64,000 bases of DNA. Origin: Streptosporangium saharense. Lineage in GTDB: Bacteria; Actinomycetota; Actinomycetes; Streptosporangiales; Streptosporangiaceae. Below are positions 1 to 64,000 of the stretch, in pieces. The notes below the pieces were generated by a model. That model did no database searches and was not told the DNA's origin. It saw only the letters and a list, made by a program, of their open reading frames with translations. The stretch is taken from contig NZ_JACHJP010000009.1 in the NCBI RefSeq assembly GCF_014203715.1, positions 62,001 to 126,000 of the forward strand, in the 5' to 3' direction. The translations under genes were made by a program, and so were the position numbers. Positions within the stretch are counted from its first letter, which is position 1. Each line of letters begins with the position of its first letter.

Positions 1-1
1 G

Positions 2-2746
2 GGCCGCGCGCTGGCCAGACGGTTGTTCCTGCGGCTGGTACGCGTCCCCGGGGACGCCTCGGGCGACCTTCCCGGCACCCGCCGCCCGCTGCCCTGGAGT
101 GACCTGCGGGAACACGAGCACGCGGCGCAGCTGGAGCGGATCGTCGGCGCGTTCGTCGCCCTCAGACTGCTCACCGCGGGAGCGGAGGCCGTCGAGATCA
201 CCCACGAGGCGCTGCTGTGGTGCTGGCCCAGGCTGCGCGGCTGGATTGACGCGGACCGGGCCTGGCTGCTGACCGCGCAGCAGTTGGAGGAGGCGGCCGA
301 CCTATGGGAACGGGAGAAGCGCGACCCGGCCGTCCTCTACCGGGGGACACGCCTGTCCGCGGCGAGGGCCTGGCTGGAGAGCGCCGCGCACCACCCGGTC
401 AGCCCGCGCGTGCGCGACTTCGTCACCGTGAGCGGGCGGCGCGAACGCGGACGTGTCCGCAGGCTCCAGCAGCTCATCGCCCTGCTGAGCGTGCTCGTTC
501 TGGTCGCCGCGGGCACAACCGTCGCCGCGGTGCGCGCCTCGGGGACGGTCGGTCACCAGCGTGACGAGGCCCTGTCGGGCAAGGCCGCCAACGAGGCCGA
601 CGCGCTGCGCGCCACGAATCCCGCGCTGGCCGCCCAGCTCGCCCTGGCCGCCTACCGGCTCGCGCCGACCAGGGAGGCGCGCGGCAGCCTGCTCAGCTCC
701 TACACCGCTCCCTACGCCGCTCTCCTTCCCGGCCACACCACCGCCGTCTATGCCGTACGGCTGAGCCCCGACGGGCACACCCTGGCCAGCGCGAGTATGG
801 ACGGCACCGTCCGCCTGTGGGATCTGACCGACCCGCACCGGCCCGCCGCGCTGGCCGTACTCACCGGTCACACCAAGGGCGTCACCAGCGCCGTCTTCAG
901 CGCCGACGGGCACCTGCTGGCCACCGGGGGCGACGACAGGACCGTCCGCCTGTGGGACGTGACCGACCCGCGCCGTCCCCGCGCCCTCGCCACCCTGACC
1001 GGCCACACCGACGTCGTCAGGGCTCTGGCGCTCAGCTCCGACGGCCGCACCCTGGCCAGCGTGAGTTATGACCGTACGGCACGGCTGTGGGACATCACCG
1101 ACCCGAGCCATCCCACCTCGCTGGCCGTGCTGCGCGGTCCCCGCGACGGGCTGTCCTCGACGGCCTTCAGTCCGGACGGCCGCTTCCTCGTGGTCGCGGG
1201 CGCCGAGCCGGTCGTGCGCCTGTGGCGGGTCACGGACCCGCGCCATCCCGTGCGGCTGCCCGACCTGCGTGGCAACGGCGACCGGGTGCTGTGCGTGGCC
1301 TTCTCCCCGGACGGGCGTCTGCTGATGACCGGAGGGTTCGACAACACCGCCCATCTGTGGGACGCCACCGACCTCGAACACCCCAGGCGACTGGCCGCCC
1401 TTGAGGGGCACACCGGCGGGATCATCGGCGCCGTCTTCGGCGCGGACGGCCACACGCTCGTGACCAGCGGTTATGACCGTACGATCCGGCTGTGGGAGGT
1501 GGGTGATCCGAGCAGGGCCGGTGTCCCCGTCGTGCTGGAGGGCCACTCGGGCACCGTCTACTCGGTCGATCTCTCTGGGGACGGGTCCGTCCTGGTCAGC
1601 GGTGGTTTCGATGAGACGATCCGGGTGTGGGACCTGCGCAGGCCGGTTCTCGGCGGCCACGAGGGCGAGGTCAGCGCGGTGGCCTTCAGCCCGGACGGGC
1701 GCACCCTGGCCACCGGGACCTACCGGTCGGTCCGGCTGTGGGATGTCACCGCCCCCGACGGAGTACGGCCACTGGCCACCCTGACCGGTCACACCGACAA
1801 CGTCGGGACGCTCGCCTTCAGCCCGGACGGACGCACGCTGGCCACCGGAAGCCTGGACGGCACGGTCCGGCTGTGGGATGTCACCGCCCCAGCGGTTCCC
1901 CGTACCGATCCGGCTGCTCCCCGTGCGGCCCCGGACGACACCGCCTTTCCCCGCACCACCTCCGCCACCCCGGTCGCCTTTCGCGATACGGCCCCGATCG
2001 TGCCCCGGGTCGTGCTGACGCCGAAGGTGGGCAACGTCTTCGCCGTCGCCTTCGATCCCGGGGGTGGGAGGTTGGCGGCGACGGGGGAGAACGGTGCGGT
2101 CGTTCTGTGGGACACCGCCGACCTGGGCCGGGCGCCGGTCGCGCTGACCGGTCATGACTCCGGCGTCTACGCGCTGGCCTTCGCGCCGGGAGGCCAGGTC
2201 CTGGCGACCGGGGGTGCCGACCACACCGTGCGCCTTTGGGACCTCACCGGCGCGCGTCCCCCGGTCACGCTGGCCGCCCACACCAACACCGTCAACGGGG
2301 TGGCCTTCAGTCTGGACGGGCGGACGATGGCTACGGCGGGGGCCGACCGCACCGTTCGGCTGTGGAGTACGGCGGCGCCGGAGAAGGGGCCGACGGCGGT
2401 TCTCGGCGGTCACGGTGACGCGGTGAACGAGGTGGCCTTCGGCCCGGACGGGCGGATGTTGGCCACGGCGGGGGCCGACCGGGCGGTCCTGCTGTGGGAT
2501 TTGAAGGTTCCCGGAGGTCCGGCACTGGTCGCCACCCTGACCGGCCATCTCGGCGCCGTCTACTCCCTGGCCTTCGACTATCGCGGCCTGCTGGCCACGG
2601 GCGGGCAGGACGCGACGGCCCGGCTGTGGACCACGGAAACCGCCCTGGCCGCGCGGCGGCTGTGCGCCCTGTCCTCTCCGCCGATCACCCGGGCCGAGTG
2701 GGAGCAGCACCTGCCGGACATCCCCCCGCGCGACCTCTGCCCTTGA
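2..2746 (+). CDS. STAND NTPase-WD40 repeat protein (5' end outside the window)
   Basis: The reading frame is open from base 2, so the start lies upstream and only about 914 residues are visible. The first ~130 residues (ITHEALLWCWPRLRGW and following) look like the end of an nSTAND1-type ATPase/helical module. A basic stretch and a single hydrophobic segment follow at about residues 155-178. The rest is 14 WD40 repeats ending in variants of TVRLWD, enough for two seven-bladed propellers. Repeat 9 carries a Pro/Ala/Thr-rich insert of about 35 residues. Such proteins are thought to be membrane-anchored signalling switches whose propellers sense a ligand or partner. The missing N-terminus would carry the P-loop and any effector domain, so the output is unknown. 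Confidence 0.9.
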   Translation, partial: GRALARRLFLRLVRVPGDASGDLPGTRRPLPWSDLREHEHAAQLERIVGAFVALRLLTAGAEAVEITHEALLWCWPRLRGWIDADRAWLLTAQQLEEAADLWEREKRDPAVLYRGTRLSAARAWLESAAHHPVSPRVRDFVTVSGRRERGRVRRLQQLIALLSVLVLVAAGTTVAAVRASGTVGHQRDEALSGKAANEADALRATNPALAAQLALAAYRLAPTREARGSLLSSYTAPYAALLPGHTTAVYAVRLSPDGHTLASASMDGTVRLWDLTDPHRPAALAVLTGHTKGVTSAVFSADGHLLATGGDDRTVRLWDVTDPRRPRALATLTGHTDVVRALALSSDGRTLASVSYDRTARLWDITDPSHPTSLAVLRGPRDGLSSTAFSPDGRFLVVAGAEPVVRLWRVTDPRHPVRLPDLRGNGDRVLCVAFSPDGRLLMTGGFDNTAHLWDATDLEHPRRLAALEGHTGGIIGAVFGADGHTLVTSGYDRTIRLWEVGDPSRAGVPVVLEGHSGTVYSVDLSGDGSVLVSGGFDETIRVWDLRRPVLGGHEGEVSAVAFSPDGRTLATGTYRSVRLWDVTAPDGVRPLATLTGHTDNVGTLAFSPDGRTLATGSLDGTVRLWDVTAPAVPRTDPAAPRAAPDDTAFPRTTSATPVAFRDTAPIVPRVVLTPKVGNVFAVAFDPGGGRLAATGENGAVVLWDTADLGRAPVALTGHDSGVYALAFAPGGQVLATGGADHTVRLWDLTGARPPVTLAAHTNTVNGVAFSLDGRTMATAGADRTVRLWSTAAPEKGPTAVLGGHGDAVNEVAFGPDGRMLATAGADRAVLLWDLKVPGGPALVATLTGHLGAVYSLAFDYRGLLATGGQDATARLWTTETALAARRLCALSSPPITRAEWEQHLPDIPPRDLCP

Positions 2747-2820
2747 GAGCGGAAAACCCCGAGAGCAGGGACCCCTGAGAGCAGAAGCCCACGAGAGCAA
2801 CATGGTCCTGAGGGCAAGGG
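2741..2820. repeat. 16-bp tandem repeat overlapping the WD40 stop codon
   Basis: GAGAGC recurs at 2745, 2761, 2777 and 2793, exactly 16 bp apart, with C-rich sequence before each copy. A degenerate fifth copy (GAGGGC) is at 2810. The first unit contains the TGA of the WD40 gene. The array fills the space between two convergent genes. It has no hairpin and is too short and regular for CRISPR. Confidence 0.7.
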
Positions 2821-2856
2821 GTTGTCGCAGGCGAAAGGCCGCTGAGTGAGGAAGCG

Positions 2857-4839
2857 TCAGTTGGTGTGGGGGTTGGGGAGGTGGTCGCCTACGTGGCCGA
2901 TCCAGATCTTGCCGGTCAGGCCGCCGGAGTCGTCGTGGAAGTGGATCCTGGGTGCGGGGCAGCCCCCTTTGCGGATCTTGATGTGTGCCTCCATCATCAC
3001 CTTCCCCGAGGGATGCACCTCCACGGGGACGGGGAAGGTCCGTCTGGTGCTGTATCTGCCGTTGGTGTTGACGGTCTTCGACTCGCTCATCGCGACCATC
3101 CCTGCCGGGATGGTCAGGGTGGTCGAGCTCCGGCACCAGTCGAAGAAGCCACCGGAGAAGTCGCCCGCCGACCTGGCCTGCGCGAAGGCGTCGAGTGCCC
3201 GCAGGGCGTCCCAGGTCTTGGAGGCCCAGACCCTGGCGAGCGTGGGGTAGGTGAGGTCGAGTTTGGCGGCCTCGGTGTCGGTGTCGCCGATCTCCACGTG
3301 GGCCAGTTTCTCCCGCGCCATGTTCAGGGCGTCCATGAGGCTGGTCGGCTCGAAGACGGAGTCGTCGGGGGAGCGGCCGAAGGCGGGGTTGCCCGCCCTG
3401 GCGAGTTTGCCCTCAAGCCAGCGGACCCGTTCCTGGAGCTTGCGGGCGAGCGCGACGGCCTCGGCGTACTCCTGCTGGAGGATCTCGTGCTCGGTGTGCA
3501 GGCGGTCCATCTCCCCGGCCAGCCTGTCGCTCTCGTCCTCGGCCTCCGCCAGCAGCTGGTCACCGCTCTGCCGTACGACGACCAGGTCGCGCAGGCCCTC
3601 GACGTGCGCGCCGAGGGTGCGCATCTGACGCAGGATCTCCCCGTTTCCCGAGCCGTTGCCGGAGCCACCGGAGGCGCCTGAGGAGGCCGCGAGGCCGAGG
3701 GCGGCGTCGAGTTCGCCGCGCAGTTCCCCGATCACCACGGCGGCGACCAGGCGGGCCAGCTCGTCCACGTCCAGGGACAGGGAACGCCGGTCCAGGGCGG
3801 GTTCCGGCTCGGCCACGGGGACGGCGGCCGTGGCGGGTTCGGGTTCCACGGGAGGTTCGACGGCGGGGGAGGGTTCGGCGGGAGCCGTACGGGGGGCCAT
3901 CGCCATCATCCAGCGGCGCAGGCCGTCACCGGGGGAGCCCGCGGGCGCGGGACGCGGGGTCATGGCCTCGGTGAGGTCGGCGGGGGTGGCCTTGCCGACC
4001 AGGATCCTGGAGACGGCCCGGTAGGCCCGCTGCACGTCGTCGGGGAGCGCGCGCCGCGCCGTCTCGCCGATGATGCCGTCCGCGGCCAGGTCGAGCGCCT
4101 GCCTGCCCTGCTTGCGAACCATCACCCCGCCCATCGGCCGGTGCCGGTAGGGGTAGCTCTCCCCGGCCGGGTCGAACGGCGCCACGTAGGTGCGGATCCC
4201 CCCGCCGAACACCCCGAGGTCGGAGCCCATGGCCTCGTTGAAGCGCTGCTGGGCGCGCAGGTCGGCGAAGCGCGCGACCATCCCGGCCCCCGCGACCGCG
4301 CCCGCCAGGTAGTCGGCCCTGTTCCTGGCCGCCCTGGGGTCCTGCGGATCTACCGAGACGACGGCCACCGGGACGCGGCGCCTGCGCTCGGAGAGCACCG
4401 AGACCAGCCGGTGGACGGTGTCCTCGTCCACCTCCTCCGCGGTGTCGGGCAGGTGGGTGCCGCCGTCGGTGATCCTGGCGGTGCGCAGGTAGGCCTGGAC
4501 GAACCCCGGCGCGTGCCCCGTGCCGGTCGTGCCGTCCCCCTCGACCGTGACGACCACCCAGCCAGAGGGGCCGCCCGCCCGCTCGGCGTAGGCGACCCGG
4601 GTGCGCAGCAGGCCCTGTCCCCGGTCCTCCTCGACGAGGTAGCGCCCGCACTCGCCAGAACGCTCCACCCGGACCCTGACGCCGTCCCTCTCGAACTCCT
4701 GTGCCGCCTTGCCCGTCTCCGGGGCGGGCAGCCCCCTGGCGGCGAGCCACTCCCCGAAGGTGCGTCGCAACCGGGGGGATATCGGCGCGGTCTTGTCCCG
4801 GAGGACCGCTTGGTACAGGCGACTGACGTTCGACGACAT
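2857..4839 (-). CDS. Uncharacterised coiled-coil protein with a conserved-looking C-terminal block
   Basis: I do not recognise a named family. The ATG at 4839 is chosen because GGAAG lies 8 nt upstream and the in-frame extension beyond it is compositionally odd; the product is 660 aa. Residues 1-290 look globular. Residues ~295-355 are a Pro/Glu/Ala-rich linker and ~385-400 a Gly/Ser/Asn-rich linker. Residues ~425-485 are heptad-like with many Glu, Leu and Arg, a likely coiled coil. The last ~110 residues form a separate beta-rich domain with GGCPAPRIHFHDDSGG and IGHVGDHLPN, rich in His, Asp and Gly. No signal peptide or membrane segment is seen. It converges on the WD40 gene, so a functional link is possible but unproven. 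Confidence 0.8.
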   Translation of the reverse strand: MSSNVSRLYQAVLRDKTAPISPRLRRTFGEWLAARGLPAPETGKAAQEFERDGVRVRVERSGECGRYLVEEDRGQGLLRTRVAYAERAGGPSGWVVVTVEGDGTTGTGHAPGFVQAYLRTARITDGGTHLPDTAEEVDEDTVHRLVSVLSERRRRVPVAVVSVDPQDPRAARNRADYLAGAVAGAGMVARFADLRAQQRFNEAMGSDLGVFGGGIRTYVAPFDPAGESYPYRHRPMGGVMVRKQGRQALDLAADGIIGETARRALPDDVQRAYRAVSRILVGKATPADLTEAMTPRPAPAGSPGDGLRRWMMAMAPRTAPAEPSPAVEPPVEPEPATAAVPVAEPEPALDRRSLSLDVDELARLVAAVVIGELRGELDAALGLAASSGASGGSGNGSGNGEILRQMRTLGAHVEGLRDLVVVRQSGDQLLAEAEDESDRLAGEMDRLHTEHEILQQEYAEAVALARKLQERVRWLEGKLARAGNPAFGRSPDDSVFEPTSLMDALNMAREKLAHVEIGDTDTEAAKLDLTYPTLARVWASKTWDALRALDAFAQARSAGDFSGGFFDWCRSSTTLTIPAGMVAMSESKTVNTNGRYSTRRTFPVPVEVHPSGKVMMEAHIKIRKGGCPAPRIHFHDDSGGLTGKIWIGHVGDHLPNPHTN

Positions 4840-5098
4840 GGCAGCGACTTCCATACTCACGAGGGGCGCCACCCGCCGCGGGGGCGGGCGCCGCCGGAAC
4901 GGCCGGGCGGGCGTCCGCGGGCTCGCCGGGGCAGGCGTGCCCGCCGACGGTGTGTAGGGAGCGGGGAAGGTCATCAGATCACGAACGTGAGGGCGACGGC
5001 AGGCAATCGGGCGATTGCCCACCGTACGGGGATCTGTCCGCCGTCCGGCACCTCCGGGCCTTCCGGCCTGCCCGGATCGGGTTACGGACGGGCCGTAA

Positions 5099-5126
5099 TT
5101 GCAGTTATTTCCTATCTGTATAGTAT
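5099..5126 (+). promoter_or_regulatory. Possible promoter of the monooxygenase-transporter operon
   Basis: TTGCAG at 5099-5104 and TAGTAT at 5121-5126 are separated by 16 nt, in a short A/T-rich patch that stands out in this DNA. CTATctgtATAG at 5112-5123 is a small inverted repeat that could be an operator. The rest of the 4840-5158 gap holds nothing else I can support. Confidence 0.4.
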
Positions 5127-5158
5127 GTTTTGCGCCGAATCCCCGGAAAGGAACACCG

Positions 5159-6313
5159 ATGACCGTCCCGCCCGCCCAGCTCCTGTGGTACCTCACCGCC
5201 CCCGACGGGCCGTACCCCTGGGAGGAGCGCGGCCGATGGGCCACCGACTTCGACCACCTGCGCCACGTCGCGGAGACGATCGACCGGCTCGGCTACTACG
5301 GCGCGCTGCTGGGCACCGGCAGGGACGACGGGCTGACCGTCGCCGCGGCCATGGCCGGGGCCACCCGGAGGATGAGGTTCCTCACCGCCGTCTACCCCGG
5401 CCTGGCCTCACCCGCCAAACTCGCCCAGATCGCGCACACCATCGACCGCTTCTCCGGTGGGCGGCTGCTGTTCAACGTGGTCAACGGCAACGACGCCACC
5501 CTCGCCCAGTACGGCCTGCACCTCGGCCACGACGAGCGCTACGACTTCAGCGCCGAGTACTGGGACGCCTTCCAGCGCGTCTACCTCGGCGAGCCCGAGC
5601 CGTACGAGGGCAGCCACGTCCGCCTGGCGGGCAGGGGAGGGGCCGATGGGCCGCTGTCGCCGTGGGGCTCCGCCGTACGGCCGACACCGCTGTGGGGGGC
5701 GGGCACCTCGCCCGCGGGCGTCGCGCACTCGGCGGGCCTGCTCGACGTCTACCTCAGCTTCGCCGACACCCCGCGGCGGCTCGGCGAGAAGTTCCGCCGC
5801 GTCGGCGCGGAGGCGGCCAAGCTTGGCCGCACCCTGAGGTACGGCACGCGCCTGCAGATCATCGTGCGTGAGACCGAGGAGGAGGCCTGGGAGCACGCCG
5901 CCTCGCTGCTGCGCGCCACCTCGGTCGAGACCGCCCTCGAACTCGCCAAATGGAACCTGCCCGAGCCGATCGAGACCTACCGGAGCCAGGATCCGCTGGT
6001 CAACCGGCGTCTTGAGGCGTTGCGCTCCGGGCGTCTGCCCGACGTGCGCGACCTGGAGATCTATCCGAACGTCTGGACCGGGCCCAGCCTGTTCGGCTTC
6101 GACGTGGTCTCGCCGAGTTCGGGCACCTACCTGGTCGGCAGCGCGGAGAACGTCGCGGCCCGCATCCGCGAGTACCAGGAGCACGGCGTCCAGTCCTTCA
6201 TCCTGTCCGGTTTCCCGCTGATCGCCGAGGCGCACCGGGTCGCTGACCTGCTCTTCCCCCTGCTCGACCTCGACCACGGCTTCGAGATCCCCTCGCTGCG
6301 CGCGGGCGCGTAA
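5159..6313 (+). CDS. SsuD-like FMNH2-dependent monooxygenase (LLM class)
   Basis: This 384-aa protein aligns by eye with alkanesulfonate monooxygenase SsuD along its whole length: RLGYYGALLGTGRDD near the N-terminus, TIDRFSGGRLLFNVVNG near residue 100, and a C-terminal SFILSGFPLIAEAHRV block with LLFPLLD. The family uses reduced flavin and O2 to oxidise small molecules, classically releasing sulfite from alkanesulfonates. The ATG at 5159 has GGAAAGGA 6 nt upstream. It heads a run with an Opp-type ABC importer, suggesting the substrate arrives through that importer. No flavin reductase lies beside it. The sulfonate substrate is an inference; other LLM oxygenases use different compounds. Confidence 0.85.
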   Translation: MTVPPAQLLWYLTAPDGPYPWEERGRWATDFDHLRHVAETIDRLGYYGALLGTGRDDGLTVAAAMAGATRRMRFLTAVYPGLASPAKLAQIAHTIDRFSGGRLLFNVVNGNDATLAQYGLHLGHDERYDFSAEYWDAFQRVYLGEPEPYEGSHVRLAGRGGADGPLSPWGSAVRPTPLWGAGTSPAGVAHSAGLLDVYLSFADTPRRLGEKFRRVGAEAAKLGRTLRYGTRLQIIVRETEEEAWEHAASLLRATSVETALELAKWNLPEPIETYRSQDPLVNRRLEALRSGRLPDVRDLEIYPNVWTGPSLFGFDVVSPSSGTYLVGSAENVAARIREYQEHGVQSFILSGFPLIAEAHRVADLLFPLLDLDHGFEIPSLRAGA

Positions 6314-6334
6314 CCCCCTCAGGAGAGACATCCC

Positions 6335-7900
6335 ATGAACAGCCAGATCACCCGGCGTGGCTTCCTCGGCGGAGCCGTACTGCTCGGCGGGGCAGCCCTC
6401 GTCGGCTGCGCCCCGGATGCCCAGCGGCAGCAGGCAGCATCACCTGGAACGCTCCAGGACGGCACTCCGCGGAGGGGTGGCAGGCTCAGGCTCGGGGTGG
6501 TGGACGGCGACAGGGCGGGCACGCTCGACGCGCACAAGCCGCTCACCATCGGCTCGATCATCAGGGGCTTCGCGGTCTACAGCAAGCTGTGGGAGTGGAA
6601 CGCCGAGATGAACTGGTCCCCGGCCCTGGCCGAGGAGACAGAGGCCAACGCCGACGCGACCACCTGGACCGTACGGCTCAGGCAGGGCCTTGAGTTCCAC
6701 AACGGCAAGACCATCACCGCCGACGACGTGATCTTCTCGGCCCGCAGGCTCACCGACCCCGCGCTCGGCTCCCCCTGGGCGGCGCTGCTGTTCACCCTCG
6801 ACCGCGAGCGGATCGACAAGGTGGACGAGCGGACCGTGCGCTTCCACTTCAAGGACGGCAAGGGCTTCGTGCCATTCCCCGACACCTTCACGAACTTCGG
6901 CGCCATCGTGCCCGTCGACTACGACCCGGCCAAGCCGGTCGGGGCCGGGCCGTACAAGCTGAAGGAGTTCACGCCGGGGCAGCGGTCGTTGTTCACCCGG
7001 TTCGAGAACTACTTCAAGGACGGCCAGCCGTACGCCGACGAGCTGGAGATCATCGACTTCCAGGACGAGGCGTCGCGGATCGCCGCGCTGCAGGCCGGGC
7101 AGATCTCCCTGGCCAACGGCATCGGCGCCGACCAGGTCAGATTGCTGCAGGGCGACCCCAGGGTCAGCGTTGTCGTCTCGCAGACCAGCAACTGGCAGTC
7201 CTTCGACCTCAACCTCAGCAAGGAGCCCTTCCGCGACGAGCGGGTGCGCGAGGCGTTCCGGCTGCTGACCGACAGGAAGGAACTGGTCGAACGCGCCCTG
7301 TCGGGGCACGGGCGCGTCGCCAACGACCTGTACTCGCCGCAGGACCCCACCTTCGACAGGAGCATCGCGCAGCGCCCCTACGACGTCGAGCGGGCGAAGG
7401 CGCTGCTGAAGGCGGCGGGACAGGAGAACCTCCAGGTCGAGCTGGTCTCCGGCGAGGGCGGGGACGCCGCCGCGCTGGTCTTCGCCGCCCAGGCCAAGAA
7501 GGCCGGGGTCACCGTCACGGTGAAGAAGGTCGACGCCGCCACCTTCAACGGCCCCCGGCGCCTCGACTGGACGATGAGCACCGGCGGCCTGCTGACCGAG
7601 TCGTTCCTGTCGAGTGCCCTGCACCTGGACGCCCCCGTCTCGGCCGCGAACAAGACCCACTTCTCCGACCCGCGCTTCACCGAACTGTTCGAGCAGGCCA
7701 TCACCCAGCCGGACGTCGCCAGGCGCGCCGAACTGGTCCACGAGATGCAGCGCATCCAGCACGCGAAGGGCGGGCTGGTCATCTGGGGCTTCAACGACGC
7801 CCTGGACGCGGTCTCCACCGGCGTCGGCGGCGTCGTCCCGGAGCACACCCAGTTCGCGACCTGGCGGTTCGAGAAGCTCTGGGTCAAGGAGACGACCTGA
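6335..7900 (+). CDS. ABC importer substrate-binding lipoprotein, SBP family 5
   Basis: This 521-aa extracytoplasmic solute-binding protein is of the peptide/nickel (Opp/Dpp) class. The N-terminus combines a twin-arginine motif (TRRGFL, residues 6-11) with a hydrophobic stretch and lipobox ending at Cys25 (LVGC), so it is probably a Tat-exported lipoprotein. The mature part has typical family 5 features, including WTVRLRQGLEFHNGKTITAD and a YDVERAKALL segment. An AGGAG-like site precedes ATG 6335. It lies 21 bp after the monooxygenase and one base before the first permease gene, so the genes are almost certainly co-transcribed. Ligand unknown. Confidence 0.9.
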   Translation: MNSQITRRGFLGGAVLLGGAALVGCAPDAQRQQAASPGTLQDGTPRRGGRLRLGVVDGDRAGTLDAHKPLTIGSIIRGFAVYSKLWEWNAEMNWSPALAEETEANADATTWTVRLRQGLEFHNGKTITADDVIFSARRLTDPALGSPWAALLFTLDRERIDKVDERTVRFHFKDGKGFVPFPDTFTNFGAIVPVDYDPAKPVGAGPYKLKEFTPGQRSLFTRFENYFKDGQPYADELEIIDFQDEASRIAALQAGQISLANGIGADQVRLLQGDPRVSVVVSQTSNWQSFDLNLSKEPFRDERVREAFRLLTDRKELVERALSGHGRVANDLYSPQDPTFDRSIAQRPYDVERAKALLKAAGQENLQVELVSGEGGDAAALVFAAQAKKAGVTVTVKKVDAATFNGPRRLDWTMSTGGLLTESFLSSALHLDAPVSAANKTHFSDPRFTELFEQAITQPDVARRAELVHEMQRIQHAKGGLVIWGFNDALDAVSTGVGGVVPEHTQFATWRFEKLWVKETT

Positions 7901-7901
7901 C

Positions 7902-8879
7902 ATGTCACGACCGGCAACGGGCGGCAGGGGGCGGTGGCTGCTGCGCCGGGTCGCCTACGGCGCCACGGCGGTCTGGGCGACCAGCGTCGTGGTGTTCGCC
8001 GCGACCCAGGCGCTGCCCTCCGACCCGGCCATGGCGATCCTCGGCGGGGACGCGACCCCGGAGAGCCTGGCCCGCCTGCGGCTCGACCTCGGGCTCGACA
8101 GGCCGCTGTGGCAGCGCTACCTCGACTGGCTGGGCGGCGTCCTCACCGGTGACCTGGGCCGATCCCTCGACTCGGGCACCGACGTGGCGACCCTGCTCGG
8201 CGGCAGGATCGCCAACTCCCTGGCGCTGCTGCTCCTGGCGCTGAGCGTCGCCGTCGCCCTCGCGCTCGCCCTCGGGCTGTTCGCCGCGCTGCGCAGGGGC
8301 GGTCTCGCCGACCGCGTCGTCACCTCCACGGCCGTCTCCCTGCAGGCCGTACCGGGCTTCGTCGTCGCCGTCGCGCTGATCGTCCTGCTGGCCACGACCG
8401 TCTGGCCCGTCCTGCCGGCCGCCTCGTTGCTGGAACCCGGCCTCTCGCCGTTCGCCCAGCTCCACTATCTCGTCCTGCCCGCCCTGACCCTGGTCGTCGC
8501 GGAGACGCCCTACCTGCTGCGCCAGGTCCGCTCCTCGGTGGTCGAGGCCCTGGAGTCCGACTACGCGACCGCCGCCAGGCTGCGGGGCGTCCCCGAGCGC
8601 CGGGTGATCTGGCGCCACGCGCTGCCCAACGGGCTGGTGCCCGCCGTACAGGCGACGGCGTTGACCACCGGGGTGCTGCTCGGCGGCTCGCTGGTGGTCG
8701 AGGTCGCCTTCAGCTACCCGGGTCTCGGCGGCGCGCTGAACGCCGCGGTCGGCGCCCGCGACATCCCGGTGATCCAGGCCGCGGCGCTGCTCATCGCGGG
8801 CGGGGTCGTCGTCGTCAACCTCCTCGCCGACCTGGTCACCGTACTGCTGACGCCCAGGCTCAGGACGGGGGAGTCGTGA
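7902..8879 (+). CDS. ABC importer permease, DppB type
   Basis: This 325-aa inner-membrane protein starts at ATG 7902 immediately after the binding-protein stop, with AAGGAG upstream. It has the DppB/OppB layout: an N-terminal helix, an extracellular loop with LGLDRPLWQRYLDWLGGVL, GDLGRSL, then five more helices. The EAA loop (DYATAARLRGVPERRVIWRH) would contact the ATPase. It pairs with the next gene, whose start overlaps its stop (GTGA). Confidence 0.92.
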   Translation: MSRPATGGRGRWLLRRVAYGATAVWATSVVVFAATQALPSDPAMAILGGDATPESLARLRLDLGLDRPLWQRYLDWLGGVLTGDLGRSLDSGTDVATLLGGRIANSLALLLLALSVAVALALALGLFAALRRGGLADRVVTSTAVSLQAVPGFVVAVALIVLLATTVWPVLPAASLLEPGLSPFAQLHYLVLPALTLVVAETPYLLRQVRSSVVEALESDYATAARLRGVPERRVIWRHALPNGLVPAVQATALTTGVLLGGSLVVEVAFSYPGLGGALNAAVGARDIPVIQAAALLIAGGVVVVNLLADLVTVLLTPRLRTGES

Positions 8880-9694
8880 CCCTCCTCCCACGTGACCGGC
8901 AGGTCAGGGCGGGGGCGCTGCTGACCGTGCTCGTCGTGCTGGTCGCGGTGCTCGGGCCGGTGGCGGCGCCGTACGCGGCCGACGAACTGGTCGGACCGGC
9001 CTACGGCGCGCCCGCGCCGGGGGCGCCGCTCGGCTACGACTACCTGGGCGCCGATGTGCTGTCGCGGGTGCTGCTCGGCGGGCGCTCGCTGGTGCTGACG
9101 ACCGTCTGCGCCGCCGTCCTCGCGCTGCTCGCGGGCGCCACGATCGGCATGCTGGCCGCCTGGACCGGGCGCCTCGCCGACCGGGCCGTGCTGTGGTGCG
9201 CCGACGTGCTGCTGGCCTTCCCGCACCTGGTGCTCGTGCTGCTGGCCGTCTCGATGCTCGGCCGTTCCCGCCCGCTGGTCGTGGCGACGGTCGCCGTCAC
9301 CCTGCTCCCCGGCACCGTACGGCTCGCGAGGAGCCTGACCCTCGGCGTCATGAGACAGGAGTACGTCGAGGCGGCCAGGCTCCTCGGCTATCCCCGGCGC
9401 AGGATCCTGTTCCGCGAGATCCTGCCCAACGTCACCACGCCGCTGCTGGTCCACCTGGGCGCGATGCTCACCTGGTCGGCCGGGCTGATCGCCGCGATGA
9501 GCTTCCTTGGGTACGGCGTGGCGGCCCCGGCGGCCGACTGGGGGCTGATGGTCAACGAGAACCACGGCGGCCTGCGGATACAGCCCTGGGCGGTGCTCGT
9601 CCCCGTCGCCCTGATCGCGCTGTTCGCACTGGGCGTCAACACCCTGGCCGAGGGGCTCGGCCGTACCGTCGCGCGGGTCGAGGAGGAACGGTGA
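8876..9694 (+). CDS. ABC importer permease, DppC type
   Basis: This 272-aa second permease starts at GTG 8876 within the stop of the first. It keeps the DppC signature (LGYDYLGADVLSRVLLGGR) and the EAA loop EYVEAARLLGYPRRRILFRE before the last helices. It lacks the longer cytoplasmic N-terminal tail of many DppC proteins. Translational coupling on both sides places it in the same operon. Confidence 0.92.
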   Translation: MTLLPRDRQVRAGALLTVLVVLVAVLGPVAAPYAADELVGPAYGAPAPGAPLGYDYLGADVLSRVLLGGRSLVLTTVCAAVLALLAGATIGMLAAWTGRLADRAVLWCADVLLAFPHLVLVLLAVSMLGRSRPLVVATVAVTLLPGTVRLARSLTLGVMRQEYVEAARLLGYPRRRILFREILPNVTTPLLVHLGAMLTWSAGLIAAMSFLGYGVAAPAADWGLMVNENHGGLRIQPWAVLVPVALIALFALGVNTLAEGLGRTVARVEEER

Positions 9695-11466
9695 GCGCCC
9701 ATCCGCTGCTGCGCGTCGAGGGGCTGCGGGTCGCCCTGGACATCGGGCCCGAGGTCCTGTCCGGCGTCGACCTGACCCTCGACCCCGGCGAGATCGTCGG
9801 CCTGGTCGGCGAGTCGGGTTCGGGCAAGACCACGCTGGCCACCGCCCTGCTCGGCCACGCCAGACCCGGCGCCAGGATCACCGGGGGCACGGTCACGGTC
9901 GGCGACGTCGAGATCCTCGGGCTGCGGCCCCGGGAACTGCGGCGGGTGCGCGGCGGGCTGGTCGGCTACGTCGCGCAGGACCCGGCGACCGCCCTCAACC
10001 CGGCGCTGCGGATCGGCACCCAGCTCGCCGAGATGGCGGCCGTGCACCTGCGTGGCCGTGAGGTGACCGCCGAGGTGGGGGCCGCGCTTGAGGCCGCCGG
10101 GCTGCCCTCCGACAGGGCTTTCCTGCGGCGCTACCCGCACCAGCTCTCCGGGGGTCAGCAGCAGCGCGTGCTCATCGCGCTCGCCTTCCTGCCCAATCCG
10201 CGCCTCGTCGTGCTCGACGAGCCGACGACCGCGCTCGACGTGACCACCCAGGCGCGGGTCCTGGCCTCGGTGCGGGAGATGTGCCGGGACCGGGGAGCCG
10301 CCGCGGTCTACGTCTCCCATGACCTGGGGGTCGTGCGAGGGCTGGCCGACCGGGTGGCGGTCATGTACGCGGGCCGCGTCGTCGAGACCGCCCCTCTTGG
10401 CGCACTTTTCTCTTCTGTCTCCCCGCCGGGGGCGAGGCATCCGTACACGCGGGGGCTGCTGGCCGCCTCCCCCGACGTCGCCGTCCGCGGGGCGCCGCGG
10501 CCCATCCCCGGGCACGCCCCGTCCGTGACGGCCAGGCCGCCCGGCTGCGCGTTCGCACCGCGCTGCGTCGCCGCCGACGCGCTCTGCCGTACGGAGACAC
10601 CCGGGCAGGTCGAGGCGGGACCGGGGCACGTGGTGGCCTGCCATCACCCGCTTTCCGGTGCCGTCGTCCCCTCGGAGGCCGCTGTCGTGCAGGACGTGGT
10701 GGGGGAGCCGTTGCTGCGGGCCAGGGACGTCTCCTTCTCGTACGGCTCGCAGCGGGTGCTGCACGAGGTGTCCCTCGATCTGCGGGAGGGGGCCTTCCAC
10801 GCGCTGGTCGGGGAGTCCGGTTCCGGCAAGACGACCCTCGCCAGGGTGCTGTCCGGGTTCGGCGGCAACGTCACGGGTGACCTGTCCTACGCGGGGGAGC
10901 CGCTCGCGGTCTCCGGCGCCGACCGGCCCGCCGAGCTGCGGCGCCGCATCCAGTACGTGTTCCAGAACCCCTACCGCGCGCTCAACCCCCGGCACACGGT
11001 CGCCGAGATCCTGCGGACCCCGATCCGGCACCTCTTCGGCGTCCCGGGGGACGAGGCGCGGCGGCGTGCCCTGGACGCCCTCGGCAGGGTCGCGCTCAGG
11101 CCGGAGATCGCCGGGCGCCGCCCGGGGGAGCTGTCCGGGGGCGAGCGCCAGCGGGTGGCCGTCGCCCGCGCCCTGGTCTGCGAGCCCAGCGTGCTGATCT
11201 GCGACGAGATCACCTCGGCGCTCGACGTCTCGGTCCAGGCCGCCATCCTGGAGCTGCTCACGACGCTGCGCCGCGACGGCCTGACCGTGCTGTTCGTCAC
11301 CCACGACCTGGGCGTGGTCCGGGCGGTCGCCGACGAGGTCTCCGTCATGCACCGGGGGAGGATCGTCGAGCACGGCCGTACGGACGACGTCCTGGACGAT
11401 CCCGAGGCCCCCTACACCCGGTCCCTGGTCACCGCCGCGCGGGGAGCCGTCCGCCAGACGTGGTAA
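9691..11466 (+). CDS. Fused ABC importer ATPase, DppD-DppF type
   Basis: This 591-aa protein joins two Opp-family ATPase domains. Each has a Walker A GESGSGKTT (about residues 40 and 372), a signature (LSGGQQQRV and LSGGERQRV) and a Walker B ([11 protein letters not shown] and LICDEITSALD; the second has Ile for Pro). Between them is an Opp-type tail with the Cys-rich PPGCAFAPRC. It would energise the two preceding permeases. GTG 9691 has a strong AGGAGGAA and overlaps the upstream stop. Fused DppD-DppF chains are common in actinobacteria; another is at 25820-27871. Confidence 0.93.
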   Translation: MSAHPLLRVEGLRVALDIGPEVLSGVDLTLDPGEIVGLVGESGSGKTTLATALLGHARPGARITGGTVTVGDVEILGLRPRELRRVRGGLVGYVAQDPATALNPALRIGTQLAEMAAVHLRGREVTAEVGAALEAAGLPSDRAFLRRYPHQLSGGQQQRVLIALAFLPNPRLVVLDEPTTALDVTTQARVLASVREMCRDRGAAAVYVSHDLGVVRGLADRVAVMYAGRVVETAPLGALFSSVSPPGARHPYTRGLLAASPDVAVRGAPRPIPGHAPSVTARPPGCAFAPRCVAADALCRTETPGQVEAGPGHVVACHHPLSGAVVPSEAAVVQDVVGEPLLRARDVSFSYGSQRVLHEVSLDLREGAFHALVGESGSGKTTLARVLSGFGGNVTGDLSYAGEPLAVSGADRPAELRRRIQYVFQNPYRALNPRHTVAEILRTPIRHLFGVPGDEARRRALDALGRVALRPEIAGRRPGELSGGERQRVAVARALVCEPSVLICDEITSALDVSVQAAILELLTTLRRDGLTVLFVTHDLGVVRAVADEVSVMHRGRIVEHGRTDDVLDDPEAPYTRSLVTAARGAVRQTW

Positions 11467-11603
11467 CCCAGTCCTATTTCCTGGATCACGGTGGAAGGTA
11501 GCGTCGAGTTCAGGGTCCGTGCCGAGAACATCCCCGGGTGGCGACGTGCTCGGCCGTTCCCCAGACCGGCCTCGGCCGGGAGCTCGATCGCACAGGAGGA
11601 ACA

Positions 11604-12974
11604 ATGACGGATGACCGAACCGCCACCGTGCCGCAGGGGATCGACGCCCGCAGCCTCGAAGCGCTGCTGACACGCGAGCGCGCCGCCTGGATCGAGGGCA
11701 GGCCGAAGTCGGTGGCGCTGCACGAGCGCGCCCTCGCCTCGCAGGTGAACGGCACACCGCAGCACTGGATCAGGCAGTTCCCGCCGCCGGTGCCGCTGAC
11801 GGTCGAGCGGGCCACCGGTGCCCGCCTGCACGACGTGGACGGGCACGACTACGCCGACTTCGGTCTGGCGGGTACGGCGGCGCTGTGGGGGCACGACCAC
11901 CCCGCGATCGTCGCGGCGCTGCGTGACCAGCTCGGCCGGGGCAGCGTGATCCTGTGGCCGAACGAGGACCACGTGTGGGTGACCGAGGAACTGCGCGACC
12001 GCTTCGGCCTGCCGTGCTGGCAGTTCGCCGTCTCGGCCACCGACGCGAACCGGTTCGCGCTGCTGCTGGCCAGGGTGACCACGGGGCGGGACCGGATCCT
12101 GATGTTCAACCGGGCCTACCACGGCGCGGTCGAGCAGACCTACGCCGTGCTGACCGAGGAGGGCGTCACGCCGCTGCCCGGCGTCGACGCGGGCGGCGTG
12201 GACGTGCGGCGGACGACGAAGATCGTCGAGTTCAACGACCTCGAAGCGCTGGAACGGGAGCTCGCACCGGGGGACGTCGCCGCGGTGATCGCCGAACCGG
12301 TGATGACCAACGGTGGCGCGGTGGTCCACCCCGACCCCGGCTTCCACGCGGGCCTGCGGGAGATCACCCGCCGTACCGGGACCCTGCTGCTCATCGACGA
12401 GACCCAGACGATCCCGGCCGGTCCCGGCGGCTGCGTCCGTGAACTCGGCCTGGAACCGGACCTCATCACCATGGGCAAGTGGGTCGCCGGGGGTGTCCCC
12501 GCCGGTCTGTACGGCATGTCCGAGGAGGTCGCCGCGGCGGCGGCGCGCTACACCCAGCACGGCGACGGCGGTCTCGGCAGCACGCTGGCGAGCGGCCCGC
12601 TCGCGGTCAGGGGCATCCGGGCGGTGCTCGAAGAGGTCATGACAGAGCGGACGTACGCGCACATGACCCGCCTCGCCGACCGCTACGCCCGTGGGATCGA
12701 GGAGGTCATCGCGACGCACCGCCTGCCCTGGCACGTCGGCCGCCTCGGGGGCCGCGTCATGTACGCCTTCACCCCGGAGCCGCCGCGCAACGCCGGGCAG
12801 CCCTATCCCCGCAGTGCCGCGCTGCGTGAGGCGCTGTGGCTGTATCTGGCCAACCGGGGGATCGCGCTCGACGGGATGAGCGGCGCGGCGCTGTTCTCGC
12901 CGCTGACGGAGGAGTCCGACGTCGACCGGCACAACGAGCTGTTCGCCAAGGTGATCGCCGAACTCGTGGAGTAG
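11604..12974 (+). CDS. Class III aminotransferase, glutamate-1-semialdehyde mutase-like
   Basis: This 456-aa PLP enzyme of fold type I resembles HemL-like aminotransferases. Visible features are the early HDVDGHDYADFG motif, the cofactor-contacting Asp in LLLIDETQT, and the Schiff-base Lys in TMGKWVAGGVPAGLYG at about residue 292. AGGAGGA precedes ATG 11604. It follows the ABC importer by 137 bp and may act on the imported compound or its oxidation product. A true HemL role in tetrapyrrole synthesis is unlikely, because the context is not hem genes and the N-terminus is divergent. The exact amino donor cannot be read from sequence. Confidence 0.85.
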   Translation: MTDDRTATVPQGIDARSLEALLTRERAAWIEGRPKSVALHERALASQVNGTPQHWIRQFPPPVPLTVERATGARLHDVDGHDYADFGLAGTAALWGHDHPAIVAALRDQLGRGSVILWPNEDHVWVTEELRDRFGLPCWQFAVSATDANRFALLLARVTTGRDRILMFNRAYHGAVEQTYAVLTEEGVTPLPGVDAGGVDVRRTTKIVEFNDLEALERELAPGDVAAVIAEPVMTNGGAVVHPDPGFHAGLREITRRTGTLLLIDETQTIPAGPGGCVRELGLEPDLITMGKWVAGGVPAGLYGMSEEVAAAAARYTQHGDGGLGSTLASGPLAVRGIRAVLEEVMTERTYAHMTRLADRYARGIEEVIATHRLPWHVGRLGGRVMYAFTPEPPRNAGQPYPRSAALREALWLYLANRGIALDGMSGAALFSPLTEESDVDRHNELFAKVIAELVE

Positions 12975-13385
12975 GTGGAGTAGCTCGTGCGGCGGGTTCA
13001 CCAAGGCCGAGGTGGACCCGCAGCCGCGACATTCCCTTGACGGCGGTTCATCCCGGGAAAGGTTTTCGCCTGATTCGCGGTCGCCATGTCACATGACCGG
13101 GTCGCGGAGACGCTTTTCGGAACCGCGCGTCCTGCCCGGTGAGAAAGCCTTCGACGCGGTGTGGGACAGGGAAAGCGGAGGTCGGAAACAGCCCGAATTG
13201 ACGTCTCGAACGAGCTTTTCCACTCTTTTGTCCAGCCCCAAAAGCGACGTATGAAACGTTGACGACACCGCCATGTCGCCCCAGGGGATTAATGATTTTC
13301 ACAAAAAATATCCTTGTCGGGCAAACCATTCGGTGAGAGGTTTGGGAAACGGTTCGCCGTCGATTTCAAGGGGTGCCTCTCGGCC
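12975..13385. other. Non-coding gap upstream of the P450 gene
   Basis: No credible gene is seen in these 411 bases. They include a near-palindrome CATGTcACATG at 13085-13095 and an A/T-rich stretch at about 13286-13315 that is likely promoter DNA for the P450 gene. No clear -35/-10 pair could be assigned. Confidence 0.5.
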
Positions 13386-14594
13386 ATGGCTGATGACGTC
13401 AACGACCTCGAAGATCCCGCAGACCTTCCCAAGCTTCCTTTTCTCCGGAACAATCCCCTCGACCTGCCCCAGGCCTATCACGCGTTACGCGACGGGGAAC
13501 CGGTGGCCAGGGTGTGCACCCAGGCGGGCGACGTCGCCTGGCTGGTGACCGGTTACGAGGAGGCCAAGGAGGCCTTCGCCGACCGGCGCCTCGGCCGTTC
13601 GACCCCCACCCCGGAGCGGGTGTCCAGGATCTCCAACTCGGTGCTGCTCGGCGGCCCGCGCAGCGACACCATCGAGGTGGAGAAGACCAAGCACGAGCGG
13701 ATGCGCCGCCTGTTCGCCCCCGCCTTCTCCGCCCGCAGGATGAGCGCCCTCGCGCCACGCGTCAGGGAGTTCGTCGACACCCTCCTCGACGACATGGCCG
13801 AGCACGGGCCCCCGGCCGACCTGCGGGAGCGCGTCTCCCTGCCGCTTCCCGTGCTGGTGATCTGCGAGCTGCTCGGCGTGCCGTACGCCGACCGGGGGCA
13901 CTTCAGGAAGCTGGCCGAGACGGTGGGGACCCTGAGCGACCCGCGCCGGGCCCAGGACGCGATGGACGCGCTGAGCGAGTACACCAGGAAGATCGTCATC
14001 GACAAGCGGGAGAACCCCGGCGAGGACGTCTTCTCCGACCTGGCCAGGGCGGACGTGCCGGACGAGGAGGTCGCCCTGCTGTCGGCCGGGCTGCTGTTCG
14101 CGGGACACGAGACGACCATCAACCAGATCGACTACGGCGTGCTGCTGTTGCTGTCCAACCCGGAGCAGCGCGACGCCCTGGTCGCGGACCCGGCGATGAT
14201 CGACAAGGCGGTGGAGGAGATCCTGCGGGTCGCGGCGCCGAGCAACCACGGCCTGCCCCGCTACGCCCACGAGGACGTGACGATCGGCGGGGTGACGATC
14301 GAGCGCGGCGACGCGGTGATCATCGCCATGACGGCGGCCAACCGGGACGTGCGGGCCTTCGCCGATCCGAACCGCTTCGACATCGGGCGGGTGCCGGGCA
14401 GCCAGCACCTCGGGTTCGGCTACGCGGTCCACTACTGCATCGGGGCGAGTCTGGCCAGGGTGGAGATGCGGGAGATGATCGGCGGCCTGTTCCGCCGCTT
14501 CCCCACGCTCTCGTTGACCGTGCCGCCTGAGGAGCTCACCGAGCAGCGCGACTCGCTCACCGGAGGGGTCGACCGCATCCCGGTCACCTGGTGA
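13386..14594 (+). CDS. Cytochrome P450
   Basis: This 402-aa soluble bacterial P450 has the I-helix motif AGHETT (about residues 237-242), the K-helix ExxR (EEILR, about 277) and the heme loop FGYAVHYCIGASLAR with the Cys ligand near residue 349. The loop departs from the usual FGxGxHxCxG by having Ala where the second Gly is expected. Class I enzymes need ferredoxin and ferredoxin reductase; a candidate pair lies about 40 kb away (54580-56017). ATG 13386 is chosen on family length, with a weak AAGGGG 12 nt upstream. It ends 11 bp inside the convergent phosphatase gene. Substrate unknown. Confidence 0.93.
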   Translation: MADDVNDLEDPADLPKLPFLRNNPLDLPQAYHALRDGEPVARVCTQAGDVAWLVTGYEEAKEAFADRRLGRSTPTPERVSRISNSVLLGGPRSDTIEVEKTKHERMRRLFAPAFSARRMSALAPRVREFVDTLLDDMAEHGPPADLRERVSLPLPVLVICELLGVPYADRGHFRKLAETVGTLSDPRRAQDAMDALSEYTRKIVIDKRENPGEDVFSDLARADVPDEEVALLSAGLLFAGHETTINQIDYGVLLLLSNPEQRDALVADPAMIDKAVEEILRVAAPSNHGLPRYAHEDVTIGGVTIERGDAVIIAMTAANRDVRAFADPNRFDIGRVPGSQHLGFGYAVHYCIGASLARVEMREMIGGLFRRFPTLSLTVPPEELTEQRDSLTGGVDRIPVTW

Positions 14595-15729
14595 CCTCGG
14601 CTCCGCCTCCCGTCCGGGGGCGGGGATGGCGGCGCAGCAGCAGCATCGCCGCGTCGTCCTGCAGCGGCCCGCCGATGTGGTCGAGCAGGTCGGCGCGCAG
14701 TTCCTCAAGCGCGGCCTGGGGGTCGGAGCCGCCGAGCACCCCGGCCCGGTCGAGGAGCGGATAGAAGACGCCGGAGGCGTCACGGGCCTCGATGACGCCG
14801 TCGGTGTACAGCAGGATCTGGTCGCCGGTCCCGAACGGCACGCGGTAGGGGACGGGCTCGGTGTCACCGAGGGAGACGAGGCCGAGCGGGGGAGTCTCGG
14901 TCTCCGGCTCGGCCAGCTCGATCCGGCCGTCCCGGCGCATGATCAGGGGCGGCGGATGGCCGAAGTTCAGCAGGGAGATCTCCTCCTCGTGCACCTGGGC
15001 GAGGATGGCGGTGACGAACTTCTCGCCCCCGAGGTGGCGGGCGAGGCTGGTTTCGAGGCGGTCGCCGATGCCCGGCAGGTCGGGTTCGTCGTAGGCCGCC
15101 TCGCGGAACGCGCCGAGCGTCCAGGCGGCCGTCTCCACCGCCTGCAGCCCCTTGCCCTGCACGTCGCCGATGAGCAGGCGCACCCCGTCCGGGGTGGTGA
15201 CGACCTCGTAGAGGTCCCCGCCGATCCGGGCCTCGGCGGCGGCCGAGGTGTACGACAGGGCGATGCGCAGGTCACCCGCCCGGCGCGGGACCGGGCGCAG
15301 CAGCACGTGCTGGGCCGTCTCGGCGACCATCCGCACGTTGGCGAGCTCACGTTCGCGGCGGATGCGCAGGTGCGCGGCCAGCATGCTGGCACCGGTCACG
15401 GCGGCGATCGTCGCCATCGTGAGGTTGTTCTGCCGGGTGAACAGCACGCCGCTGTAGGAGGACAGCGGCAGGCAGATGACCAGTGCCAGCGCGCCGACGA
15501 GAACGGTGCGCCGTACGCCACCGGCCACCGAGGCGAAGGTCGGGCCGAGGGTCAGCAGGGGCAGGAAGCCGAGCCTCGGCCCTGCGAGGAGGTCGGTCAG
15601 GCCGACGGCGCCCATCACCGCGAACGGAAGGATCTTGAGTATCGCCTGTGATCTGCGATGGATCTCCGGCGCCGGGGGGTGCAGGGCTGGCCTCCAGGAG
15701 TCGTCGAACGGTGAACGCCTGCTGCTCAT
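14584..15729 (-). CDS. Membrane-anchored SpoIIE-type PP2C phosphatase
   Basis: This 381-aa protein has three or four hydrophobic segments in residues ~28-115, a short linker, and a SpoIIE/PP2C domain from about residue 140 to the end. Metal-binding and structural motifs are visible: ARIGGDLYEV, LLIGDVQGKG, FGHPPPLI, LLYTDGVIEARD and DDAAMLLLRR. Such enzymes dephosphorylate anti-sigma antagonist proteins in actinobacterial partner-switching systems. No anti-sigma or antagonist gene is adjacent. It is convergent with the P450 gene and divergent from the CBS gene. Confidence 0.9.
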   Translation of the reverse strand: MSSRRSPFDDSWRPALHPPAPEIHRRSQAILKILPFAVMGAVGLTDLLAGPRLGFLPLLTLGPTFASVAGGVRRTVLVGALALVICLPLSSYSGVLFTRQNNLTMATIAAVTGASMLAAHLRIRRERELANVRMVAETAQHVLLRPVPRRAGDLRIALSYTSAAAEARIGGDLYEVVTTPDGVRLLIGDVQGKGLQAVETAAWTLGAFREAAYDEPDLPGIGDRLETSLARHLGGEKFVTAILAQVHEEEISLLNFGHPPPLIMRRDGRIELAEPETETPPLGLVSLGDTEPVPYRVPFGTGDQILLYTDGVIEARDASGVFYPLLDRAGVLGGSDPQAALEELRADLLDHIGGPLQDDAAMLLLRRHPRPRTGGGAEVTR

Positions 15730-15973
15730 GGTGCCGAGTGAGCATCACGATCGGCTGGCAAGTTTGCACAACTAGGGTTCGATCCTTCCCTATGTGCGGG
15801 GACTTTCCTCCATTGTGCGCGGGAGGGGCGCTGGTAAGGTCGCTCCCGGTGAGCCGGGAAGTCTGGTCGGCATGTCATGCCGTGTGCCCTGAGACGACCT
15901 GGAGATGCTCGCCGATGTTCCCGCTTCTCACCCGCCGGACCCCTGACCCGCGAAGAGCAGCGAGGACCCTCTG

Positions 15974-16417
15974 ATGCGCGCACGTGACCTGCTGACCGCA
16001 TTTCCCACGGTCACCCTGGAGACCCCGGTCGCCGAGGCGGCCCGGCTGCTGGCCGACCAGGGACTTCCCGGCCTGATCGTGGTGGACGGCGACGGCCTGC
16101 CCATCAGCATCCTGCCCGGCACCCAGGTGCTCCGCCTGGCCGTGCCCGGCTACTGCCAGGACGATCCGGCGCTGGCGCGGGTGATCGACGAGGCGCACGC
16201 CGACGTCTTCCTGCGGGCGGTCGCCGGGCGGACGGTGCGTGAGGCGATGCCCCGCGAACGCAGGGAGCTGCCGGTCACCGACCCGGACGCCACGGTGCTG
16301 GAGGTCGCCGCCCTCATGGCGCGCACCCACAGCCCGCTGGCCGCGGTCGTCGAGGACGGCCGCCTGGTCGGCGCCGTCACGCTGCGGACGCTGCTCGACC
16401 GGGTGCTGGCCGCGTGA
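15974..16417 (+). CDS. Tandem CBS-domain protein
   Basis: This 147-aa protein is made of two CBS motifs (about residues 7-65 and 80-145), joined by a linker rich in Asp, Glu and Ala. A CBS pair typically binds adenosine nucleotides or S-adenosylmethionine and regulates a partner. Its stop overlaps the start of a transporter gene (GTGA), so it probably senses nucleotide state to regulate that transporter. ATG 15974 is preceded by GAGGA. Confidence 0.88.
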   Translation: MRARDLLTAFPTVTLETPVAEAARLLADQGLPGLIVVDGDGLPISILPGTQVLRLAVPGYCQDDPALARVIDEAHADVFLRAVAGRTVREAMPRERRELPVTDPDATVLEVAALMARTHSPLAAVVEDGRLVGAVTLRTLLDRVLAA

Positions 16418-17706
16418 GCGCCCTCGCCTGGCTGTCGGTCGCGGTCTTCCTCGGCGCCTACGCGCTGATCGCCACGGAACGCGTCCACCGGGTCGCCGCG
16501 GCCCTCGGCGGCGCCGGGATCATGCTGCTGATCCACGCGACCGACGCCGAGGCCGCGTTCTTCTCCCCGCACACCGGCGTCGACTGGAACGTCGTCTTCC
16601 TGCTGCTGGGCATGATGGTCATCGTCGGCGTGCTCAAACAGACCGGCGTCTTCGAGTATCTGGCGATCTGGGCCGCGAAACGGGCGAGGGGCAGGCCGTA
16701 CCGGCTGATGGTGCTGCTGGTCGTCATCACCGCCGTCGCCTCCGCGCTGCTGGACAACGTCACCACCGTGCTGCTCATCGCCCCGGTGACGTTCCTGGTG
16801 TGCGAACGGCTGGCCGTGCCGGTCGCGCCGTTCCTGATCGCCGAGGCCATGGCCTCCAACATCGGCGGCACCGCGACCCTGGTCGGGGACCCGCCCAACA
16901 TCATCATCGCCAGCCGGGGCGGCCTGACCTTCAACGACTTCCTCGTCCACCTGGCGCCGCTGATCGTGCTGCTGATGGTGATCTTCGTGGTGATGTGCCG
17001 CTTCCTGTTCCGTAAGGCGTTCACGCACGACCCCGCGCGGGCGGCCGACGTGATGGCGCTCGACGAGCGTGAGGCGATCACCGACAGGAAACTGCTGTGG
17101 CAGAGCCTGATCGTGCTGGCCCTGGTCCTGGTGGCCTTCGTGCTCCACCCCGTCCTGCACTACGAGCCGTCGGTCGTGGCGATCCTGGGGGCGGGTTTCC
17201 TGGTCGCCGCGACGAGGGTGACCGCGGAGGAGGCCATCTCCGAGGTGGAGTGGCCGACCCTGACGTTCTTCGCCGGGCTGTTCGTCATGGTCGGCGCGCT
17301 GGTCGAGACCGGCGTCATCGAGCAGATCTCCCGCGCCGCCGTCGAGGCCACCCAGGGAAGGACCGCCGTGGCCGCGACGGGCCTGCTGTGGGGGTCGGCC
17401 GCGATCTCGGCGATCGTCGACAACATCCCCTACGTGGCGACGATGAGCCCCATCGTGGCCGACCTGGTGAACGCGGCAGGGGGCGGCGAGCAGGCCAGGG
17501 TGCTGTGGTGGGCGCTCGCGCTCGGCGCCGACCTGGGCGGCAACGCCACCGCCGTCGGCGCCGCCGCCAACGTCGTCGTCATCGGCATCGCCGCCCGCAA
17601 CGGCACCCCGATCAGCTTCTGGGGCTTCACGAAGTACGGCCTCGTCGTCACCCTCGTCACCGTCGCCGTGGCCACGCCGTACCTGTGGCTGAGGTATCTG
17701 GTCTAA
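16414..17706 (+). CDS. ArsB/NhaD-type ion transporter (SLC13/ArsB superfamily)
   Basis: This 430-aa protein has about 10-12 hydrophobic helices and two repeated halves. Hallmarks of the ArsB/P-protein/NhaD group are ALLDNVTTVLLIAPV, MASNIGGTATLVGDPPN in the first half, and AIVDNIPYVATMSPI with DLGGNATAVGAAANVV in the second. The group includes arsenite pumps and Na+/H+ antiporters; the ion cannot be decided from sequence, and no ars genes are nearby. It is translationally coupled to the CBS protein. Its last 4 bp overlap the convergent siderophore permease gene. Confidence 0.9.
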   Translation: MSALAWLSVAVFLGAYALIATERVHRVAAALGGAGIMLLIHATDAEAAFFSPHTGVDWNVVFLLLGMMVIVGVLKQTGVFEYLAIWAAKRARGRPYRLMVLLVVITAVASALLDNVTTVLLIAPVTFLVCERLAVPVAPFLIAEAMASNIGGTATLVGDPPNIIIASRGGLTFNDFLVHLAPLIVLLMVIFVVMCRFLFRKAFTHDPARAADVMALDEREAITDRKLLWQSLIVLALVLVAFVLHPVLHYEPSVVAILGAGFLVAATRVTAEEAISEVEWPTLTFFAGLFVMVGALVETGVIEQISRAAVEATQGRTAVAATGLLWGSAAISAIVDNIPYVATMSPIVADLVNAAGGGEQARVLWWALALGADLGGNATAVGAAANVVVIGIAARNGTPISFWGFTKYGLVVTLVTVAVATPYLWLRYLV

Positions 17707-18719
17707 CCGCGCCGCCCCGTGCGCCTGACCAGCAGCCACAGGAGGTACGGCGCGCCGACGACGCCGGTGACGACGCCCGCGGGCAGCGGCACGCCGGGCA
17801 CCGCGAACTGCGCGACCAGGTCGGAGGCGAGCAGCAGCGCGGCCCCGGTCAGCGCGGACGGCAGCAGGGCGACGGAGCCCGTCCCGACGACGCGGCGCGC
17901 CACCGGGGCGCTGACCAGCGCGACGAACGGCACCGGCCCCACGACGGCGACGGCCGCGGCGGCCAGGGCGGCGGCGAGTCCGAGCAGCAGCATCCGGACG
18001 CGTTCGACCCGCTCACCGAGCGCAGTGGCCGGGTCGTCGCCCAGTTCGAGGACGGGCAGCCGACGCCCGGCGGCCAGCGCGGCGGGCACCAGTACGGCCC
18101 CGCAGACCGCGAGCGTCAGCGAGGTGTCCCAGCCCGCCCTGCCCAGGCTGCCGTTGATCCACACCAGCGCCTCCTGGGCGTCGCGCACGTCGCTGCTGGT
18201 GAGGACGTACGACACGAGGCCCATGCACAGGGCGGACACGCCGATGCCGACGATGACGAGGCGGTAGCCCGCGCGACGCCAGGACAGCAGGTGGACGGCC
18301 GCGGTCGCGACCAGGGCGCCGCCGAGCACGACGGCGGTCAGCGACAGGCCGCTCAGCCCGAAGCCGATGAGCCCGAGGATCCCGGCCGCGCCCGCGCTCT
18401 GCGTGACGCCGATGACGTCCGGGCTGGCCAGGGGGTTGCGCAGGATCGACTGGAGCAGCGCGCCCGACATGCCGAGACACGCCCCGGCGAGCAGCGCGGT
18501 GAGCATGCGCGGCATGCGCAGCTCCATGATGACGAACCCGGCCATCGCGTCCGCGCGGCCGAGGAGGGCGTCGAGGACCTCCTGCGGGCTGACCGACGCC
18601 TTGCCGAGCGTGAGCCCGCACACGGCGAGCGCGGCGATCACGACCGCGAGCACGAGGGTGACCCCGGCCTCGCGCAGCCGTGCCCGCCTGCGCAGACGGC
18701 CGGTCAGGGAGGCGGTCAT
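17703..18719 (-). CDS. Iron-siderophore ABC permease (FecCD family), second subunit
   Basis: This 338-aa polytopic permease of the FecCD/BtuC family has GACLGMSGALLQSILRNPLA and SPDVIGVTQSAGAAG near residues 75-115, the region that faces the binding protein. ATG 18719 overlaps the stop of the first permease (18716). It is the last gene of the uptake operon. No FecE-type ATPase follows, and it runs into the convergent transporter gene. Confidence 0.92.
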   Translation of the reverse strand: MTASLTGRLRRRARLREAGVTLVLAVVIAALAVCGLTLGKASVSPQEVLDALLGRADAMAGFVIMELRMPRMLTALLAGACLGMSGALLQSILRNPLASPDVIGVTQSAGAAGILGLIGFGLSGLSLTAVVLGGALVATAAVHLLSWRRAGYRLVIVGIGVSALCMGLVSYVLTSSDVRDAQEALVWINGSLGRAGWDTSLTLAVCGAVLVPAALAAGRRLPVLELGDDPATALGERVERVRMLLLGLAAALAAAAVAVVGPVPFVALVSAPVARRVVGTGSVALLPSALTGAALLLASDLVAQFAVPGVPLPAGVVTGVVGAPYLLWLLVRRTGRRG

Positions 18720-19768
18720 CGGCTTCCCTTCCCGCGCGGCCGTACCAGGGCGATGAGCAGGGGGGCGCCGACCGCCGCGACGACCACGCCGACCTGGAGC
18801 TCGCCGGGACGGGCGACGATCCTGCCGAGCACGTCGCAGCCGATGAGCAGGATCGGGCCGCAGAGCGCCGCATAAGGGACGATCCAGCGGTGGTCGGGAC
18901 CCGCGAGCCAGCGTGAGGCGTGCGCGACGATCAGCCCGGCGAAGGCGATCGGCCCGGCCGCCGCGGTGGCAGAGCCGCACAGCAGCACCACGGCCAGCGC
19001 GGCCAGCGCCCGGGTGAGGCCGACCCGCTGGCCGAGCCCCCTGGCCACGTCCTCGCCCAGGGCCAGGCCGTTGAGCGGCCTGCTGACCGCGACGGCGAGG
19101 ACGAACCCGGCGACGATCCCGGGCAGCGTCTGCCACAGCACCGGGAACCCCCGGGCGGCCAGCGCGCCGACCTGCCAGAAGCGCATCTGGTCGAGGGCCG
19201 AACGGTCGGTGAGCAGCACCGCGGTGACCAGCGAGGTGAGCGCCGCGCTGACCGCGGCCCCGGCGAGCACCAGCGTGACCGGGCTGGCGCCGCCGCGCCC
19301 CGCCGCCCCGGCCACGCCGTACACGAAGGCCGTCACCACGGCGGCCCCGGCGAAGGCGTACCAGAGCCTGCCGCCGTCCTGGACGCCGAACACGCTGATG
19401 GCGACGACGACGAAGAGGGAGGCGCCGGAGTTCACCCCGAGCAGGCCGGGATCGGCCATCGGGTTGCGGGTCAGCCCCTGCACGACCACCCCGGCCACGG
19501 CCAGGCCGAGCCCGGCCGTCACCCCGACGAGGGTCCTGGGCAGCCGCTTCTCGACGATCACCAGGTGGTGCGGGTTCGCCGGGTCGTAGTGGGTGAGCGC
19601 CTGCCACACCGTGCGCAGCGGCAGCGCGTTGGCGCCGACGGCGAGGCTGAACGCGCACACCGCGACCAGCGCCACGGCGAGCAGGAGCAGACCGGCGGCC
19701 AGGGGGCCGATCCGGCGCCGCAGGGGGGTGGCCTCCCGGGCGTCCCGGGAGGTGGACAGGAGGGGCAC
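18716..19768 (-). CDS. Iron-siderophore ABC permease (FecCD family), first subunit
   Basis: This 350-aa FecCD permease has RLPRTLVGVTAGLGLAVAG, NPMADPGLLGVNSGAS and a C-terminal AAAGPIAFAGLIVAH block. It is a paralogue of the next gene and would form a heterodimeric channel with it. It lies 4 bp downstream of the binding-protein gene and overlaps the second permease, consistent with one operon. Confidence 0.92.
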   Translation of the reverse strand: MPLLSTSRDAREATPLRRRIGPLAAGLLLLAVALVAVCAFSLAVGANALPLRTVWQALTHYDPANPHHLVIVEKRLPRTLVGVTAGLGLAVAGVVVQGLTRNPMADPGLLGVNSGASLFVVVAISVFGVQDGGRLWYAFAGAAVVTAFVYGVAGAAGRGGASPVTLVLAGAAVSAALTSLVTAVLLTDRSALDQMRFWQVGALAARGFPVLWQTLPGIVAGFVLAVAVSRPLNGLALGEDVARGLGQRVGLTRALAALAVVLLCGSATAAAGPIAFAGLIVAHASRWLAGPDHRWIVPYAALCGPILLIGCDVLGRIVARPGELQVGVVVAAVGAPLLIALVRPRGKGSR

Positions 19769-19772
19769 GAGG

Positions 19773-20855
19773 CTACGCGCCGGTCTTCCCGACGGCGGCG
19801 GCGAGCTGCGGGACGTACCGGTCGAGCATCCACGGGATGGACAGCACGGTCGGCGCGCTGCTGGCCATCACGAACGACTCACCCACGATGGGCGCGAAGC
19901 GCTTCTCCCTGATGTTGGGCATGGCCGCGATGACCGGGTCGGCGACGAACTTGTCGGCCTCCTTCTGGGAGCCGAAGTACATCACCAGCACGTCGGCGTC
20001 GATCTTGCCGACGTTCTCGTAGCTGATGCCGTAGAAGTAGGAGCCCGAGGTGGGGTCACCGTCGAGCGCGGCGACGCTGGGGCTCACGGTCATGCCGAGA
20101 TCGACGAGCAGTGCCACCCTGGGGTCGCTCGCCCGGTAGATGTTGAGCTGGTCGGCCTCGTTGGCGGCGCCGTACAGGAAGGACTTGCCCTTCAGGACTG
20201 GGTTGGCCTGGGCGAGGGAGGCGACGTAGGCGGCGGTCTTCTCCCGCAGCGCGGTGGCCTCGGCGCTGCGGCCGAGGGCCTTGCCGATGATCTCGATCTG
20301 GTCCTGCCAGGGCAGCGCCCACGGCTTCTCGGGGTAGGCGACGACCGGGGCGACCTTGCTGAGCTTGGCGAAGTCGTCCTTGGTGATGCCCGAGTAGGGG
20401 GCGAGGATGACGTCGGGACGGGCCTCGACGATCTCCTCGAACGGCACCTCACCGCTGTCGGAGCTGAGCAGGGCCGGGGTGGTGCCGCCCAGTTCCTTGA
20501 TCTTCTCCGCGTCCCAGGGGAGCACGCCGTCGGCGTCGCCGCCGTAGGTGTTCTTCGGCATCGCGACCGGGACCACGCCGAGGGCGAGCACGGCGTCCTG
20601 GCTCGACCAGCCCCAGGTGACCACGCGCTCGGGCTTCTTGGGGATCACGGCGTCGCCGAGGGCACTGGGGATGGTGACGGGGAAGGCGTCACCGGCGGGC
20701 GCGGCCTGGCTCCGCGAGGCGGACGCCTCGGGCGCGGCGGGGCCGGAGGGGGTGGTGGAGGCGGAACACCCGGCGAGCGCGACAGCGGTCAGCGTGACCA
20801 GCGCGGACAGCATGGTCAGCGCGTTCCTGGATCGCGACCGTACGGCGGTGAGCAT
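19773..20855 (-). CDS. Iron-siderophore binding lipoprotein
   Basis: This 360-aa class III (FhuD/FepB-like) periplasmic-type binding protein has a lipobox (ALAGC) after a hydrophobic signal and an Ala/Ser/Pro-rich tether. Typical features are KPERVVTWGWSSQDAVLALG, VEARPDVILAPYSGIT and the Trp-rich LPWQDQIEIIGKALG. I chose ATG 20855, with GGAG 6 nt upstream, over a TTG four codons earlier. A DtxR/IdeR-like box lies just upstream, so it should be derepressed in iron starvation. The siderophore cannot be named. Confidence 0.92.
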   Translation of the reverse strand: MLTAVRSRSRNALTMLSALVTLTAVALAGCSASTTPSGPAAPEASASRSQAAPAGDAFPVTIPSALGDAVIPKKPERVVTWGWSSQDAVLALGVVPVAMPKNTYGGDADGVLPWDAEKIKELGGTTPALLSSDSGEVPFEEIVEARPDVILAPYSGITKDDFAKLSKVAPVVAYPEKPWALPWQDQIEIIGKALGRSAEATALREKTAAYVASLAQANPVLKGKSFLYGAANEADQLNIYRASDPRVALLVDLGMTVSPSVAALDGDPTSGSYFYGISYENVGKIDADVLVMYFGSQKEADKFVADPVIAAMPNIREKRFAPIVGESFVMASSAPTVLSIPWMLDRYVPQLAAAVGKTGA

Positions 20856-20882
20856 GCGATTCTCCAAGTGACGGAAGAGAAT

Positions 20883-20901
20883 TTAGGCAAGGCTTACCTT
20901 A
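20883..20901. promoter_or_regulatory. DtxR/IdeR-like iron box
   Basis: TTAGGCAAGGCTTACCTTA matches the actinobacterial iron-box consensus (TTAGGTTAGSCTAACCTAA) at 15 of 19 positions by eye. It sits 27 bp before the start of the siderophore-binding lipoprotein gene. Fe(II)-bound regulator would repress the uptake operon here. Confidence 0.8.
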
Positions 20902-20954
20902 CTCATCCCTTTTCGCCCTTTTTCACCGGGGGTGGGGGAGCGGTGACAGGGAGA

Positions 20955-22748
20955 TCATCCCGCCGTGGCGCGGGTGTCCGACCAGGCCTCCCACAGGGCG
21001 GCGTAGCGCCCGCCGAGGGCCAGCAGCTCCTCGTGCGTGCCGCTCTCCATGACCTGGCCGTCCTCCATGACGACGATCCGGTCCGCCGTCGCGGCCTGCG
21101 TCAGCCGGTGCGCGACCACCAGTGCGGTACGGCCCCGCGCGGCACGGGCCGCGGCCCTTTCGAGCGCCCGGGCACCCGCGCTGCCCGCCTCGGCCGTCGC
21201 CTCGTCGAGCACCGCGACCTCGGGGTCGGCGAGCACCAGCCTGGCCAGCGCGAGCTGCTGCACCTGCGCGGCGGTGAGCCGGTGTCCCGCCTCGCCGACG
21301 ACCGTGTCCAGCCCCTCGGGCAGCGCGTCCGCCCACTCCAGCGCGCCGACCAGGTCGAGCGCCGAACGCAGCTCCTCCTCGTCGGCCCCCGGCCTGGCCA
21401 GCCGCAGGTCCTCGGCCAGCGGTCCGGCGAACACGTGCGACTCCTGCGTGACCAGCACCACCGCCCGCGCCGCGCCGGGCCGGGCGGCGGGCAGCCGTAC
21501 GGTCCCGGCGGAGGGGCGCTGGACGCCCGCGACGATCCTGGCCAGCGTCGACTTGCCCGCGCCGCTCGCGCCGACCAGCGCGACCTGCTCGCCGGGGCGC
21601 AGGACGAGATCGACGCCGCGCAGCACGGGCCGTCCCGCCTCGTAGGCGTGCCCGGCGCCCGCCACGGTCACCTCCCGGCCCTGCCCCGACGCCGCCTCCT
21701 GCCCGGCCTCGGGCCCGGGCTCCGGCTCGGGGGGCAGCGTGGCGACCCCGGCCAGGCGCGCCAGCCCGGCCAGGGCCGACTGCGCGTCGTCGAGTAGCAC
21801 GAGCGCGTTGTTGATCGGGCCGAACAGGCTGTGGAAGTACAGCGCGGCGGCGGTCGCGGTGCCGATGGAGGCCGTGCCGTCCCGCACCAGGAGGAACCCG
21901 GCGAACAGCACCGCGGCCAGCCCGATGTACTCGGCGATGTGCAGGCGGCTGTAGAAGCCGACCACGAGCCTGACCCCGCGCATCGTCAGCTCGATCGCCG
22001 CCCGCGAGGCCTTCGCCACCCGTCCGGTGTGCTCGTCCTCCATCCGGAAGGCCCGTACGGTCTCCGCGCCGCCGATCGTGTCGAGCAGCCGCTGCTGGAT
22101 CCCCGCCGCCGCGACCCGCTGGCGGGCGTACAACGGCACCGCGTTGCGCACGTACCAGCGGGCGGTGTGCGCCTGGACCGGCACCGCGAGCAGCGCGGCG
22201 ACCAGGAAACGCCAGTCGAGCAGCGCCAGGGCGCCGAGCGTCAGCACGATGGCCAGCAGGGACCGGGCGAGCTCGGGCATGGCGTTGCGCACCGACTCGG
22301 CGACCCGGGACACGTCACCGGTGACCCTGGCCGTCAGGTCGCCGGAGCCCGCCCGCTCGACCCGCTCCTGCGGCAGCAGCAGCGCCCGCTCCACGAACCG
22401 CTCCCGCAGCGCGGCCAGCATGGTCTCGCCGAGCCGAGAGATCAGCGTCAGCCCCAGCGCGGTCGCGCCTCCCTGCAGGACCGCGACGAGCACCAGCAGC
22501 ACGGCGGGGGTGGTCAGCTCGGAGGCGGGACGGCCCTCGGCGACCAGGTCCACGATGTGCCCGAGGAGCGGTTGGGGGAGCAGCCCGAACGCGGTCGCGC
22601 CGACCATCACGGCGAACGCGGCCAGGGCCAGTCCACGGCGCGGTCGCAGCAGCTCCCACACGAGGGCCCGGGTCCGCGCGGGCGAAGCCGTCGGCAGCGC
22701 CTCTTCGGACAACGCCATCTCCCTGAAAGGTGTCTCCTGGTGTGTCAC
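20955..22748 (-). CDS. ABC exporter-fold half-transporter with degenerate signature motif
   Basis: This 597-aa protein has six membrane helices followed by an ATPase domain, as in type IV (exporter-fold) systems; IrtB-like siderophore transporters share this layout. Walker A is intact (GASGAGKST, about residue 396), as is Walker B with its catalytic Glu (VAVLDEATAEAGS). The signature that should read LSGGQ is LTAAQ (about 493). The GTG start overlaps the partner stop (GTGA). An in-frame ATG at 22718 is an alternative. The iron context suggests siderophore movement, but direction cannot be read from sequence. Confidence 0.88.
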   Translation of the reverse strand: MTHQETPFREMALSEEALPTASPARTRALVWELLRPRRGLALAAFAVMVGATAFGLLPQPLLGHIVDLVAEGRPASELTTPAVLLVLVAVLQGGATALGLTLISRLGETMLAALRERFVERALLLPQERVERAGSGDLTARVTGDVSRVAESVRNAMPELARSLLAIVLTLGALALLDWRFLVAALLAVPVQAHTARWYVRNAVPLYARQRVAAAGIQQRLLDTIGGAETVRAFRMEDEHTGRVAKASRAAIELTMRGVRLVVGFYSRLHIAEYIGLAAVLFAGFLLVRDGTASIGTATAAALYFHSLFGPINNALVLLDDAQSALAGLARLAGVATLPPEPEPGPEAGQEAASGQGREVTVAGAGHAYEAGRPVLRGVDLVLRPGEQVALVGASGAGKSTLARIVAGVQRPSAGTVRLPAARPGAARAVVLVTQESHVFAGPLAEDLRLARPGADEEELRSALDLVGALEWADALPEGLDTVVGEAGHRLTAAQVQQLALARLVLADPEVAVLDEATAEAGSAGARALERAAARAARGRTALVVAHRLTQAATADRIVVMEDGQVMESGTHEELLALGGRYAALWEAWSDTRATAG

Positions 22749-24439
22749 GTCAGGACCGCCGCGCGGTAGACCGCGTTGCCGCGGGCCAGGTCCGCGTGCG
22801 GCCCGGTCTCCACGATCCGGCCGCCGTCCAGCAGCACCACCCGGTCGGCGACCGTGAGCAGCGCCGGGCTGGTGGTGACCATGATCGTGGTACGGCCCCT
22901 GCGCAGTTCCCGGATCCCGACGGCGATCCTGGCCTCGGTGACCGTGTCCACCGCGGTCGTCGGGTCGTGGACCACCAGCACGGGCCGGTCGGCGGCCAGC
23001 GCCCTGGCCAGGGCGACCCGCTGGCGCTGCCCGCCGGACAGTGACCGGCCGCGCTCGGCGACCGCGGTCTCCTCCCCGTACGGCAGGGCACCGGCGACCT
23101 CGTCGGCCCCCGCGGCCTCCATGGCCGGGCGCAGGTCGGCGTCCTGTTCGGTGGCGGCGCCGACGTTGCCGCGCAGCGTGCCCTCGAACAGGTCGGCGTC
23201 GTGCGCGGCGACCAGGACTGCCGAGCGCAGGTCACCGGGGTCGAGGTCGCGCAGGCAGACCCCGTCGAGTTCGACGCTCCCGGCGTCGGGGTCGGCGCGC
23301 CGGTCCAGGCAGCGCAGCAGCGCGAGCGCGTCGGCGGGGTCGGTCGCGGCGACGCCGAGCAGTTCGCCCGGCGCGACCTCCAGGTCGATCCCGCGCAGCC
23401 CGGCGTGCTCGACCCCGCGAAGGCGGAGCCCGCCCAGGGGCTCCGGCGTCAGCCGTACGGCACCGGGGGCGACGGTGTGCGGCGCGGCCAGCACCTCGGC
23501 GATCCTGGTGGCCGACGCCCTGGCCTGGGCGAAGGAGGTGTTGACGCGGGCCAGCGCCTGCAACGGCCCGATCAGGAACAGCGCGAGGCCGACCGCGGAG
23601 ATCAGGTCGCCCAGGCTGACCTGCCCGTCGGCGGCCAGCCGTCCGCCGAACAGGCCGACGACCGCGATGAGGAAGCCGGTCAGCGCCAGGACCACGCCGT
23701 TCTGCAGCGCCTCGGCCCTGGCGGCGCGCATCGTCGCGGCCAGGGAGTCACGGCTGGTCGTGCGGTACCTGTCCACGGCGGCCCGTTCGGCGCCGATGCC
23801 CTTGAGCACCCGCAGCCCGGCGACCAGGTCGGCGGCGACGCCGGAGGCGCGTGCGGCCCGCTCCTGCTCGGTCGCGCTGCGCCGTTCGAGCGGCCTGCTC
23901 AGCAGATGGCCGAGCCACAGCAGCGCCGGGGCACCGGCCAGCACGACCAGGCCGAGCGGGACCGAGATCCACAGCAGTACGGCGGCCCCGGACAGCAGCC
24001 CGGTGAACGTGGCGACGGCGCCGGGGATCGCGATGGCCAGCATGCCGACCCGTCTGGCGTCCTCGGTGGCGATCCCGGCGAGGGCACCGGGGAGCCGCCC
24101 GGTCTCGGCGCCCCCGCCGGGATGCAGAACCCGGTCGACGACCTCGGCGCGCAGGGCGTGCGCCGCCTCCTCGGCGGCGCGATCCGAGGCGCGGGCGCCG
24201 AACCGGTAGCTGAAGGACAGTACGAGATAGACGACGGCCAGGACCGCGAGCCAGCGCAGCAGCACGCCGAGATCACCCGCGGCGACGCCCTGGTCGACGG
24301 CCAGGCCGATCAGCACGGGCACCGTGGCCTCCCCGACCTGGTGCCCGGCGCGCAGCAGGGACCCGGCCAGGACCAGCCGCCGCTGCCCACCGAGCGCACG
24401 GCGCAGGACCACCTGTCCTGGCGACCTCGACCGCCTCAC
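22745..24439 (-). CDS. ABC exporter-fold half-transporter with degenerate Walker A and B
   Basis: This 564-aa partner of the downstream gene has six membrane helices, then an ATPase domain. The P-loop is lost: where GxxGxGKST is expected (about residue 363) the sequence is GVAATDPADAL. Walker B reads VLVVHDPTTAVD, so the metal Asp is His and the catalytic Glu is Asp. The signature LSGGQRQRV (about 468) is perfect. It can therefore contribute a signature to its partner's ATP site but probably cannot bind ATP normally itself. GTG 24439 has GGAGGG upstream. An iron-box-like site lies 35 bp further upstream. Confidence 0.88.
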   Translation of the reverse strand: MRRSRSPGQVVLRRALGGQRRLVLAGSLLRAGHQVGEATVPVLIGLAVDQGVAAGDLGVLLRWLAVLAVVYLVLSFSYRFGARASDRAAEEAAHALRAEVVDRVLHPGGGAETGRLPGALAGIATEDARRVGMLAIAIPGAVATFTGLLSGAAVLLWISVPLGLVVLAGAPALLWLGHLLSRPLERRSATEQERAARASGVAADLVAGLRVLKGIGAERAAVDRYRTTSRDSLAATMRAARAEALQNGVVLALTGFLIAVVGLFGGRLAADGQVSLGDLISAVGLALFLIGPLQALARVNTSFAQARASATRIAEVLAAPHTVAPGAVRLTPEPLGGLRLRGVEHAGLRGIDLEVAPGELLGVAATDPADALALLRCLDRRADPDAGSVELDGVCLRDLDPGDLRSAVLVAAHDADLFEGTLRGNVGAATEQDADLRPAMEAAGADEVAGALPYGEETAVAERGRSLSGGQRQRVALARALAADRPVLVVHDPTTAVDTVTEARIAVGIRELRRGRTTIMVTTSPALLTVADRVVLLDGGRIVETGPHADLARGNAVYRAAVLT

Positions 24440-24473
24440 CCGCGCCCTCCCGAACCGGCCTCGGACGTCATGA

Positions 24474-24492
24474 TTAGGGAAGGCTACCTATC
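24474..24492. promoter_or_regulatory. Weak iron-box-like site upstream of the ABC pair
   Basis: TTAGGGAAGGCTACCTATC contains TAGG and CCTA half-sites, but they are 8 rather than 9 nt apart. It is a poorer match than the 20883 box. Position, just upstream of the ABC pair and overlapping the aminotransferase stop by 2 bp, supports a regulatory role. Confidence 0.5.
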
Positions 24493-25735
24493 AGTCAGGC
24501 AATGTCCGGTTTGAGTCAGCCATGTCGGTCAGGCTGTCATTCAGCGCCTTCACCATCCGGTCGAGGGCGGACTCCCACTGCGCCTCGTCCCTGGCGTAGC
24601 ACACCCGGAACCGCCCGACCCCCGACGGGCCGAACTGGTAGCCGGGGCTCACCACGACCCCCGCCTCCCGCTGCAGGAGACCGGCGACCGCGACGTCGCT
24701 GAGGCCGAGCGCCGAGACGTCGGGCCACAGGTAGGCCGTCCCGTTGCCGGGCCGTACGACCAGGCCGTCCACCTGACGCAGCCGGTCGACGGTCAGGTCG
24801 CGGATGGCACGCAGCTCCTCGACGCGGCGCCGTACGAACTCCTGGTCGTCGACCAGCCAGCGGGTGAGCAGGTGCTGGGCGTAGGCGGGGGCGCGCAGGC
24901 AGGTCATCGCCATCACCTGCTCGATCGCGTCCACGATCTCCGCGGGAGCGACCACGACCCCGATCCGGAAGCCGCTGAGCGACTCCGTCTTGGACCCGCC
25001 CAGCATCGTCACCGTCCGCTCCGCCATGCCCGGCTGGGCCGCGAGATGGAAGAACGGGACGCCCGGGTAGACCAGCCTGCAGTACAGCTCGTCCACGACC
25101 ACCAGGAAGTCATGCCGTACGGCCAGGCCCGCCAGACCACGGACCGTCGCCTCGGTGTAGACAGAACCGGTCGGGTTGTTGGGGTTGGACGTCAGCAGCA
25201 GCTTGACGCCGTCCCTGGCCACCTCCTCCAGCGCGTCCAGGTCGAGCTGCGGCCCGTCGGGGCCGTCGATCATGCCGACCCGCACCACGTTGGCGCCGAG
25301 GAAGCGCAGCATCCGTTCGACGAACAGATACTCGGGGTCGGCGAGCGCGACCGTGTCGCCGTCGTCGACCAGCGCGCTGAGCGTGGTGAACAGGCCGTTC
25401 TGGGTTCCCGCGGTCAGCACGAGGTTGCGGCCGGGATCGACCTCCACGCCGAGCAGCTCGGAGACCGGACCCGCGCAGGCCCGCCGTACCGCGTCGTCGC
25501 CCCGGTAGGCGGTGTAGGCCAGCTCGCCGTCCCCGGCCGCCCGGGTGAACGTCTCCAGCGCCCAGTCCGGGGGAGGGAAGCGCACGGTGTCGAAGTGGGT
25601 GGTGTCGAGCAGCCCGTGCCCGGCGCCGTCGAGCCGCAGGCTGAGGTCGGCCTCGCGCACGGACGTGCCGATGTAGCGTGCCCGTTCGGGCAGGTGGGTC
25701 GCGCGCAGCCGCCGTGATTCCCGCTGTGGTCGCAT
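24491..25735 (-). CDS. Class I/II (aspartate aminotransferase fold) PLP aminotransferase
   Basis: This 414-aa fold type I PLP enzyme has SNPNNPTG at about 185, the cofactor Asp/Tyr in VVVDELYCRLVYPG, the Schiff-base Lys in GGSKTESLSGFRIG (about 248) and the substrate-carboxylate Arg in GRFRVCYAR. ATG 25735 has GGAG 9 nt upstream. It lies 84 bp downstream of the Opp ATPase gene on the same strand, so it probably processes an imported amino acid or short peptide product. The amino-acid specificity is not evident. Confidence 0.88.
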   Translation of the reverse strand: MRPQRESRRLRATHLPERARYIGTSVREADLSLRLDGAGHGLLDTTHFDTVRFPPPDWALETFTRAAGDGELAYTAYRGDDAVRRACAGPVSELLGVEVDPGRNLVLTAGTQNGLFTTLSALVDDGDTVALADPEYLFVERMLRFLGANVVRVGMIDGPDGPQLDLDALEEVARDGVKLLLTSNPNNPTGSVYTEATVRGLAGLAVRHDFLVVVDELYCRLVYPGVPFFHLAAQPGMAERTVTMLGGSKTESLSGFRIGVVVAPAEIVDAIEQVMAMTCLRAPAYAQHLLTRWLVDDQEFVRRRVEELRAIRDLTVDRLRQVDGLVVRPGNGTAYLWPDVSALGLSDVAVAGLLQREAGVVVSPGYQFGPSGVGRFRVCYARDEAQWESALDRMVKALNDSLTDMADSNRTLPD

Positions 25736-25819
25736 GAGTTTCGCTCCGTTGAGGTCGCCCGACGCGTCGCGTCGGGGCCGTGGCCGTGGTCGGTCACGGT
25801 GCCGGGTGAGGCCGGTTGG

Positions 25820-27867
<2,048 letters not shown>

Positions 27868-27871
<4 letters not shown>

Positions 27872-28791
27872 GCGCGCCTGCCTGACTGGGTGGTGTCGAG
27901 GGCGTCCCGCAGCCCGTCGCCGATGAAGTTGACGCTCAGCGCGATCAGCACGATGAACAGCCCTGGGAAGTAGAACAGCCAGGGCCTGGTGGTGATGGCC
28001 GTCTGGTTCTGGCTGACCAGCAGTCCGAGCGAGGTGTCCGGCGGCTGCACGCCGAAGCCGATGAACGACAGCGCCGTCTCGGCCAGGATGGCGACCGCCA
28101 CGTTCACGGTGACCGTGACGATGATCGTGCCCATCGCGTTGGGCAGGATGTGCCGGAAGATGATGTGCGGGATGCTCGCGCCGAAGCTGCGCGCCGCCGC
28201 GACGTACTCGCGCTCCCGCAGCGACAGCACCAGGCCCCGCACGAGCCGCGCCACGTACGGCCAGGTCAGCGCGGCCAGCACCAGGCCGACCAGCGCCCAG
28301 CTCTGCTCGCCGTGCGCGACGTTGCCCGCGAGCACGGCGGCCACGGCGATGGCCGGGAAGATCAGCACGAGGTCCACGATCCGCATCATCACCGTGTCGA
28401 TCCGCCCGCCGTACAGACCGGCGACCGCGCCCCACACGCTGCCGAAGGCGCCGGAGACACCCGCGACGAGCAACGCGATCTCGATCGAACGCTGGGTGCC
28501 CCGAAGCACCTGGGCGAACAGGTCGTAGCCCGTCGCGTCGGTGCCGAAGGGATGCTCAAGTGACGGCGGCACCGAGTTGTCCGGGGTGAAGACGTCGTAG
28601 CTGTAGTGCCACAGCGACCCGCCGACGAAGGCGAGCAGCACCAGGCAGGTGAAGACCACCAGGCTGACCGTGGCGAGCCGGTGCCGCAGGAAACGGCGGA
28701 CCATGAGCCGGTACGGCGCGCCCGGCGCCTCCTGCTTGACCTCCCCGGGAGCCCCGGTGGGGACCGGAGCCAGGATGTCCATCTCAGGCAA
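27868..28791 (-). CDS. ABC importer permease, DppC type
   Basis: This 307-aa permease has a cytoplasmic N-tail, then LEHPFGTDATGYDLFAQVLRG, the EAA loop EYVAAARSFGASIPHIIFRH and five to six helices. It overlaps the upstream permease gene by 8 bp and the downstream ATPase gene by 4 bp, typical of a single transcript. Confidence 0.93.
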
Positions 28792-29761
28792 GGCGAATCC
28801 TCGGGTCGAGCACCGCGTAGAGCAGGTCCGCGATGAGGTTGAACAGGATGACGATCAGCGAGACGACCAGCAGCCAGCCCATCACCGCGTAGACGTCGCG
28901 TTCGCGGACCGCGGTGAGCAGGAAGGAGCCCATCCCGCGCCACTGGAAGACGGTCTCGGTGACGACGGCGCCGGAGAACAGCACCGCCAGGTCCAGCCCG
29001 ACCACCGTGGTCAGCGGGATCAGCGCGGTGCGCAGCGCGTGCCGTACCAGAACGGTGCGGCGGCCGAGCCCCTTGGCGCGGGCGAGCCGCACGTAGTCGC
29101 TCTGCAGCACCTCGATGATCGAGGAACGGACGTAGCGGCTCCACGGCGCGAACGCGGTCATGGCCAGCACGATCGTCGGCAGCACCAGGTGGCCGAGCAC
29201 GTCCCTGACCGTGTCCGCGAACCCGGTCGGGGCGGGGATGGAGCTGTCGCCGACCGTGTAGAACAGGCTGACGCCGACGGCGTCGTTGACGTCGATCGCC
29301 TGCTGCTTGAGCAGGATCGCCAGCCAGAAGGCCGGCATGGACAGCATCAGGAAACCGAGGAAGGTGAAGCCGTAGTCGATGACGGAGTAGCGCCTGACCG
29401 CGCTGACCAGGCCGACCACCAGGGCCAGGAGCACCGCGACGATCATCGCGAACGCCACCAGGCGGACGCTGACCAGCACCCGCTGCCCGATCTCGTGGCC
29501 GATGTCGATCCGGCTGACCGACGGCCCCCAGTCACCGCGCACGATGCCGGAGAGCCAGTGCCAGTAGCGCAGGTGCAGCGGCTCGTCCAGGCGCAGCCGG
29601 TGGGTCTCCGCCGCCAGGACGGCCGGGGAGACCGGGGGCTGCTTGGCCTTGAGATCGCCGAGCGGGTCGCCCGCGGCGCTCACCATCAGGAACGTGGCGA
29701 ACGATCCGACGATCACCACGGGGACGGTGTGCAGGAGCCGCCTCACGATGTAGGCGAACAA
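28784..29761 (-). CDS. ABC importer permease, DppB type, TTG start
   Basis: This 325-aa permease has the DppB layout, including RLDEPLHLRYWHWLSGIVRG, GDWGPSV and the EAA loop DYVRLARAKGLGRRTVLVRH. I chose TTG 29761 because GAGGAG lies 8 nt upstream and the protein then begins FAYIVRRLLHTVPV, the normal family start. A GTG-type start at 29800 would add 13 unlikely residues. Confidence 0.92.
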   Translation of the reverse strand: MFAYIVRRLLHTVPVVIVGSFATFLMVSAAGDPLGDLKAKQPPVSPAVLAAETHRLRLDEPLHLRYWHWLSGIVRGDWGPSVSRIDIGHEIGQRVLVSVRLVAFAMIVAVLLALVVGLVSAVRRYSVIDYGFTFLGFLMLSMPAFWLAILLKQQAIDVNDAVGVSLFYTVGDSSIPAPTGFADTVRDVLGHLVLPTIVLAMTAFAPWSRYVRSSIIEVLQSDYVRLARAKGLGRRTVLVRHALRTALIPLTTVVGLDLAVLFSGAVVTETVFQWRGMGSFLLTAVRERDVYAVMGWLLVVSLIVILFNLIADLLYAVLDPRIRLA

Positions 29762-29818
29762 TGGACACGCTCCTCGCGTAGGCCGGTGGGTGACCCGCAC
29801 CGGCGATCTCGACAGGGA

Positions 29819-31558
29819 CTAGCGGATGCCCCACTCGCCGCCGTTGTACGGCGGGCCGAAGTAGGTGCCGTTCGCCCGGACGTTGACCAGGTTCGACTTG
29901 TAGGCGAGCAGGTCGGGCTGCTGGTACATCGGCAGGATGTAGCCGTCCTCGCTGAGCTGCCTGTCGACCCCGTTGAGGAGTTCGGCGGACTCGGCGGGGT
30001 CGGTGGCGCTCAGCGCCTTCTTCAGCAGGTCGTCAACCTTGGCGCTGCTGTAGCCGCCGAAGTTGAGCCCGGCCTTCGTCATGAACGCCTGGGAGTACTG
30101 CGAGGCCAGGAACGTCTGGCCGACCCACGTCATCGCGAAGATGTCGAAGTCCTTGCCCGGCTGGTGGGTGACGGTCTCCCCGACCGAGTCGGTGCTCTGG
30201 ACGTTGACCGTGACGCCGATGGCCTTGGCGGAGGCCGCGAACAGCTCGCTGATCGTCTGCAGGATCTGGTCGTTGGCCAGGTAGCGCATCGTGATCGGCG
30301 GAACCGGCGTCCCCTTGGGATCGATGAGCCTGCCCGCGTCGATCTTGTACCCGGCGCCGGTCAGCAGCGCGGTCGCCTTGGCCACGTCACCGGAGCCCTG
30401 GTCGCCCAGGTTGTCCTGGTAGGCGGGGGTCTGCTGGGGCACGTAGATCCGGTTGCGCAGCGGAACCGCCTCGGGGTCGAACTGGCCGACCGTCTTGGAG
30501 ATGGCCTGCTTGACGTCCATCGCGGTGAACAGCGCCTTGCGCAGCACCGGGTCCTGCATGACCGGGTTGTTGAGGTTCGGCAGCAGCATCTGCTTACGCA
30601 GGCCACGGACGAGCTGGTAGTTCACCCCCTTCAGGGCCTGCACGTTCCTGAGCAGGTCGACCTGCGGCTGCGGGTTGATGATCTGCACCTCGTTGTTCCG
30701 CAGCGCCGGGACCTCCTGCGTGGTGTCAGTGATCACCCGGAAGATCAGGCTGTCGAGGGTGACCGGCTTGCCGTACCACTTGGGATTGGGGACCAGCGTC
30801 GCGGCCTGGTTGCTCTGCCAGGACTTGAACATGAACGGCCCGCCGGACCAGTCGGGGAAGGAGGTCTTGTAGCGGAAGCCCTCGTTGAAGGAGGCGGCGA
30901 GCCCGTCGGGGGTGCCGTCGTCACCGAGCTTCTTGGCCACGTGCGCGGGCAGCAGCGGACTGAACATCGACTGCCAGTCGCCGAACGGCTTGCTCAGCGT
31001 CACGGTGACCGTCTTGCCGCCGTCGGAGGCGACAAGCGACTTGACGCTGTCGTACCCCATGGTCGAGGCGACCTCGCACTTCGGGCAGACCCGCGGGTCC
31101 GAGGCCCGCCAGACGTACTCGAAGTCGGCCGCCGAGATCGGCGTGCCGTCGGACCAGACCGCCTTGGGGGAGATCTTGTAGACGAGCACCTGGGGGGACG
31201 TGCTGGTCTGCTCCGCGCTGAGGAGGAGGTCCTTGTTCATCTCGACGGTCTTCAGGTCGGGCGCCGAGAAGAAGGTCGAGGGGTCGTAGACATCGGCGAC
31301 GAGCTGGGTCGCCACGCCGATGTCGGCGCCGAGCGGGTTCCAGTTGAGGATGTTGCGTTCCAGGACGTAGGTGATCGAGCCACCCTTGCCCGCGGTTCCC
31401 GAGTTGACGGTGTTGGCGTCCCCCTTGACGAGGGTCGCGCCCGAGCCCCCTGCCTCTGCCTGGTTCTCTCCGTTGCCCGCTCCCGCGGAACAGGCGCTCA
31501 CGAGGAGGGCCGCGAGGGCGGCGGCCACCAAAGGACCGTAACGATTTCGACGGTTCAT
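29819..31558 (-). CDS. ABC importer substrate-binding lipoprotein, SBP family 5
   Basis: This 579-aa family 5 solute-binding protein has a lipobox (LVSAC) after a short hydrophobic signal and then a Gly/Glu/Asn-rich tether. It shares family blocks such as GSITYVLERNILNWNPLG and VWSDGTPISAADFEYVW. Cys residues in DPRVCPKCEV may form a disulfide. ATG 31558 has GGGAG about 8 nt upstream. It is first in the five-gene minus-strand operon and diverges from the deacylase operon. Ligand unknown, probably a peptide or an acylated amino acid. Confidence 0.92.
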   Translation of the reverse strand: MNRRNRYGPLVAAALAALLVSACSAGAGNGENQAEAGGSGATLVKGDANTVNSGTAGKGGSITYVLERNILNWNPLGADIGVATQLVADVYDPSTFFSAPDLKTVEMNKDLLLSAEQTSTSPQVLVYKISPKAVWSDGTPISAADFEYVWRASDPRVCPKCEVASTMGYDSVKSLVASDGGKTVTVTLSKPFGDWQSMFSPLLPAHVAKKLGDDGTPDGLAASFNEGFRYKTSFPDWSGGPFMFKSWQSNQAATLVPNPKWYGKPVTLDSLIFRVITDTTQEVPALRNNEVQIINPQPQVDLLRNVQALKGVNYQLVRGLRKQMLLPNLNNPVMQDPVLRKALFTAMDVKQAISKTVGQFDPEAVPLRNRIYVPQQTPAYQDNLGDQGSGDVAKATALLTGAGYKIDAGRLIDPKGTPVPPITMRYLANDQILQTISELFAASAKAIGVTVNVQSTDSVGETVTHQPGKDFDIFAMTWVGQTFLASQYSQAFMTKAGLNFGGYSSAKVDDLLKKALSATDPAESAELLNGVDRQLSEDGYILPMYQQPDLLAYKSNLVNVRANGTYFGPPYNGGEWGIR

Positions 31559-31941
31559 TTCTCTGCTCCCACAGGTCCGCCGCGGCGAGGAGACGCGCGA
31601 GTCGCGGTTCCCGGCGTGATCTGCCGCGGAACCGCTGCCTGCCCCGCCGCGGTCAACCAAGTGAACGGGAACCCCCGGGAAACGGGCAAGCGCGGGAATC
31701 TGCACCGTCTCTTTTAGCTCTGCTAATGGGCTGTGACATTTCCGTGACCGGTCCCGCTCTTTTAGCGGACGTTAACTGATCGCTTTCGAAAACGTTTCTT
31801 GTGTGCTCTCAGGGCCTTTTGGCAGACTCGGCGGCCAGCGACGGGACGTCTTCCCGTGGCCGATCTGTCCGCCCCCCGACACGCCGGTACGCGTCTCCCG
31901 AAGGGGGCGGGGTGTGTCGTCCACAGTGAGGAGAACCGCCC
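31559..31941. promoter_or_regulatory. Divergent control region between the Opp and deacylase operons
   Basis: No gene fits in these 383 bases. CTCTTTTAGC occurs at 31709-31718 and again at 31757-31766 (48 bp apart); the second copy lies in a small inverted repeat CCGCTcttttAGCGG. AAACGTTT near 31790 is a perfect 8-bp palindrome in A/T-rich DNA, of the kind bound by LacI-type regulators. The LysR gene at 34915 is a candidate regulator of this region. Confidence 0.5.
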
Positions 31942-32895
31942 ATGGAACCGAGCGGTCAGACGCTCAAGGACGCGATCACCTGGGAGGAGCACCGCATCCC
32001 CTCGTCGATCGCGCACGGCACCGTACCCGTCCGTGTCGGCCGGGTCGGTGACGGGGGGCCGGTCGGCCTCCTGGTCGCGAGCGTCCACGGCGACGAGGGC
32101 CCGTGGGGGACCCTCGCCGTCAACCGGCTGCTCGCCGAGACGCCGCTGGCCGACCTGCGGGGCACGCTCAGGGTCGTCCCCGTCGCCCACCCGCTGGCCA
32201 CCGAGGCCGACGCCAGGCAGACCCACCTGGACCTGCTCGACCTCAACAACGCCTTCCCCGGGGACCCGGGCGGCAGCCACACCCAGCGGCTGGCCGCCGT
32301 ACTGGCCGAACATGCCGTGGACGGGGCCGACGTGGTCCTCGACGTGCACGGCGGCGGGAGCTGGAACATCAACTGCTTCGCCTACCGCTTCCCCGGCAGC
32401 CACGACCTGGCCGAATGGGCCGGGACGCCGCTGATTCTCGACGGCCCCGACCGGCCGACCAGCCTCACCGGCTACGCCCGCCAGGGCGGGGCCAAGGGCG
32501 TGTGGATCGAGATGGGCGGCAGGGGAGAGCACGAGGACACCCGCACCGCCGCCGTCACCGCGGGCCTGCGGTACGCGCTCGGCAAGGCGGGCGTGCTGAC
32601 CGAGACCGGCACCACCCCCGTCCCGGGGGTCGTCGGCCACGACAAGACACCGCTGAGCACCGGCGCCCCCGGCATCTACCACCCCGCCCTGCGGGAGGCC
32701 GCCCTGGGCACGGTCGTCCCCGAGGGAACGGTCATCGGCAGGCTGCTCGACCCGGTCACCAGCGAGGTCGTCGAGACCTACCGGGCGCCCTTCGCGCGGA
32801 CCGTCCTGGCGCTGCTGCGCCCCACCCTGGCCCGGATCGAGGGGGCGGGCCAGGTCGTGGCGATGGTCGCGAGCCTGCCGGAGGGGGAGGCGTGA
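31942..32895 (+). CDS. Zinc deacylase/carboxypeptidase, AstE/AspA (M14-related) family
   Basis: This 317-aa protein carries HGDE (about residues 50-53) and DVHG (about 134-137), the HxxE and distal His zinc ligands of the succinylglutamate desuccinylase/aspartoacylase group. These enzymes cleave an N-acyl group from an amino acid or trim a C-terminal residue. GAGGAG precedes ATG 31942. The stop overlaps the first SDR gene. With a peptide-type importer diverging upstream, an acylated amino-acid-like substrate is reasonable. DoeB, which deacetylates an ectoine intermediate, is in this family, but no other ectoine gene is seen. Confidence 0.85.
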   Translation: MEPSGQTLKDAITWEEHRIPSSIAHGTVPVRVGRVGDGGPVGLLVASVHGDEGPWGTLAVNRLLAETPLADLRGTLRVVPVAHPLATEADARQTHLDLLDLNNAFPGDPGGSHTQRLAAVLAEHAVDGADVVLDVHGGGSWNINCFAYRFPGSHDLAEWAGTPLILDGPDRPTSLTGYARQGGAKGVWIEMGGRGEHEDTRTAAVTAGLRYALGKAGVLTETGTTPVPGVVGHDKTPLSTGAPGIYHPALREAALGTVVPEGTVIGRLLDPVTSEVVETYRAPFARTVLALLRPTLARIEGAGQVVAMVASLPEGEA

Positions 32896-33659
32896 TGATC
32901 GAATTGACGGGAAGACACGCCGTCGTCGCGGGCAACGCCGAGGCGCTCGGCTATCCCATCGCCGAGGCCCTGCTCGCCGAGGGCATGACGGTCACCGTGA
33001 TCGACGACGACGGGGACGCCCTCGACGCCTGGGCACGTCGGGTGCGCGAGGACGGGGCGGACGGGGCCACGGTGCACACCGAGGTCACCGACTTCGCCGA
33101 CACGGCCGCCACGGGTGAGGCGGGACGGCGGGCGATCGCCCGGTTCGGCGCGCCGAGGTTCCTCGCCTACAACGCGGCGGTCTTCCGCGAGACGCCGCTG
33201 CTCGACCTGACCGAGGAGGCCTTCGCCGCCGAGTGCGACGGCATCCTGCACGGGGCCTTCGCCCTGTCGAAGGCCGTCTGGCCCGCCATGGTCGAGGCCC
33301 GCGACGGCAGTATCGCCTACGTCTCCTCCGGCTCCGCCCTGCGCGGCTTCGCGAACGAGGCAGCCTACGTGGCGGGCAAACACGGCCAGGAGGGGCTGAT
33401 GAAGGTCCTCGCCCTCGAAGGCAAGGACCACAACGTGGCCGTCAACACCATCACGACGGGCGCGCCGATCGACGGCCCGCTCGCCTACACCTACAGCGAC
33501 GCGATGCGCGCGGTCATGGTGCCGCCCGCCTCGCTGGCGCCCGCCTTCGCCTTCCTCGCGGGCATCGACGCCGACTTCGCCACCGGCCACCGCTTCGACG
33601 CCCACCAGATCTCCACGGCGATCCGTACGGCGGGTACCACGACCAGGGAGCAGAGATGA
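32895..33659 (+). CDS. SDR-fold protein with degenerate nucleotide-binding motif
   Basis: This 254-aa short-chain dehydrogenase/reductase has the catalytic Ser in YVSSGSAL and the YxxxK motif in AAYVAGK (about residues 158-162). The N-terminal glycine motif, normally TGxxxGxG, reads AGNAEALG, so NAD(P) binding may be altered or lost. It is clearly a tandem paralogue of the next gene: both share GKHGQEGLMKVLALEG and AGIDADFATGHRF. Start ATG 32895 overlaps the deacylase stop; GTG 32892 is an alternative. The two may form a heterodimer with only one competent cofactor site, which is speculation. Confidence 0.85.
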   Translation: MIELTGRHAVVAGNAEALGYPIAEALLAEGMTVTVIDDDGDALDAWARRVREDGADGATVHTEVTDFADTAATGEAGRRAIARFGAPRFLAYNAAVFRETPLLDLTEEAFAAECDGILHGAFALSKAVWPAMVEARDGSIAYVSSGSALRGFANEAAYVAGKHGQEGLMKVLALEGKDHNVAVNTITTGAPIDGPLAYTYSDAMRAVMVPPASLAPAFAFLAGIDADFATGHRFDAHQISTAIRTAGTTTREQR

Positions 33660-34408
33660 TCGACGTCAACGGCCAGGTGGCCTTCCTCACCGGGGCTGCC
33701 GAGGGGCTCGGCAGGACCGTGGCCACGGAGCTGGCGGCGGCCGGGATGCGCCTCGCCCTGATGGACGTCCAGGCCGAGAAGCTGGAGCGCGCGACCCGGG
33801 AGCTGCGCGAGGGTGGCGCCGAGGTGCTGCCCATCGTGGTGGACCTGGCCGACGCCGACGCCACCCGGCGCGCCGCCGAGGAGGCCCTCGACCACTACGG
33901 CACCCCGCGCGCCCTGATCCACAACGCGGCCCTGCTGCGCGAGGTCTCGATGCTCGACGTCACCTTCGAGAACTGGCGCAGGGAGACCGACATCATCCTG
34001 CAGGCCGCCTTCGTGCTGTCCAAGGCCGTCTGGCCGGGCATGACCGAGGCCCGCAGCGGCAGCATCGTCTACGTCTCCTCGGGCTCGGCCCTCGGCGGAT
34101 TCGTCAAGGAGACCGCCTACACCCCCGGCAAACACGGCCAGGAAGGACTGATGAAGGTCCTCGCCCTGGAGGGCAGGCCGTACAACGTGGCCGTCAACAC
34201 CATCTCCACCGGACGGCCCATCGACACCCCGATGTCCGACTCGCACTACACCGACGAGATGCGGATCGGCATCGTCCCGCCCTCGACGCTCGCCCCGGCC
34301 TTCGCCTTCCTCGCGGGCATCGACGCCGACTTCGCCACCGGCCACCGCTTCAACGCCTACCAGGTGTCCGAGGCGATCCGGGTGGCCAGACAGCGGGCGG
34401 GCCGGTGA
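33656..34408 (+). CDS. Short-chain dehydrogenase/reductase
   Basis: This 250-aa SDR has intact hallmarks: FLTGAAEGLG for cofactor, NAA in LIHNAALL, Ser in VYVSSGSAL and YTPGK for the catalytic Tyr-Lys pair. The Asp at the end of the second strand (LALMDVQAE) favours NAD over NADP. The start overlaps the previous stop (ATGA). It likely oxidises or reduces an intermediate produced by the deacylase. Confidence 0.9.
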   Translation: MIDVNGQVAFLTGAAEGLGRTVATELAAAGMRLALMDVQAEKLERATRELREGGAEVLPIVVDLADADATRRAAEEALDHYGTPRALIHNAALLREVSMLDVTFENWRRETDIILQAAFVLSKAVWPGMTEARSGSIVYVSSGSALGGFVKETAYTPGKHGQEGLMKVLALEGRPYNVAVNTISTGRPIDTPMSDSHYTDEMRIGIVPPSTLAPAFAFLAGIDADFATGHRFNAYQVSEAIRVARQRAGR

Positions 34409-34854
34409 GCGCGCCGATCGGCACGGACCGGGCGCCCTCCCCGGCCGGGCACTACGCCCAGGCCGTACGGGCGGGCGACTTCGTCTACGTCTCCGGCCAG
34501 GTGCCGCGCACCCCCGACGGCGGCTACACCCCCGCCGACGTGGCCGCCGAGACCCGGCTGACCCTGGGCAACCTGGCCGCCATCGCCGAGGCGGCCGGCG
34601 GCGGCCTCGGGGACGTGGTCAAGGTCACCGCCTACCTGACGCGGCAGGAGTACTTCGGTGAGTTCAACACGGCCTACGCCGAGTACTTCGGCGAGCACCG
34701 CCCGGCCCGCACCACGGTGGTCGCCGGGCTGCGCGAGGTGAAGGTCGAGGTGGACGCGGTCCTCCACCTGCCCGTTCTGCCCGTTTTGCCCGCCGACGGC
34801 TCTCGACCACCCGGAGGCCATCGCTGTAAGCTGCCGGACGAGCACGAGCCGTAG
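34405..34854 (+). CDS. RidA/YjgF-family protein
   Basis: This 149-aa Rid-family protein has YVSGQVPRTPDG and ARTTVVAGLREVKVEVDAV, the pattern containing the Arg that binds 2-imino acid intermediates in active RidA. The family hydrolyses enamines/imines to ketoacids. It ends in a Pro-rich tail of about 28 residues absent from typical ~130-aa members. GTG 34405 overlaps the SDR stop, giving a four-gene overlapping operon. Confidence 0.9.
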   Translation: MSAPIGTDRAPSPAGHYAQAVRAGDFVYVSGQVPRTPDGGYTPADVAAETRLTLGNLAAIAEAAGGGLGDVVKVTAYLTRQEYFGEFNTAYAEYFGEHRPARTTVVAGLREVKVEVDAVLHLPVLPVLPADGSRPPGGHRCKLPDEHEP

Positions 34855-34914
34855 GGCCACGGCGTGTCCTGCGGGTCGCGTCCCGTGGATCGCGGCGGGA
34901 ACGAGGTGACATCC

Positions 34915-35826
34915 GTGACCAACCTGAGCCTCGCCGGCCTCCGCGCCATCGACGCCCTGGCGACCCACGGGTCCGTAACCGCCGCGGCGAGCGCCCTCGG
35001 TTACACCCCCTCGGCCATCTCCCAGCAGATCGCGCGCCTCGAACGCGACGTGCACCAGGTCCTCATCGACCGCCAGGGACGGCGGATGACCCTGACGGTC
35101 GCCGGGCGCATCCTCGCCGAGGCGGCCAGCCGCGTCGTCATCGAGCTGGAGAGCATGAACGCCGAGCTGCAGGCGCAGACGGAGACGGTCACCGGGCCGC
35201 TGCGCATCGCGGCCTTCCCCACCGCGGCGCGGGGGGTGATTCCGGCGGCGATGCGGGAGCTCGGGCAGACCTGGCCCTCCCTTGAGCTGCAGCTCGTCGA
35301 GGTCGACTCCCACCGGGCTGTCGAGTTCGTCGCCAGGGGCACCGTCGATCTCGCCGTGGCCCACGACTGGCAGGCGATGCCGCTCGAACTGTCCGAGGGG
35401 CTGCACTGCCGCCACCTGGGCGACGACGTCTCCGACGTGCTCGTCTTCCACACCCACCCGCTCGCCTCCCGCGCCTCGGTCGAGTTCGACGACCTGCGGG
35501 AGGAGAGCTGGCTCTACGAGCCGGGCTCGGTCGCCCACGACTTCCTGCTCAACGCCTACCGCGACTCGCCGGGCCAGGCCCGCTTCACCCACATGGTCAG
35601 CGAGTACGCCAGCCAGATCGAGATGGTCGGCGCGGGCCTCGGCGTGGCCCTGGTCCCCAGGATGGGCCGGGGCCCGCTGCCCGCGACCGTCCGCGCCCTC
35701 CCGGTCAGCTCGGCCCCGCTACGCCGGATCTACGGCGTGTGGCGAACCCCCACGGGCCGCCGCCCCGCCCTCACCGCCGCCCTGGGCGTCCTCGAATCGG
35801 TCTGCGTACGGCTTGAGCAGCACTGA
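34915..35826 (+). CDS. LysR-family transcriptional regulator
   Basis: This 303-aa regulator has an N-terminal winged helix (LRAIDALATHGSVTAAASAL followed by SAISQQIARLE) and a LysR-type effector domain with GPLRIAAFPTAARGVIP and LGVALVPRMG. GTG 34915 is chosen because GAGGT lies 6 nt upstream; GTG 34906 is possible. It sits 60 bp after the RidA gene on the same strand and is the most likely regulator of the deacylase-SDR operon, and perhaps of the divergent Opp operon. Confidence 0.9.
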   Translation: MTNLSLAGLRAIDALATHGSVTAAASALGYTPSAISQQIARLERDVHQVLIDRQGRRMTLTVAGRILAEAASRVVIELESMNAELQAQTETVTGPLRIAAFPTAARGVIPAAMRELGQTWPSLELQLVEVDSHRAVEFVARGTVDLAVAHDWQAMPLELSEGLHCRHLGDDVSDVLVFHTHPLASRASVEFDDLREESWLYEPGSVAHDFLLNAYRDSPGQARFTHMVSEYASQIEMVGAGLGVALVPRMGRGPLPATVRALPVSSAPLRRIYGVWRTPTGRRPALTAALGVLESVCVRLEQH

Positions 35827-35834
35827 TCCGTCCG

Positions 35835-36443
35835 TCATGCCGGTGCCAGGTAGGTGGACTCCTCCAGCAGGCGCGGTGTCATCGTGATCCCGGTGAGGCG
35901 CTCGGCCAGGAGGAACGCCGGTCCTTGGTGGGGGTCGATGATCGGATAGACGGGGGAGTCGATCCGCTCCAGGATCTCCGCGAGTTCGTCCGGCGTCTCC
36001 TCCGAGTAGCTCTCATGGGGCCCGAACATGAACTGGATCCTCCCGTCCTTGATCCCGTGGGAATAGCCTTCCTGGTACACGTATGCGAACCGGATCCTTC
36101 CATCGTCGATCCAGTGGAAGTAGTCCATGCCGTCGACGTCGAGATAGAAGTGGGAGACGAGGCGGGTGCCCGCCGACAGCGGCATGATGATCTCTTCGGT
36201 GACGCCGAGCAGGCCGTTGGCCTCGACGAGGAGCGCCCAGTCTCCAACGGCGACGGCACCGAAGGTCCGCCGCTGGATCAGCTCGTCGAGCGTCACGTGA
36301 GAGCGGTTCTCAACCTGGACGCCGAGCCGGGTCATCAGTTCCTCGGGCGTCAGGCCACGGACGTAGGTGAAGCAGTAGGCGTCCGCCAGGTCGGGGAAAC
36401 GCTCGGGGGAGAACCAGGAGTAGTCGTCAAAGGGCGCGATCAT
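35835..36443 (-). CDS. DUF6461-like protein
   Basis: This 202-aa protein starts with WFSPERFPDLADAYCFTYVRGLTPEEL..., which I recognise as the pattern of the actinobacterial DUF6461 group; function is unknown. It is acidic and rich in aromatics (DVDGMDYFHWIDDGRIRFAYV), without signal or membrane segment. Codon use is less GC-biased than its neighbours, which hints at recent transfer. ATG 36443 lacks a good ribosome-binding site. Confidence 0.7.
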   Translation of the reverse strand: MIAPFDDYSWFSPERFPDLADAYCFTYVRGLTPEELMTRLGVQVENRSHVTLDELIQRRTFGAVAVGDWALLVEANGLLGVTEEIIMPLSAGTRLVSHFYLDVDGMDYFHWIDDGRIRFAYVYQEGYSHGIKDGRIQFMFGPHESYSEETPDELAEILERIDSPVYPIIDPHQGPAFLLAERLTGITMTPRLLEESTYLAPA

Positions 36444-36522
36444 CCCGCCATGTTCGCGGTATCCACCGACAGAACAGGAGCCGTTCCATCCTGGCGCCGT
36501 ACCGCGTCTCACCCGGGGTTCG

Positions 36523-37425
36523 TCACCGGGCGGGCAGCGGGGAGTCAGGGCCGAGGAGCCAGTGTTCGACGGCCGCGCTCATCTGCGCGCCCGCTTCGAG
36601 GGCGGCGGCCTTGGCGGCGACCGGGTTGGTGTTCTTCGCCTGGCCGAGGATCACCCCGAGCACCAGGCGGCCCCGGACCCGGGAGGCCCAGACCAGGTTG
36701 CCGCCCGCGGCGGTGCCCGAGCCGGTCTTGACGCCGATGACGCCGTGCCTGTTCAACAGCGTGTTCGTGTTGGCCAGCGTGCGCGTGTCGTCGGGGACCG
36801 CGGTCTCGGTCCGCGCGACCACCGCGCGGAAGACCGGGTCGCGCATCGCCTCCCTGGCTAGCCTGAGCTGGTCGGGGGCCGTGCTGACCGTGCTGTCCTC
36901 GTTGCCGCTGGCGCCGGTGTACTTCGTGGCCGTCATGCCCAGGCGGTGGGCCGTGGCGTTCATCCGGCCGACGAAACGCTCCTGGGAGCCGGAGTCCCAG
37001 CGGGCCAGGAGGCGGGCGACGTTGTTGCCGGAGGGCACGAGCATCAGTTCGAGCATGCGGCGCAGCCGTACCCGGCGGCCCTCCCTGAGCGGGACCGTCG
37101 ACTCCTGCGGCAGGTAGGACTCGTTGGCGGCGGTGTGGTCGACCGTGACCAGCGGGCCGTCCTCGCCGGGCCTGAGCGGGTGGCGGCGCAGGATCACGTA
37201 GGCGGTCATCACCTTCGTCACGCTGGCGATGGGCACCGGCCGCCGCTCGCCGCTGACGCCCAGGCTGCCCACCCCCTCGACCGTGACCGCGGCCTGACCC
37301 TCGGCGGGCCACGGCAGCGGCGCGCCGGAGAACACGGCTCCGGACACGGACGGTACGGCCCCGCAGCCGCTCAGCAGGCCGGTCAGCAGGACGAACGCCA
37401 GGAGATAAGCCAGGACATATCGCAT
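36523..37425 (-). CDS. Serine D,D-carboxypeptidase lipoprotein (S11, PBP5-like)
   Basis: This 300-aa penicillin-binding-fold enzyme has all three active-site motifs: S68-V-T-K71, S131-G-N133 and K232-T-G234. A signal sequence ends in a lipobox (LLSGC, Cys21), so it should be anchored outside the membrane, where it would trim the terminal D-Ala of peptidoglycan stems. It lacks the C-terminal amphipathic anchor of classic PBP5. No clear Shine-Dalgarno precedes ATG 37425. It lies 81 bp downstream of the histidine kinase gene and probably belongs to that operon. Confidence 0.92.
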   Translation of the reverse strand: MRYVLAYLLAFVLLTGLLSGCGAVPSVSGAVFSGAPLPWPAEGQAAVTVEGVGSLGVSGERRPVPIASVTKVMTAYVILRRHPLRPGEDGPLVTVDHTAANESYLPQESTVPLREGRRVRLRRMLELMLVPSGNNVARLLARWDSGSQERFVGRMNATAHRLGMTATKYTGASGNEDSTVSTAPDQLRLAREAMRDPVFRAVVARTETAVPDDTRTLANTNTLLNRHGVIGVKTGSGTAAGGNLVWASRVRGRLVLGVILGQAKNTNPVAAKAAALEAGAQMSAAVEHWLLGPDSPLPAR

Positions 37426-37506
37426 ACGGCAAACGTTGTTCCGCTGATATGTCCGGTCCGTCGCCGCCGTGTCACCGCCGTGGCTTAATCGTGTATCAGC
37501 CGTGTA

Positions 37507-38742
37507 TCAGGAGGGGAGCCTGAGGGTGGCGACGGCGCCGCCGTCCGGGGCGTTGGCCAGGGTCAGGACGGCGCCGATGACGTGGGCCTGGCCCAGCGCG
37601 ATCGTCAGCCCGAGGCCGTGCCCCCGGCCACGTTCGGCGGCGCCGGTACGGAAACGCCGAGGCCCGTCGGCCAGCAGCTCGGCGGGGAAGCCGGGGCCGT
37701 GGTCACGGACCTCGACCACGTGGTCCCCGACCGTGATCTCCACCGGCTGGCCGCCGTGGCGGTCGGCGTTGAGGACGAGGTTGGCGAGGACACGGTCCAG
37801 GCGGCGCGGGTCGGTCTCGGCCACCGGGTTCCCCGAGACGATCACCCGCGCCTCGACCCCGACGCGGGCCGCGGAGCGTTCGGCCAGCTCGGCCAGCGGC
37901 ACCCTGACCCGCTCGGCCACCTCGGCCCCCGCGTCCAGCCTGGAGACCTCAAGCAGGTCCTCAACCAGCGCGCGCAGCACCCCCACCCGGTCGCGGACCA
38001 GGTCGGCGGCCTCGCCCTCGTCGAGCAGTCCGGCCGCGGCGACCAGGCCCATCAGCGGGGTGCGCAGGTCGTGGGCGACGTCGGCGGTGAAGCGCTGCTC
38101 GGCCAGCAGCCGGTACTGCAGGCTCGCCGCCATGGAGTCGACGGCCGCGGAGATGTCGGCGATCTCGTCCCGCCCGATCCGGCGGTCCGGAGCGGCGACC
38201 CGGGCGTCCAGGTCGCCGTCGGCGATCCTGCGGGCGGTGACGGCGACCCGCCTCAGCCGCCGGTTGGCCAGCTCGGCCAGGCCGACCGAGACCGGGACCA
38301 CCACCGCGAGCGCGGTCAGCGCGGCCCTGACCATGGCGCGGTCCAGGGCGCGCAGCCGCAGCAGGTCCGAGCCCATCTCCATCGCGGAGGTGGCCACCAG
38401 CCCCCCGCCGACCCGCCGCGCGGCCCACATCCACGGCTGTTCCGGCTTGCCGTCGTCGTACCAGGTGACGGCCTCCTCGCCGGTCAGCCGGACCCGCAGC
38501 GGCTCGGGCAGCTCCTCGAAGGGCTTGACCTGCTCGGTCCAGGGGGTGAACTCCTCCACGGGGGCGTTCACGCGGTAACTCTCGACGACCTTCTCGACCG
38601 CCTCAAGTGCCCGCCCCTCGCCCAGCGCCATCGAGCGGTCGACGGTCATCCGGTGGACCAGCACCCCGACCACGGCGGTCACCGCGCAGCAGGCCAGGGT
38701 GATCAGCGTCGCCACCTTCCAGCGCAGCGAGCCCGGTCTCAT
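37507..38742 (-). CDS. Sensor histidine kinase (CseC-like)
   Basis: This 411-aa kinase has two membrane segments (about residues 8-30 and 138-160) enclosing an extracellular sensor of ~105 residues, then HAMP, the phosphoacceptor His in DVAHDLRTPL, an N box LANLVLNADRH and G boxes DHGPGF and GHGLGL. The start overlaps the response-regulator stop (ATGA). Architecture and neighbours recall CseC of streptomycete envelope-stress signalling, but no sigE-like gene is beside it. Confidence 0.92.
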   Translation of the reverse strand: MRPGSLRWKVATLITLACCAVTAVVGVLVHRMTVDRSMALGEGRALEAVEKVVESYRVNAPVEEFTPWTEQVKPFEELPEPLRVRLTGEEAVTWYDDGKPEQPWMWAARRVGGGLVATSAMEMGSDLLRLRALDRAMVRAALTALAVVVPVSVGLAELANRRLRRVAVTARRIADGDLDARVAAPDRRIGRDEIADISAAVDSMAASLQYRLLAEQRFTADVAHDLRTPLMGLVAAAGLLDEGEAADLVRDRVGVLRALVEDLLEVSRLDAGAEVAERVRVPLAELAERSAARVGVEARVIVSGNPVAETDPRRLDRVLANLVLNADRHGGQPVEITVGDHVVEVRDHGPGFPAELLADGPRRFRTGAAERGRGHGLGLTIALGQAHVIGAVLTLANAPDGGAVATLRLPS

Positions 38743-39404
38743 GACCTGCGCAGCTTGTAGCCGAACCCGCGCACGGTCTCGATCCGGTCCGCGCCGATCT
38801 TCTTGCGCAGCCGCTGCACGCACAGGTCGACAACCCGGCTGTCGCCGTCCCAGCCGTAGTCCCACACGTCGCGCAGCAGCGTGGCGCGTTCGAGCACGAT
38901 CCCCGGATTGGCCGCGAACTCCAGCAGCAGCCGCAGCTCGGTCGGCGCCAGGGCGACAGGGTGGCCGCCGAGCCGTACCTCAAGGGCGGCGGGATCGACG
39001 GTCAGCTCACCGAACGTCAGCACCCCGGGCGCGGAGACGGGTGCGGCGGTACGGCGCAGCAGCGACCTGATCCTGGCCACCAGCACCGGGATGTCGACAG
39101 GTTTGACCACGTAGTCGTCGGCCCCGGCCTCCAGACCGGAGACCACGTCGGGGGAGTCGCCGCGCGCCGACATCATCAGGATCGGCACCTGGCTGGACTC
39201 CCTGACCCTGCGGCACAGGCCGATGCCGTCGAGCCCGGGGAGCATCACGTCGAGCACCAGAAGGTCGTGGTCCCCGGCCAGGAAGGACTCCAGGCCGCTC
39301 AGGCCGTCGGGGGCGGTGGCCATGCGGTAGCCGTACCGCCCGAGAGCCAGCGAGACGCCCCTGCGGATCACGTCGTCGTCCTCGACGAGCAGGATGGAGG
39401 TCAC
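38739..39404 (-). CDS. OmpR-family response regulator (CseB-like)
   Basis: This 221-aa regulator has a receiver domain with acidic pocket (VEDDD), phosphoacceptor Asp in LVLDVMLPGLDG (about 53) and Lys in VVKPVD, then an OmpR winged helix with DSRVVDLCVQRLRKKIG and TVRGFGYKL. GTG 39404 has AAGG 6 nt upstream. It is first in a regulator-kinase-carboxypeptidase transcription unit, so it probably adjusts cell-wall enzymes. It diverges from the NB-ARC gene. Confidence 0.93.
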   Translation of the reverse strand: MTSILLVEDDDVIRRGVSLALGRYGYRMATAPDGLSGLESFLAGDHDLLVLDVMLPGLDGIGLCRRVRESSQVPILMMSARGDSPDVVSGLEAGADDYVVKPVDIPVLVARIRSLLRRTAAPVSAPGVLTFGELTVDPAALEVRLGGHPVALAPTELRLLLEFAANPGIVLERATLLRDVWDYGWDGDSRVVDLCVQRLRKKIGADRIETVRGFGYKLRRS

Positions 39405-39533
39405 GCTGTACCTTATGCGGCCCCGGGGGAGTGCCGGTTTCCGTACCGTGCTCGTGAAGTGGCGTCTTGTTTGCGATCATTTACCGCACGGCGTGTTCCC
39501 GAGGTGTGACCAGACCTGAGGCGGTTGCTTGAC

Positions 39534-41657
39534 ATGGTGATCGAACCCGGCGACGAGCGGCCAGGGACGCGCAACGACCTTTCCGGCCAGGTCGGGGGCA
39601 GCGTCGTGCAGGCCGGAGTCATCCAGCAGCTCACCCTCGTGTCCCAGGAGTCGCCCACCGCCGGGATTCCCCGGCAGCTGCCGCCCGCGCCGCGTGGTTT
39701 CGTCAACCGGGTCAGGGAGCTTGGCGAGCTCGACCGGCTCCTTGAGAGGGCCGGTGACGACTCCGCCCCCCTGGTGGCCGTCGTCAACGGCCTCGGCGGG
39801 GTCGGCAAGAGCGCGCTGAGCAGGCACTGGGCCTACCGGGTGCGCGAGCGCTTCACCGACGGCCAGCTCTACGCCCACCTCGGCGATCTTCGCCACGAGG
39901 GTGGGGGCGCGGCGGTGAGCGACGTGCTGGGCGGCTTCCTGCGCGCCCTGGGCGTCCAGGAGAAGTGGATCCCCGCCGACCTGGCCGAGCGCGCGGCCAT
40001 GTTCCGCTCAAGGACGGCCGATCTGCAGTTGCTCATCCTGCTCGACGACGTCGAGCACGCCGCCCAGGTGACGCCGGTGCTCCCTGCCTCCTCGGCGGGC
40101 GTCGTCGTGGTGACCAGCCACCGGCGGCTCGGTGAGCTGGTCGTCACCGGCGCGGTCCCGGTCCCGCTCGCCCCGCTCGACGAGGACGAGGGGGTACGGC
40201 TGCTCGCCGGGGTGCTCGGCCAGGAGCGCGTCCACGCCGAGCCGGAGGCCGCCAGAGAGCTGGCCCGTCTGTGCGGGGGACTGCCGGTGGCGCTGCGGGT
40301 GGCCGCGGCCCGCCTGGTGCAGCGGCGTGGCCGCTCGATCGGCGGGCTCGTGGCGGAGCTGGCCGACGAGCGCCGCAGGCTGGAACGCCTGACGGCGGGA
40401 GGGAGGACGGTCGTGGAGGCGGTGTTCGAGACGGCCTATCACGCGCTGACCCCCGAGGTGGGGCGGCTGTACCGGCTGCTGGGCGCGGTCCCGGTGGCCG
40501 ACTTCTCGGCCCGGGCCGTACAGGTCGTGGCGGGGGTGAGCGAGCGGGAGACGGAGCGGCTGCTCGACCTGCTCCTTGAGGCGAACCTCGTCGAGGAGAC
40601 CGCGTCGGACCGCTACCGGTTCCACGATCTGGTACGGCTGCACGCGGCCAGGGTCGCCGAGCAGGAGGCGCCCGGGGAGCGGGAGGCGGCGCTCGGCCGG
40701 ATGGCCCGCTGGTACCGGGCGTGCGCCATGGCCGCCGACCGGGTGGTCACGACGAACCGGCTGCGCCTGGCCCCCGTCCCCGAACCGGTCGAGCCCGAGG
40801 TGACGTTCGCCTCGGAGAAGGCGGCCCTGGACTGGCTGGAGGGGGAGCGCGGCAACATGCTCGCCGTCCTGCGCGTCGCGGGACTGGCCGGATGGGACGA
40901 CGTCGTCTGGCAGACGGTCGAGGCGCTGTGGCCGCTGCACCACGGCCGCAAGCACTACGCCGACTGGATCGAGGCGGGCAGGCTGGGCACCCTGTCCGCG
41001 CGGCGCGACGGGAACCCGGCCGCGGAGGCCCGGATGCGCAACCAGACGGCCAGGGCGTTCGTCGAGCTCGGCGATCTCGGGCCCGCGGACGAGGAGCTCC
41101 GCCTGGCCAGGGCCCTGGCCGAGGAGTCGGGCGACCGGCGGCTTGAGGCGACGGTCCTTGAGTCGCTCGGCCAGGTCGAGCTGGCCAGGAAGGACTTCGA
41201 CGCCGCGACCGCGCGCTTCACCGAGGCCTTGGCGCTCAACGAGGCGCTGGGCAGGACCCGGGGGATGGGCCTGCAATCCTACCACCTCGGCCTGACCCAC
41301 ACCGCGGCCGGTCGCCCAGAGGAGGCGTTCGAGGCGTTCGGGCGGGCCAGGCGGCTGATGGAGGAGGCCGGGACCGAGAACGACCGGGCCAAGATCGACA
41401 TCGAGCTGGGCCTCGTCCACCGGCTGCTCGGCAGGCCGGGGGAGATCGTGGAGCGGGTGGCGGAGGCGGCGTGGACCATGCGGGCCAAGGGCGTCCCCGT
41501 CAAGGAGGCAAGGGCCTGGGAGATCCTGGCCGACCTCACCGTCGACCTGGGAGACGAGCTGGGCGCGCACGAGTGCCTGCGCCAGGCGATCGCCGTCCAC
41601 CTGAGGCTGGGAAACGCGGCGAAGGCCGAGGAACTGGGCGCGCGCCTGCCGTCCTGA
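39534..41657 (+). CDS. NB-ARC STAND NTPase with TPR repeats and amyloid-motif-like N-terminus
   Basis: This 707-aa protein has an NB-ARC P-loop GLGGVGKS (residues 86-93), Walker B LLILLDD (about 163-169), a downstream GLPVAL motif and a winged-helix segment, then at least five helical repeats of TPR type (about 480-700) containing ESLGQVELARKDFDAATARF. Residues 15-33, DLSGQVGGSVVQAGVIQQL, form a short Gly/Val/Gln stretch like N-terminal amyloid signalling motifs described for bacterial NLR-related proteins. There is no DNA-binding SARP or LuxR domain. Start ATG 39534 has GAGGCGG upstream; TTG 39525 is possible. A partner effector with a matching motif was not found in the window. Confidence 0.88.
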   Translation: MVIEPGDERPGTRNDLSGQVGGSVVQAGVIQQLTLVSQESPTAGIPRQLPPAPRGFVNRVRELGELDRLLERAGDDSAPLVAVVNGLGGVGKSALSRHWAYRVRERFTDGQLYAHLGDLRHEGGGAAVSDVLGGFLRALGVQEKWIPADLAERAAMFRSRTADLQLLILLDDVEHAAQVTPVLPASSAGVVVVTSHRRLGELVVTGAVPVPLAPLDEDEGVRLLAGVLGQERVHAEPEAARELARLCGGLPVALRVAAARLVQRRGRSIGGLVAELADERRRLERLTAGGRTVVEAVFETAYHALTPEVGRLYRLLGAVPVADFSARAVQVVAGVSERETERLLDLLLEANLVEETASDRYRFHDLVRLHAARVAEQEAPGEREAALGRMARWYRACAMAADRVVTTNRLRLAPVPEPVEPEVTFASEKAALDWLEGERGNMLAVLRVAGLAGWDDVVWQTVEALWPLHHGRKHYADWIEAGRLGTLSARRDGNPAAEARMRNQTARAFVELGDLGPADEELRLARALAEESGDRRLEATVLESLGQVELARKDFDAATARFTEALALNEALGRTRGMGLQSYHLGLTHTAAGRPEEAFEAFGRARRLMEEAGTENDRAKIDIELGLVHRLLGRPGEIVERVAEAAWTMRAKGVPVKEARAWEILADLTVDLGDELGAHECLRQAIAVHLRLGNAAKAEELGARLPS

Positions 41658-41658
41658 C

Positions 41659-43347
41659 TCACGACAGGACGGGGCTGACCTCGACGCGCTCCTCGACGGC
41701 CCCGAGTCGCAGCCGCAGCGTGGCCGGGAGCTCCCCGTCACGGCGTTCGGCGACGAGCCAGCCGTACAGGACGGAGGGCAGGCACGACACGTCCGTCACC
41801 CGGGACGTCTCCGGCAGGCCGAGGACGACCTCCCGCCCCTCGCGCCGCAGGAGGACGCGCACCCGGCGCTCGTCGATGACCGTGGCGGCCAGCGCGCAGC
41901 CCGGGTGGCGCCGTACGGTCTCCCACGCCCACTCGGGGGAGCCGTCGCGGTGCGTGATGACGGCCGCGCTCTCCAGCAGCCGCAGGTCCAGCTCCTCGGC
42001 GTCCACGGCGAGGTGCATCTCGCGGGGTTCCTCGTCGGGGGGACGGGCGACGTCGGCGGGAAAGCGCCGGAGCGTCACGGTCTCCCCGTCGGCCCGCGTC
42101 TCGACCAGGAACGAGGCCACCGGCCGCTCGGTCTCCCACGGCTCGTCGTACGGCTCGGCGAACGGGGTGGCGGGCGCCGAACCGGGCGGGCGGGTGAGGT
42201 CCATGAGCCGGTAGGCCACCTCGCGCAGCGACTCGCCCGCGTGGCCGAGATTGCCCAGCGTGCGGCCCGTCACCTGGGCGTAGGCGCCGGGAACGTGCGC
42301 GGAGACTGCCTTGTCGACCTGTTCGAGCAGGCCACGGCGCCGGTCGAGCCGGGGGAGGACCCCGCACAGCTCGGCGGTCGGGGAGGACGGGTCGAGCTCC
42401 TGGGTCTCCCGCCCGGAGGAGGCCAGCAGCACCGGCCGCCCCAGCGCGGCCCCGTAGAAGGTGACCGACCCGTGGTCGCCGACGACCACGTCCGAGGCGA
42501 TCAGCGCCGCCTGCCACCCCCGCTCGGGAGGGATCACCGTCAGACCCGCGCCCCGCTCCCTGGCCAGCCACAGCCGCAGTTGCAGCTCGCCGTGGTGGAG
42601 CGGGATGTTCGGGTGCGTCACCAGCGCCACGCGGTACTCGTCGAGCGGAAGCTCGGCCAGCAGGTGGGACAGCACGTCCCCGTTGGAGCCGTACAGGGAG
42701 TGCTCACCCCAGGTCGAGCTGACCAGCACCAGCTTGAGGCCGTCGGGGACACCGAGCGCGCGCCGGTAGCGGTTCCTGCGCGGCAGGTGCGCGACGAGCC
42801 GGTCGAAGGACGGGTCCCCGGTGACCGTGGCGACGGTGACGGCCTCGGGACAGTAGCGCGCCAGCCGCCCGAGCTGCTCGTGGTGGGACAGGGCGATCGC
42901 CGCGGGCACCACCCGGCCGTCGCGGACAAGCTGGCTGCGCGCCAGCCCGGAGACCTCGGGGCCGTAGCCGTTCCCGGTGCGCAGCAGCCGGTTGTGCCCG
43001 GCGCCGTGCGGCATCAGCAGCAGTGGGGCGTCGAGACGGTGCAGGTCCCCGTTGGCGTTGGCGGCCAGCGCCAGGTCGAACCGGGTCGCGACCGCCTCGG
43101 CCCACGGAATGGTCCTGGCCCCCGCCTCCCGCAGATAGCCGTCGAGGCCGTCGTCGAAGGCCGATCCCTCGACGGTCGTGAACAGCGTCCGCACCCGCAG
43201 ATCGGAGCCGAACATGGGCAGGACGTCGAGCAGCCGCCCCGCGGAGGTCATGTTCCTGGCCACGGCCAGGACGCTGCGGCGGGTGCGGACGGTGCCCCAG
43301 GTGCCCGCCGGAGAACCCCCCGTCCACGGCCGGTCCTCGCCGCTCAC
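41659..43347 (-). CDS. Predicted GT-B-fold protein resembling CDP-glycerol transferases
   Basis: This 562-aa cytosolic protein has no confident family assignment. Two Rossmann-like halves are suggested: residues 25-190 with LLLMPHGAGHNR, and 200-370 with LVLVSSTWGEHSLYG and DVVVGDHGSVTFYGAALGRP. The latter resembles the donor-binding segment of TagB/TagF-like glycerophosphotransferases. The C-terminal ~160 residues look like a separate beta-rich domain. It converges on the NB-ARC gene with one base between stops. The GTG start has GGAGG close by. Confidence 0.65.
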   Translation of the reverse strand: MSGEDRPWTGGSPAGTWGTVRTRRSVLAVARNMTSAGRLLDVLPMFGSDLRVRTLFTTVEGSAFDDGLDGYLREAGARTIPWAEAVATRFDLALAANANGDLHRLDAPLLLMPHGAGHNRLLRTGNGYGPEVSGLARSQLVRDGRVVPAAIALSHHEQLGRLARYCPEAVTVATVTGDPSFDRLVAHLPRRNRYRRALGVPDGLKLVLVSSTWGEHSLYGSNGDVLSHLLAELPLDEYRVALVTHPNIPLHHGELQLRLWLARERGAGLTVIPPERGWQAALIASDVVVGDHGSVTFYGAALGRPVLLASSGRETQELDPSSPTAELCGVLPRLDRRRGLLEQVDKAVSAHVPGAYAQVTGRTLGNLGHAGESLREVAYRLMDLTRPPGSAPATPFAEPYDEPWETERPVASFLVETRADGETVTLRRFPADVARPPDEEPREMHLAVDAEELDLRLLESAAVITHRDGSPEWAWETVRRHPGCALAATVIDERRVRVLLRREGREVVLGLPETSRVTDVSCLPSVLYGWLVAERRDGELPATLRLRLGAVEERVEVSPVLS

Positions 43348-43567
43348 GATCCTCCGACCGGGTTCGGGCCATCAGTGATTTTTCAACGACCACGTACCCT
43401 ACCCTCTGGTCCTTCGGCGCTGGAAACGAGAAGAGTTTCCCGCCGCGCGGGTTTTCCGTATTCCGTGAACACGGTTCCCAGCGACATATGAATGGCAGGG
43501 AAAAGAAGTACCGTCGGCGTGGGAGATCGGACGCCCATCACCTCGTCCGCACCGTTCAGGGGAATCT

Positions 43568-43906
43568 ATGAACAAGCTGTCGCTGACCGCACTGGCCTCC
43601 CAGCAGCTCGACCTCGCCCGCGCCGCCTCCAGCGGGCGCAGCGCGCACACCGTGTACGGCGGGCACGAGCACTCGCTCCGCCAGACGCTGATCGCGATCG
43701 ACGCGGGCCAGCGGCTCGGCGAGCACGAGAACCCCGGCGAGGCCACCGTGCACGTCCTGCGCGGCCGGGTACGGCTCAGCGCGGGCGACGACTCCTGGGA
43801 GGGCTCGCCCGGTGACCTGCTGATCGTGCCCGACGCCCGGCACGATCTTGAGGCCGTCGAGCCCTCCGTGGTCCTGCTCACCGTCTCCCTCGGCCGCCAG
43901 GGCTGA
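43568..43906 (+). CDS. Small cupin-domain protein
   Basis: This 112-aa single-domain cupin has GQRLGEHENPGEATVHVLRG and a second motif with PGDLLIVPDARHDLEA. Conserved His and Glu residues could hold one metal. The family includes sugar isomerases, dioxygenases and ligand sensors; which applies here is unclear. It stands alone, 106 bp before the DGPF gene. Confidence 0.85.
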   Translation: MNKLSLTALASQQLDLARAASSGRSAHTVYGGHEHSLRQTLIAIDAGQRLGEHENPGEATVHVLRGRVRLSAGDDSWEGSPGDLLIVPDARHDLEAVEPSVVLLTVSLGRQG

Positions 43907-44011
43907 CGTCCGGAAAAAAGTTTCTCCGCCGTGTCGATCCGCCGTCATGCCGTTCGACCTGTGGGTGAGAGGGTCGAGAGACGACCTCCGACACAGAGGG
44001 AGACCTTGGAG

Positions 44012-44431
44012 ATGGCGAAGTACATGCTGATCATGCGGGGCACGGACGAGAGCCTCGCCGAGATGACGAACACCTCCTTCGAGGAGATGCTCGAAACGGT
44101 CGGGCGTTTCAACGAGGAGCTGATCAGGGCGGGCGTGCTCGTCGCCGCCGAGGGCCTGGACGACCCGGCCCAGGGCGTGGTGGTCGACTACAGCGGCCAG
44201 ACGCCGGTGGTCACCGACGGCCCCTACGGTGAGACGAAGGAGCTGTTCGGCGGCTTCTACCTGATCGACGTGGCCTCCAAGGAGGAGGCGGTCGAGTGGG
44301 CCAAGCGGATGCCCGCGATGTCCGGTTCCAAGTGTGAGATCCGCCGGGTGCCCAGCATCGACGAGTTCCCCCAGGACAACGAGTGGATCATCAGGGAGCG
44401 GGCGTGGCGCGAGCGGACCGGCCAGCTCTGA
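44012..44431 (+). CDS. DGPF (YCII-related) protein linked to ECF42
   Basis: This 139-aa protein starts AKYMLIMRG and contains VVTDGPYGETKELFGGFYLI, the DGPF/YCII signature. Such proteins are encoded next to ECF42 sigma factors; their biochemical role is not settled. GAGGGAGA lies 8 nt before ATG 44012. The sigma gene starts inside it. Confidence 0.92.
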   Translation: MAKYMLIMRGTDESLAEMTNTSFEEMLETVGRFNEELIRAGVLVAAEGLDDPAQGVVVDYSGQTPVVTDGPYGETKELFGGFYLIDVASKEEAVEWAKRMPAMSGSKCEIRRVPSIDEFPQDNEWIIRERAWRERTGQL

Positions 44432-45720
44432 CCACCTTGTCGATCACCGAGCCGGTACGGCGGGCCGTCGAGGCCGTCTGGCGCATCGAGTCCGCCAGGA
44501 TCGTCGGCGCGCTCGCCCGCTACACCGGCGACTTCACCCTGGCCGAGGACGTCGCCCAGGAGGCGGTCGCCGAGGCGCTCGTCACCTGGTCGCGCGACGG
44601 CACACCGGACAACCCGGTCGGCTGGCTGCTCACGACCGCGCGGCGGCGCGCCATCGACGGCTTCCGCCGTGGGGCGGCGCTCGGCGAGCGCTACGCCATG
44701 CTCGCCGGGCAGCTCACCGAGGGGGAGGCCACCTCGGGCGCGCAGGCCCCACCGGACCGGGACGACCTGCCGTGGGACCCCGAACGGATCGACGACGACG
44801 TCCTGGCGCTGATGTTCGTGGCCTGCCACCCGGTGCTCTCCCCGGAGGCCAGGGTGGCGCTGACGCTGCGGGTGGTCGGCGGCCTGTCGAGCGAGGAGAT
44901 CGCCAGGGCGTTCCTCGTGCCCGTGCCGACGATCCAGGCGCGGATCACCAGGGCGAAGAAGACGATCGCCGCCGCAGCGGTGCCGTTCGAGCTGCCGCCA
45001 CCGGAGGAACGGCGCGGGCGGCTCGGCGGCGTCCTCGGCGTGCTGTACGTGATCTTCACGGAGGGCTCGACGGCGACAGCCGGTGACCGGCTGCTGCGCA
45101 CCGACCTCGCCTACGAGGCGATCCGCCTGGCCAGGACGCTGACCGCGCTGCTGCCCACGGAGCCGGAGGCGTACGGCCTGCTCGCCCTGTTCGAGCTGAC
45201 GGCCGCGCGTTTCCCCGCGCGCACCGGCCCCGACGGGGAGGCGGTTCTCCTTGAGGACCAGGACCGGCGGTTGTGGGACCGCTCGGCGATCCGCCGTGGC
45301 CTGGCCGCCCTCGGCCGAGCCGTGGGGGCCGGGCGCGGGCTGGGGCCGTACGGGCTCCAGGCGGCGATCGCGGCCTGCCACGCGTCGGCCTCCTCGGTCG
45401 CGGAGACCGACTGGAGACGGATCGTGATCCTCTACGAGGCGCTCGGCCGGGTGGCGCCCTCGCCCGTCGTCGAGCTCAACCGCGCGGTCGCCGTGGCGAT
45501 GGCGGAGGGACCGGCGCAGGCGCTGGAGATCGTGGACGAGCTGGTCGCCACCGACCGGCTGCCCGGCTCGCACCTGCTGCCTGGGGTGCGCGGTGAGCTG
45601 CTGGCCAGGCTCGGCAGGACCGCCGAGGCCCGCGCCGAACTGGAACTGGCCGCCCGCCTGTGCCGCAACGCCAGGGAGCGATCGGTCCTGCTGCGCAAGG
45701 CCGCGGCGCTGGAGGGGTGA
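44404..45720 (+). CDS. ECF42-type RNA polymerase sigma factor
   Basis: This 438-aa sigma factor has region 2 (YTGDFTLAEDVAQEAVAEAL with DNPVGWLLTTARRRAIDGFRR), region 4 (LTLRVVGGLSSEEIARAFLV and TIQARITRAKKTI) and a long C-terminal TPR-like extension of ~200 residues, the ECF42 layout. No anti-sigma gene is adjacent, as is usual for this group. GTG 44404 is preferred because AGGGAG lies 5 nt upstream; it overlaps the DGPF gene by 28 bp. TTG 44437 is possible. The targets usually include the linked DGPF gene. Confidence 0.93.
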   Translation: MARADRPALTTLSITEPVRRAVEAVWRIESARIVGALARYTGDFTLAEDVAQEAVAEALVTWSRDGTPDNPVGWLLTTARRRAIDGFRRGAALGERYAMLAGQLTEGEATSGAQAPPDRDDLPWDPERIDDDVLALMFVACHPVLSPEARVALTLRVVGGLSSEEIARAFLVPVPTIQARITRAKKTIAAAAVPFELPPPEERRGRLGGVLGVLYVIFTEGSTATAGDRLLRTDLAYEAIRLARTLTALLPTEPEAYGLLALFELTAARFPARTGPDGEAVLLEDQDRRLWDRSAIRRGLAALGRAVGAGRGLGPYGLQAAIAACHASASSVAETDWRRIVILYEALGRVAPSPVVELNRAVAVAMAEGPAQALEIVDELVATDRLPGSHLLPGVRGELLARLGRTAEARAELELAARLCRNARERSVLLRKAAALEG

Positions 45721-45731
45721 CCCCGCCGGGG

Positions 45732-46829
45732 TCAGGCCACCCAGTTCCGTACGGCGGGGGCGTATCCGGCGGGCTTGTCCCCGACCCTGGCCCCCGGGCT
45801 GACCAGTTCACCCTGGTAGCCCGGGGTGAACATCCGGTAGAGCGAGGGCGGCTCGACGGCGCTCGCCTCGTCGAGCGTCGCGCGCAGCTCGGCGGGGATC
45901 TCGAAGCCGAGGGCGCCCACGGTGACGTCGAGCTGGCCTACGTCGCTCGCCCCGACGATCGCCGAGGCGATCCCCGGCTGGGTGGCGACCCAGTTGACGG
46001 CGACCTGGGCAGTCGTCACCCCGAGTTCGGCGGCGACCTTCTCGGCGGCCGCGAGGATCCGCCACTCCCGGTCCGTCCACGACCGCCAGGCCGAGCCCGC
46101 TCCGTCGAGCCTGCCGGGCCCGGTCATGCCCTGTCCCTCGCGCCGGTACTTGCCGGTGAGGAAGCCGCCGCCGAGGGGGCTCCACGCGGTGATGCCGAGC
46201 CTCAGGTCGCGGCCCATCGGGACGTGCTCCAGCTCGATCGTCCTGTCGATGAGGGAGTACGGCAGCTGCACGCACACCACGGGCGGGAAGGCGCCGGTCT
46301 CGGCGAGGGTCTGGGCGCGGGCCGCGTACCATCCGGGCACGTCGGACAGGCCCGCGTAGCGGATCTTCCCCGCCCTGGTGAGGTCGTCGAAGGTCCGCAT
46401 GACCTCCTCGACGGGGGTGATCCGGTCCCAGGTGTGCAGCAGGAACAGGTCGAGGTAGTCGGTGCGCAGGCGGCGCAGCGACGCCTCGACCGCCCTGATC
46501 ATGTGCTTGCGGCCGTTGCCGCCCGCGTTGGGGTCCCCGGGATCGACGCCGTTGGTGAACTTGGTGGTGAGCACCACCCTGTCGCGCACCCCGGCCTCGG
46601 CGACGAGGTCGCCGATGATCGTCTCGCTCTCCCCGGCGGTGTAGAAGTCGGCGGTGTCGATGAGGTTCCCGCCCGTCTCCAGGTAGCGGCGGAAGACGGG
46701 ACGGGCCTCATCCTCTGTCTTGCCGTACGCGGCGTGGAAACCGCCGGTGCCGAAGTTCATCGTGCCGAGCGCGAGCCTGCTGACCCGCAGCCCGGAGCGT
46801 CCGAGCAGGTAGTACTGGTCAAGAGACAT
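45732..46829 (-). CDS. Aldo/keto reductase
   Basis: This 365-aa NADPH-dependent reductase has the catalytic tetrad regions visible: Asp/Tyr in NLIDTADFYTAGESE, Lys in LTTKFTNG and His in FLLHTWD. It resembles the YajO/PdxI-like branch. GGAAGG lies 6 nt before ATG 46829. It diverges from a TetR gene, with twin operators between, and converges on the ECF sigma gene with 11 bp between stops. Confidence 0.93.
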   Translation of the reverse strand: MSLDQYYLLGRSGLRVSRLALGTMNFGTGGFHAAYGKTEDEARPVFRRYLETGGNLIDTADFYTAGESETIIGDLVAEAGVRDRVVLTTKFTNGVDPGDPNAGGNGRKHMIRAVEASLRRLRTDYLDLFLLHTWDRITPVEEVMRTFDDLTRAGKIRYAGLSDVPGWYAARAQTLAETGAFPPVVCVQLPYSLIDRTIELEHVPMGRDLRLGITAWSPLGGGFLTGKYRREGQGMTGPGRLDGAGSAWRSWTDREWRILAAAEKVAAELGVTTAQVAVNWVATQPGIASAIVGASDVGQLDVTVGALGFEIPAELRATLDEASAVEPPSLYRMFTPGYQGELVSPGARVGDKPAGYAPAVRNWVA

Positions 46830-46890
46830 GAGAGCCTTCCCCCGGGTTCTGAGACGGGTGATTTCCCGACCCACCCTGCGCGGCGGAAAA

Positions 46891-46940
46891 TGGACTGTCA
46901 AGTCCAGAAATAGGGCGATAATGTGGACTGAGAAGTCCAG
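46891..46940. promoter_or_regulatory. Twin TetR operators between aldo/keto reductase and tetR
   Basis: Two near-identical inverted repeats, TGGACTGTCAAGTCCAG (46891-46907) and TGGACTGAGAAGTCCAG (46924-46940), lie 33 bp apart centre to centre, about three helix turns. The arms TGGACT/AGTCCA are perfect. The first overlaps a minus-strand TTGACA (46901-46896), a likely -35 of the reductase gene. GATAAT at 46917-46922 may be a -10 for the regulator. Binding would repress both genes until an inducer arrives. Confidence 0.82.
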
Positions 46941-46953
46941 TCCGGAGGTGGTC

Positions 46954-47559
46954 ATGCCCACGCTGACCCGCAAGGGAGCCGCGACCCGCCAGCGCATCCT
47001 GGAGGGCGCCGCCACGCACATCCGCGAGTACGGCGTGGCCGCGACGACCCTGGACGACGTGCTGGCCAGGACCACCACGAGCAAGAGCCAGCTTTTCCAC
47101 TACTTCCCCGGCGGCCGGGAGGAGCTGCTGCTGGCCGTGGCCCGTTTCGAGGCAGACCGGGTGATCGAGGACCAGCGGCCCCAGCTCGACGAACTCACCT
47201 CCTGGCCCGCCTGGCGGGCGTGGCGCGACAAGGTCGTCGAGCGCTACCGCAGGCAGGGAGGGCTCTGCCCGCTCAACGCCGTCACCTCCCACCTGGGCGA
47301 CGGCTCTCCCGGAACCCGCGCGGTGGTCACCGGGCTGATGCGCCGCTGGCAGAGCGAGATCGCCAACGGGGTACGGCACATGCAGGGCGTCGGCGAGATC
47401 GACCCGGCCGTGGACCCGGACCGGGCCGCGGCCGCCCTGCTCGCCTGCATCCAGGGCGGCGTGCTGATCCAGATGTCCACCGGCGAGACCACCCACCTGG
47501 AGGCCGCCCTCGACATGGGCATCGCCAGCCTGCGCGCGGGAGCCTTCCCCACGACCTGA
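46954..47559 (+). CDS. TetR-family repressor
   Basis: This 201-aa regulator has an N-terminal helix-turn-helix (TRQRILEGAATHIREYGVAATTLDDVLA, then TSKSQLFHYF) and an alpha-helical ligand domain. It looks like the LmrA/YxaF branch with a C-terminal TetR_C-type domain. ATG 46954 has GGAGG 5 nt upstream. The paired palindromes just upstream make it the probable repressor of itself and the divergent aldo/keto reductase. Confidence 0.92.
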   Translation: MPTLTRKGAATRQRILEGAATHIREYGVAATTLDDVLARTTTSKSQLFHYFPGGREELLLAVARFEADRVIEDQRPQLDELTSWPAWRAWRDKVVERYRRQGGLCPLNAVTSHLGDGSPGTRAVVTGLMRRWQSEIANGVRHMQGVGEIDPAVDPDRAAAALLACIQGGVLIQMSTGETTHLEAALDMGIASLRAGAFPTT

Positions 47560-47560
47560 C

Positions 47561-47588
47561 CGGGCATCCCCCAGGCAGGGGATGCCCG
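47561..47588 (+). terminator. Hairpin after tetR
   Basis: CGGGCATCCCC and GGGGATGCCCG form a perfect 11-bp stem around the 6-nt loop CAGGCA, beginning one base after the stop. There is no T tract, common in high-GC actinobacteria. Confidence 0.7.
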
Positions 47589-47670
47589 CGAACCCCGTTC
47601 CGGTGGGATGTGGCCGCCCTCGGCCGAACCTACGTTGAGGGAAACGCACCCCCCTCACCAAGGAGTAACC

Positions 47671-48063
47671 GTGGGTTCGCACAACAGCGTCACCGAGCTC
47701 AACGAGTTGTTCGTCGAGGCCATGAACGCCGGGGACCTCGACCTGGCCGTGTCCTGCTGGGACGAGAACACCGTCTTCCAGACCGCGCCGGGCACCGAGC
47801 CCGTCCGGGGACTGCCCGCCCTGCGGGAGGCGCTCCAGCAGTTCATCGACACCAAGCCCCACCTGACGATCGAGGAGCTGCACCGGGTCGAGGCGGGGGA
47901 CGTCGCCCTGGTCGCCCTCAGGTGGCACCTGACCGGGACCGGCCCCGACGGGGAGCCGATCGAGATGGGCGCCGTGGACAGCAATGTCTTCTGCCGCCAG
48001 GCCGACGGCACCTGGCGCATCCGCATCGACAACCCGTTCCACTCCCAGCACATCGGCTTCTGA
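47671..48063 (+). CDS. SnoaL/NTF2-like small enzyme or binding protein
   Basis: This 130-aa protein has the SnoaL-like pattern: LNELFVEAMNAGDLDLAVSCW at the N-terminus, FQTAPGTEPVRGLPALREAL mid-way and VDSNVFCRQADGTWRIRIDN near the end. NTF2-fold members act as isomerases, dehydratases or binding subunits. GTG 47671 has AGGAG 5 nt upstream. It leads a four-gene oxidative operon; one base separates its stop from the aldehyde dehydrogenase start. Confidence 0.85.
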   Translation: MGSHNSVTELNELFVEAMNAGDLDLAVSCWDENTVFQTAPGTEPVRGLPALREALQQFIDTKPHLTIEELHRVEAGDVALVALRWHLTGTGPDGEPIEMGAVDSNVFCRQADGTWRIRIDNPFHSQHIGF

Positions 48064-48064
48064 C

Positions 48065-49564
48065 ATGACCGCGACAGGAGTCACGACAGGTCGGCTCACG
48101 CTGGCCGTACCGCAACCCCTGTTGATCGGCGGGCAGGAGGTCCGCGCCGAGCGGACCTTCCCCGCCGTCGATCCCAGCACAGGGCGCGTCTGGGCGCAGG
48201 TCGCCGAGGGTACGGCGGGCGACGTGGACCGCGCGGTCGCCGCCGCAAAGGGCGCCTTCGACGCCTGGCGGCGGACCTCGCTCGACACCCGCCAGGCCCT
48301 GCTGTGGGCCGTCGCCGAGCGGCTGACCGGCGACGCCGGGCGCTGGCCCGCCCTGCTCGCGACCGAGAACGGCAGGGCGATCCGTGAGGGCGGCCTGATC
48401 GACGTGCCGACGGCCGCGGAGATCTTCAGGTTCTTCTCCGGCGTCGTCCGCGACCTGCACGGAAGGACCATCCCCTGCGGCCCCGGCGCCCACGTCTCGA
48501 CGACCCCGCGCCCGCTCGGCGTCGTCGCCGCGATCGTCCCGTGGAACTCGCCGCTGATCTCGGTCGCGCACAAGCTGGCACCCGCCCTCGCGGCGGGCAA
48601 CACCGTCGTGGTGAAGCCGTCCGAGCTGGCCTCGGTCAGCACGGTCGAGTTCGTCAGGCTCGTGCAGGACCTCTTCCCGCCCGGCGTCGTCAACGTCGTC
48701 ACCGGGTTCGGAGCCGAGGCCGGGCACGCGCTGGTCTCGCACCCGGACGTCGCCAAGGTCAGCTTCACCGGCGGCACCGGGACCGGACGCCGCATCCTCG
48801 GCGACGTCTCGGAACGGCTCGTCCCCGCCCTGATGGAGCTGGGCGGCAAGGGAGCCATGGTGGTCTGCCCCGACGCCGACCTCGACACCGTGACCGAGGA
48901 CGTGCTCACCGGGATCTTCGCCGCCAACGGCGAGGTGTGCTTCGCCTCCTCACGGCTCATGGTGCACCGCGACCGCTACGACGAACTGCTCGACCGGGTC
49001 GCCGCCCGCGCCGAGGCGATCGTCGTCGGCGACGCCCTCGACCCCGCGACCCAGCTCGGCCCGCTGGTGACGGCCGGACACCGCGACCTGGTCGCCGCCA
49101 GGGTCCGGGCCGCCCTGTCCGAGGGAGCCGACCTCAGGGCGGGCGGACGCGTCCCCGAACTGCCCGGCGAACTGGCCGGGGGAAGCTACTACCGGCCCAC
49201 GGTCCTGGCCTCCCCGGACGGCACGACCAGCGCCTCGTGCGAGGAGTTCTTCGGCCCCGTCCTCACCGTCGAGTCGTGGACCTCCGAGGACGAGGTGGTC
49301 GAACGGGCCAACCGGGTCGCCTTCGGACTGGCCAACGGGGTGTGGAGCAGCGACCTCGCCCAGGCCTACCGGCTCGCCGACCGCCTCGACTCCGGGATGG
49401 TCTGGGTCAACACCTGGTTCGCCACCCCGCTCGGCCAGCCGCAGGGCGGCATCAAGGCCAGCGGCTTCGGCAGGGAGGGAGCCACCGCGACCCTCCTTGA
49501 GTACACCGCGACCAAGGTCGTCCACGCCAGTCTCGACACCGTCCGTCCACCGATGTGGACCTGA
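48065..49564 (+). CDS. Aldehyde dehydrogenase (NAD(P)+ dependent)
   Basis: This 499-aa ALDH superfamily enzyme has the catalytic Glu in MELGGKGAMVV, the catalytic Cys in NGEVCFASSR, and the cofactor segment VPWNSPLISVAHKLAPAL. These match an active enzyme that oxidises an aldehyde to an acid. The start lies one base after the SnoaL-like stop. It probably acts on an aldehyde made by the flavin-dependent partner genes downstream. Confidence 0.93.
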   Translation: MTATGVTTGRLTLAVPQPLLIGGQEVRAERTFPAVDPSTGRVWAQVAEGTAGDVDRAVAAAKGAFDAWRRTSLDTRQALLWAVAERLTGDAGRWPALLATENGRAIREGGLIDVPTAAEIFRFFSGVVRDLHGRTIPCGPGAHVSTTPRPLGVVAAIVPWNSPLISVAHKLAPALAAGNTVVVKPSELASVSTVEFVRLVQDLFPPGVVNVVTGFGAEAGHALVSHPDVAKVSFTGGTGTGRRILGDVSERLVPALMELGGKGAMVVCPDADLDTVTEDVLTGIFAANGEVCFASSRLMVHRDRYDELLDRVAARAEAIVVGDALDPATQLGPLVTAGHRDLVAARVRAALSEGADLRAGGRVPELPGELAGGSYYRPTVLASPDGTTSASCEEFFGPVLTVESWTSEDEVVERANRVAFGLANGVWSSDLAQAYRLADRLDSGMVWVNTWFATPLGQPQGGIKASGFGREGATATLLEYTATKVVHASLDTVRPPMWT

Positions 49565-49604
49565 GGCCCTCCAGAACAGATCGACCAGGAAGACAGGCAC
49601 CACC

Positions 49605-50816
49605 ATGCGCTTCGACCTCGACGAACACAGCGCGCGACTGGCCGAACTCGGCGCGGGACTCGCCGCCGAGTTCGCCCCCCACGCCAGGGAGCACGACAGC
49701 GACCGCAGCACCGCAACCGAGAACCTCGCCAAACTGCGCGACGCCGGCCTGTACGGCGTGGCCATCCCGCGCGACCTCGGCGGCCTCGGGGCCAGGACGA
49801 CCCAGTGGCTGGCGACCATCGAGGCACTCGCCAAGGGCGACGCCTCGACCGCGCTCGGCTTCAACATGCACTACGTCGCGACCCGCATCATCACCACGCT
49901 CGACGCCGTACCCGCCGACGTGAAGAAGAGAGTGGCCGACCTGGTGGTGCGGGACGGCGCGCTGATCTGCGCGCCGCTGTCCGAACCGTCCGCGTCGAGC
50001 CTGCTGCCCGCGACCTACATGCCCACCCTCTCCGCGCGCCGGGTACCCGGCGGCCTGGAGGTCAGCGGCACCAAGATGTTCGCCTCCCTGTGGGAGGCCA
50101 GCGACTACGCCTTCATGTTCGCCCACCCCGAGTGGGCCGACGACCCGACCCACGTCGTCGGCTTCCTGATGCCGACCCGCCAGGACGGCGCGATCACGGT
50201 CACCGACGACTGGGACACGCTGGGGATGCGTTCGACCCGCAGCAACCAGGTCCGCATCTCCGGCGCGTTCGTGCCCGACGACCTCGTGCTGTGCGAGTTC
50301 GGCGACTTCCTCGGCAACTGGATCGTGGCCCAGGCGCACATCGCCTGGGGCGGCTACACCGGCTGCTACCTCGGGGTCGCCGAGGGAATGGCCGAGTGGC
50401 TGCAGGGCGCCCTCGGGACGCGCACCGCCAAGGGACACGTCCAGCCGATGGGCTACCACCCCACGGTCAGCACCGCCATGGGACACATCGCGGCCCAGGT
50501 CGAGGCGGCCAGGCTGATGATGTACCACGCCGCCTGGGAGGCCGACGAGAACAGCGGGCCGAGCCTGAACACCTGCGCCGCGTTCCTGCGGGCGAAGCTG
50601 ATGGTCGGCACCGCGATCCACACGATCTCCACGCTCGGCACGACCGCGGGCGGCCTCAGTTCGCTGATGCGGTCCAAGGGCTACGAGCTGATGCTGCGCG
50701 ACGCCATGACCGGCCCGATCATGCCGCCCAACGCGCTGGCCTGCGCGGAGATGGCGGGCCTGATCTCGATGGGACTCGACCCGGGCCAGGCACCGGCCCT
50801 GCGCACGGCGTCATGA
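49605..50816 (+). CDS. Acyl-CoA dehydrogenase-fold flavoprotein, probably DszC-like monooxygenase
   Basis: This 403-aa acyl-CoA dehydrogenase-fold protein lacks the EGTSEI-like motif of true dehydrogenases near its C-terminus and has RDAMTGPIMPPNAL instead, as in reduced-flavin monooxygenases of the DszC type. A flavin reductase gene overlaps its stop, supporting oxygenase over dehydrogenase. AGGAAG lies upstream of ATG 49605. Substrate unknown; neighbours suggest its product is an aldehyde. Confidence 0.82.
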   Translation: MRFDLDEHSARLAELGAGLAAEFAPHAREHDSDRSTATENLAKLRDAGLYGVAIPRDLGGLGARTTQWLATIEALAKGDASTALGFNMHYVATRIITTLDAVPADVKKRVADLVVRDGALICAPLSEPSASSLLPATYMPTLSARRVPGGLEVSGTKMFASLWEASDYAFMFAHPEWADDPTHVVGFLMPTRQDGAITVTDDWDTLGMRSTRSNQVRISGAFVPDDLVLCEFGDFLGNWIVAQAHIAWGGYTGCYLGVAEGMAEWLQGALGTRTAKGHVQPMGYHPTVSTAMGHIAAQVEAARLMMYHAAWEADENSGPSLNTCAAFLRAKLMVGTAIHTISTLGTTAGGLSSLMRSKGYELMLRDAMTGPIMPPNALACAEMAGLISMGLDPGQAPALRTAS

Positions 50817-51316
50817 CCGGCGCCGCCCCGTGCTCGTGCGAGCCGTCCGCCGAGCCGACGCCGGAGGCCTTCAGGTCGGCGTGCGCCCAGTTCCCCACCG
50901 GGGTGGTCGTCGTCACCACGGCCCTGGACGGCACGCCGTACGGCAGCACCGTCAACGCCTTCACCTCCCTCACCCTGAACCCGCCCCAGGTGCTCGTCTG
51001 CCTGGCGGCGACCTCGCGGACCTGGACGGCTATCGAACGCTCGGGGGTGTTCGCGGTGAACGTGCTCTCCTCGGGGCAGGCGGCCACGGCCCGGCTGTTC
51101 GCCTCGAAGGACTCCGACAAGTTCGACCACGTCGACCACGTCCCCGGGGCACTCGGGGCGCCGCTGCTGACCGGGACCACGGCGCGGTTCGAGTGCCGCC
51201 TCGCGGGGACGACGCGCAACAACTCGCACTGGATGCTCATCGGACGGGTGGTCTCGCTGGCCTCGGAACCGGAACGCGAACCACTGCTCTTCCTCCACGG
51301 CCGCCTGGCGGGGTGA
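50813..51316 (+). CDS. Flavin reductase (HpaC/DszD type)
   Basis: This 167-aa flavin-reductase-like protein has FPTGVVVVTTALDGTPYGST, NAFTSLTLNPPQVLVCL and LLFLHGRL near the end, the pattern of the FMN-binding split-barrel family. It reduces free flavin with NAD(P)H for a partner oxygenase. ATG 50813 overlaps the stop of the preceding flavoprotein gene. Its N-terminus has two Cys (CSCEP) that are not typical of the family. Confidence 0.92.
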   Translation: MTGAAPCSCEPSAEPTPEAFRSACAQFPTGVVVVTTALDGTPYGSTVNAFTSLTLNPPQVLVCLAATSRTWTAIERSGVFAVNVLSSGQAATARLFASKDSDKFDHVDHVPGALGAPLLTGTTARFECRLAGTTRNNSHWMLIGRVVSLASEPEREPLLFLHGRLAG

Positions 51317-51397
51317 CGGTACGGCGGGACCGCCTGAGGGGGACGCCACGGCAGCCTGTCCTGGCGCTGGCAGGGCCTCCTGGCAGGGTTTCCTGGC

Positions 51398-51580
51398 GGG
51401 GTGACGGCACGGCGCTTGACCGGGATGGCAGGGTCGCCTGGCCAGGTGATGGCACGGGGCTTGACCGGAGACGGCCGGGTCGCCTGGTGGGATGACGGCC
51501 CGGCACCTAACTCCGATCGGGTGACGGCAGGGTCGTCCGGCTCTCCGATCGGGTGACGGCGCGGCTACCTGGCGGGGTGG
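51398..51580. repeat. Degenerate direct repeats downstream of the flavin reductase gene
   Basis: The motif GGGTGACGGCACGG recurs with drift at about 51399, 51445, 51490, 51519 and 51551. The first two units are about 46 bp and share GCTTGACCGG and GGGTCGCCTGG; the later ones are about 30 bp and share CTCCGATCGGGTGACGGC. The 51317-51733 gap holds these repeats, the hairpin listed next, and no gene that I can support. Confidence 0.6.
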
Positions 51581-51607
51581 CGGGCGCTGGGCGATGGGCC
51601 GCTGGGT

Positions 51608-51632
51608 GACGGGTCCGCTGAGCGGACCCGTC
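51608..51632. terminator. Strong 11-bp hairpin
   Basis: GACGGGTCCGC, loop TGA, GCGGACCCGTC: a perfect stem with a 3-nt loop and no T tract. It lies about 290 bp after the flavin reductase stop and 100 bp before the LuxR gene, so it may terminate readthrough. Confidence 0.6.
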
Positions 51633-51733
51633 GCTTGGCGGCCACGGCCGTCCTCCGCGAAGGTGGGAGGAAGCGGTCATGGTGGACGCTCCGGCGGCCC
51701 GCCCGGCCGTGCGTGTCGAGAGTGGAGCACGTC

Positions 51734-52780
51734 ATGGGCAGTCCCGCCACCGATCCGGTCCGATCGCTGCCGCCCGAGCTGGTCGCGGAACTCGTGGCCG
51801 CCCCCTCCGTCGAACGGCTGCTGGACCGCTTCCTCGACTTCCTCGACGAGACGCCGGGCAGGTTCGGGTCCTTCGCCGCGGGCGTCTACGTGCACGACCA
51901 CGTGACCGGACGCCCCGCCGCGAGCAGGGTCCGGGGACTCGGCGACTACTACGTGCGCAGCTACGAGCGCCACGGCCGTGACCGGGACCCCGTCGTCCAG
52001 CGCGCCCTGAGCGAGCGCCGGGTGTGCGACAGCGACTCGTTGATGCCGAGGGAGGAGTGGCTGAAGCTGCCCATCGTGCACGACGTGTTCGCCCCGCACG
52101 CCATGGCGCGGGTGCTGTGCGCCCCGCTCGTCGTCGGCGCCGAGATCGCGGGCACGCTGAACCTGGCCAGGCGGGACGGCCAGCCCGAGTTCACCGAGGC
52201 CGACCGCGACGCCGCCCACGTGGCGGCCATGGTGCTGGGCATCGCCGTCTCAGCGGTGCGCGAGCGCTCCTCGATCGAACGCGAGCGCCGCCAGCTCGCC
52301 GAGGCGCTCGACCGGTGCGGCGCGCCGGTCGTGCTGACCGACCTGGGGTTGGCGCGGCGCCACCTCAACGCGCCCGCCCTGGCCCTGTTCGACCGGCTCG
52401 GCGAGGCCCGCCCCGAGGTCGAGCGGCTGCTCGACTGCGACGGCGACAGGACGGTCGTCTCCTGGAACGCCGACGGCGCACGCCAGGCCGGACCGCACCT
52501 CACCGTCACCTCGCAGCGGCTGCCCGGCCAGCCGGACGTGATCGTCTCGGTCATCGCCGTACGCGACGGGGCCGCCCGCGTGCTCGCCCCCTCCCTGCTG
52601 GCCTCGCTCACGCCGCGCGAGGCCGAGATCGCCACCCGCGCCCTCACCGGCCGCAGGGACGGCGAGATCGCGGCCGAACTGTTCATCAGCCCGCACACGG
52701 TCAAGCATCACCTCAAGTCGATCTACGCGAAGCTCGGCGTGCACACCCGCGCCGAACTGCTCGACCACCTGCTGCGCTGA
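51734..52780 (+). CDS. GAF-LuxR transcriptional regulator
   Basis: This 348-aa regulator has a GAF-like sensor in about residues 20-180 (FGSFAAGVYVHDHVTG, VLCAPLVVGAEIAGTLNLA), a middle PAS-like segment and a C-terminal LuxR helix-turn-helix (LTPREAEIATRALTGRRDGE with AELFISPHTVKHHLKSIYAK). ATG 51734 has GTGGAG upstream. It follows the oxidative operon and may control it, though an independent promoter is implied by the long gap. Confidence 0.88.
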   Translation: MGSPATDPVRSLPPELVAELVAAPSVERLLDRFLDFLDETPGRFGSFAAGVYVHDHVTGRPAASRVRGLGDYYVRSYERHGRDRDPVVQRALSERRVCDSDSLMPREEWLKLPIVHDVFAPHAMARVLCAPLVVGAEIAGTLNLARRDGQPEFTEADRDAAHVAAMVLGIAVSAVRERSSIERERRQLAEALDRCGAPVVLTDLGLARRHLNAPALALFDRLGEARPEVERLLDCDGDRTVVSWNADGARQAGPHLTVTSQRLPGQPDVIVSVIAVRDGAARVLAPSLLASLTPREAEIATRALTGRRDGEIAAELFISPHTVKHHLKSIYAKLGVHTRAELLDHLLR

Positions 52781-52804
52781 GCCCGCCGTACGGCCCGGCG
52801 CCTG

Positions 52805-53788
52805 TCAGCTCCCGGTCTGAGGCTCGTAGCGGGCGGCGATCGCGGTGGCGCGCTCGCGCAGGGAGTCGCGCAACCACTGCGGGGCCAGGGCCTCGGCGTC
52901 CGTGGTGAGCTGCCACAGCGCCCATCGCGCGTGTCTCCGGTCCTGGAAGGTCACCTCAAGGCGCAGCCAGCCGTCCTGGTCGGTCTCCTCGGAGAGTACG
53001 GCCAGCGCGGTGCCGACCAGTTCTTCCCGCCGCGCCGGGGCCAGCCGTACCAGCACGGTGACCTGGTCGCCACCGGTCCTGAACCGCGTGCCACGCTCCT
53101 GCCAGGCCCGGCCGAGATCGACCCGGTCCGGCCGTTGCGCGGGTTCGGCCAGTTCCTCGGCGGCCCGGACCCGCGACAGCCGGTAGGTGCGGTCCTCACC
53201 GGACCTCGTGGCCAGCAGGTAGCCCTGGCCGCGTGCGGTGACCAGGCCGACCGGGTCGACCGTGCGCCACCTCGGGTCCTGGCCGAAGGCCGCGTAGTGG
53301 ATGCGCAGCCTGTGCCCGGTGAGCACCGCGCGCCGGACCTCGGCCACCACGGCGTCGGGCACCTCCTCCTCGGCGACCAGCCGACGCGAGAGGAGATCGG
53401 TCTCCGGATCGACGAGCAGCCGCTCCGCCGCGTCCGCAGCGGTGTCCCGGTAGCTCTCGGGGAGCGCGTCGACCACCTTGAGCATCGCCGAGGCGAGCGC
53501 GGAACCGAGGCCGAACGCCTGCGCGCCGCGCCGCGACCCGGCGATCAGCAGGGCGAGGGCCTCGTCGTGGTTCAGCCCGGTGAGCTCGGTACGGAAACCG
53601 GGCAGCAACGCGAAACCACCGTGCCTGCCGCGTTCGGCGTAGACCGGGACACCGGCGGCGGACAGCGCCTCGATGTCGCGCAGCACGGTCCGGGTGGACA
53701 CCTCAAGCTCGCGGGCCAGCGCGACCGCGGACAGCCTGCCGTACCGCCGGAGCAGCAGCACAAGCGAGACCAGCCGATCGGCACGCAC
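52805..53788 (-). CDS. WYL-domain transcriptional regulator (YafY type)
   Basis: This 327-aa protein has an N-terminal HTH (LSAVALARELEVSTRTVLRDIEAL), a PafC/YafY-like middle and a WYL-type domain from about residue 150. The WYL triad here reads GYLLATR. WYL domains sense nucleic acids or small ligands. It diverges from the RidA gene 93 bp away, which is a likely target. Confidence 0.9.
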   Translation of the reverse strand: MRADRLVSLVLLLRRYGRLSAVALARELEVSTRTVLRDIEALSAAGVPVYAERGRHGGFALLPGFRTELTGLNHDEALALLIAGSRRGAQAFGLGSALASAMLKVVDALPESYRDTAADAAERLLVDPETDLLSRRLVAEEEVPDAVVAEVRRAVLTGHRLRIHYAAFGQDPRWRTVDPVGLVTARGQGYLLATRSGEDRTYRLSRVRAAEELAEPAQRPDRVDLGRAWQERGTRFRTGGDQVTVLVRLAPARREELVGTALAVLSEETDQDGWLRLEVTFQDRRHARWALWQLTTDAEALAPQWLRDSLRERATAIAARYEPQTGS

Positions 53789-53881
53789 CTGAAAACGCTA
53801 CAGGAATACACGACACAAGATGTCGTGATTTGCCGGGAGGCTTGGCAACGCAACAGAAAGACCGCAGCGAATGGAGCAGAT

Positions 53882-54283
53882 GTGGCAGTGGAGCGAACCG
53901 CGGTCAACCCGTGGCCGTGGTCGGTTGAGCTGGGCTACAACCAGGGTGAGATCGTCTCCGGGCACACCCGGACCCTGTACGTCTCCGGACAGACCGCGAT
54001 GGACGGCGACGGCAAGCCCCAGCACGCCGGTGACATGGCGGCGCAGGTGGCGCTGAGCCTCGACAACCTGGAGGCCGTACTCGGTGAGGCGGGCATGACC
54101 CTGGCGAACCTCGTCCGGCTCACCGTCTACACCACCGACGTCGACCGGCTCTTCGAACACTACGGCGTGCTGGCGGCACGCCTGGGCGCGGCCGGAGCGG
54201 CCCCGTCGACCACGATGCTCGGGGTGGTACGGCTGGCGATCCCCGACCTGCTGGTCGAACTTGAGGGAACCGCCGTGGCGTGA
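53882..54283 (+). CDS. RidA/YjgF-family protein
   Basis: This 133-aa Rid-family protein has TLYVSGQTAMDGDGKPQHAG and a PSTTMLGVVRLAIPDLLVELEGTA end. The Arg expected in the imine-hydrolysing subgroup (xRTTV) is replaced by PSTTM, so it may belong to a Rid subfamily without that activity. GTG 53882 has GGAG 5 nt upstream. It diverges from the WYL regulator. Confidence 0.88.
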   Translation: MAVERTAVNPWPWSVELGYNQGEIVSGHTRTLYVSGQTAMDGDGKPQHAGDMAAQVALSLDNLEAVLGEAGMTLANLVRLTVYTTDVDRLFEHYGVLAARLGAAGAAPSTTMLGVVRLAIPDLLVELEGTAVA

Positions 54284-54288
54284 CTCTT

Positions 54289-54318
54289 GCCGCCTCCGGC
54301 AGTTTTGCCGGAGGCGGC
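54289..54318. terminator. Hairpin after the RidA gene
   Basis: GCCGCCTCCGGCA, loop GTTT, TGCCGGAGGCGGC: a perfect 13-bp stem starting six bases after the stop. The absence of a T run is common in this GC range. Confidence 0.75.
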
Positions 54319-54600
54319 TTCGGGCCGTTCAGGCCGAGGGCATGGGCCGCTCAGGCTGGAGGCACAGGCGTTCAGGCCGCAGGCGGCATGGGCCGTGGTG
54401 GCACGGGCCGTTTGGAGCAGGGGAGCGTGAGCCGTTCAGGCGGGCCGGTCCGGGCTGGTCAAGCCGGGGGCACGGGCCGTTCAGGCCAGGGCGGCACGAG
54501 CTCTTCAGGTCGGGGGTGGCGCAGGCAGCTCAGGCGGGGATGATTCGGGCTGTCCGGGCCGGAGGTGACATGGGTCGGTTCAGGTCTGGGGTGGCTTTGG
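54319..54600. repeat. Degenerate tandem repeat, unit about 22-25 bp
   Basis: About twelve imperfect head-to-tail units share the consensus GGGCCGTTCAGGCCGGGGGC; the clearest copies are near 54321, 54344 and 54475. It runs from the RidA hairpin to the 3' end of the ferredoxin gene and overlaps that gene's last ~20 bases. No ORF here is convincing. Confidence 0.65.
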
Positions 54601-54936
54601 GAGGTGCGCGGTGACCAGGGCGGTGTCGGTGCCGATCTCACCGGTCAGCCCCGCGCCTCCCGGATCGCCCAAGGGAAGATCGCGGCCGGGCAGTACGTCG
54701 AGGAAGAAGGCGCGGGAGTCCTCAAGGTGGGCGTTGAGCGTCTCGTCCCTCCTGGCGACGCGGTCGGCGACGATCGCGGAGACGGGACACTCCACCTCGC
54801 ACGCGCCGCAGTCGATACACGCGCTCGCGTTGATGTAGCTCTTGCGCTCGCCGACGTAGATGCAGTCGACGGGACAGACGTCCACGCAGGAGCGGTCGAG
54901 AACGTCGATGCAGTCGGCGCCGATCACGTAGGTCAT
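54580..54936 (-). CDS. Seven-iron ferredoxin (3Fe-4S/4Fe-4S, FdxA-like)
   Basis: This 118-aa electron carrier has Cys at 9, 17, 21, 25 and 40, 43, 46, 50, the spacing of actinobacterial FdxA proteins with one 3Fe-4S and one 4Fe-4S cluster. The core CIDCGACEVECP is intact. It has a ~60-residue tail and ends within the tandem repeat. AAGGAA lies 5 nt before ATG 54936. An FNR-like reductase is upstream on the same strand (88 bp), so the two could form a redox chain, for example for a P450. Confidence 0.93.
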   Translation of the reverse strand: MTYVIGADCIDVLDRSCVDVCPVDCIYVGERKSYINASACIDCGACEVECPVSAIVADRVARRDETLNAHLEDSRAFFLDVLPGRDLPLGDPGGAGLTGEIGTDTALVTAHLPKPPQT

Positions 54937-55024
54937 CGGGATTCCTTCGTGGGTGTCCCGGCCTTCAGGCCGGGGAGGAGACGAAACTCCTGCGGAGCAG
55001 GACAGGGGAAGGCGATTCGGAGGA

Positions 55025-56017
55025 TCAGGGGCCGTCGGTCGAGTGGCCGGGGAACAGGGACAGGGTGGGGTCGAGATCGACGGCCACGTGGTTCACCGCG
55101 GTCGCCGCCTCGCCGAAGCCGACGGACATCAGCCGCACCTTGCCCTCGTAACCGGCCAGGTCGCCCGCGGCGTACACCCTGGGCAGGCTGGTCCGCATCG
55201 ACCGGTCGACGGCGACGGAGCGACCCAGCAGGGCGAGCCCCCAGTCCCGCAGCGGGCCGAGGTCGCTGACGAAGCCGAGCGCGGCGATCACGTGGTCGGC
55301 CGCGACGACCATCTCCTCGCCGGAGCGCGACCGCAGCCGCACCTTCGCCAGGCGGCCTCCGGCGAGGTCTCCCTCGAAGGCGACCACCCGCGTCTCGGTG
55401 TGGATCCGCGCCCGCCCGGCCCTGACCCGCCCGAGGGTGGCCGCGTGCCCACGGAAGACGGCCCCACGGTGCACGAGGGTCACCGAGCGGGCGACAGGGC
55501 CGAGTGCGTCCGCCCAGTCCAGGGCGCTGTCACCGCCGCCGACGACGACCACGTCCTGACCGGCGTGTGCCGCCGGGTCGGTCACGAAGTACGACAGACC
55601 CGTGCCGAGCCACTCCTGACCGCACTCCAGCGGGCGCGGAGTCGGCGTACCGATGCCGGAGGTCAGCACCACGGCGCGGGCGTTGACGACCGTCCCGTCG
55701 TCCAGCGTCACGACCGGCTCGCCGTCACGGTGTTCGAGCGTCGTCGCCCGCCTGCCCATGAGGAAGGCCGCACCGAAGGCCGTGGCCTGCTCGACCAGGG
55801 CGGCGACGAAGTCCCTGCCCCTGACCGATGGGAGGGCGGCGACGTCGCGGATCTCCTTCTCCGGATACAGCGCCGTCACCTGGCCACCCGGCTGGGGCAG
55901 GGCGTCGACGACGACGGTTGACAGGCCGCGGAACCCGGCGCAGTAGGCGCCGTACAGTCCCGCCGGTCCCGCGCCGACGACGAGGACGTCAGCCGGGACG
56001 GGGGTTGGGGTGCTCAC
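55025..56017 (-). CDS. Ferredoxin-NADP reductase type 2 / thioredoxin-reductase-like flavoprotein
   Basis: This 330-aa FAD- and NAD(P)-binding oxidoreductase has GAGPAGLYGAY for FAD, GGGDSALDWAD for NAD(P)H and a C-terminal YAAGDLAGYEGKVRL. The redox CxxC of thioredoxin reductase is missing, which points to the YumC-like FNR2 group. GTG 56017 is favoured because AGGGAG lies 6 nt upstream; GTG 56041 would add eight residues. Its likely partner is the ferredoxin next to it. Confidence 0.9.
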   Translation of the reverse strand: MSTPTPVPADVLVVGAGPAGLYGAYCAGFRGLSTVVVDALPQPGGQVTALYPEKEIRDVAALPSVRGRDFVAALVEQATAFGAAFLMGRRATTLEHRDGEPVVTLDDGTVVNARAVVLTSGIGTPTPRPLECGQEWLGTGLSYFVTDPAAHAGQDVVVVGGGDSALDWADALGPVARSVTLVHRGAVFRGHAATLGRVRAGRARIHTETRVVAFEGDLAGGRLAKVRLRSRSGEEMVVAADHVIAALGFVSDLGPLRDWGLALLGRSVAVDRSMRTSLPRVYAAGDLAGYEGKVRLMSVGFGEAATAVNHVAVDLDPTLSLFPGHSTDGP

Positions 56018-56478
56018 CACGGGCTCCCTGGGGGTCGACACGCTCTCGCCGCAGACCGTAGGCCGGGAGTCCCTTTCAGGTCCCGTGCCGGGGACCGCTC
56101 ACCGGACCGCAGTGTTCCTCGTCACCCGGCCCGCTACCGAGAGCCCCCGGCGGGAGGGGCAGGGGGTGACCCTCGATCGGGTCGGCCCGGGACGCATACG
56201 CCGGGGTGGGACACGATCCTCACCCGGGCGCGGACGCGCTAGCTCTCGCGCGCCTTCTTCGCGCCTTCTTACGCGCCGACAGTTCTTACGCGCCGACAGG
56301 TCGGCGCTCAACGGTCATCGGCCCGCGGCACCGGTGGCACCGCCACCCGGGCAGGAGGACTCACCGGTCACCTGCCTGGCCGTGCTCGCCCTGTGAGACG
56401 TGCCGGATGTGACCGGTCGGTCATGACGGCGCTTCCGGACGTGTCGCCTTCCGCCTCCCCTCGGAAGGCCTGGCAGCC
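56018..56478. other. Gap upstream of the reductase gene, with a 17-bp tandem duplication
   Basis: No gene is convincing here. TTCTTACGCGCCGACAG occurs twice back to back at 56266-56282 and 56283-56299, preceded by two copies of CGCGCCTTCTT, suggesting recent slippage. The reductase promoter is presumably in this gap, but no clear boxes were found. Confidence 0.55.
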
Positions 56479-57315
56479 TCAGCGTTCAGAGGGGCGGCCG
56501 GGCTCGCCGGTGTCGCCTTCGGCTTCGATGCGTTCCTTGCGGACCTGCTCGGTGATGGTCTCCTCGCCGGTGACCTCCTCGGTGGTCATCCGGACCCGCT
56601 CCACCGGGACTGTGTTCTTCTCCACCACCGGCCGCTGCTCGTGCAGAGTCACCTCGTGCTCGGCCTCGGTGATCTCCGGGCCACGCAGTGCGGCCTCCCG
56701 GTTGTCGTCGGTGATCGGCTCGCGCTCGACGCGCACCTCCTCGTGGGTGACCGGTACGGTGACCTGCTGCTCCTCGGTGACCACGTACTTCCGTAGCCGC
56801 GCCCTGCCGCTTTCGTGGGTCTCGGTGCCGGCCGTCAGCCGCTCTTCCGAGCGGGTCATCGCGTCATCGCCGGTGAGGTCCGCGCGTTCGGCTTCCCGCT
56901 CCCGGCCCATGGAGCCCAGGCGCTCGCGTTCCCTCTGGCCGGCGGTGTGCGCCCAGCCGGTCTCGCCCGGTTGGTTGGCCCGCTGCCAGGATTCGTCCAG
57001 GTTGATGCCGTAGTAGCGGTACAGCTCGCGCTCCTCCTGGGCCGACATGTGACCGCCGGACTCGACGTCGATGTTGGGGGCGTCCTTGATGCGGTCCTTG
57101 TCGAAGGCGACCTCTACATGGTCACCGACCACATCGGCGCCCTGGATCGGAATGAAGGTCTCGTTCATACCGAACAGTCCGGTCTGCACGCACAGCCACT
57201 CGGGGCGGCCGGTCTCGTCGTCGAGGTAGACGTGCTTGATCTTGCCGACCTTGTCCCCGTGGTTGTCGTAGACGGTCTGGTCGATCACTGTCGAGACCTG
57301 ATTCTGGGTAATCAT
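56479..57315 (-). CDS. PRC-barrel and YsnF/AvaK-like (DUF2382) stress protein
   Basis: This 278-aa protein has an N-terminal PRC barrel (VYDNHGDKVGKIKHVYLDD, residues ~15-80), a hydrophilic middle with MSAQEERELYRYYGI, and a DUF2382 domain (about 165-260) with HEEVRVEREPI and ERVRMTTEEVTGEE. It is highly charged and probably soluble. This domain pair is found in general-stress genes of actinobacteria, but its action is unknown. GGGAG precedes ATG 57315. A sigma-B-like promoter lies upstream. Confidence 0.9.
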   Translation of the reverse strand: MITQNQVSTVIDQTVYDNHGDKVGKIKHVYLDDETGRPEWLCVQTGLFGMNETFIPIQGADVVGDHVEVAFDKDRIKDAPNIDVESGGHMSAQEERELYRYYGINLDESWQRANQPGETGWAHTAGQRERERLGSMGREREAERADLTGDDAMTRSEERLTAGTETHESGRARLRKYVVTEEQQVTVPVTHEEVRVEREPITDDNREAALRGPEITEAEHEVTLHEQRPVVEKNTVPVERVRMTTEEVTGEETITEQVRKERIEAEGDTGEPGRPSER

Positions 57316-57349
57316 CCGTTTTCTCCCTTTTTGTCCGACTCTCTGTCGC

Positions 57350-57375
57350 GTACCGCAATGCCATGAAAAGAAACC
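57350..57375 (-). promoter_or_regulatory. Sigma-B-like promoter of the PRC-barrel gene
   Basis: On the minus strand GGTTTC (57375-57370) and CGGTAC (57355-57350) are 14 nt apart. Actinobacterial stress sigma factors of the sigma-B type read GGTTT-N14-16-GGGTAC/T; one base differs. The site lies about 35 nt before the start codon. A stress-sigma promoter fits this protein family. Confidence 0.5.
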
Positions 57376-57853
57376 TGATCGGCGAATTTCCCTGCCTCCG
57401 GGGATCCTTCCGCCTGATTCCCGCCTACGCTCCAGGGGCGTCCAAAAATGGATCTAGAGGGTGTGCCGAAATCGCCGTGGCGCGTGAGCATCCAGACGGT
57501 TCGGCGAATCGTGGACTCTCCCGTGGCCGGGCTCGGCCGCTCGTCGGAGCTCGGTGCTGCTGGAACCCGGGCCGTCATCCGCCGCAGGTCACCCGTGGTC
57601 AGCACGGGTACCGGGCGCTCGCCGGGCTCCGTGGACGCACCCGGTTGTGTCGCCCACGTGTCGTCGCGTGCTCGGGATCTCCCCGGTTTCGTTGGCGACG
57701 ACCACTTCCTGAATCATGCAAAGTTCGCCAATTTCCGAAATCCTTGTAAAAACGGTGAAGTGTGATCGGCGATCACCACCATCCCGGGTCCCGGTGCCCC
57801 CGCCGCCGATCACACGACCATCGCTTCCCCGGGGAGAAAGAAGAGGTCACACA
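57376..57853. other. Gap between divergent stress gene and glycosyltransferase remnant
   Basis: About 480 bases without a gene I can support. No repeat, hairpin or RNA gene stood out. Short ORFs here have poor codon bias. Confidence 0.45.
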
Positions 57854-58098
57854 ATGAGGGTGCTCACCCTCATCCACGGCACACGCGGAGACGTCCAGCC
57901 CCGCACCGCGCTTGCCCCGACGCTGCGCCGGGAGGGCACGAGGCGCTCCTGATGGCGCCTGTCGCCTCCGCCGCCCTGGCCGAGCCGTACGGTCTGGACT
58001 TCGCTCCCGTCCACGACGGGCCCGACACGCCGATCGGCGACACACCGAGACGGACCGGCGCGGTGTCCGGGGCGAGAGGGGCTCACCGCGCGTCGTGA
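57854..58098 (+). pseudogene. Truncated, frameshifted GT1-type glycosyltransferase
   Basis: ATG 57854 starts MRVLTLIHGTRGDVQPRTAL, the classic N-terminus of UDP-glycosyltransferases such as sterol and antibiotic glucosyltransferases. The frame breaks near 57933. Reading resumes one frame over as GHEALLMAPVASAALAEPYG and LDFAPVHDGPDTPIGD, which fit the next family segment, before a stop at 58096. Only about 80 of ~400 residues remain, with no donor-binding C-terminal half. A real frameshift or an assembly error at the junction could explain the shift, but not the missing remainder. Confidence 0.75.
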
Positions 58099-58375
58099 GA
58101 CGAGGCGAGCCCCTCCTCGCCAGCGTGCCGGAGGGCACGGCGGGCTACGCCGGGCAGGTGCTCTTCGTCCACGATGAATCGCCACTCGGTGGCATGGACG
58201 AGAGAGCCTTTTCTCGGAGTGCCGCGGGACCGTTCGGCCGATCGCCGCCCTTCCCGGGCTGGCCCACCGGTCGCGGGTACGGCGCGCTTGCTCACGCCAC
58301 CGGGGACAGCACCGACGAGGTCGGACCGATACCCCATTCCGGACTGACGGGATGAGATGGGATGATGGCCGCATC

Positions 58376-58939
58376 ATGGCCGCCTCCCTGCCGTTTCGTC
58401 TCGCCCGTGCCGCGGTGTTCGCCGTGGTGTGTTCGGTGTTGAGCGTGCTGGCGCACCGGCTGGGTGGCGGGATGGTCTCGGCGCCGATGGCGGCGGGCGG
58501 TCTGTCGCTGGCGTTCGGTGCCGCGGTGGCGGCTTCGGGGCGTGAGCGTCCGCTGGCCGTGATCCTCCCGTTGCTGGGGGGAGTGCAGGCGGTGCTGCAC
58601 GTGCTGTTCTCTCTCGGGCACACTCCTGCGGTTCATGACGCCGTGGGCCACATGCACATGTCGGGGCTGGCTCCGAGCATGGGCATGCTGGTCGCGCACG
58701 CCTGGGCGGCCGGGTTGACCGCGCTGTGGCTGGCACGCGGCGAGGCCGCGCTGTGGGGGCTGCTGCGCCGGTTGGCGGTGCGGCTGCGTCTCGTACTGGT
58801 GGCCTACCTGCGGCCGATCTGCGAGCCGGTCGTCGTCGTGGTCGCGCCGGAGCCGGGCCGGTTGCGTTCGGCGCTGCTGGCCTCCGCCGTGCCCCGGCGT
58901 GGCCCGCCGTACACGCAGGTTCCTCTCCTTTCCGGCTGA
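58376..58939 (+). CDS. Small polytopic membrane protein of the copper cluster
   Basis: This ~187-aa protein has about four hydrophobic segments and a His/Met-rich loop HDAVGHMHMSGLAPSMGM, which could bind copper. The C-terminal tail is basic and cytosolic. I do not know a named family, but a similar protein sits upstream of ECuC/DtpA genes in streptomycetes as far as I recall. The start is uncertain: ATG 58352 is also in frame. It lies 166 bp before the copper chaperone gene. Confidence 0.7.
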   Translation: MAASLPFRLARAAVFAVVCSVLSVLAHRLGGGMVSAPMAAGGLSLAFGAAVAASGRERPLAVILPLLGGVQAVLHVLFSLGHTPAVHDAVGHMHMSGLAPSMGMLVAHAWAAGLTALWLARGEAALWGLLRRLAVRLRLVLVAYLRPICEPVVVVVAPEPGRLRSALLASAVPRRGPPYTQVPLLSG

Positions 58940-59105
58940 CCGCCCCGCGGCGGTGCCGGAGGAGATCTTCATGTCCGGGTTCGTTGGCCCGGGCGGTGGT
59001 GGCCGCGATGTCCGCGGCCCCGTCAAGTGATCCTGCGTGAATCCGCCGTCGGCACGACCGGGGTTTCCGGCTGCCGAGGCATGCCTTGAGAGGTCTTTTC
59101 TCACC

Positions 59106-59690
59106 GTGTTCTGCTCTTCTTCGCGTTCCCGTGCCCTTCCCGCCCTGGTCCTGACGGCCGTGCTGGTGAGCGGCTGCGCCGCCGAGGGCACCACCTCCGC
59201 CGCGCCCTCGACCCCTCCGTCAAACGCCGTCGCGCCGACCGCGTCTCCTGTGTCCGCGCTGGCGATCACCGACCCCTGGGTCAAGACCACCGGCGAGGGC
59301 ATGACTGCGGCCTTCGGCACCCTGGTCAACAACACCGGCACCGAGGTGACCGTGGTGTCCGGCGCCTCCCCGCTGTCGCCGAAGATCGAACTGCACGAGG
59401 TCGTCGAGTCCGGCGGAAAGATGGTCATGCGCCCCAAGAAGGGGGGCTTCGTGATCCCGGCCCGGGGCACCCACGAGCTCGCTCCCGGCGGTGACCACAT
59501 CATGCTGATGGACGTCACCGGGAAGGTGGAGCCGGGTGCGGAGATCCCGTTCACCCTCACCCTCGCCGACGGCGGCACCCTGGAGTTCACCGCGATCGGC
59601 AAGGAGTTCGCCGGTGGCAAGGAGGACTACCAGGGCGGTGACGAGGGCGGTATGGACATGGGCGGCTCGGGCGACAAGGACAAGGGCTGA
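59106..59690 (+). CDS. PCuAC-type copper chaperone lipoprotein (ECuC-like)
   Basis: This 194-aa lipoprotein has a lipobox (LVSGC) and a PCu(A)C domain with the copper ligands: His in IELHEVVESG, Met in GKMVMRP, then HELAPGGDHIMLM. A Gly/Asp/Met tail (GGMDMGGSGDKD) may add copper sites. The domain hands Cu(I) to extracellular copper enzymes. The start is uncertain; GTG 59106 has GAGAGG upstream. Its stop overlaps the Dyp peroxidase start. Confidence 0.88.
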   Translation: MFCSSSRSRALPALVLTAVLVSGCAAEGTTSAAPSTPPSNAVAPTASPVSALAITDPWVKTTGEGMTAAFGTLVNNTGTEVTVVSGASPLSPKIELHEVVESGGKMVMRPKKGGFVIPARGTHELAPGGDHIMLMDVTGKVEPGAEIPFTLTLADGGTLEFTAIGKEFAGGKEDYQGGDEGGMDMGGSGDKDKG

Positions 59691-60958
59691 TGTCCGTACC
59701 CGCCCCCAGGCTCACCCGGCGTGGCCTGCTGTCCGCCGGTGCCGCGGCGACGGGCGCGCTGGCCGTACGCGCCCTGGCGGCTTCCGCGCCAGCGCACGCC
59801 ACCACCGCGCCCGCGCACGCCACCACCGCGACCGCGCCGCCCACCACCGCGCCCGCGCACGCCGCCACCCCGGCCACGCCGCACGGGACCGCGACCGAGC
59901 CGTTCCACGGGCCGCACCAGGCCGGGGTCGCCACCATCCCTCAGGCGCATGCCGTCTTCGTCGGGTTGGACCTGCGCAAAGGTGTCGACCGGGAGGCGGT
60001 TGGCAGGATGATGCGCCTGCTGACCGACGACGCCCGCAGGCTGACCGAAGGCCGTCCGGCTCTGGCCGACACCGAGCCGGAGCTGGCGGTGCTGCCCGCC
60101 CGGCTGACCGTCACCTTCGGTTTCGGCCCCGGCCTGTTCACCGCGGCGGGTGTGGCGGACCGGCGCCCACGGCAGATCGAGCAGCTACCCGGCTTCTCCG
60201 TCGACAGGCTGCGGGAGCGGTGGAGCGAAGGCGATCTGCTGGTGCAGATCTGCGCGGACGACCCGCTGACCGTCGCGCACGCGCTACGCATGATCGTCAA
60301 AGACGCCCGTGCCTTCGCCCGGGTGCGCTGGACACAGCACGGGTTCCGGCGCGCGGCCGGAGTGCACGCCCCAGGGCAGACGCAGCGCAACGTCATGGGG
60401 CAGTTGGACGGCACCGTCAATCCCGTCCCCGGCACCCCCGACTTCGACCGCGCGGTGTGGGTGGGCGAAGGGCCGGAGTGGCTGCACGGCGGCACCACCC
60501 TGGTACTGCGGCGTATCCGGGCCGAGATGGAGACCTGGGACGCCGCCGACCGGGTCGCCAAGGAGTTCACCGTCGGCCGCCGCCTGGACACCGGCGCCCC
60601 CCTGACAGGAACCCGCGAGCACGACGAACCCGATCTCACCAAGCTGAACGCGTTGGGATTCCCGGTCATCTCCGAGTACGCCCACATCCGCCGGGCGCAC
60701 ACCGCCGATCCCACCCTGCGGATCTTCCGCCGGGTCTACAACTACGACGAGGCCCTGACCTCCGGTGGACACGCCGACAGCGGGCTGGTCTTCGCCTCCT
60801 ACCAGGCCGACATCACCCGCCAGTTCCTGCCGGTGCAGAAACGGTTGGCCGAGGCCGACCTGCTGAACACGTGGACCATCCCGATCGGTTCGGCCGTGTT
60901 CGCCATCCCCCCGGGCTGTGATCCCGGCGGCTGGATCGGAGAGGGCCTGCTGACGTGA
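59690..60958 (+). CDS. Tat-exported Dyp-type heme peroxidase (DtpA-like)
   Basis: This 422-aa protein has a Tat signal (LTRRGLLSAG), then a repetitive Ala/His/Thr/Pro stretch (residues ~32-66), then a Dyp peroxidase domain with MGQLDGT (the GxxDG motif, about 236-242) and proximal His in SEYAHIRR (about 331). In streptomycetes a DtpA peroxidase encoded beside ECuC matures the copper enzyme GlxA; the coupling here (TGATG) suggests a similar role. No GlxA gene is in the window. Confidence 0.92.
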   Translation: MSVPAPRLTRRGLLSAGAAATGALAVRALAASAPAHATTAPAHATTATAPPTTAPAHAATPATPHGTATEPFHGPHQAGVATIPQAHAVFVGLDLRKGVDREAVGRMMRLLTDDARRLTEGRPALADTEPELAVLPARLTVTFGFGPGLFTAAGVADRRPRQIEQLPGFSVDRLRERWSEGDLLVQICADDPLTVAHALRMIVKDARAFARVRWTQHGFRRAAGVHAPGQTQRNVMGQLDGTVNPVPGTPDFDRAVWVGEGPEWLHGGTTLVLRRIRAEMETWDAADRVAKEFTVGRRLDTGAPLTGTREHDEPDLTKLNALGFPVISEYAHIRRAHTADPTLRIFRRVYNYDEALTSGGHADSGLVFASYQADITRQFLPVQKRLAEADLLNTWTIPIGSAVFAIPPGCDPGGWIGEGLLT

Positions 60959-61174
60959 GTCCGTACGGCGATGCGGACCCGGGCGCGTCCGCTCCGTAGG
61001 AACCTGCGCCGCGGCTGGAGGCCCTTCGTCCGGGGGCCTCCGGCCGGGCCGGTTCTTGTTCGCCGACGGGCGGCTCGGCGCCGCCCGTGTCGAAACCATG
61101 CTCGCGCACCGCCGCGCGGTGATCTCCTCGCCGTGCCGCGCACCCCCCATACCGTGTGAAACGGAGTCATTCCC

Positions 61175-62644
61175 ATGACCTCAACGATTCCGCCTTCGGC
61201 CCCCTCCCCGGTTCTCGTCGCCCCGCAGCGATCCGTGCCCGGCTCCTCCTGGCGCTACCGCGTCGTGTGGCGCTGGCACTTCTACGCCGGTCTCCTCACC
61301 GCCCCCGTTCTGCTGGTGATGGCGATCACCGGCGCGATCTACCTGTTCAAGACGCCGTTCGAGAACTGGCGCTACGCCGACGTGCGCGCCCTGCCCGCTC
61401 CCGTCGCCTCCGCGCTGCCGCTGAGCGGCCAGATCCAGGCGGCCCTGGCCGCCCGCCCCGGCGCGAAGCTGGACAGCGTCATTCCCGCGCAGGCGCCCGA
61501 CCGCACCACCCGGGTCATCCTGGCCGGTGGCGACCCGTCCAACCCCTGGGCGCCGGGGATCTCGGTGTACGTCCATCCGGGCACGGGCGAGGTGCTCGGC
61601 CAGATCGACGACTCGGCCACGTTCATGCGGGTCGTACGCACCATCCACGGCGAACTGATGGCCGGTGTCGCCGGAGACAGGGTCGTGGAGACCGCCGCCT
61701 GCTGGTCACTGATCCTGGTCGCCACCGGTGTGTACCTGTGGTGGCGCGGTCCCGCCCGGCGTCGGCTGCCCCGCTCGGCATGGCGCCCGCTCAGGAGAGG
61801 GCGACTGCGCCGGATCCACGCGGTGACCGGGATCGTGGCCGGGGTGGTCCTGGTGTTCCTGGTGCTGTCCGGACTGCCCTGGTCCGGCTTCTGGGGCGAC
61901 AACCTCTCGAAGTTCCAGGCCTCGGTCGGATCCACCATGCCCGACTCCGCGACGTTCGCCCGCGAGTCGGTCCCCGCGAAGGACCTGACCGCCAACCCCG
62001 ACGCCGCGGTGCCGTGGGCCGCCGAGCAACTGCCGGTGCCCGCCAGCGGGCACGAGGGTCATGGCGGCGGTACGGCCGCAGGCGGCTGGCCGTACCCGGG
62101 ATCGATCACCGCGGAGCGGGCACTGGCCGCCGCCACTCCGGAGGCGGGCGGCTGCGCCCCACCCGGGTGCGAGCTGAGTGTGCTGCCGCCTGCGGGGCCC
62201 AAAGGTGTCTACACCGTGGTCGCCACCGACGCCGAGGACCCGGCGCTGGGCCGCACCGTGCTGGTCGACCAGTACAGCGGCAAGGTCCTGGTCGACTACG
62301 GCTGGGAGGAGTACGGCGTGCTGGCCAAGGCCGTGGAACAGGGCATCGCGCTGCACGAGGGGCGCCGCTACGGCACGGTGAACATGCTGGTCATGCTGGG
62401 CGCCTGCCTGGCGATGATCACTCTGGTCGTCTCCGGGGCGTGGATGTGGTGGAAGCGCCGCCCACGCGGTCGCCTCGCCGCACCGGCCAGGAGCACCGAC
62501 CGGCGTACCGCCTACGGGGTGCTGGCGGTGATGGCCGTCCTGGGCGTGCTGTTCCCGCTGGCCGGGATCACCATGGTCGCGGTGCTGCTTCTCGACTGGC
62601 TGGTGATCCGCCGCATCCCGAGGCTGAACGCCCTGGTGGGCTGA
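61175..62644 (+). CDS. PepSY-associated TM helix (PepSY_TM) protein
   Basis: This 489-aa membrane protein has four to five hydrophobic segments: near residues 38-60, 165-190, 215-240, 405-430 and 447-475. WRWHFYAGLLTAPVLLVMAI and RRIHAVTGIVAG are typical of the PepSY_TM family, which is often iron- or copper-regulated and implicated in metal reduction or uptake. A His/Gly loop GHEGHGGG may bind metal. ACGGAG is 8 nt before ATG 61175. It lies 216 bp after the peroxidase gene in the same direction. Confidence 0.9.
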   Translation: MTSTIPPSAPSPVLVAPQRSVPGSSWRYRVVWRWHFYAGLLTAPVLLVMAITGAIYLFKTPFENWRYADVRALPAPVASALPLSGQIQAALAARPGAKLDSVIPAQAPDRTTRVILAGGDPSNPWAPGISVYVHPGTGEVLGQIDDSATFMRVVRTIHGELMAGVAGDRVVETAACWSLILVATGVYLWWRGPARRRLPRSAWRPLRRGRLRRIHAVTGIVAGVVLVFLVLSGLPWSGFWGDNLSKFQASVGSTMPDSATFARESVPAKDLTANPDAAVPWAAEQLPVPASGHEGHGGGTAAGGWPYPGSITAERALAAATPEAGGCAPPGCELSVLPPAGPKGVYTVVATDAEDPALGRTVLVDQYSGKVLVDYGWEEYGVLAKAVEQGIALHEGRRYGTVNMLVMLGACLAMITLVVSGAWMWWKRRPRGRLAAPARSTDRRTAYGVLAVMAVLGVLFPLAGITMVAVLLLDWLVIRRIPRLNALVG

Positions 62645-62664
62645 GCCGGTTGACGGAATGACCT

Positions 62665-62700
62665 TCCCGCCCGTCTCGGAACGCTTCGAGACGGGCGGGA
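62665..62700 (+). terminator. Hairpin after the PepSY gene
   Basis: TCCCGCCCGTCTCG pairs perfectly over 14 bp with CGAGACGGGCGGGA around an 8-nt loop. It lies 21 bp after the stop. Terminates the copper cluster. Confidence 0.75.
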
Positions 62701-62894
62701 GGGAAACCGGCGATGTCAGATCCGGGTCATGGTGGACTCGTATCCGCCTCCACCGGGGTAGACCCACGCGCCGGTGACGGGCTGGCCGAACTGGGGCGAG
62801 GCCGACGCGCTGGAGCGGGAAGGAGCCACCGGACGTCCACTCCTACCGTACGGTTCCCCCGGCGCCGTGCTCGGCTCGTATCGCCGGAACTCCT

Positions 62895-62963
62895 GACGGG
62901 CCGGAGGCGCTGGGCGAACCGATCGAGATCCGGCCGATCACGGGCGGGGACTTCACGGCGTGA
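62895..62963 (+). pseudogene. Remnant of a second DGPF protein
   Basis: The frame ending at TGA 62961-62963 reads DGPEALGEPIEIRPI..., and IEIRPI matches the common C-terminal IEVRPI of DGPF proteins. There is no intact N-terminal frame; upstream sequence appears shuffled across frames. Its stop overlaps a GTG (GTGA) that would start a coupled sigma gene, as in functional pairs. Confidence 0.55.
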
Positions 62964-63231
62964 CCAGCCAGGCCGAGCGGCGCCCGGCGCGAGCGGATGG
63001 CCGACATGCTCCGCGCTGACCAGGCCCGGCGCCGACGTGGGCAAGAGGCCGGTGTCACCGAACTGGCCCTGCGGAAACCCGGGTCGTCGGCCGGATCCGG
63101 CGCAGGAGACCGACGACAGCCTCACCTTGCCGCCGCTGTGCTGCCACCCCACGCTGCGGGCCGTGGGTGGCCTGACCGGCGACCAGATCGAGCAGCGCCA
63201 TCTTCCCGACCGAGCCGACCATCTCGGCTGA
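62960..63231 (+). pseudogene. Decayed ECF42-type sigma factor gene
   Basis: From 62991, one frame reads ERMADMLRADQARRRR, matching the end of region 2 in ECF42 proteins (RRMTDxLRSEQARRRR). Another frame, from about 63100 to TGA 63229-63231, reads ETDDSLTLPPLCCHPTL and LRAVGGLTGDQIEQ, matching the linker and region 4. The N-terminal part is deleted, the frame shifts near 63090, and about 10 residues are missing after CCHPTL. The intact pair at 44012-45720 is a useful comparison. The rest of the 62645-63454 gap holds no gene. Confidence 0.75.
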
Positions 63232-63454
63232 GGTACGGCTGCCGCGCGATGTGAGAGGCGTGGTGCGCGGCACACACCGCGGAGGATGACTGTGGAGAAG
63301 CAGAAGTGTTCTTTCCGTTGTTTTCGGTCGATGGGCATCAAGATCGTGGAATTCCTGGCTAAACCATGATCTGCCGCAGCAACTCTGCGAAGATGTCGGC
63401 AAGGCCGCGTTCCAGGGCCTTTCCCTCGATCGTGAACGTACACGGAGGTGCGCG

Positions 63455-63679
63455 ATGGCGGTTGCCGCCAACCTGAACAAGCTGCTCGACAAGGCCTACG
63501 AGGAGTCTCCGCTGGACAAGCTGCCCGACGCTCCGGTCGCCGCGCTCGCCGGGGTGAGCAAGGCCGACGCCGAGGCGCTGGAGAAGGCGTTCGGCGTCAA
63601 GACCATCGGTGACCTGGGCCGTAACCAGGCCATCCGGGCCGCGGTCGCCATCGTCGGCCTCGTGGACCTCGCCGACTAA
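63455..63679 (+). CDS. Small HhH-like helical protein
   Basis: This 74-aa protein contains ALAGVSKADAEALEKAFGVK and TIGDLGRNQAIR, resembling helix-hairpin-helix modules in which a small residue pair follows LxG(I/V). It may bind nucleic acid, but that is only a pattern match. GGAGG lies 7 nt before ATG 63455, and codon bias is strong, so it is probably real. It is acidic and has no export signal. Confidence 0.75.
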   Translation: MAVAANLNKLLDKAYEESPLDKLPDAPVAALAGVSKADAEALEKAFGVKTIGDLGRNQAIRAAVAIVGLVDLAD

Positions 63680-63850
63680 CACGATCTCCGCACACTGAGG
63701 GCAGGGGCCGGTCGGCGCCTGCCCACTTCTCTGTCCACACCCCGGGGAACCGTGGCGGGCGGCAGATCGTTGGGGGAGACGATCGGTTCATGGGACAGCG
63801 CGGTCCGGTCGGGTCGTGTGAGCTGGCGATCATCTTCGGGAGTGTGCGGT

Positions 63851-64000
63851 ATGGCAGTGACCGGCATCATCTCAGCCCTCATCGTCGGAATCGTCATCGG
63901 TGTGCTTGGCCGATTGGTGGTTCCGGGACGTCAGTCGATTCCGATCTGGCTGACCATCGTGATCGGTGTCGTCGCCGCGCTTGTCGGCACCGCCATCGCC
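63851..64000 (+). CDS. GlsB/YeaQ/YmgE-family membrane protein (3' end outside window)
   Basis: The visible 50 residues are two hydrophobic segments joined by GRLVVPGRQSIP, the hallmark of the small transglycosylase-associated/GlsB stress proteins of ~85-100 aa. GGGAG lies about 8 nt before ATG 63851. Function of the family is unclear; it is often induced by stress. Confidence 0.85.
   Translation, partial: MAVTGIISALIVGIVIGVLGRLVVPGRQSIPIWLTIVIGVVAALVGTAIA

What the first reader, a model, noticed from the sequence alone, without database searches (positions are those of the whole stretch)
20955..24439. Heterodimeric ABC pair with complementary loss of ATP-site motifs
One chain (22745-24439) has lost Walker A (GVAATDPADAL) and altered Walker B (VHDP) but keeps a perfect LSGGQ. 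The other (20955-22748) keeps Walker A and B with Glu but its signature is LTAAQ. In an ABC dimer each site uses Walker A/B of one chain and the signature of the other, so exactly one complete site can form and the second is fully dead. Asymmetric pairs are known, but the degenerate site usually keeps a usable P-loop. This looks like an extreme case of a one-site machine in an iron context.
Basis: partly seen in the sequence, partly recalled or inferred. Interest (0 to 1): 0.7.

Follow-up and report, generated by a model that had tools for sequence, protein, structure and literature searches.

The report
Iron-linked ABC pump with one ATP-site
Two neighbouring soil-bacterium genes encode a two-part membrane pump, most likely for iron-scavenging molecules, in which one of the two usual ATP engines has been erased on both of its faces while the other is intact, and many related pumps in the actinobacteria share this one-engine design.

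Summary
Both genes lie on the minus strand, overlap by 4 nt and encode full ABC half-exporters. Chain A (22745-24439) has lost A-loop, Walker A, Q-loop Gln, Walker B Asp/Glu and H-loop His but keeps LSGGQ and its D-loop. One composite site is complete; the other is altered throughout.

It is no quirk of this window. Of 147 full chains lacking the Walker A Lys (window included), 147 keep SGGQ and the D-loop Asp, none has the Q-loop Gln or H-loop His; 107 of 107 K-bearing partners lack SGG. Trees without motif columns, or on membrane domains alone, give one clade per chain: a single paired loss, with no reversal seen. The window's subclade is siderophore-associated (76 of 99 loci against 1 of 35), with an iron box upstream of chain A in 98 of 134 (controls 1 of 74). 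By gene order it includes CchG/CchI, presumed coelichelin exporter.

Best reading: a one-ATP siderophore exporter with a pseudo-NBD; a new variant of degenerate-site exporters (Pdr5 nearest). I found no biochemistry.

The parts
22745..24439 (-). Chain A, 564 aa half-exporter with degenerate NBD (pseudo-NBD): no A-loop aromatic, Walker A replaced by GVAATDPADA, Q-loop His413, Walker B His491-Asp492, H-loop Thr523; keeps LSGGQ (467) and D-loop TAVD (Asp498)
   Evidence: AlphaFold2 model pLDDT 90.4
20955..22748 (-). Chain B, 597 aa half-exporter: intact Walker A (GASGAGKST), Q-loop Gln435, Walker B Asp515-Glu516, H-loop His547; signature LTAAQ (491) and D-loop AEAGS (Gly522) lost
   Evidence: AlphaFold2 model pLDDT 86.8
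22745..22748 (-). 4-nt overlap of chain A stop and chain B start (GTGA), suggesting translational coupling
24474..24492 (-). Weak iron-box-like sequence 34 nt upstream of the chain A start (13 of 19 to the consensus); roughly where many relatives have 15-18 of 19
20883..20901 (.). Iron-box-like palindrome (DmdR1/IdeR type), 16 of 19, between chain B and the binding-protein gene; the only site of 14 or more in the window; no site of 15 or more in 12 Markov-shuffled windows
19773..20867 (-). Siderophore-type binding lipoprotein (Peripla_BP_2)
18716..19768 (-). FecCD-family iron-siderophore permease
17703..18752 (-). Second iron-siderophore permease (matches NCBIfam FhuB and iron-enterobactin permease models, below cut-offs)
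24491..25735 (-). PLP-dependent aminotransferase just upstream; its end overlaps the weak iron box, so it is probably not in the same transcription unit (inference)

Best explanation
The two genes encode an obligate heterodimeric ABC exporter, most likely of a siderophore, that runs on a single ATP site. Shown by sequence: the catalytic half of the live site (A-loop, Walker A, Q-, Walker B, H-loop) comes from chain B, its signature and D-loop from chain A, and these are kept across the family; the motifs of the opposite site have diverged on both chains; on the trees this arose once before the sampled family radiated, with no reversal of Walker A or signature; the window's subclade is tied to siderophore genes and iron boxes. 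Inferred: chain A's NBD is a pseudo-ATPase that donates the signature and moves with its coupling helices; the dead interface acts as a nucleotide-free hinge that keeps the NBDs together while one ATP is bound and hydrolysed at the live site per cycle, much as an ADP-bound intermediate of MsRv1273c/72c is held together at an empty degenerate site; the cargo is a siderophore moved outwards in iron-starved cells.
For: Motif table, 118 A and 115 B rows; 147/147 non-Lys chains keep SGGQ+D, 0/147 keep Q-loop Gln or H-loop His, 109/109 full K-bearing chains of the same loci have K-Q-D-E-H. Motif-free and TMD-only trees: non-Lys A chains one clade (0.993, 0.985), dead-signature B chains one clade (0.998, 0.988), both splitting in the same two groups; Fitch changes on the TMD tree: Walker A 1, signature 1, D-loop 1. 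AlphaFold2: in A the strand ends at 365 and the helix starts at 368, against strand end 392 and helix 399 in B (A371 aligns with K399), so the phosphate loop is replaced by an earlier helix start. Siderophore genes beside 63/80 + 13/19 loci of the window's group, 0/12 of the sister group, 0/9 classical, 1/14 other exporters of the genome. Iron box upstream of A in 63/80 named + 35/54 other grade-1 chains, upstream of grade-1 B 0/128, sister-group A and B 0/24, other exporter chains 1/50. Coelichelin-type clusters L177 and L178: importer genes, then B, an NRPS of about 3,630-3,650 aa, then A; CchGI 'is presumed to export coelichelin' (PMC12161575, passages). Empty degenerate site in an ADP-bound state of MsRv1273c/72c (PMC12038006, one section read).
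Against: I found no biochemical datum for any member. Pdr5's comparably eroded site binds ATP in cryo-EM. Export direction is by association only: exporter-fold IrtAB imports siderophores, and YbtPQ is named a yersiniabactin-iron transporter (import recalled). No NRPS was seen among the window genes examined near the pair, and the window's box upstream of A scores only 13/19. 17 of 80 named loci have none of the siderophore genes searched, and 17 of 80 no box upstream of A. Three of 34 control loci also hold a box of 15/19 somewhere. The H-loop shows 3 Fitch changes, Walker B Asp 4 and Q-loop 8. A single origin means the co-loss is one event, not many.
Confidence: 0.65

Rival explanations
1. 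Same one-site catalysis, but the degenerate site still binds ATP permanently as a structural glue, as the deviant site of Pdr5 does.
For: Pdr5 NBS1 has Lys->Cys, Glu->Asn, His->Tyr and LNVEQ yet shows bound ATP (PMC7756269 and PMC8421411, passages and sections). It has been suggested that ATP acts as a glue in degenerate sites (PMC12038006, passage). 16 of 118 A rows keep Phe or Tyr in the shortened A-loop.
Against: In the window the A-loop aromatic residue, the P-loop glycines, Walker B Asp and the partner D-loop are gone too, whereas in Pdr5 the D-loop is conserved. AlphaFold2 predicts no phosphate loop in A. P-loop positions 366, 370, 372 of A and signature positions 493-494 of B are among the least conserved of the NBDs (9th-17th percentile).
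Confidence: 0.2
2. The pair imports ferric siderophores, like IrtAB, perhaps working with the neighbouring binding protein.
For: In the window the pair is followed by a binding protein and two FecCD-type permeases, and iron boxes stand upstream of it in relatives. IrtAB has the same fold and ranks among the structural matches of both chains, YbtPQ among those of A.
Against: The coelichelin-type clusters L177 and L178 hold FecC, FecD, FecE and binding-protein genes beside the pair, so import is already provided for; NRPS genes lie in the flanks of 30 of 80 named loci. The genome has a separate IrtA-like pair with both sites canonical (L125). IrtAB binds nucleotide at both sites (PMC10246721, passages); no other Pfam domain is present here.
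Confidence: 0.13
3. The former Mg-ATP pocket of chain A has become a binding site for a transition metal or another ligand, giving the pump an iron-status gate.
For: Q-loop Gln and Walker B Asp, canonical Mg-side residues (Gln: PMC10246721 passage; Asp recalled), both became His: His413 in 49 of 51 and His491 in 48 of 51 non-redundant chains, with Asp492 in 45 of 51. The His-His pair is in 124 of 135 chains of the iron-linked group and 0 of 12 of the sister group, for which no iron link was seen.
Against: The two His are not strictly coupled: His with Val, Cys, Gln or Asp, and Tyr with His, occur; shared ancestry can explain the co-occurrence; no coordinates were available to measure the distance; packing or NBD-TMD coupling would also conserve them.
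Confidence: 0.06
4. Sequencing error or a decaying pseudogene in chain A.
For: Motif loss is the usual sign of decay.
Against: Same loss in 147 chains (146 fetched ones, 142 distinct, plus the window), LSGGQRQ and D-loop Asp invariant in 51 of 51 non-redundant grade-1 chains, open frame with GC3 0.94, one well-supported clade.
Confidence: 0.01

Closest known systems
CchG/CchI, presumed coelichelin exporter of Streptomyces coelicolor (SCO0491 and SCO0493)
   Same: Loci L177 and L178 carry monooxygenase, FecC, FecD, FecE, binding protein, B-type chain, large NRPS, A-type chain in that order; this fits CchCDEF = SCO0494-0497 and CchGI = SCO0491/0493. L179 is alike but gave no FecE or monooxygenase hit.
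   Different: In the window the two genes are adjacent and overlapping, with no NRPS seen nearby. The NRPS as SCO0492, and the reading that B stands for CchG and A for CchI, are recalled or inferred; the S. coelicolor sequences were not compared.
Pdr5 / fungal PDR transporters (deviant NBS1)
   Same: One canonical site and one site altered in Walker A, Walker B, H-loop and the opposite signature.
   Different: Pdr5 is one polypeptide with reverse domain order, keeps its D-loop and shows ATP at the deviant site. Here the partner D-loop is also lost, the A-loop is shortened and the P-loop is predicted to be absent.
Classical degenerate heterodimers (TM287/288, TmrAB, MsRv1273c/72c)
   Same: Type IV exporter fold, one degenerate site; best structural matches of chain A.
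   Different: The MsRv1273c/72c degenerate site binds ATP through its Walker A, and the nine classical pairs keep Walker A and H-loop, with Asp for Glu and a partner LSAGE/K.
IrtAB and YbtPQ siderophore transporters
   Same: Exporter-fold heterodimers in iron acquisition.
   Different: IrtAB binds nucleotide at two sites, carries a SID and imports; the pair here has one intact site and no extra Pfam domain.

Membership tests
Type IV (ABCB-like) ABC half-exporters | N-terminal six-helix TMD (PF00664) fused to an NBD (PF00005) in each chain | tested here: met
   Both chains above Pfam gathering scores; models match solved exporters (chain B's whole-chain TM only about 0.5)
Heterodimeric exporters with a degenerate NBS | One canonical composite site and one with non-catalytic residues | tested here: met
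   at sequence level
Heterodimeric exporters with a degenerate NBS | Degenerate site keeps a usable Walker A (common, not universal in the family) | tested here: not met
   Lys is Ala371 in the window; 147 such chains found; loop predicted absent
Heterodimeric exporters with a degenerate NBS | ATP bound at the degenerate site | not testable with these tools
   needs binding assay or structure
CchG/CchI-type siderophore exporters | Gene order of the coelichelin cluster with A- and B-type chains on either side of the NRPS | tested here: met
   for relatives L177 and L178, numbering from PMC12161575 passages; not met by the window's own locus, which has no NRPS beside the pair
CchG/CchI-type siderophore exporters | Sequence homology to SCO0491 and SCO0493 | not tested
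   S. coelicolor sequences were not fetched
CchG/CchI-type siderophore exporters | Exports a siderophore | not testable with these tools
   only presumed even for CchGI
IrtAB / YbtPQ transporters | Two ATP sites, both binding nucleotide (IrtAB) | tested here: not met
   one site erased in sequence; IrtAB from PMC10246721 passages
IrtAB / YbtPQ transporters | Siderophore-interaction domain on IrtA | tested here: not met
   Pfam shows only the TMD and NBD families
Pdr5-type PDR transporters | Single polypeptide with NBD-TMD-NBD-TMD order | tested here: not met
   two separate TMD-NBD chains
DmdR1/IdeR iron regulon | 19-bp iron box upstream of the operon | tested here: inconclusive
   window: 13/19 upstream of A, 16/19 upstream of the binding protein; relatives 98 of 134 at 15/19 or better upstream of A

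The most novel reading that the evidence does not exclude
The erased ATP site has been rebuilt into something new: in the iron-linked subclade the two Mg-side residues (Q-loop Gln, Walker B Asp) became a conserved His-His pair next to Asp492, which could bind a transition metal and gate the one remaining ATP engine by iron status. If so, a dead ABC site is an allosteric metal sensor inside a siderophore pump.
Probability: 0.06. Interest if true: 0.88.

Novelty: new variant of a known kind. Interest (0 to 1): 0.6.

Why it matters
Why ABC exporters tolerate or prefer a degenerate site is an open question; a review speaks of its unclear functional advantages (PMC7756269, abstract). This family is a natural experiment: a graded series from classical degenerate pairs, through pairs lacking Walker A and signature but keeping the partner D-loop, to pairs in which one site is altered throughout, all found within one phylum. 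It offers a bacterial system to ask whether one ATP site suffices for transport, what the dead interface does, and how siderophores leave actinobacteria.

Tried and rejected
Rejected: plus-strand reading. Rejected: pseudogene or sequencing error. Rejected: independent variation of Walker A, signature and D-loop; Walker B, Q-loop and H-loop do vary (4, 8 and 3 Fitch changes; the H-loop count includes classical chains). Rejected: membership in IrtAB/YbtPQ. None of the best 25 NCBIfam families listed for each chain (of 175 and 157 matched) reached its cut-off. The strict iron-box search with at most 3 mismatches found nothing in the window; the 16/19 site appeared only with the graded script. The promoter/terminator scan found nothing. 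A single-chain model cannot show the dimer interface, and no coordinates were returned, so the His413-His491 distance was not measured; chain B's model matches whole solved chains with TM only about 0.5.

Literature: eight of ten full-text searches used; in the papers listed I saw none that describes a bacterial exporter family without Walker A in one chain. This covers only the open-access library, and only listings, abstract openings and the passages or sections opened.

Limits of the counts: the 147 chains include the window's own; the other 146 are 142 distinct sequences, and 58 non-Lys chains remain at 75% identity or less. L001-L003 were dropped as copies of the window, L123 and L122; 40 of 339 aligned chains without a full NBD were not counted. 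Six A chains had no K-bearing partner in the fetched stretch: partners of L011, L148 and L150 were found beyond the NRPS in L179, L178 and L177; in L146 the partner is cut by the contig end; L010 and L012 were not followed. The neighbour count covers 134 loci and leaves out the short loci L001-L038; L177-L179 were fetched because their A chain stands beside an NRPS and so bias the 13 of 19 upward. Flanks were up to 5 kb in the named loci and mostly 2-4 kb in controls; score thresholds differ by query, and strand was ignored (script). The iron-box counts had one B fragment (L146) among the A chains and cut B chains and two foreign exporters among the controls; re-sorted them, and its numbers are used here.
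Full report
WHAT IS THERE. The two reading frames lie on the minus strand, chain A at 24439..22745 (564 aa) and chain B at 22748..20955 (597 aa), overlapping by 4 nt. Both are complete type IV half-exporters (PF00664 + PF00005); none of the best 25 NCBIfam families listed for each reached its cut-off. Aligning the two chains shows more: in chain A the Walker A Lys is Ala371, Q-loop Gln is His413, Walker B Asp/Glu are His491/Asp492 and the H-loop His is Thr523, while Ser-Gly-Gly-Gln and the D-loop Asp498 are kept; chain B has Lys399, Gln435, Asp515, Glu516 and His547 but Thr-Ala-Ala-Gln and Gly522 in the D-loop. The window's chain A has no aromatic residue in a shortened A-loop, though 16 of 118 rows have Phe or Tyr there. 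Each composite site takes Walker A/B, A-, Q- and H-loops from one NBD and the signature from the other (PMC7756269, passages). Every change therefore falls on one composite site and none on the other.

IS IT MORE THAN CHANCE. Relatives came from the genus (10 of 16 genomes at E<=1e-75), family (91 of 200 at the same limit), phylum (30 of 396 at E<=1e-60), the window's genome counted in each, and 80 named loci, the best 80 of a capped list. These counts rest on similarity to chain A, and the phylum count includes classical pairs. Among 339 aligned chains, 299 with a full NBD, 147 (window included) lack the Walker A Lys. Of these 147, all 147 keep S-G-G-Q and the D-loop Asp, none has the Q-loop Gln or H-loop His, 7 keep both Walker B residues. 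The K-bearing full chains in the same loci number 109, all K-Q-D-E-H; 107 of them lack S-G-G in the signature, and the other two (L168, L170) are separate neighbouring exporters. In the coelichelin-type clusters the two genes stand about 11 kb apart on either side of an NRPS gene, and the pattern still holds (L177-L179: B has LDVTK and AEAGS; the A chains L148, L150 and L011 have Tyr with His or Arg at the Q-loop and Walker B places).

ORIGIN AND ORDER. Three grades exist. Grade 0, classical (nine pairs): A has Walker A and H-loop but Asp for the catalytic Glu, partner LSAGE/K. Grade 2: A lacks Walker A, Q and H, with nothing aligned at the A-loop; partner signature lost but D-loop Asp kept; Walker B may still be LDEPT. 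Grade 1 (the window): as grade 2, with partner D-loop AEAG (AESG in L151) and usually Walker B HDPTT. Trees on 146 chains at 75% identity or less, built without the motif columns or on the membrane domains alone, put all 58 non-Lys A chains in one clade (0.993, 0.985), all 49 dead-signature B chains in one clade (0.998, 0.988), and split both into the same grades. Fitch counts on the TMD tree: Walker A 1, signature 1, D-loop 1, H-loop 3, Walker B Asp 4, Q-loop 8. So Walker A and signature were lost before the grades split and stayed lost in this sample; the partner D-loop differs between the grades; Walker B changed repeatedly or partly reverted (L143, L151 and the L159 group keep Asp-Glu). 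These are FastTree supports, the root was not inferred, and the co-loss is a single event.

RELAXED AND RE-CONSERVED PARTS. In 51 non-redundant grade-1 A chains LSGGQRQ and Asp498 are invariant. In the dead half His413 (49/51), His491 (48/51), Asp492 (45/51), Pro493 and Ser524-Pro525 (51/51) are strongly kept, while P-loop positions 366, 370 and 372 and, in B, signature positions 493-494 are among the least conserved of the NBD. So some phosphate-contacting parts are relaxed but the pocket has a new consensus. The His-His pair occurs in 124 of 135 grade-1 chains and 0 of 12 grade-2 chains.

STRUCTURE. AlphaFold2 models from 44-row alignments reach pLDDT 90.4 (A) and 86.8 (B). In B the strand 388-392 is followed by a six-residue loop and a helix from K399; in A the strand ends at 365 and the helix starts at 368, three alignment columns earlier, at local pLDDT about 95: the phosphate loop is predicted absent. 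Best solved matches of A are TM287/288 and TmrAB at 23-27% identity.

CONTEXT. The pair is followed by a binding protein and two FecCD-type permeases. In the flanks of 80 named grade-1 loci, 63 hold at least one of: binding protein 28, FecCD 36, FecE 25, NRPS 30, ornithine monooxygenase 10, formyltransferase 11; other grade-1 loci 13 of 19; grade 2 0 of 12; classical 0 of 9; other exporters of this genome 1 of 14 (Fisher on 76/99 against 1/35, p = 2e-15, with the biases told under Tried and rejected; the labels FecE, NRPS, monooxygenase and formyltransferase are my reading of the sequences shown). A DmdR1-type iron box (published sites in PMC7174319 Table 1, passage) of 15/19 or better lies within -250/+40 of the estimated chain A start in 63 of 80 named and 35 of 54 other grade-1 chains, upstream of grade-1 B chains in 0 of 128, in grade 2 in 0 of 24, in other exporter chains in 1 of 50, and that one is IrtA-like. 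Anywhere in the locus, a box stands in 72 of 80 grade-1 and 3 of 34 control loci, the latter being shorter. The window's own site upstream of A is weak (13/19); its 16/19 site is upstream of the binding protein. L177 and L178 fit the coelichelin gene order, with the A and B chains on either side of the NRPS; CchGI is 'presumed to export coelichelin' (PMC12161575, passages).

HOW IT LIKELY WORKS. Shown at sequence level: anatomy, conservation, iron link. Inferred: obligate heterodimer (neither chain can form a complete site with itself), one ATP per cycle at B-Walker/A-signature, dead face as a hinge. A precedent for a nucleotide-free hinge is the ADP-bound state of MsRv1273c/72c, where the NBDs stay dimerised only through an empty degenerate site (PMC12038006, one section read). 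The main caution is Pdr5, whose eroded site still binds ATP (PMC8421411, one section read). Export rather than import is favoured by the separate importer genes in the same clusters and by the NRPS neighbours, but is not shown.

VERDICT. A real, old and widespread variant of degenerate-site exporters, more thoroughly erased than the examples read here, linked to iron; ordinary in fold, unusual in mechanism. Of two plasmid relatives found, one is annotated 'ABC transporter ATP-binding protein' and the other has no feature listed.

Noticed in passing
L119, L122, L123, L130/L180 (same genome as the window): The genome has at least four further pairs of this type besides the window's; L122 and L123 are grade 1, L119 and L130 grade 2. 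The A-type chain of L130/L180 is in two separate reading frames.
   Followed up: partly
L125 (G000:C2:44000-49500): An IrtA-like pair with both sites canonical also has a 16/19 iron box upstream of one chain, a natural two-site comparison in the same genome.
   Followed up: partly
L159, L165, L167, L168, L170; L143, L151: Chains that lost Walker A but still carry the Walker B Asp-Glu (LDEP), in separate parts of the tree: recurrent Walker B change or partial reversion.
   Followed up: partly
window 17703-19768: Two FecCD-type permeases and a binding protein without a FecE-type ATPase gene directly beside them; the next gene (16414-17706) is a citrate/arsenite-type transporter on the other strand.
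   Followed up: no
window 24491-25735: PLP enzyme resembling, below cut-off, the guanitoxin cyclodehydratase family GntC; upstream of the pair.
   Followed up: no
window 25820-31705: Dipeptide/oligopeptide-type ABC importer (two ATPase domains in one frame, a permease, an SBP_bac_5 binding protein) on the same strand upstream.
   Followed up: no
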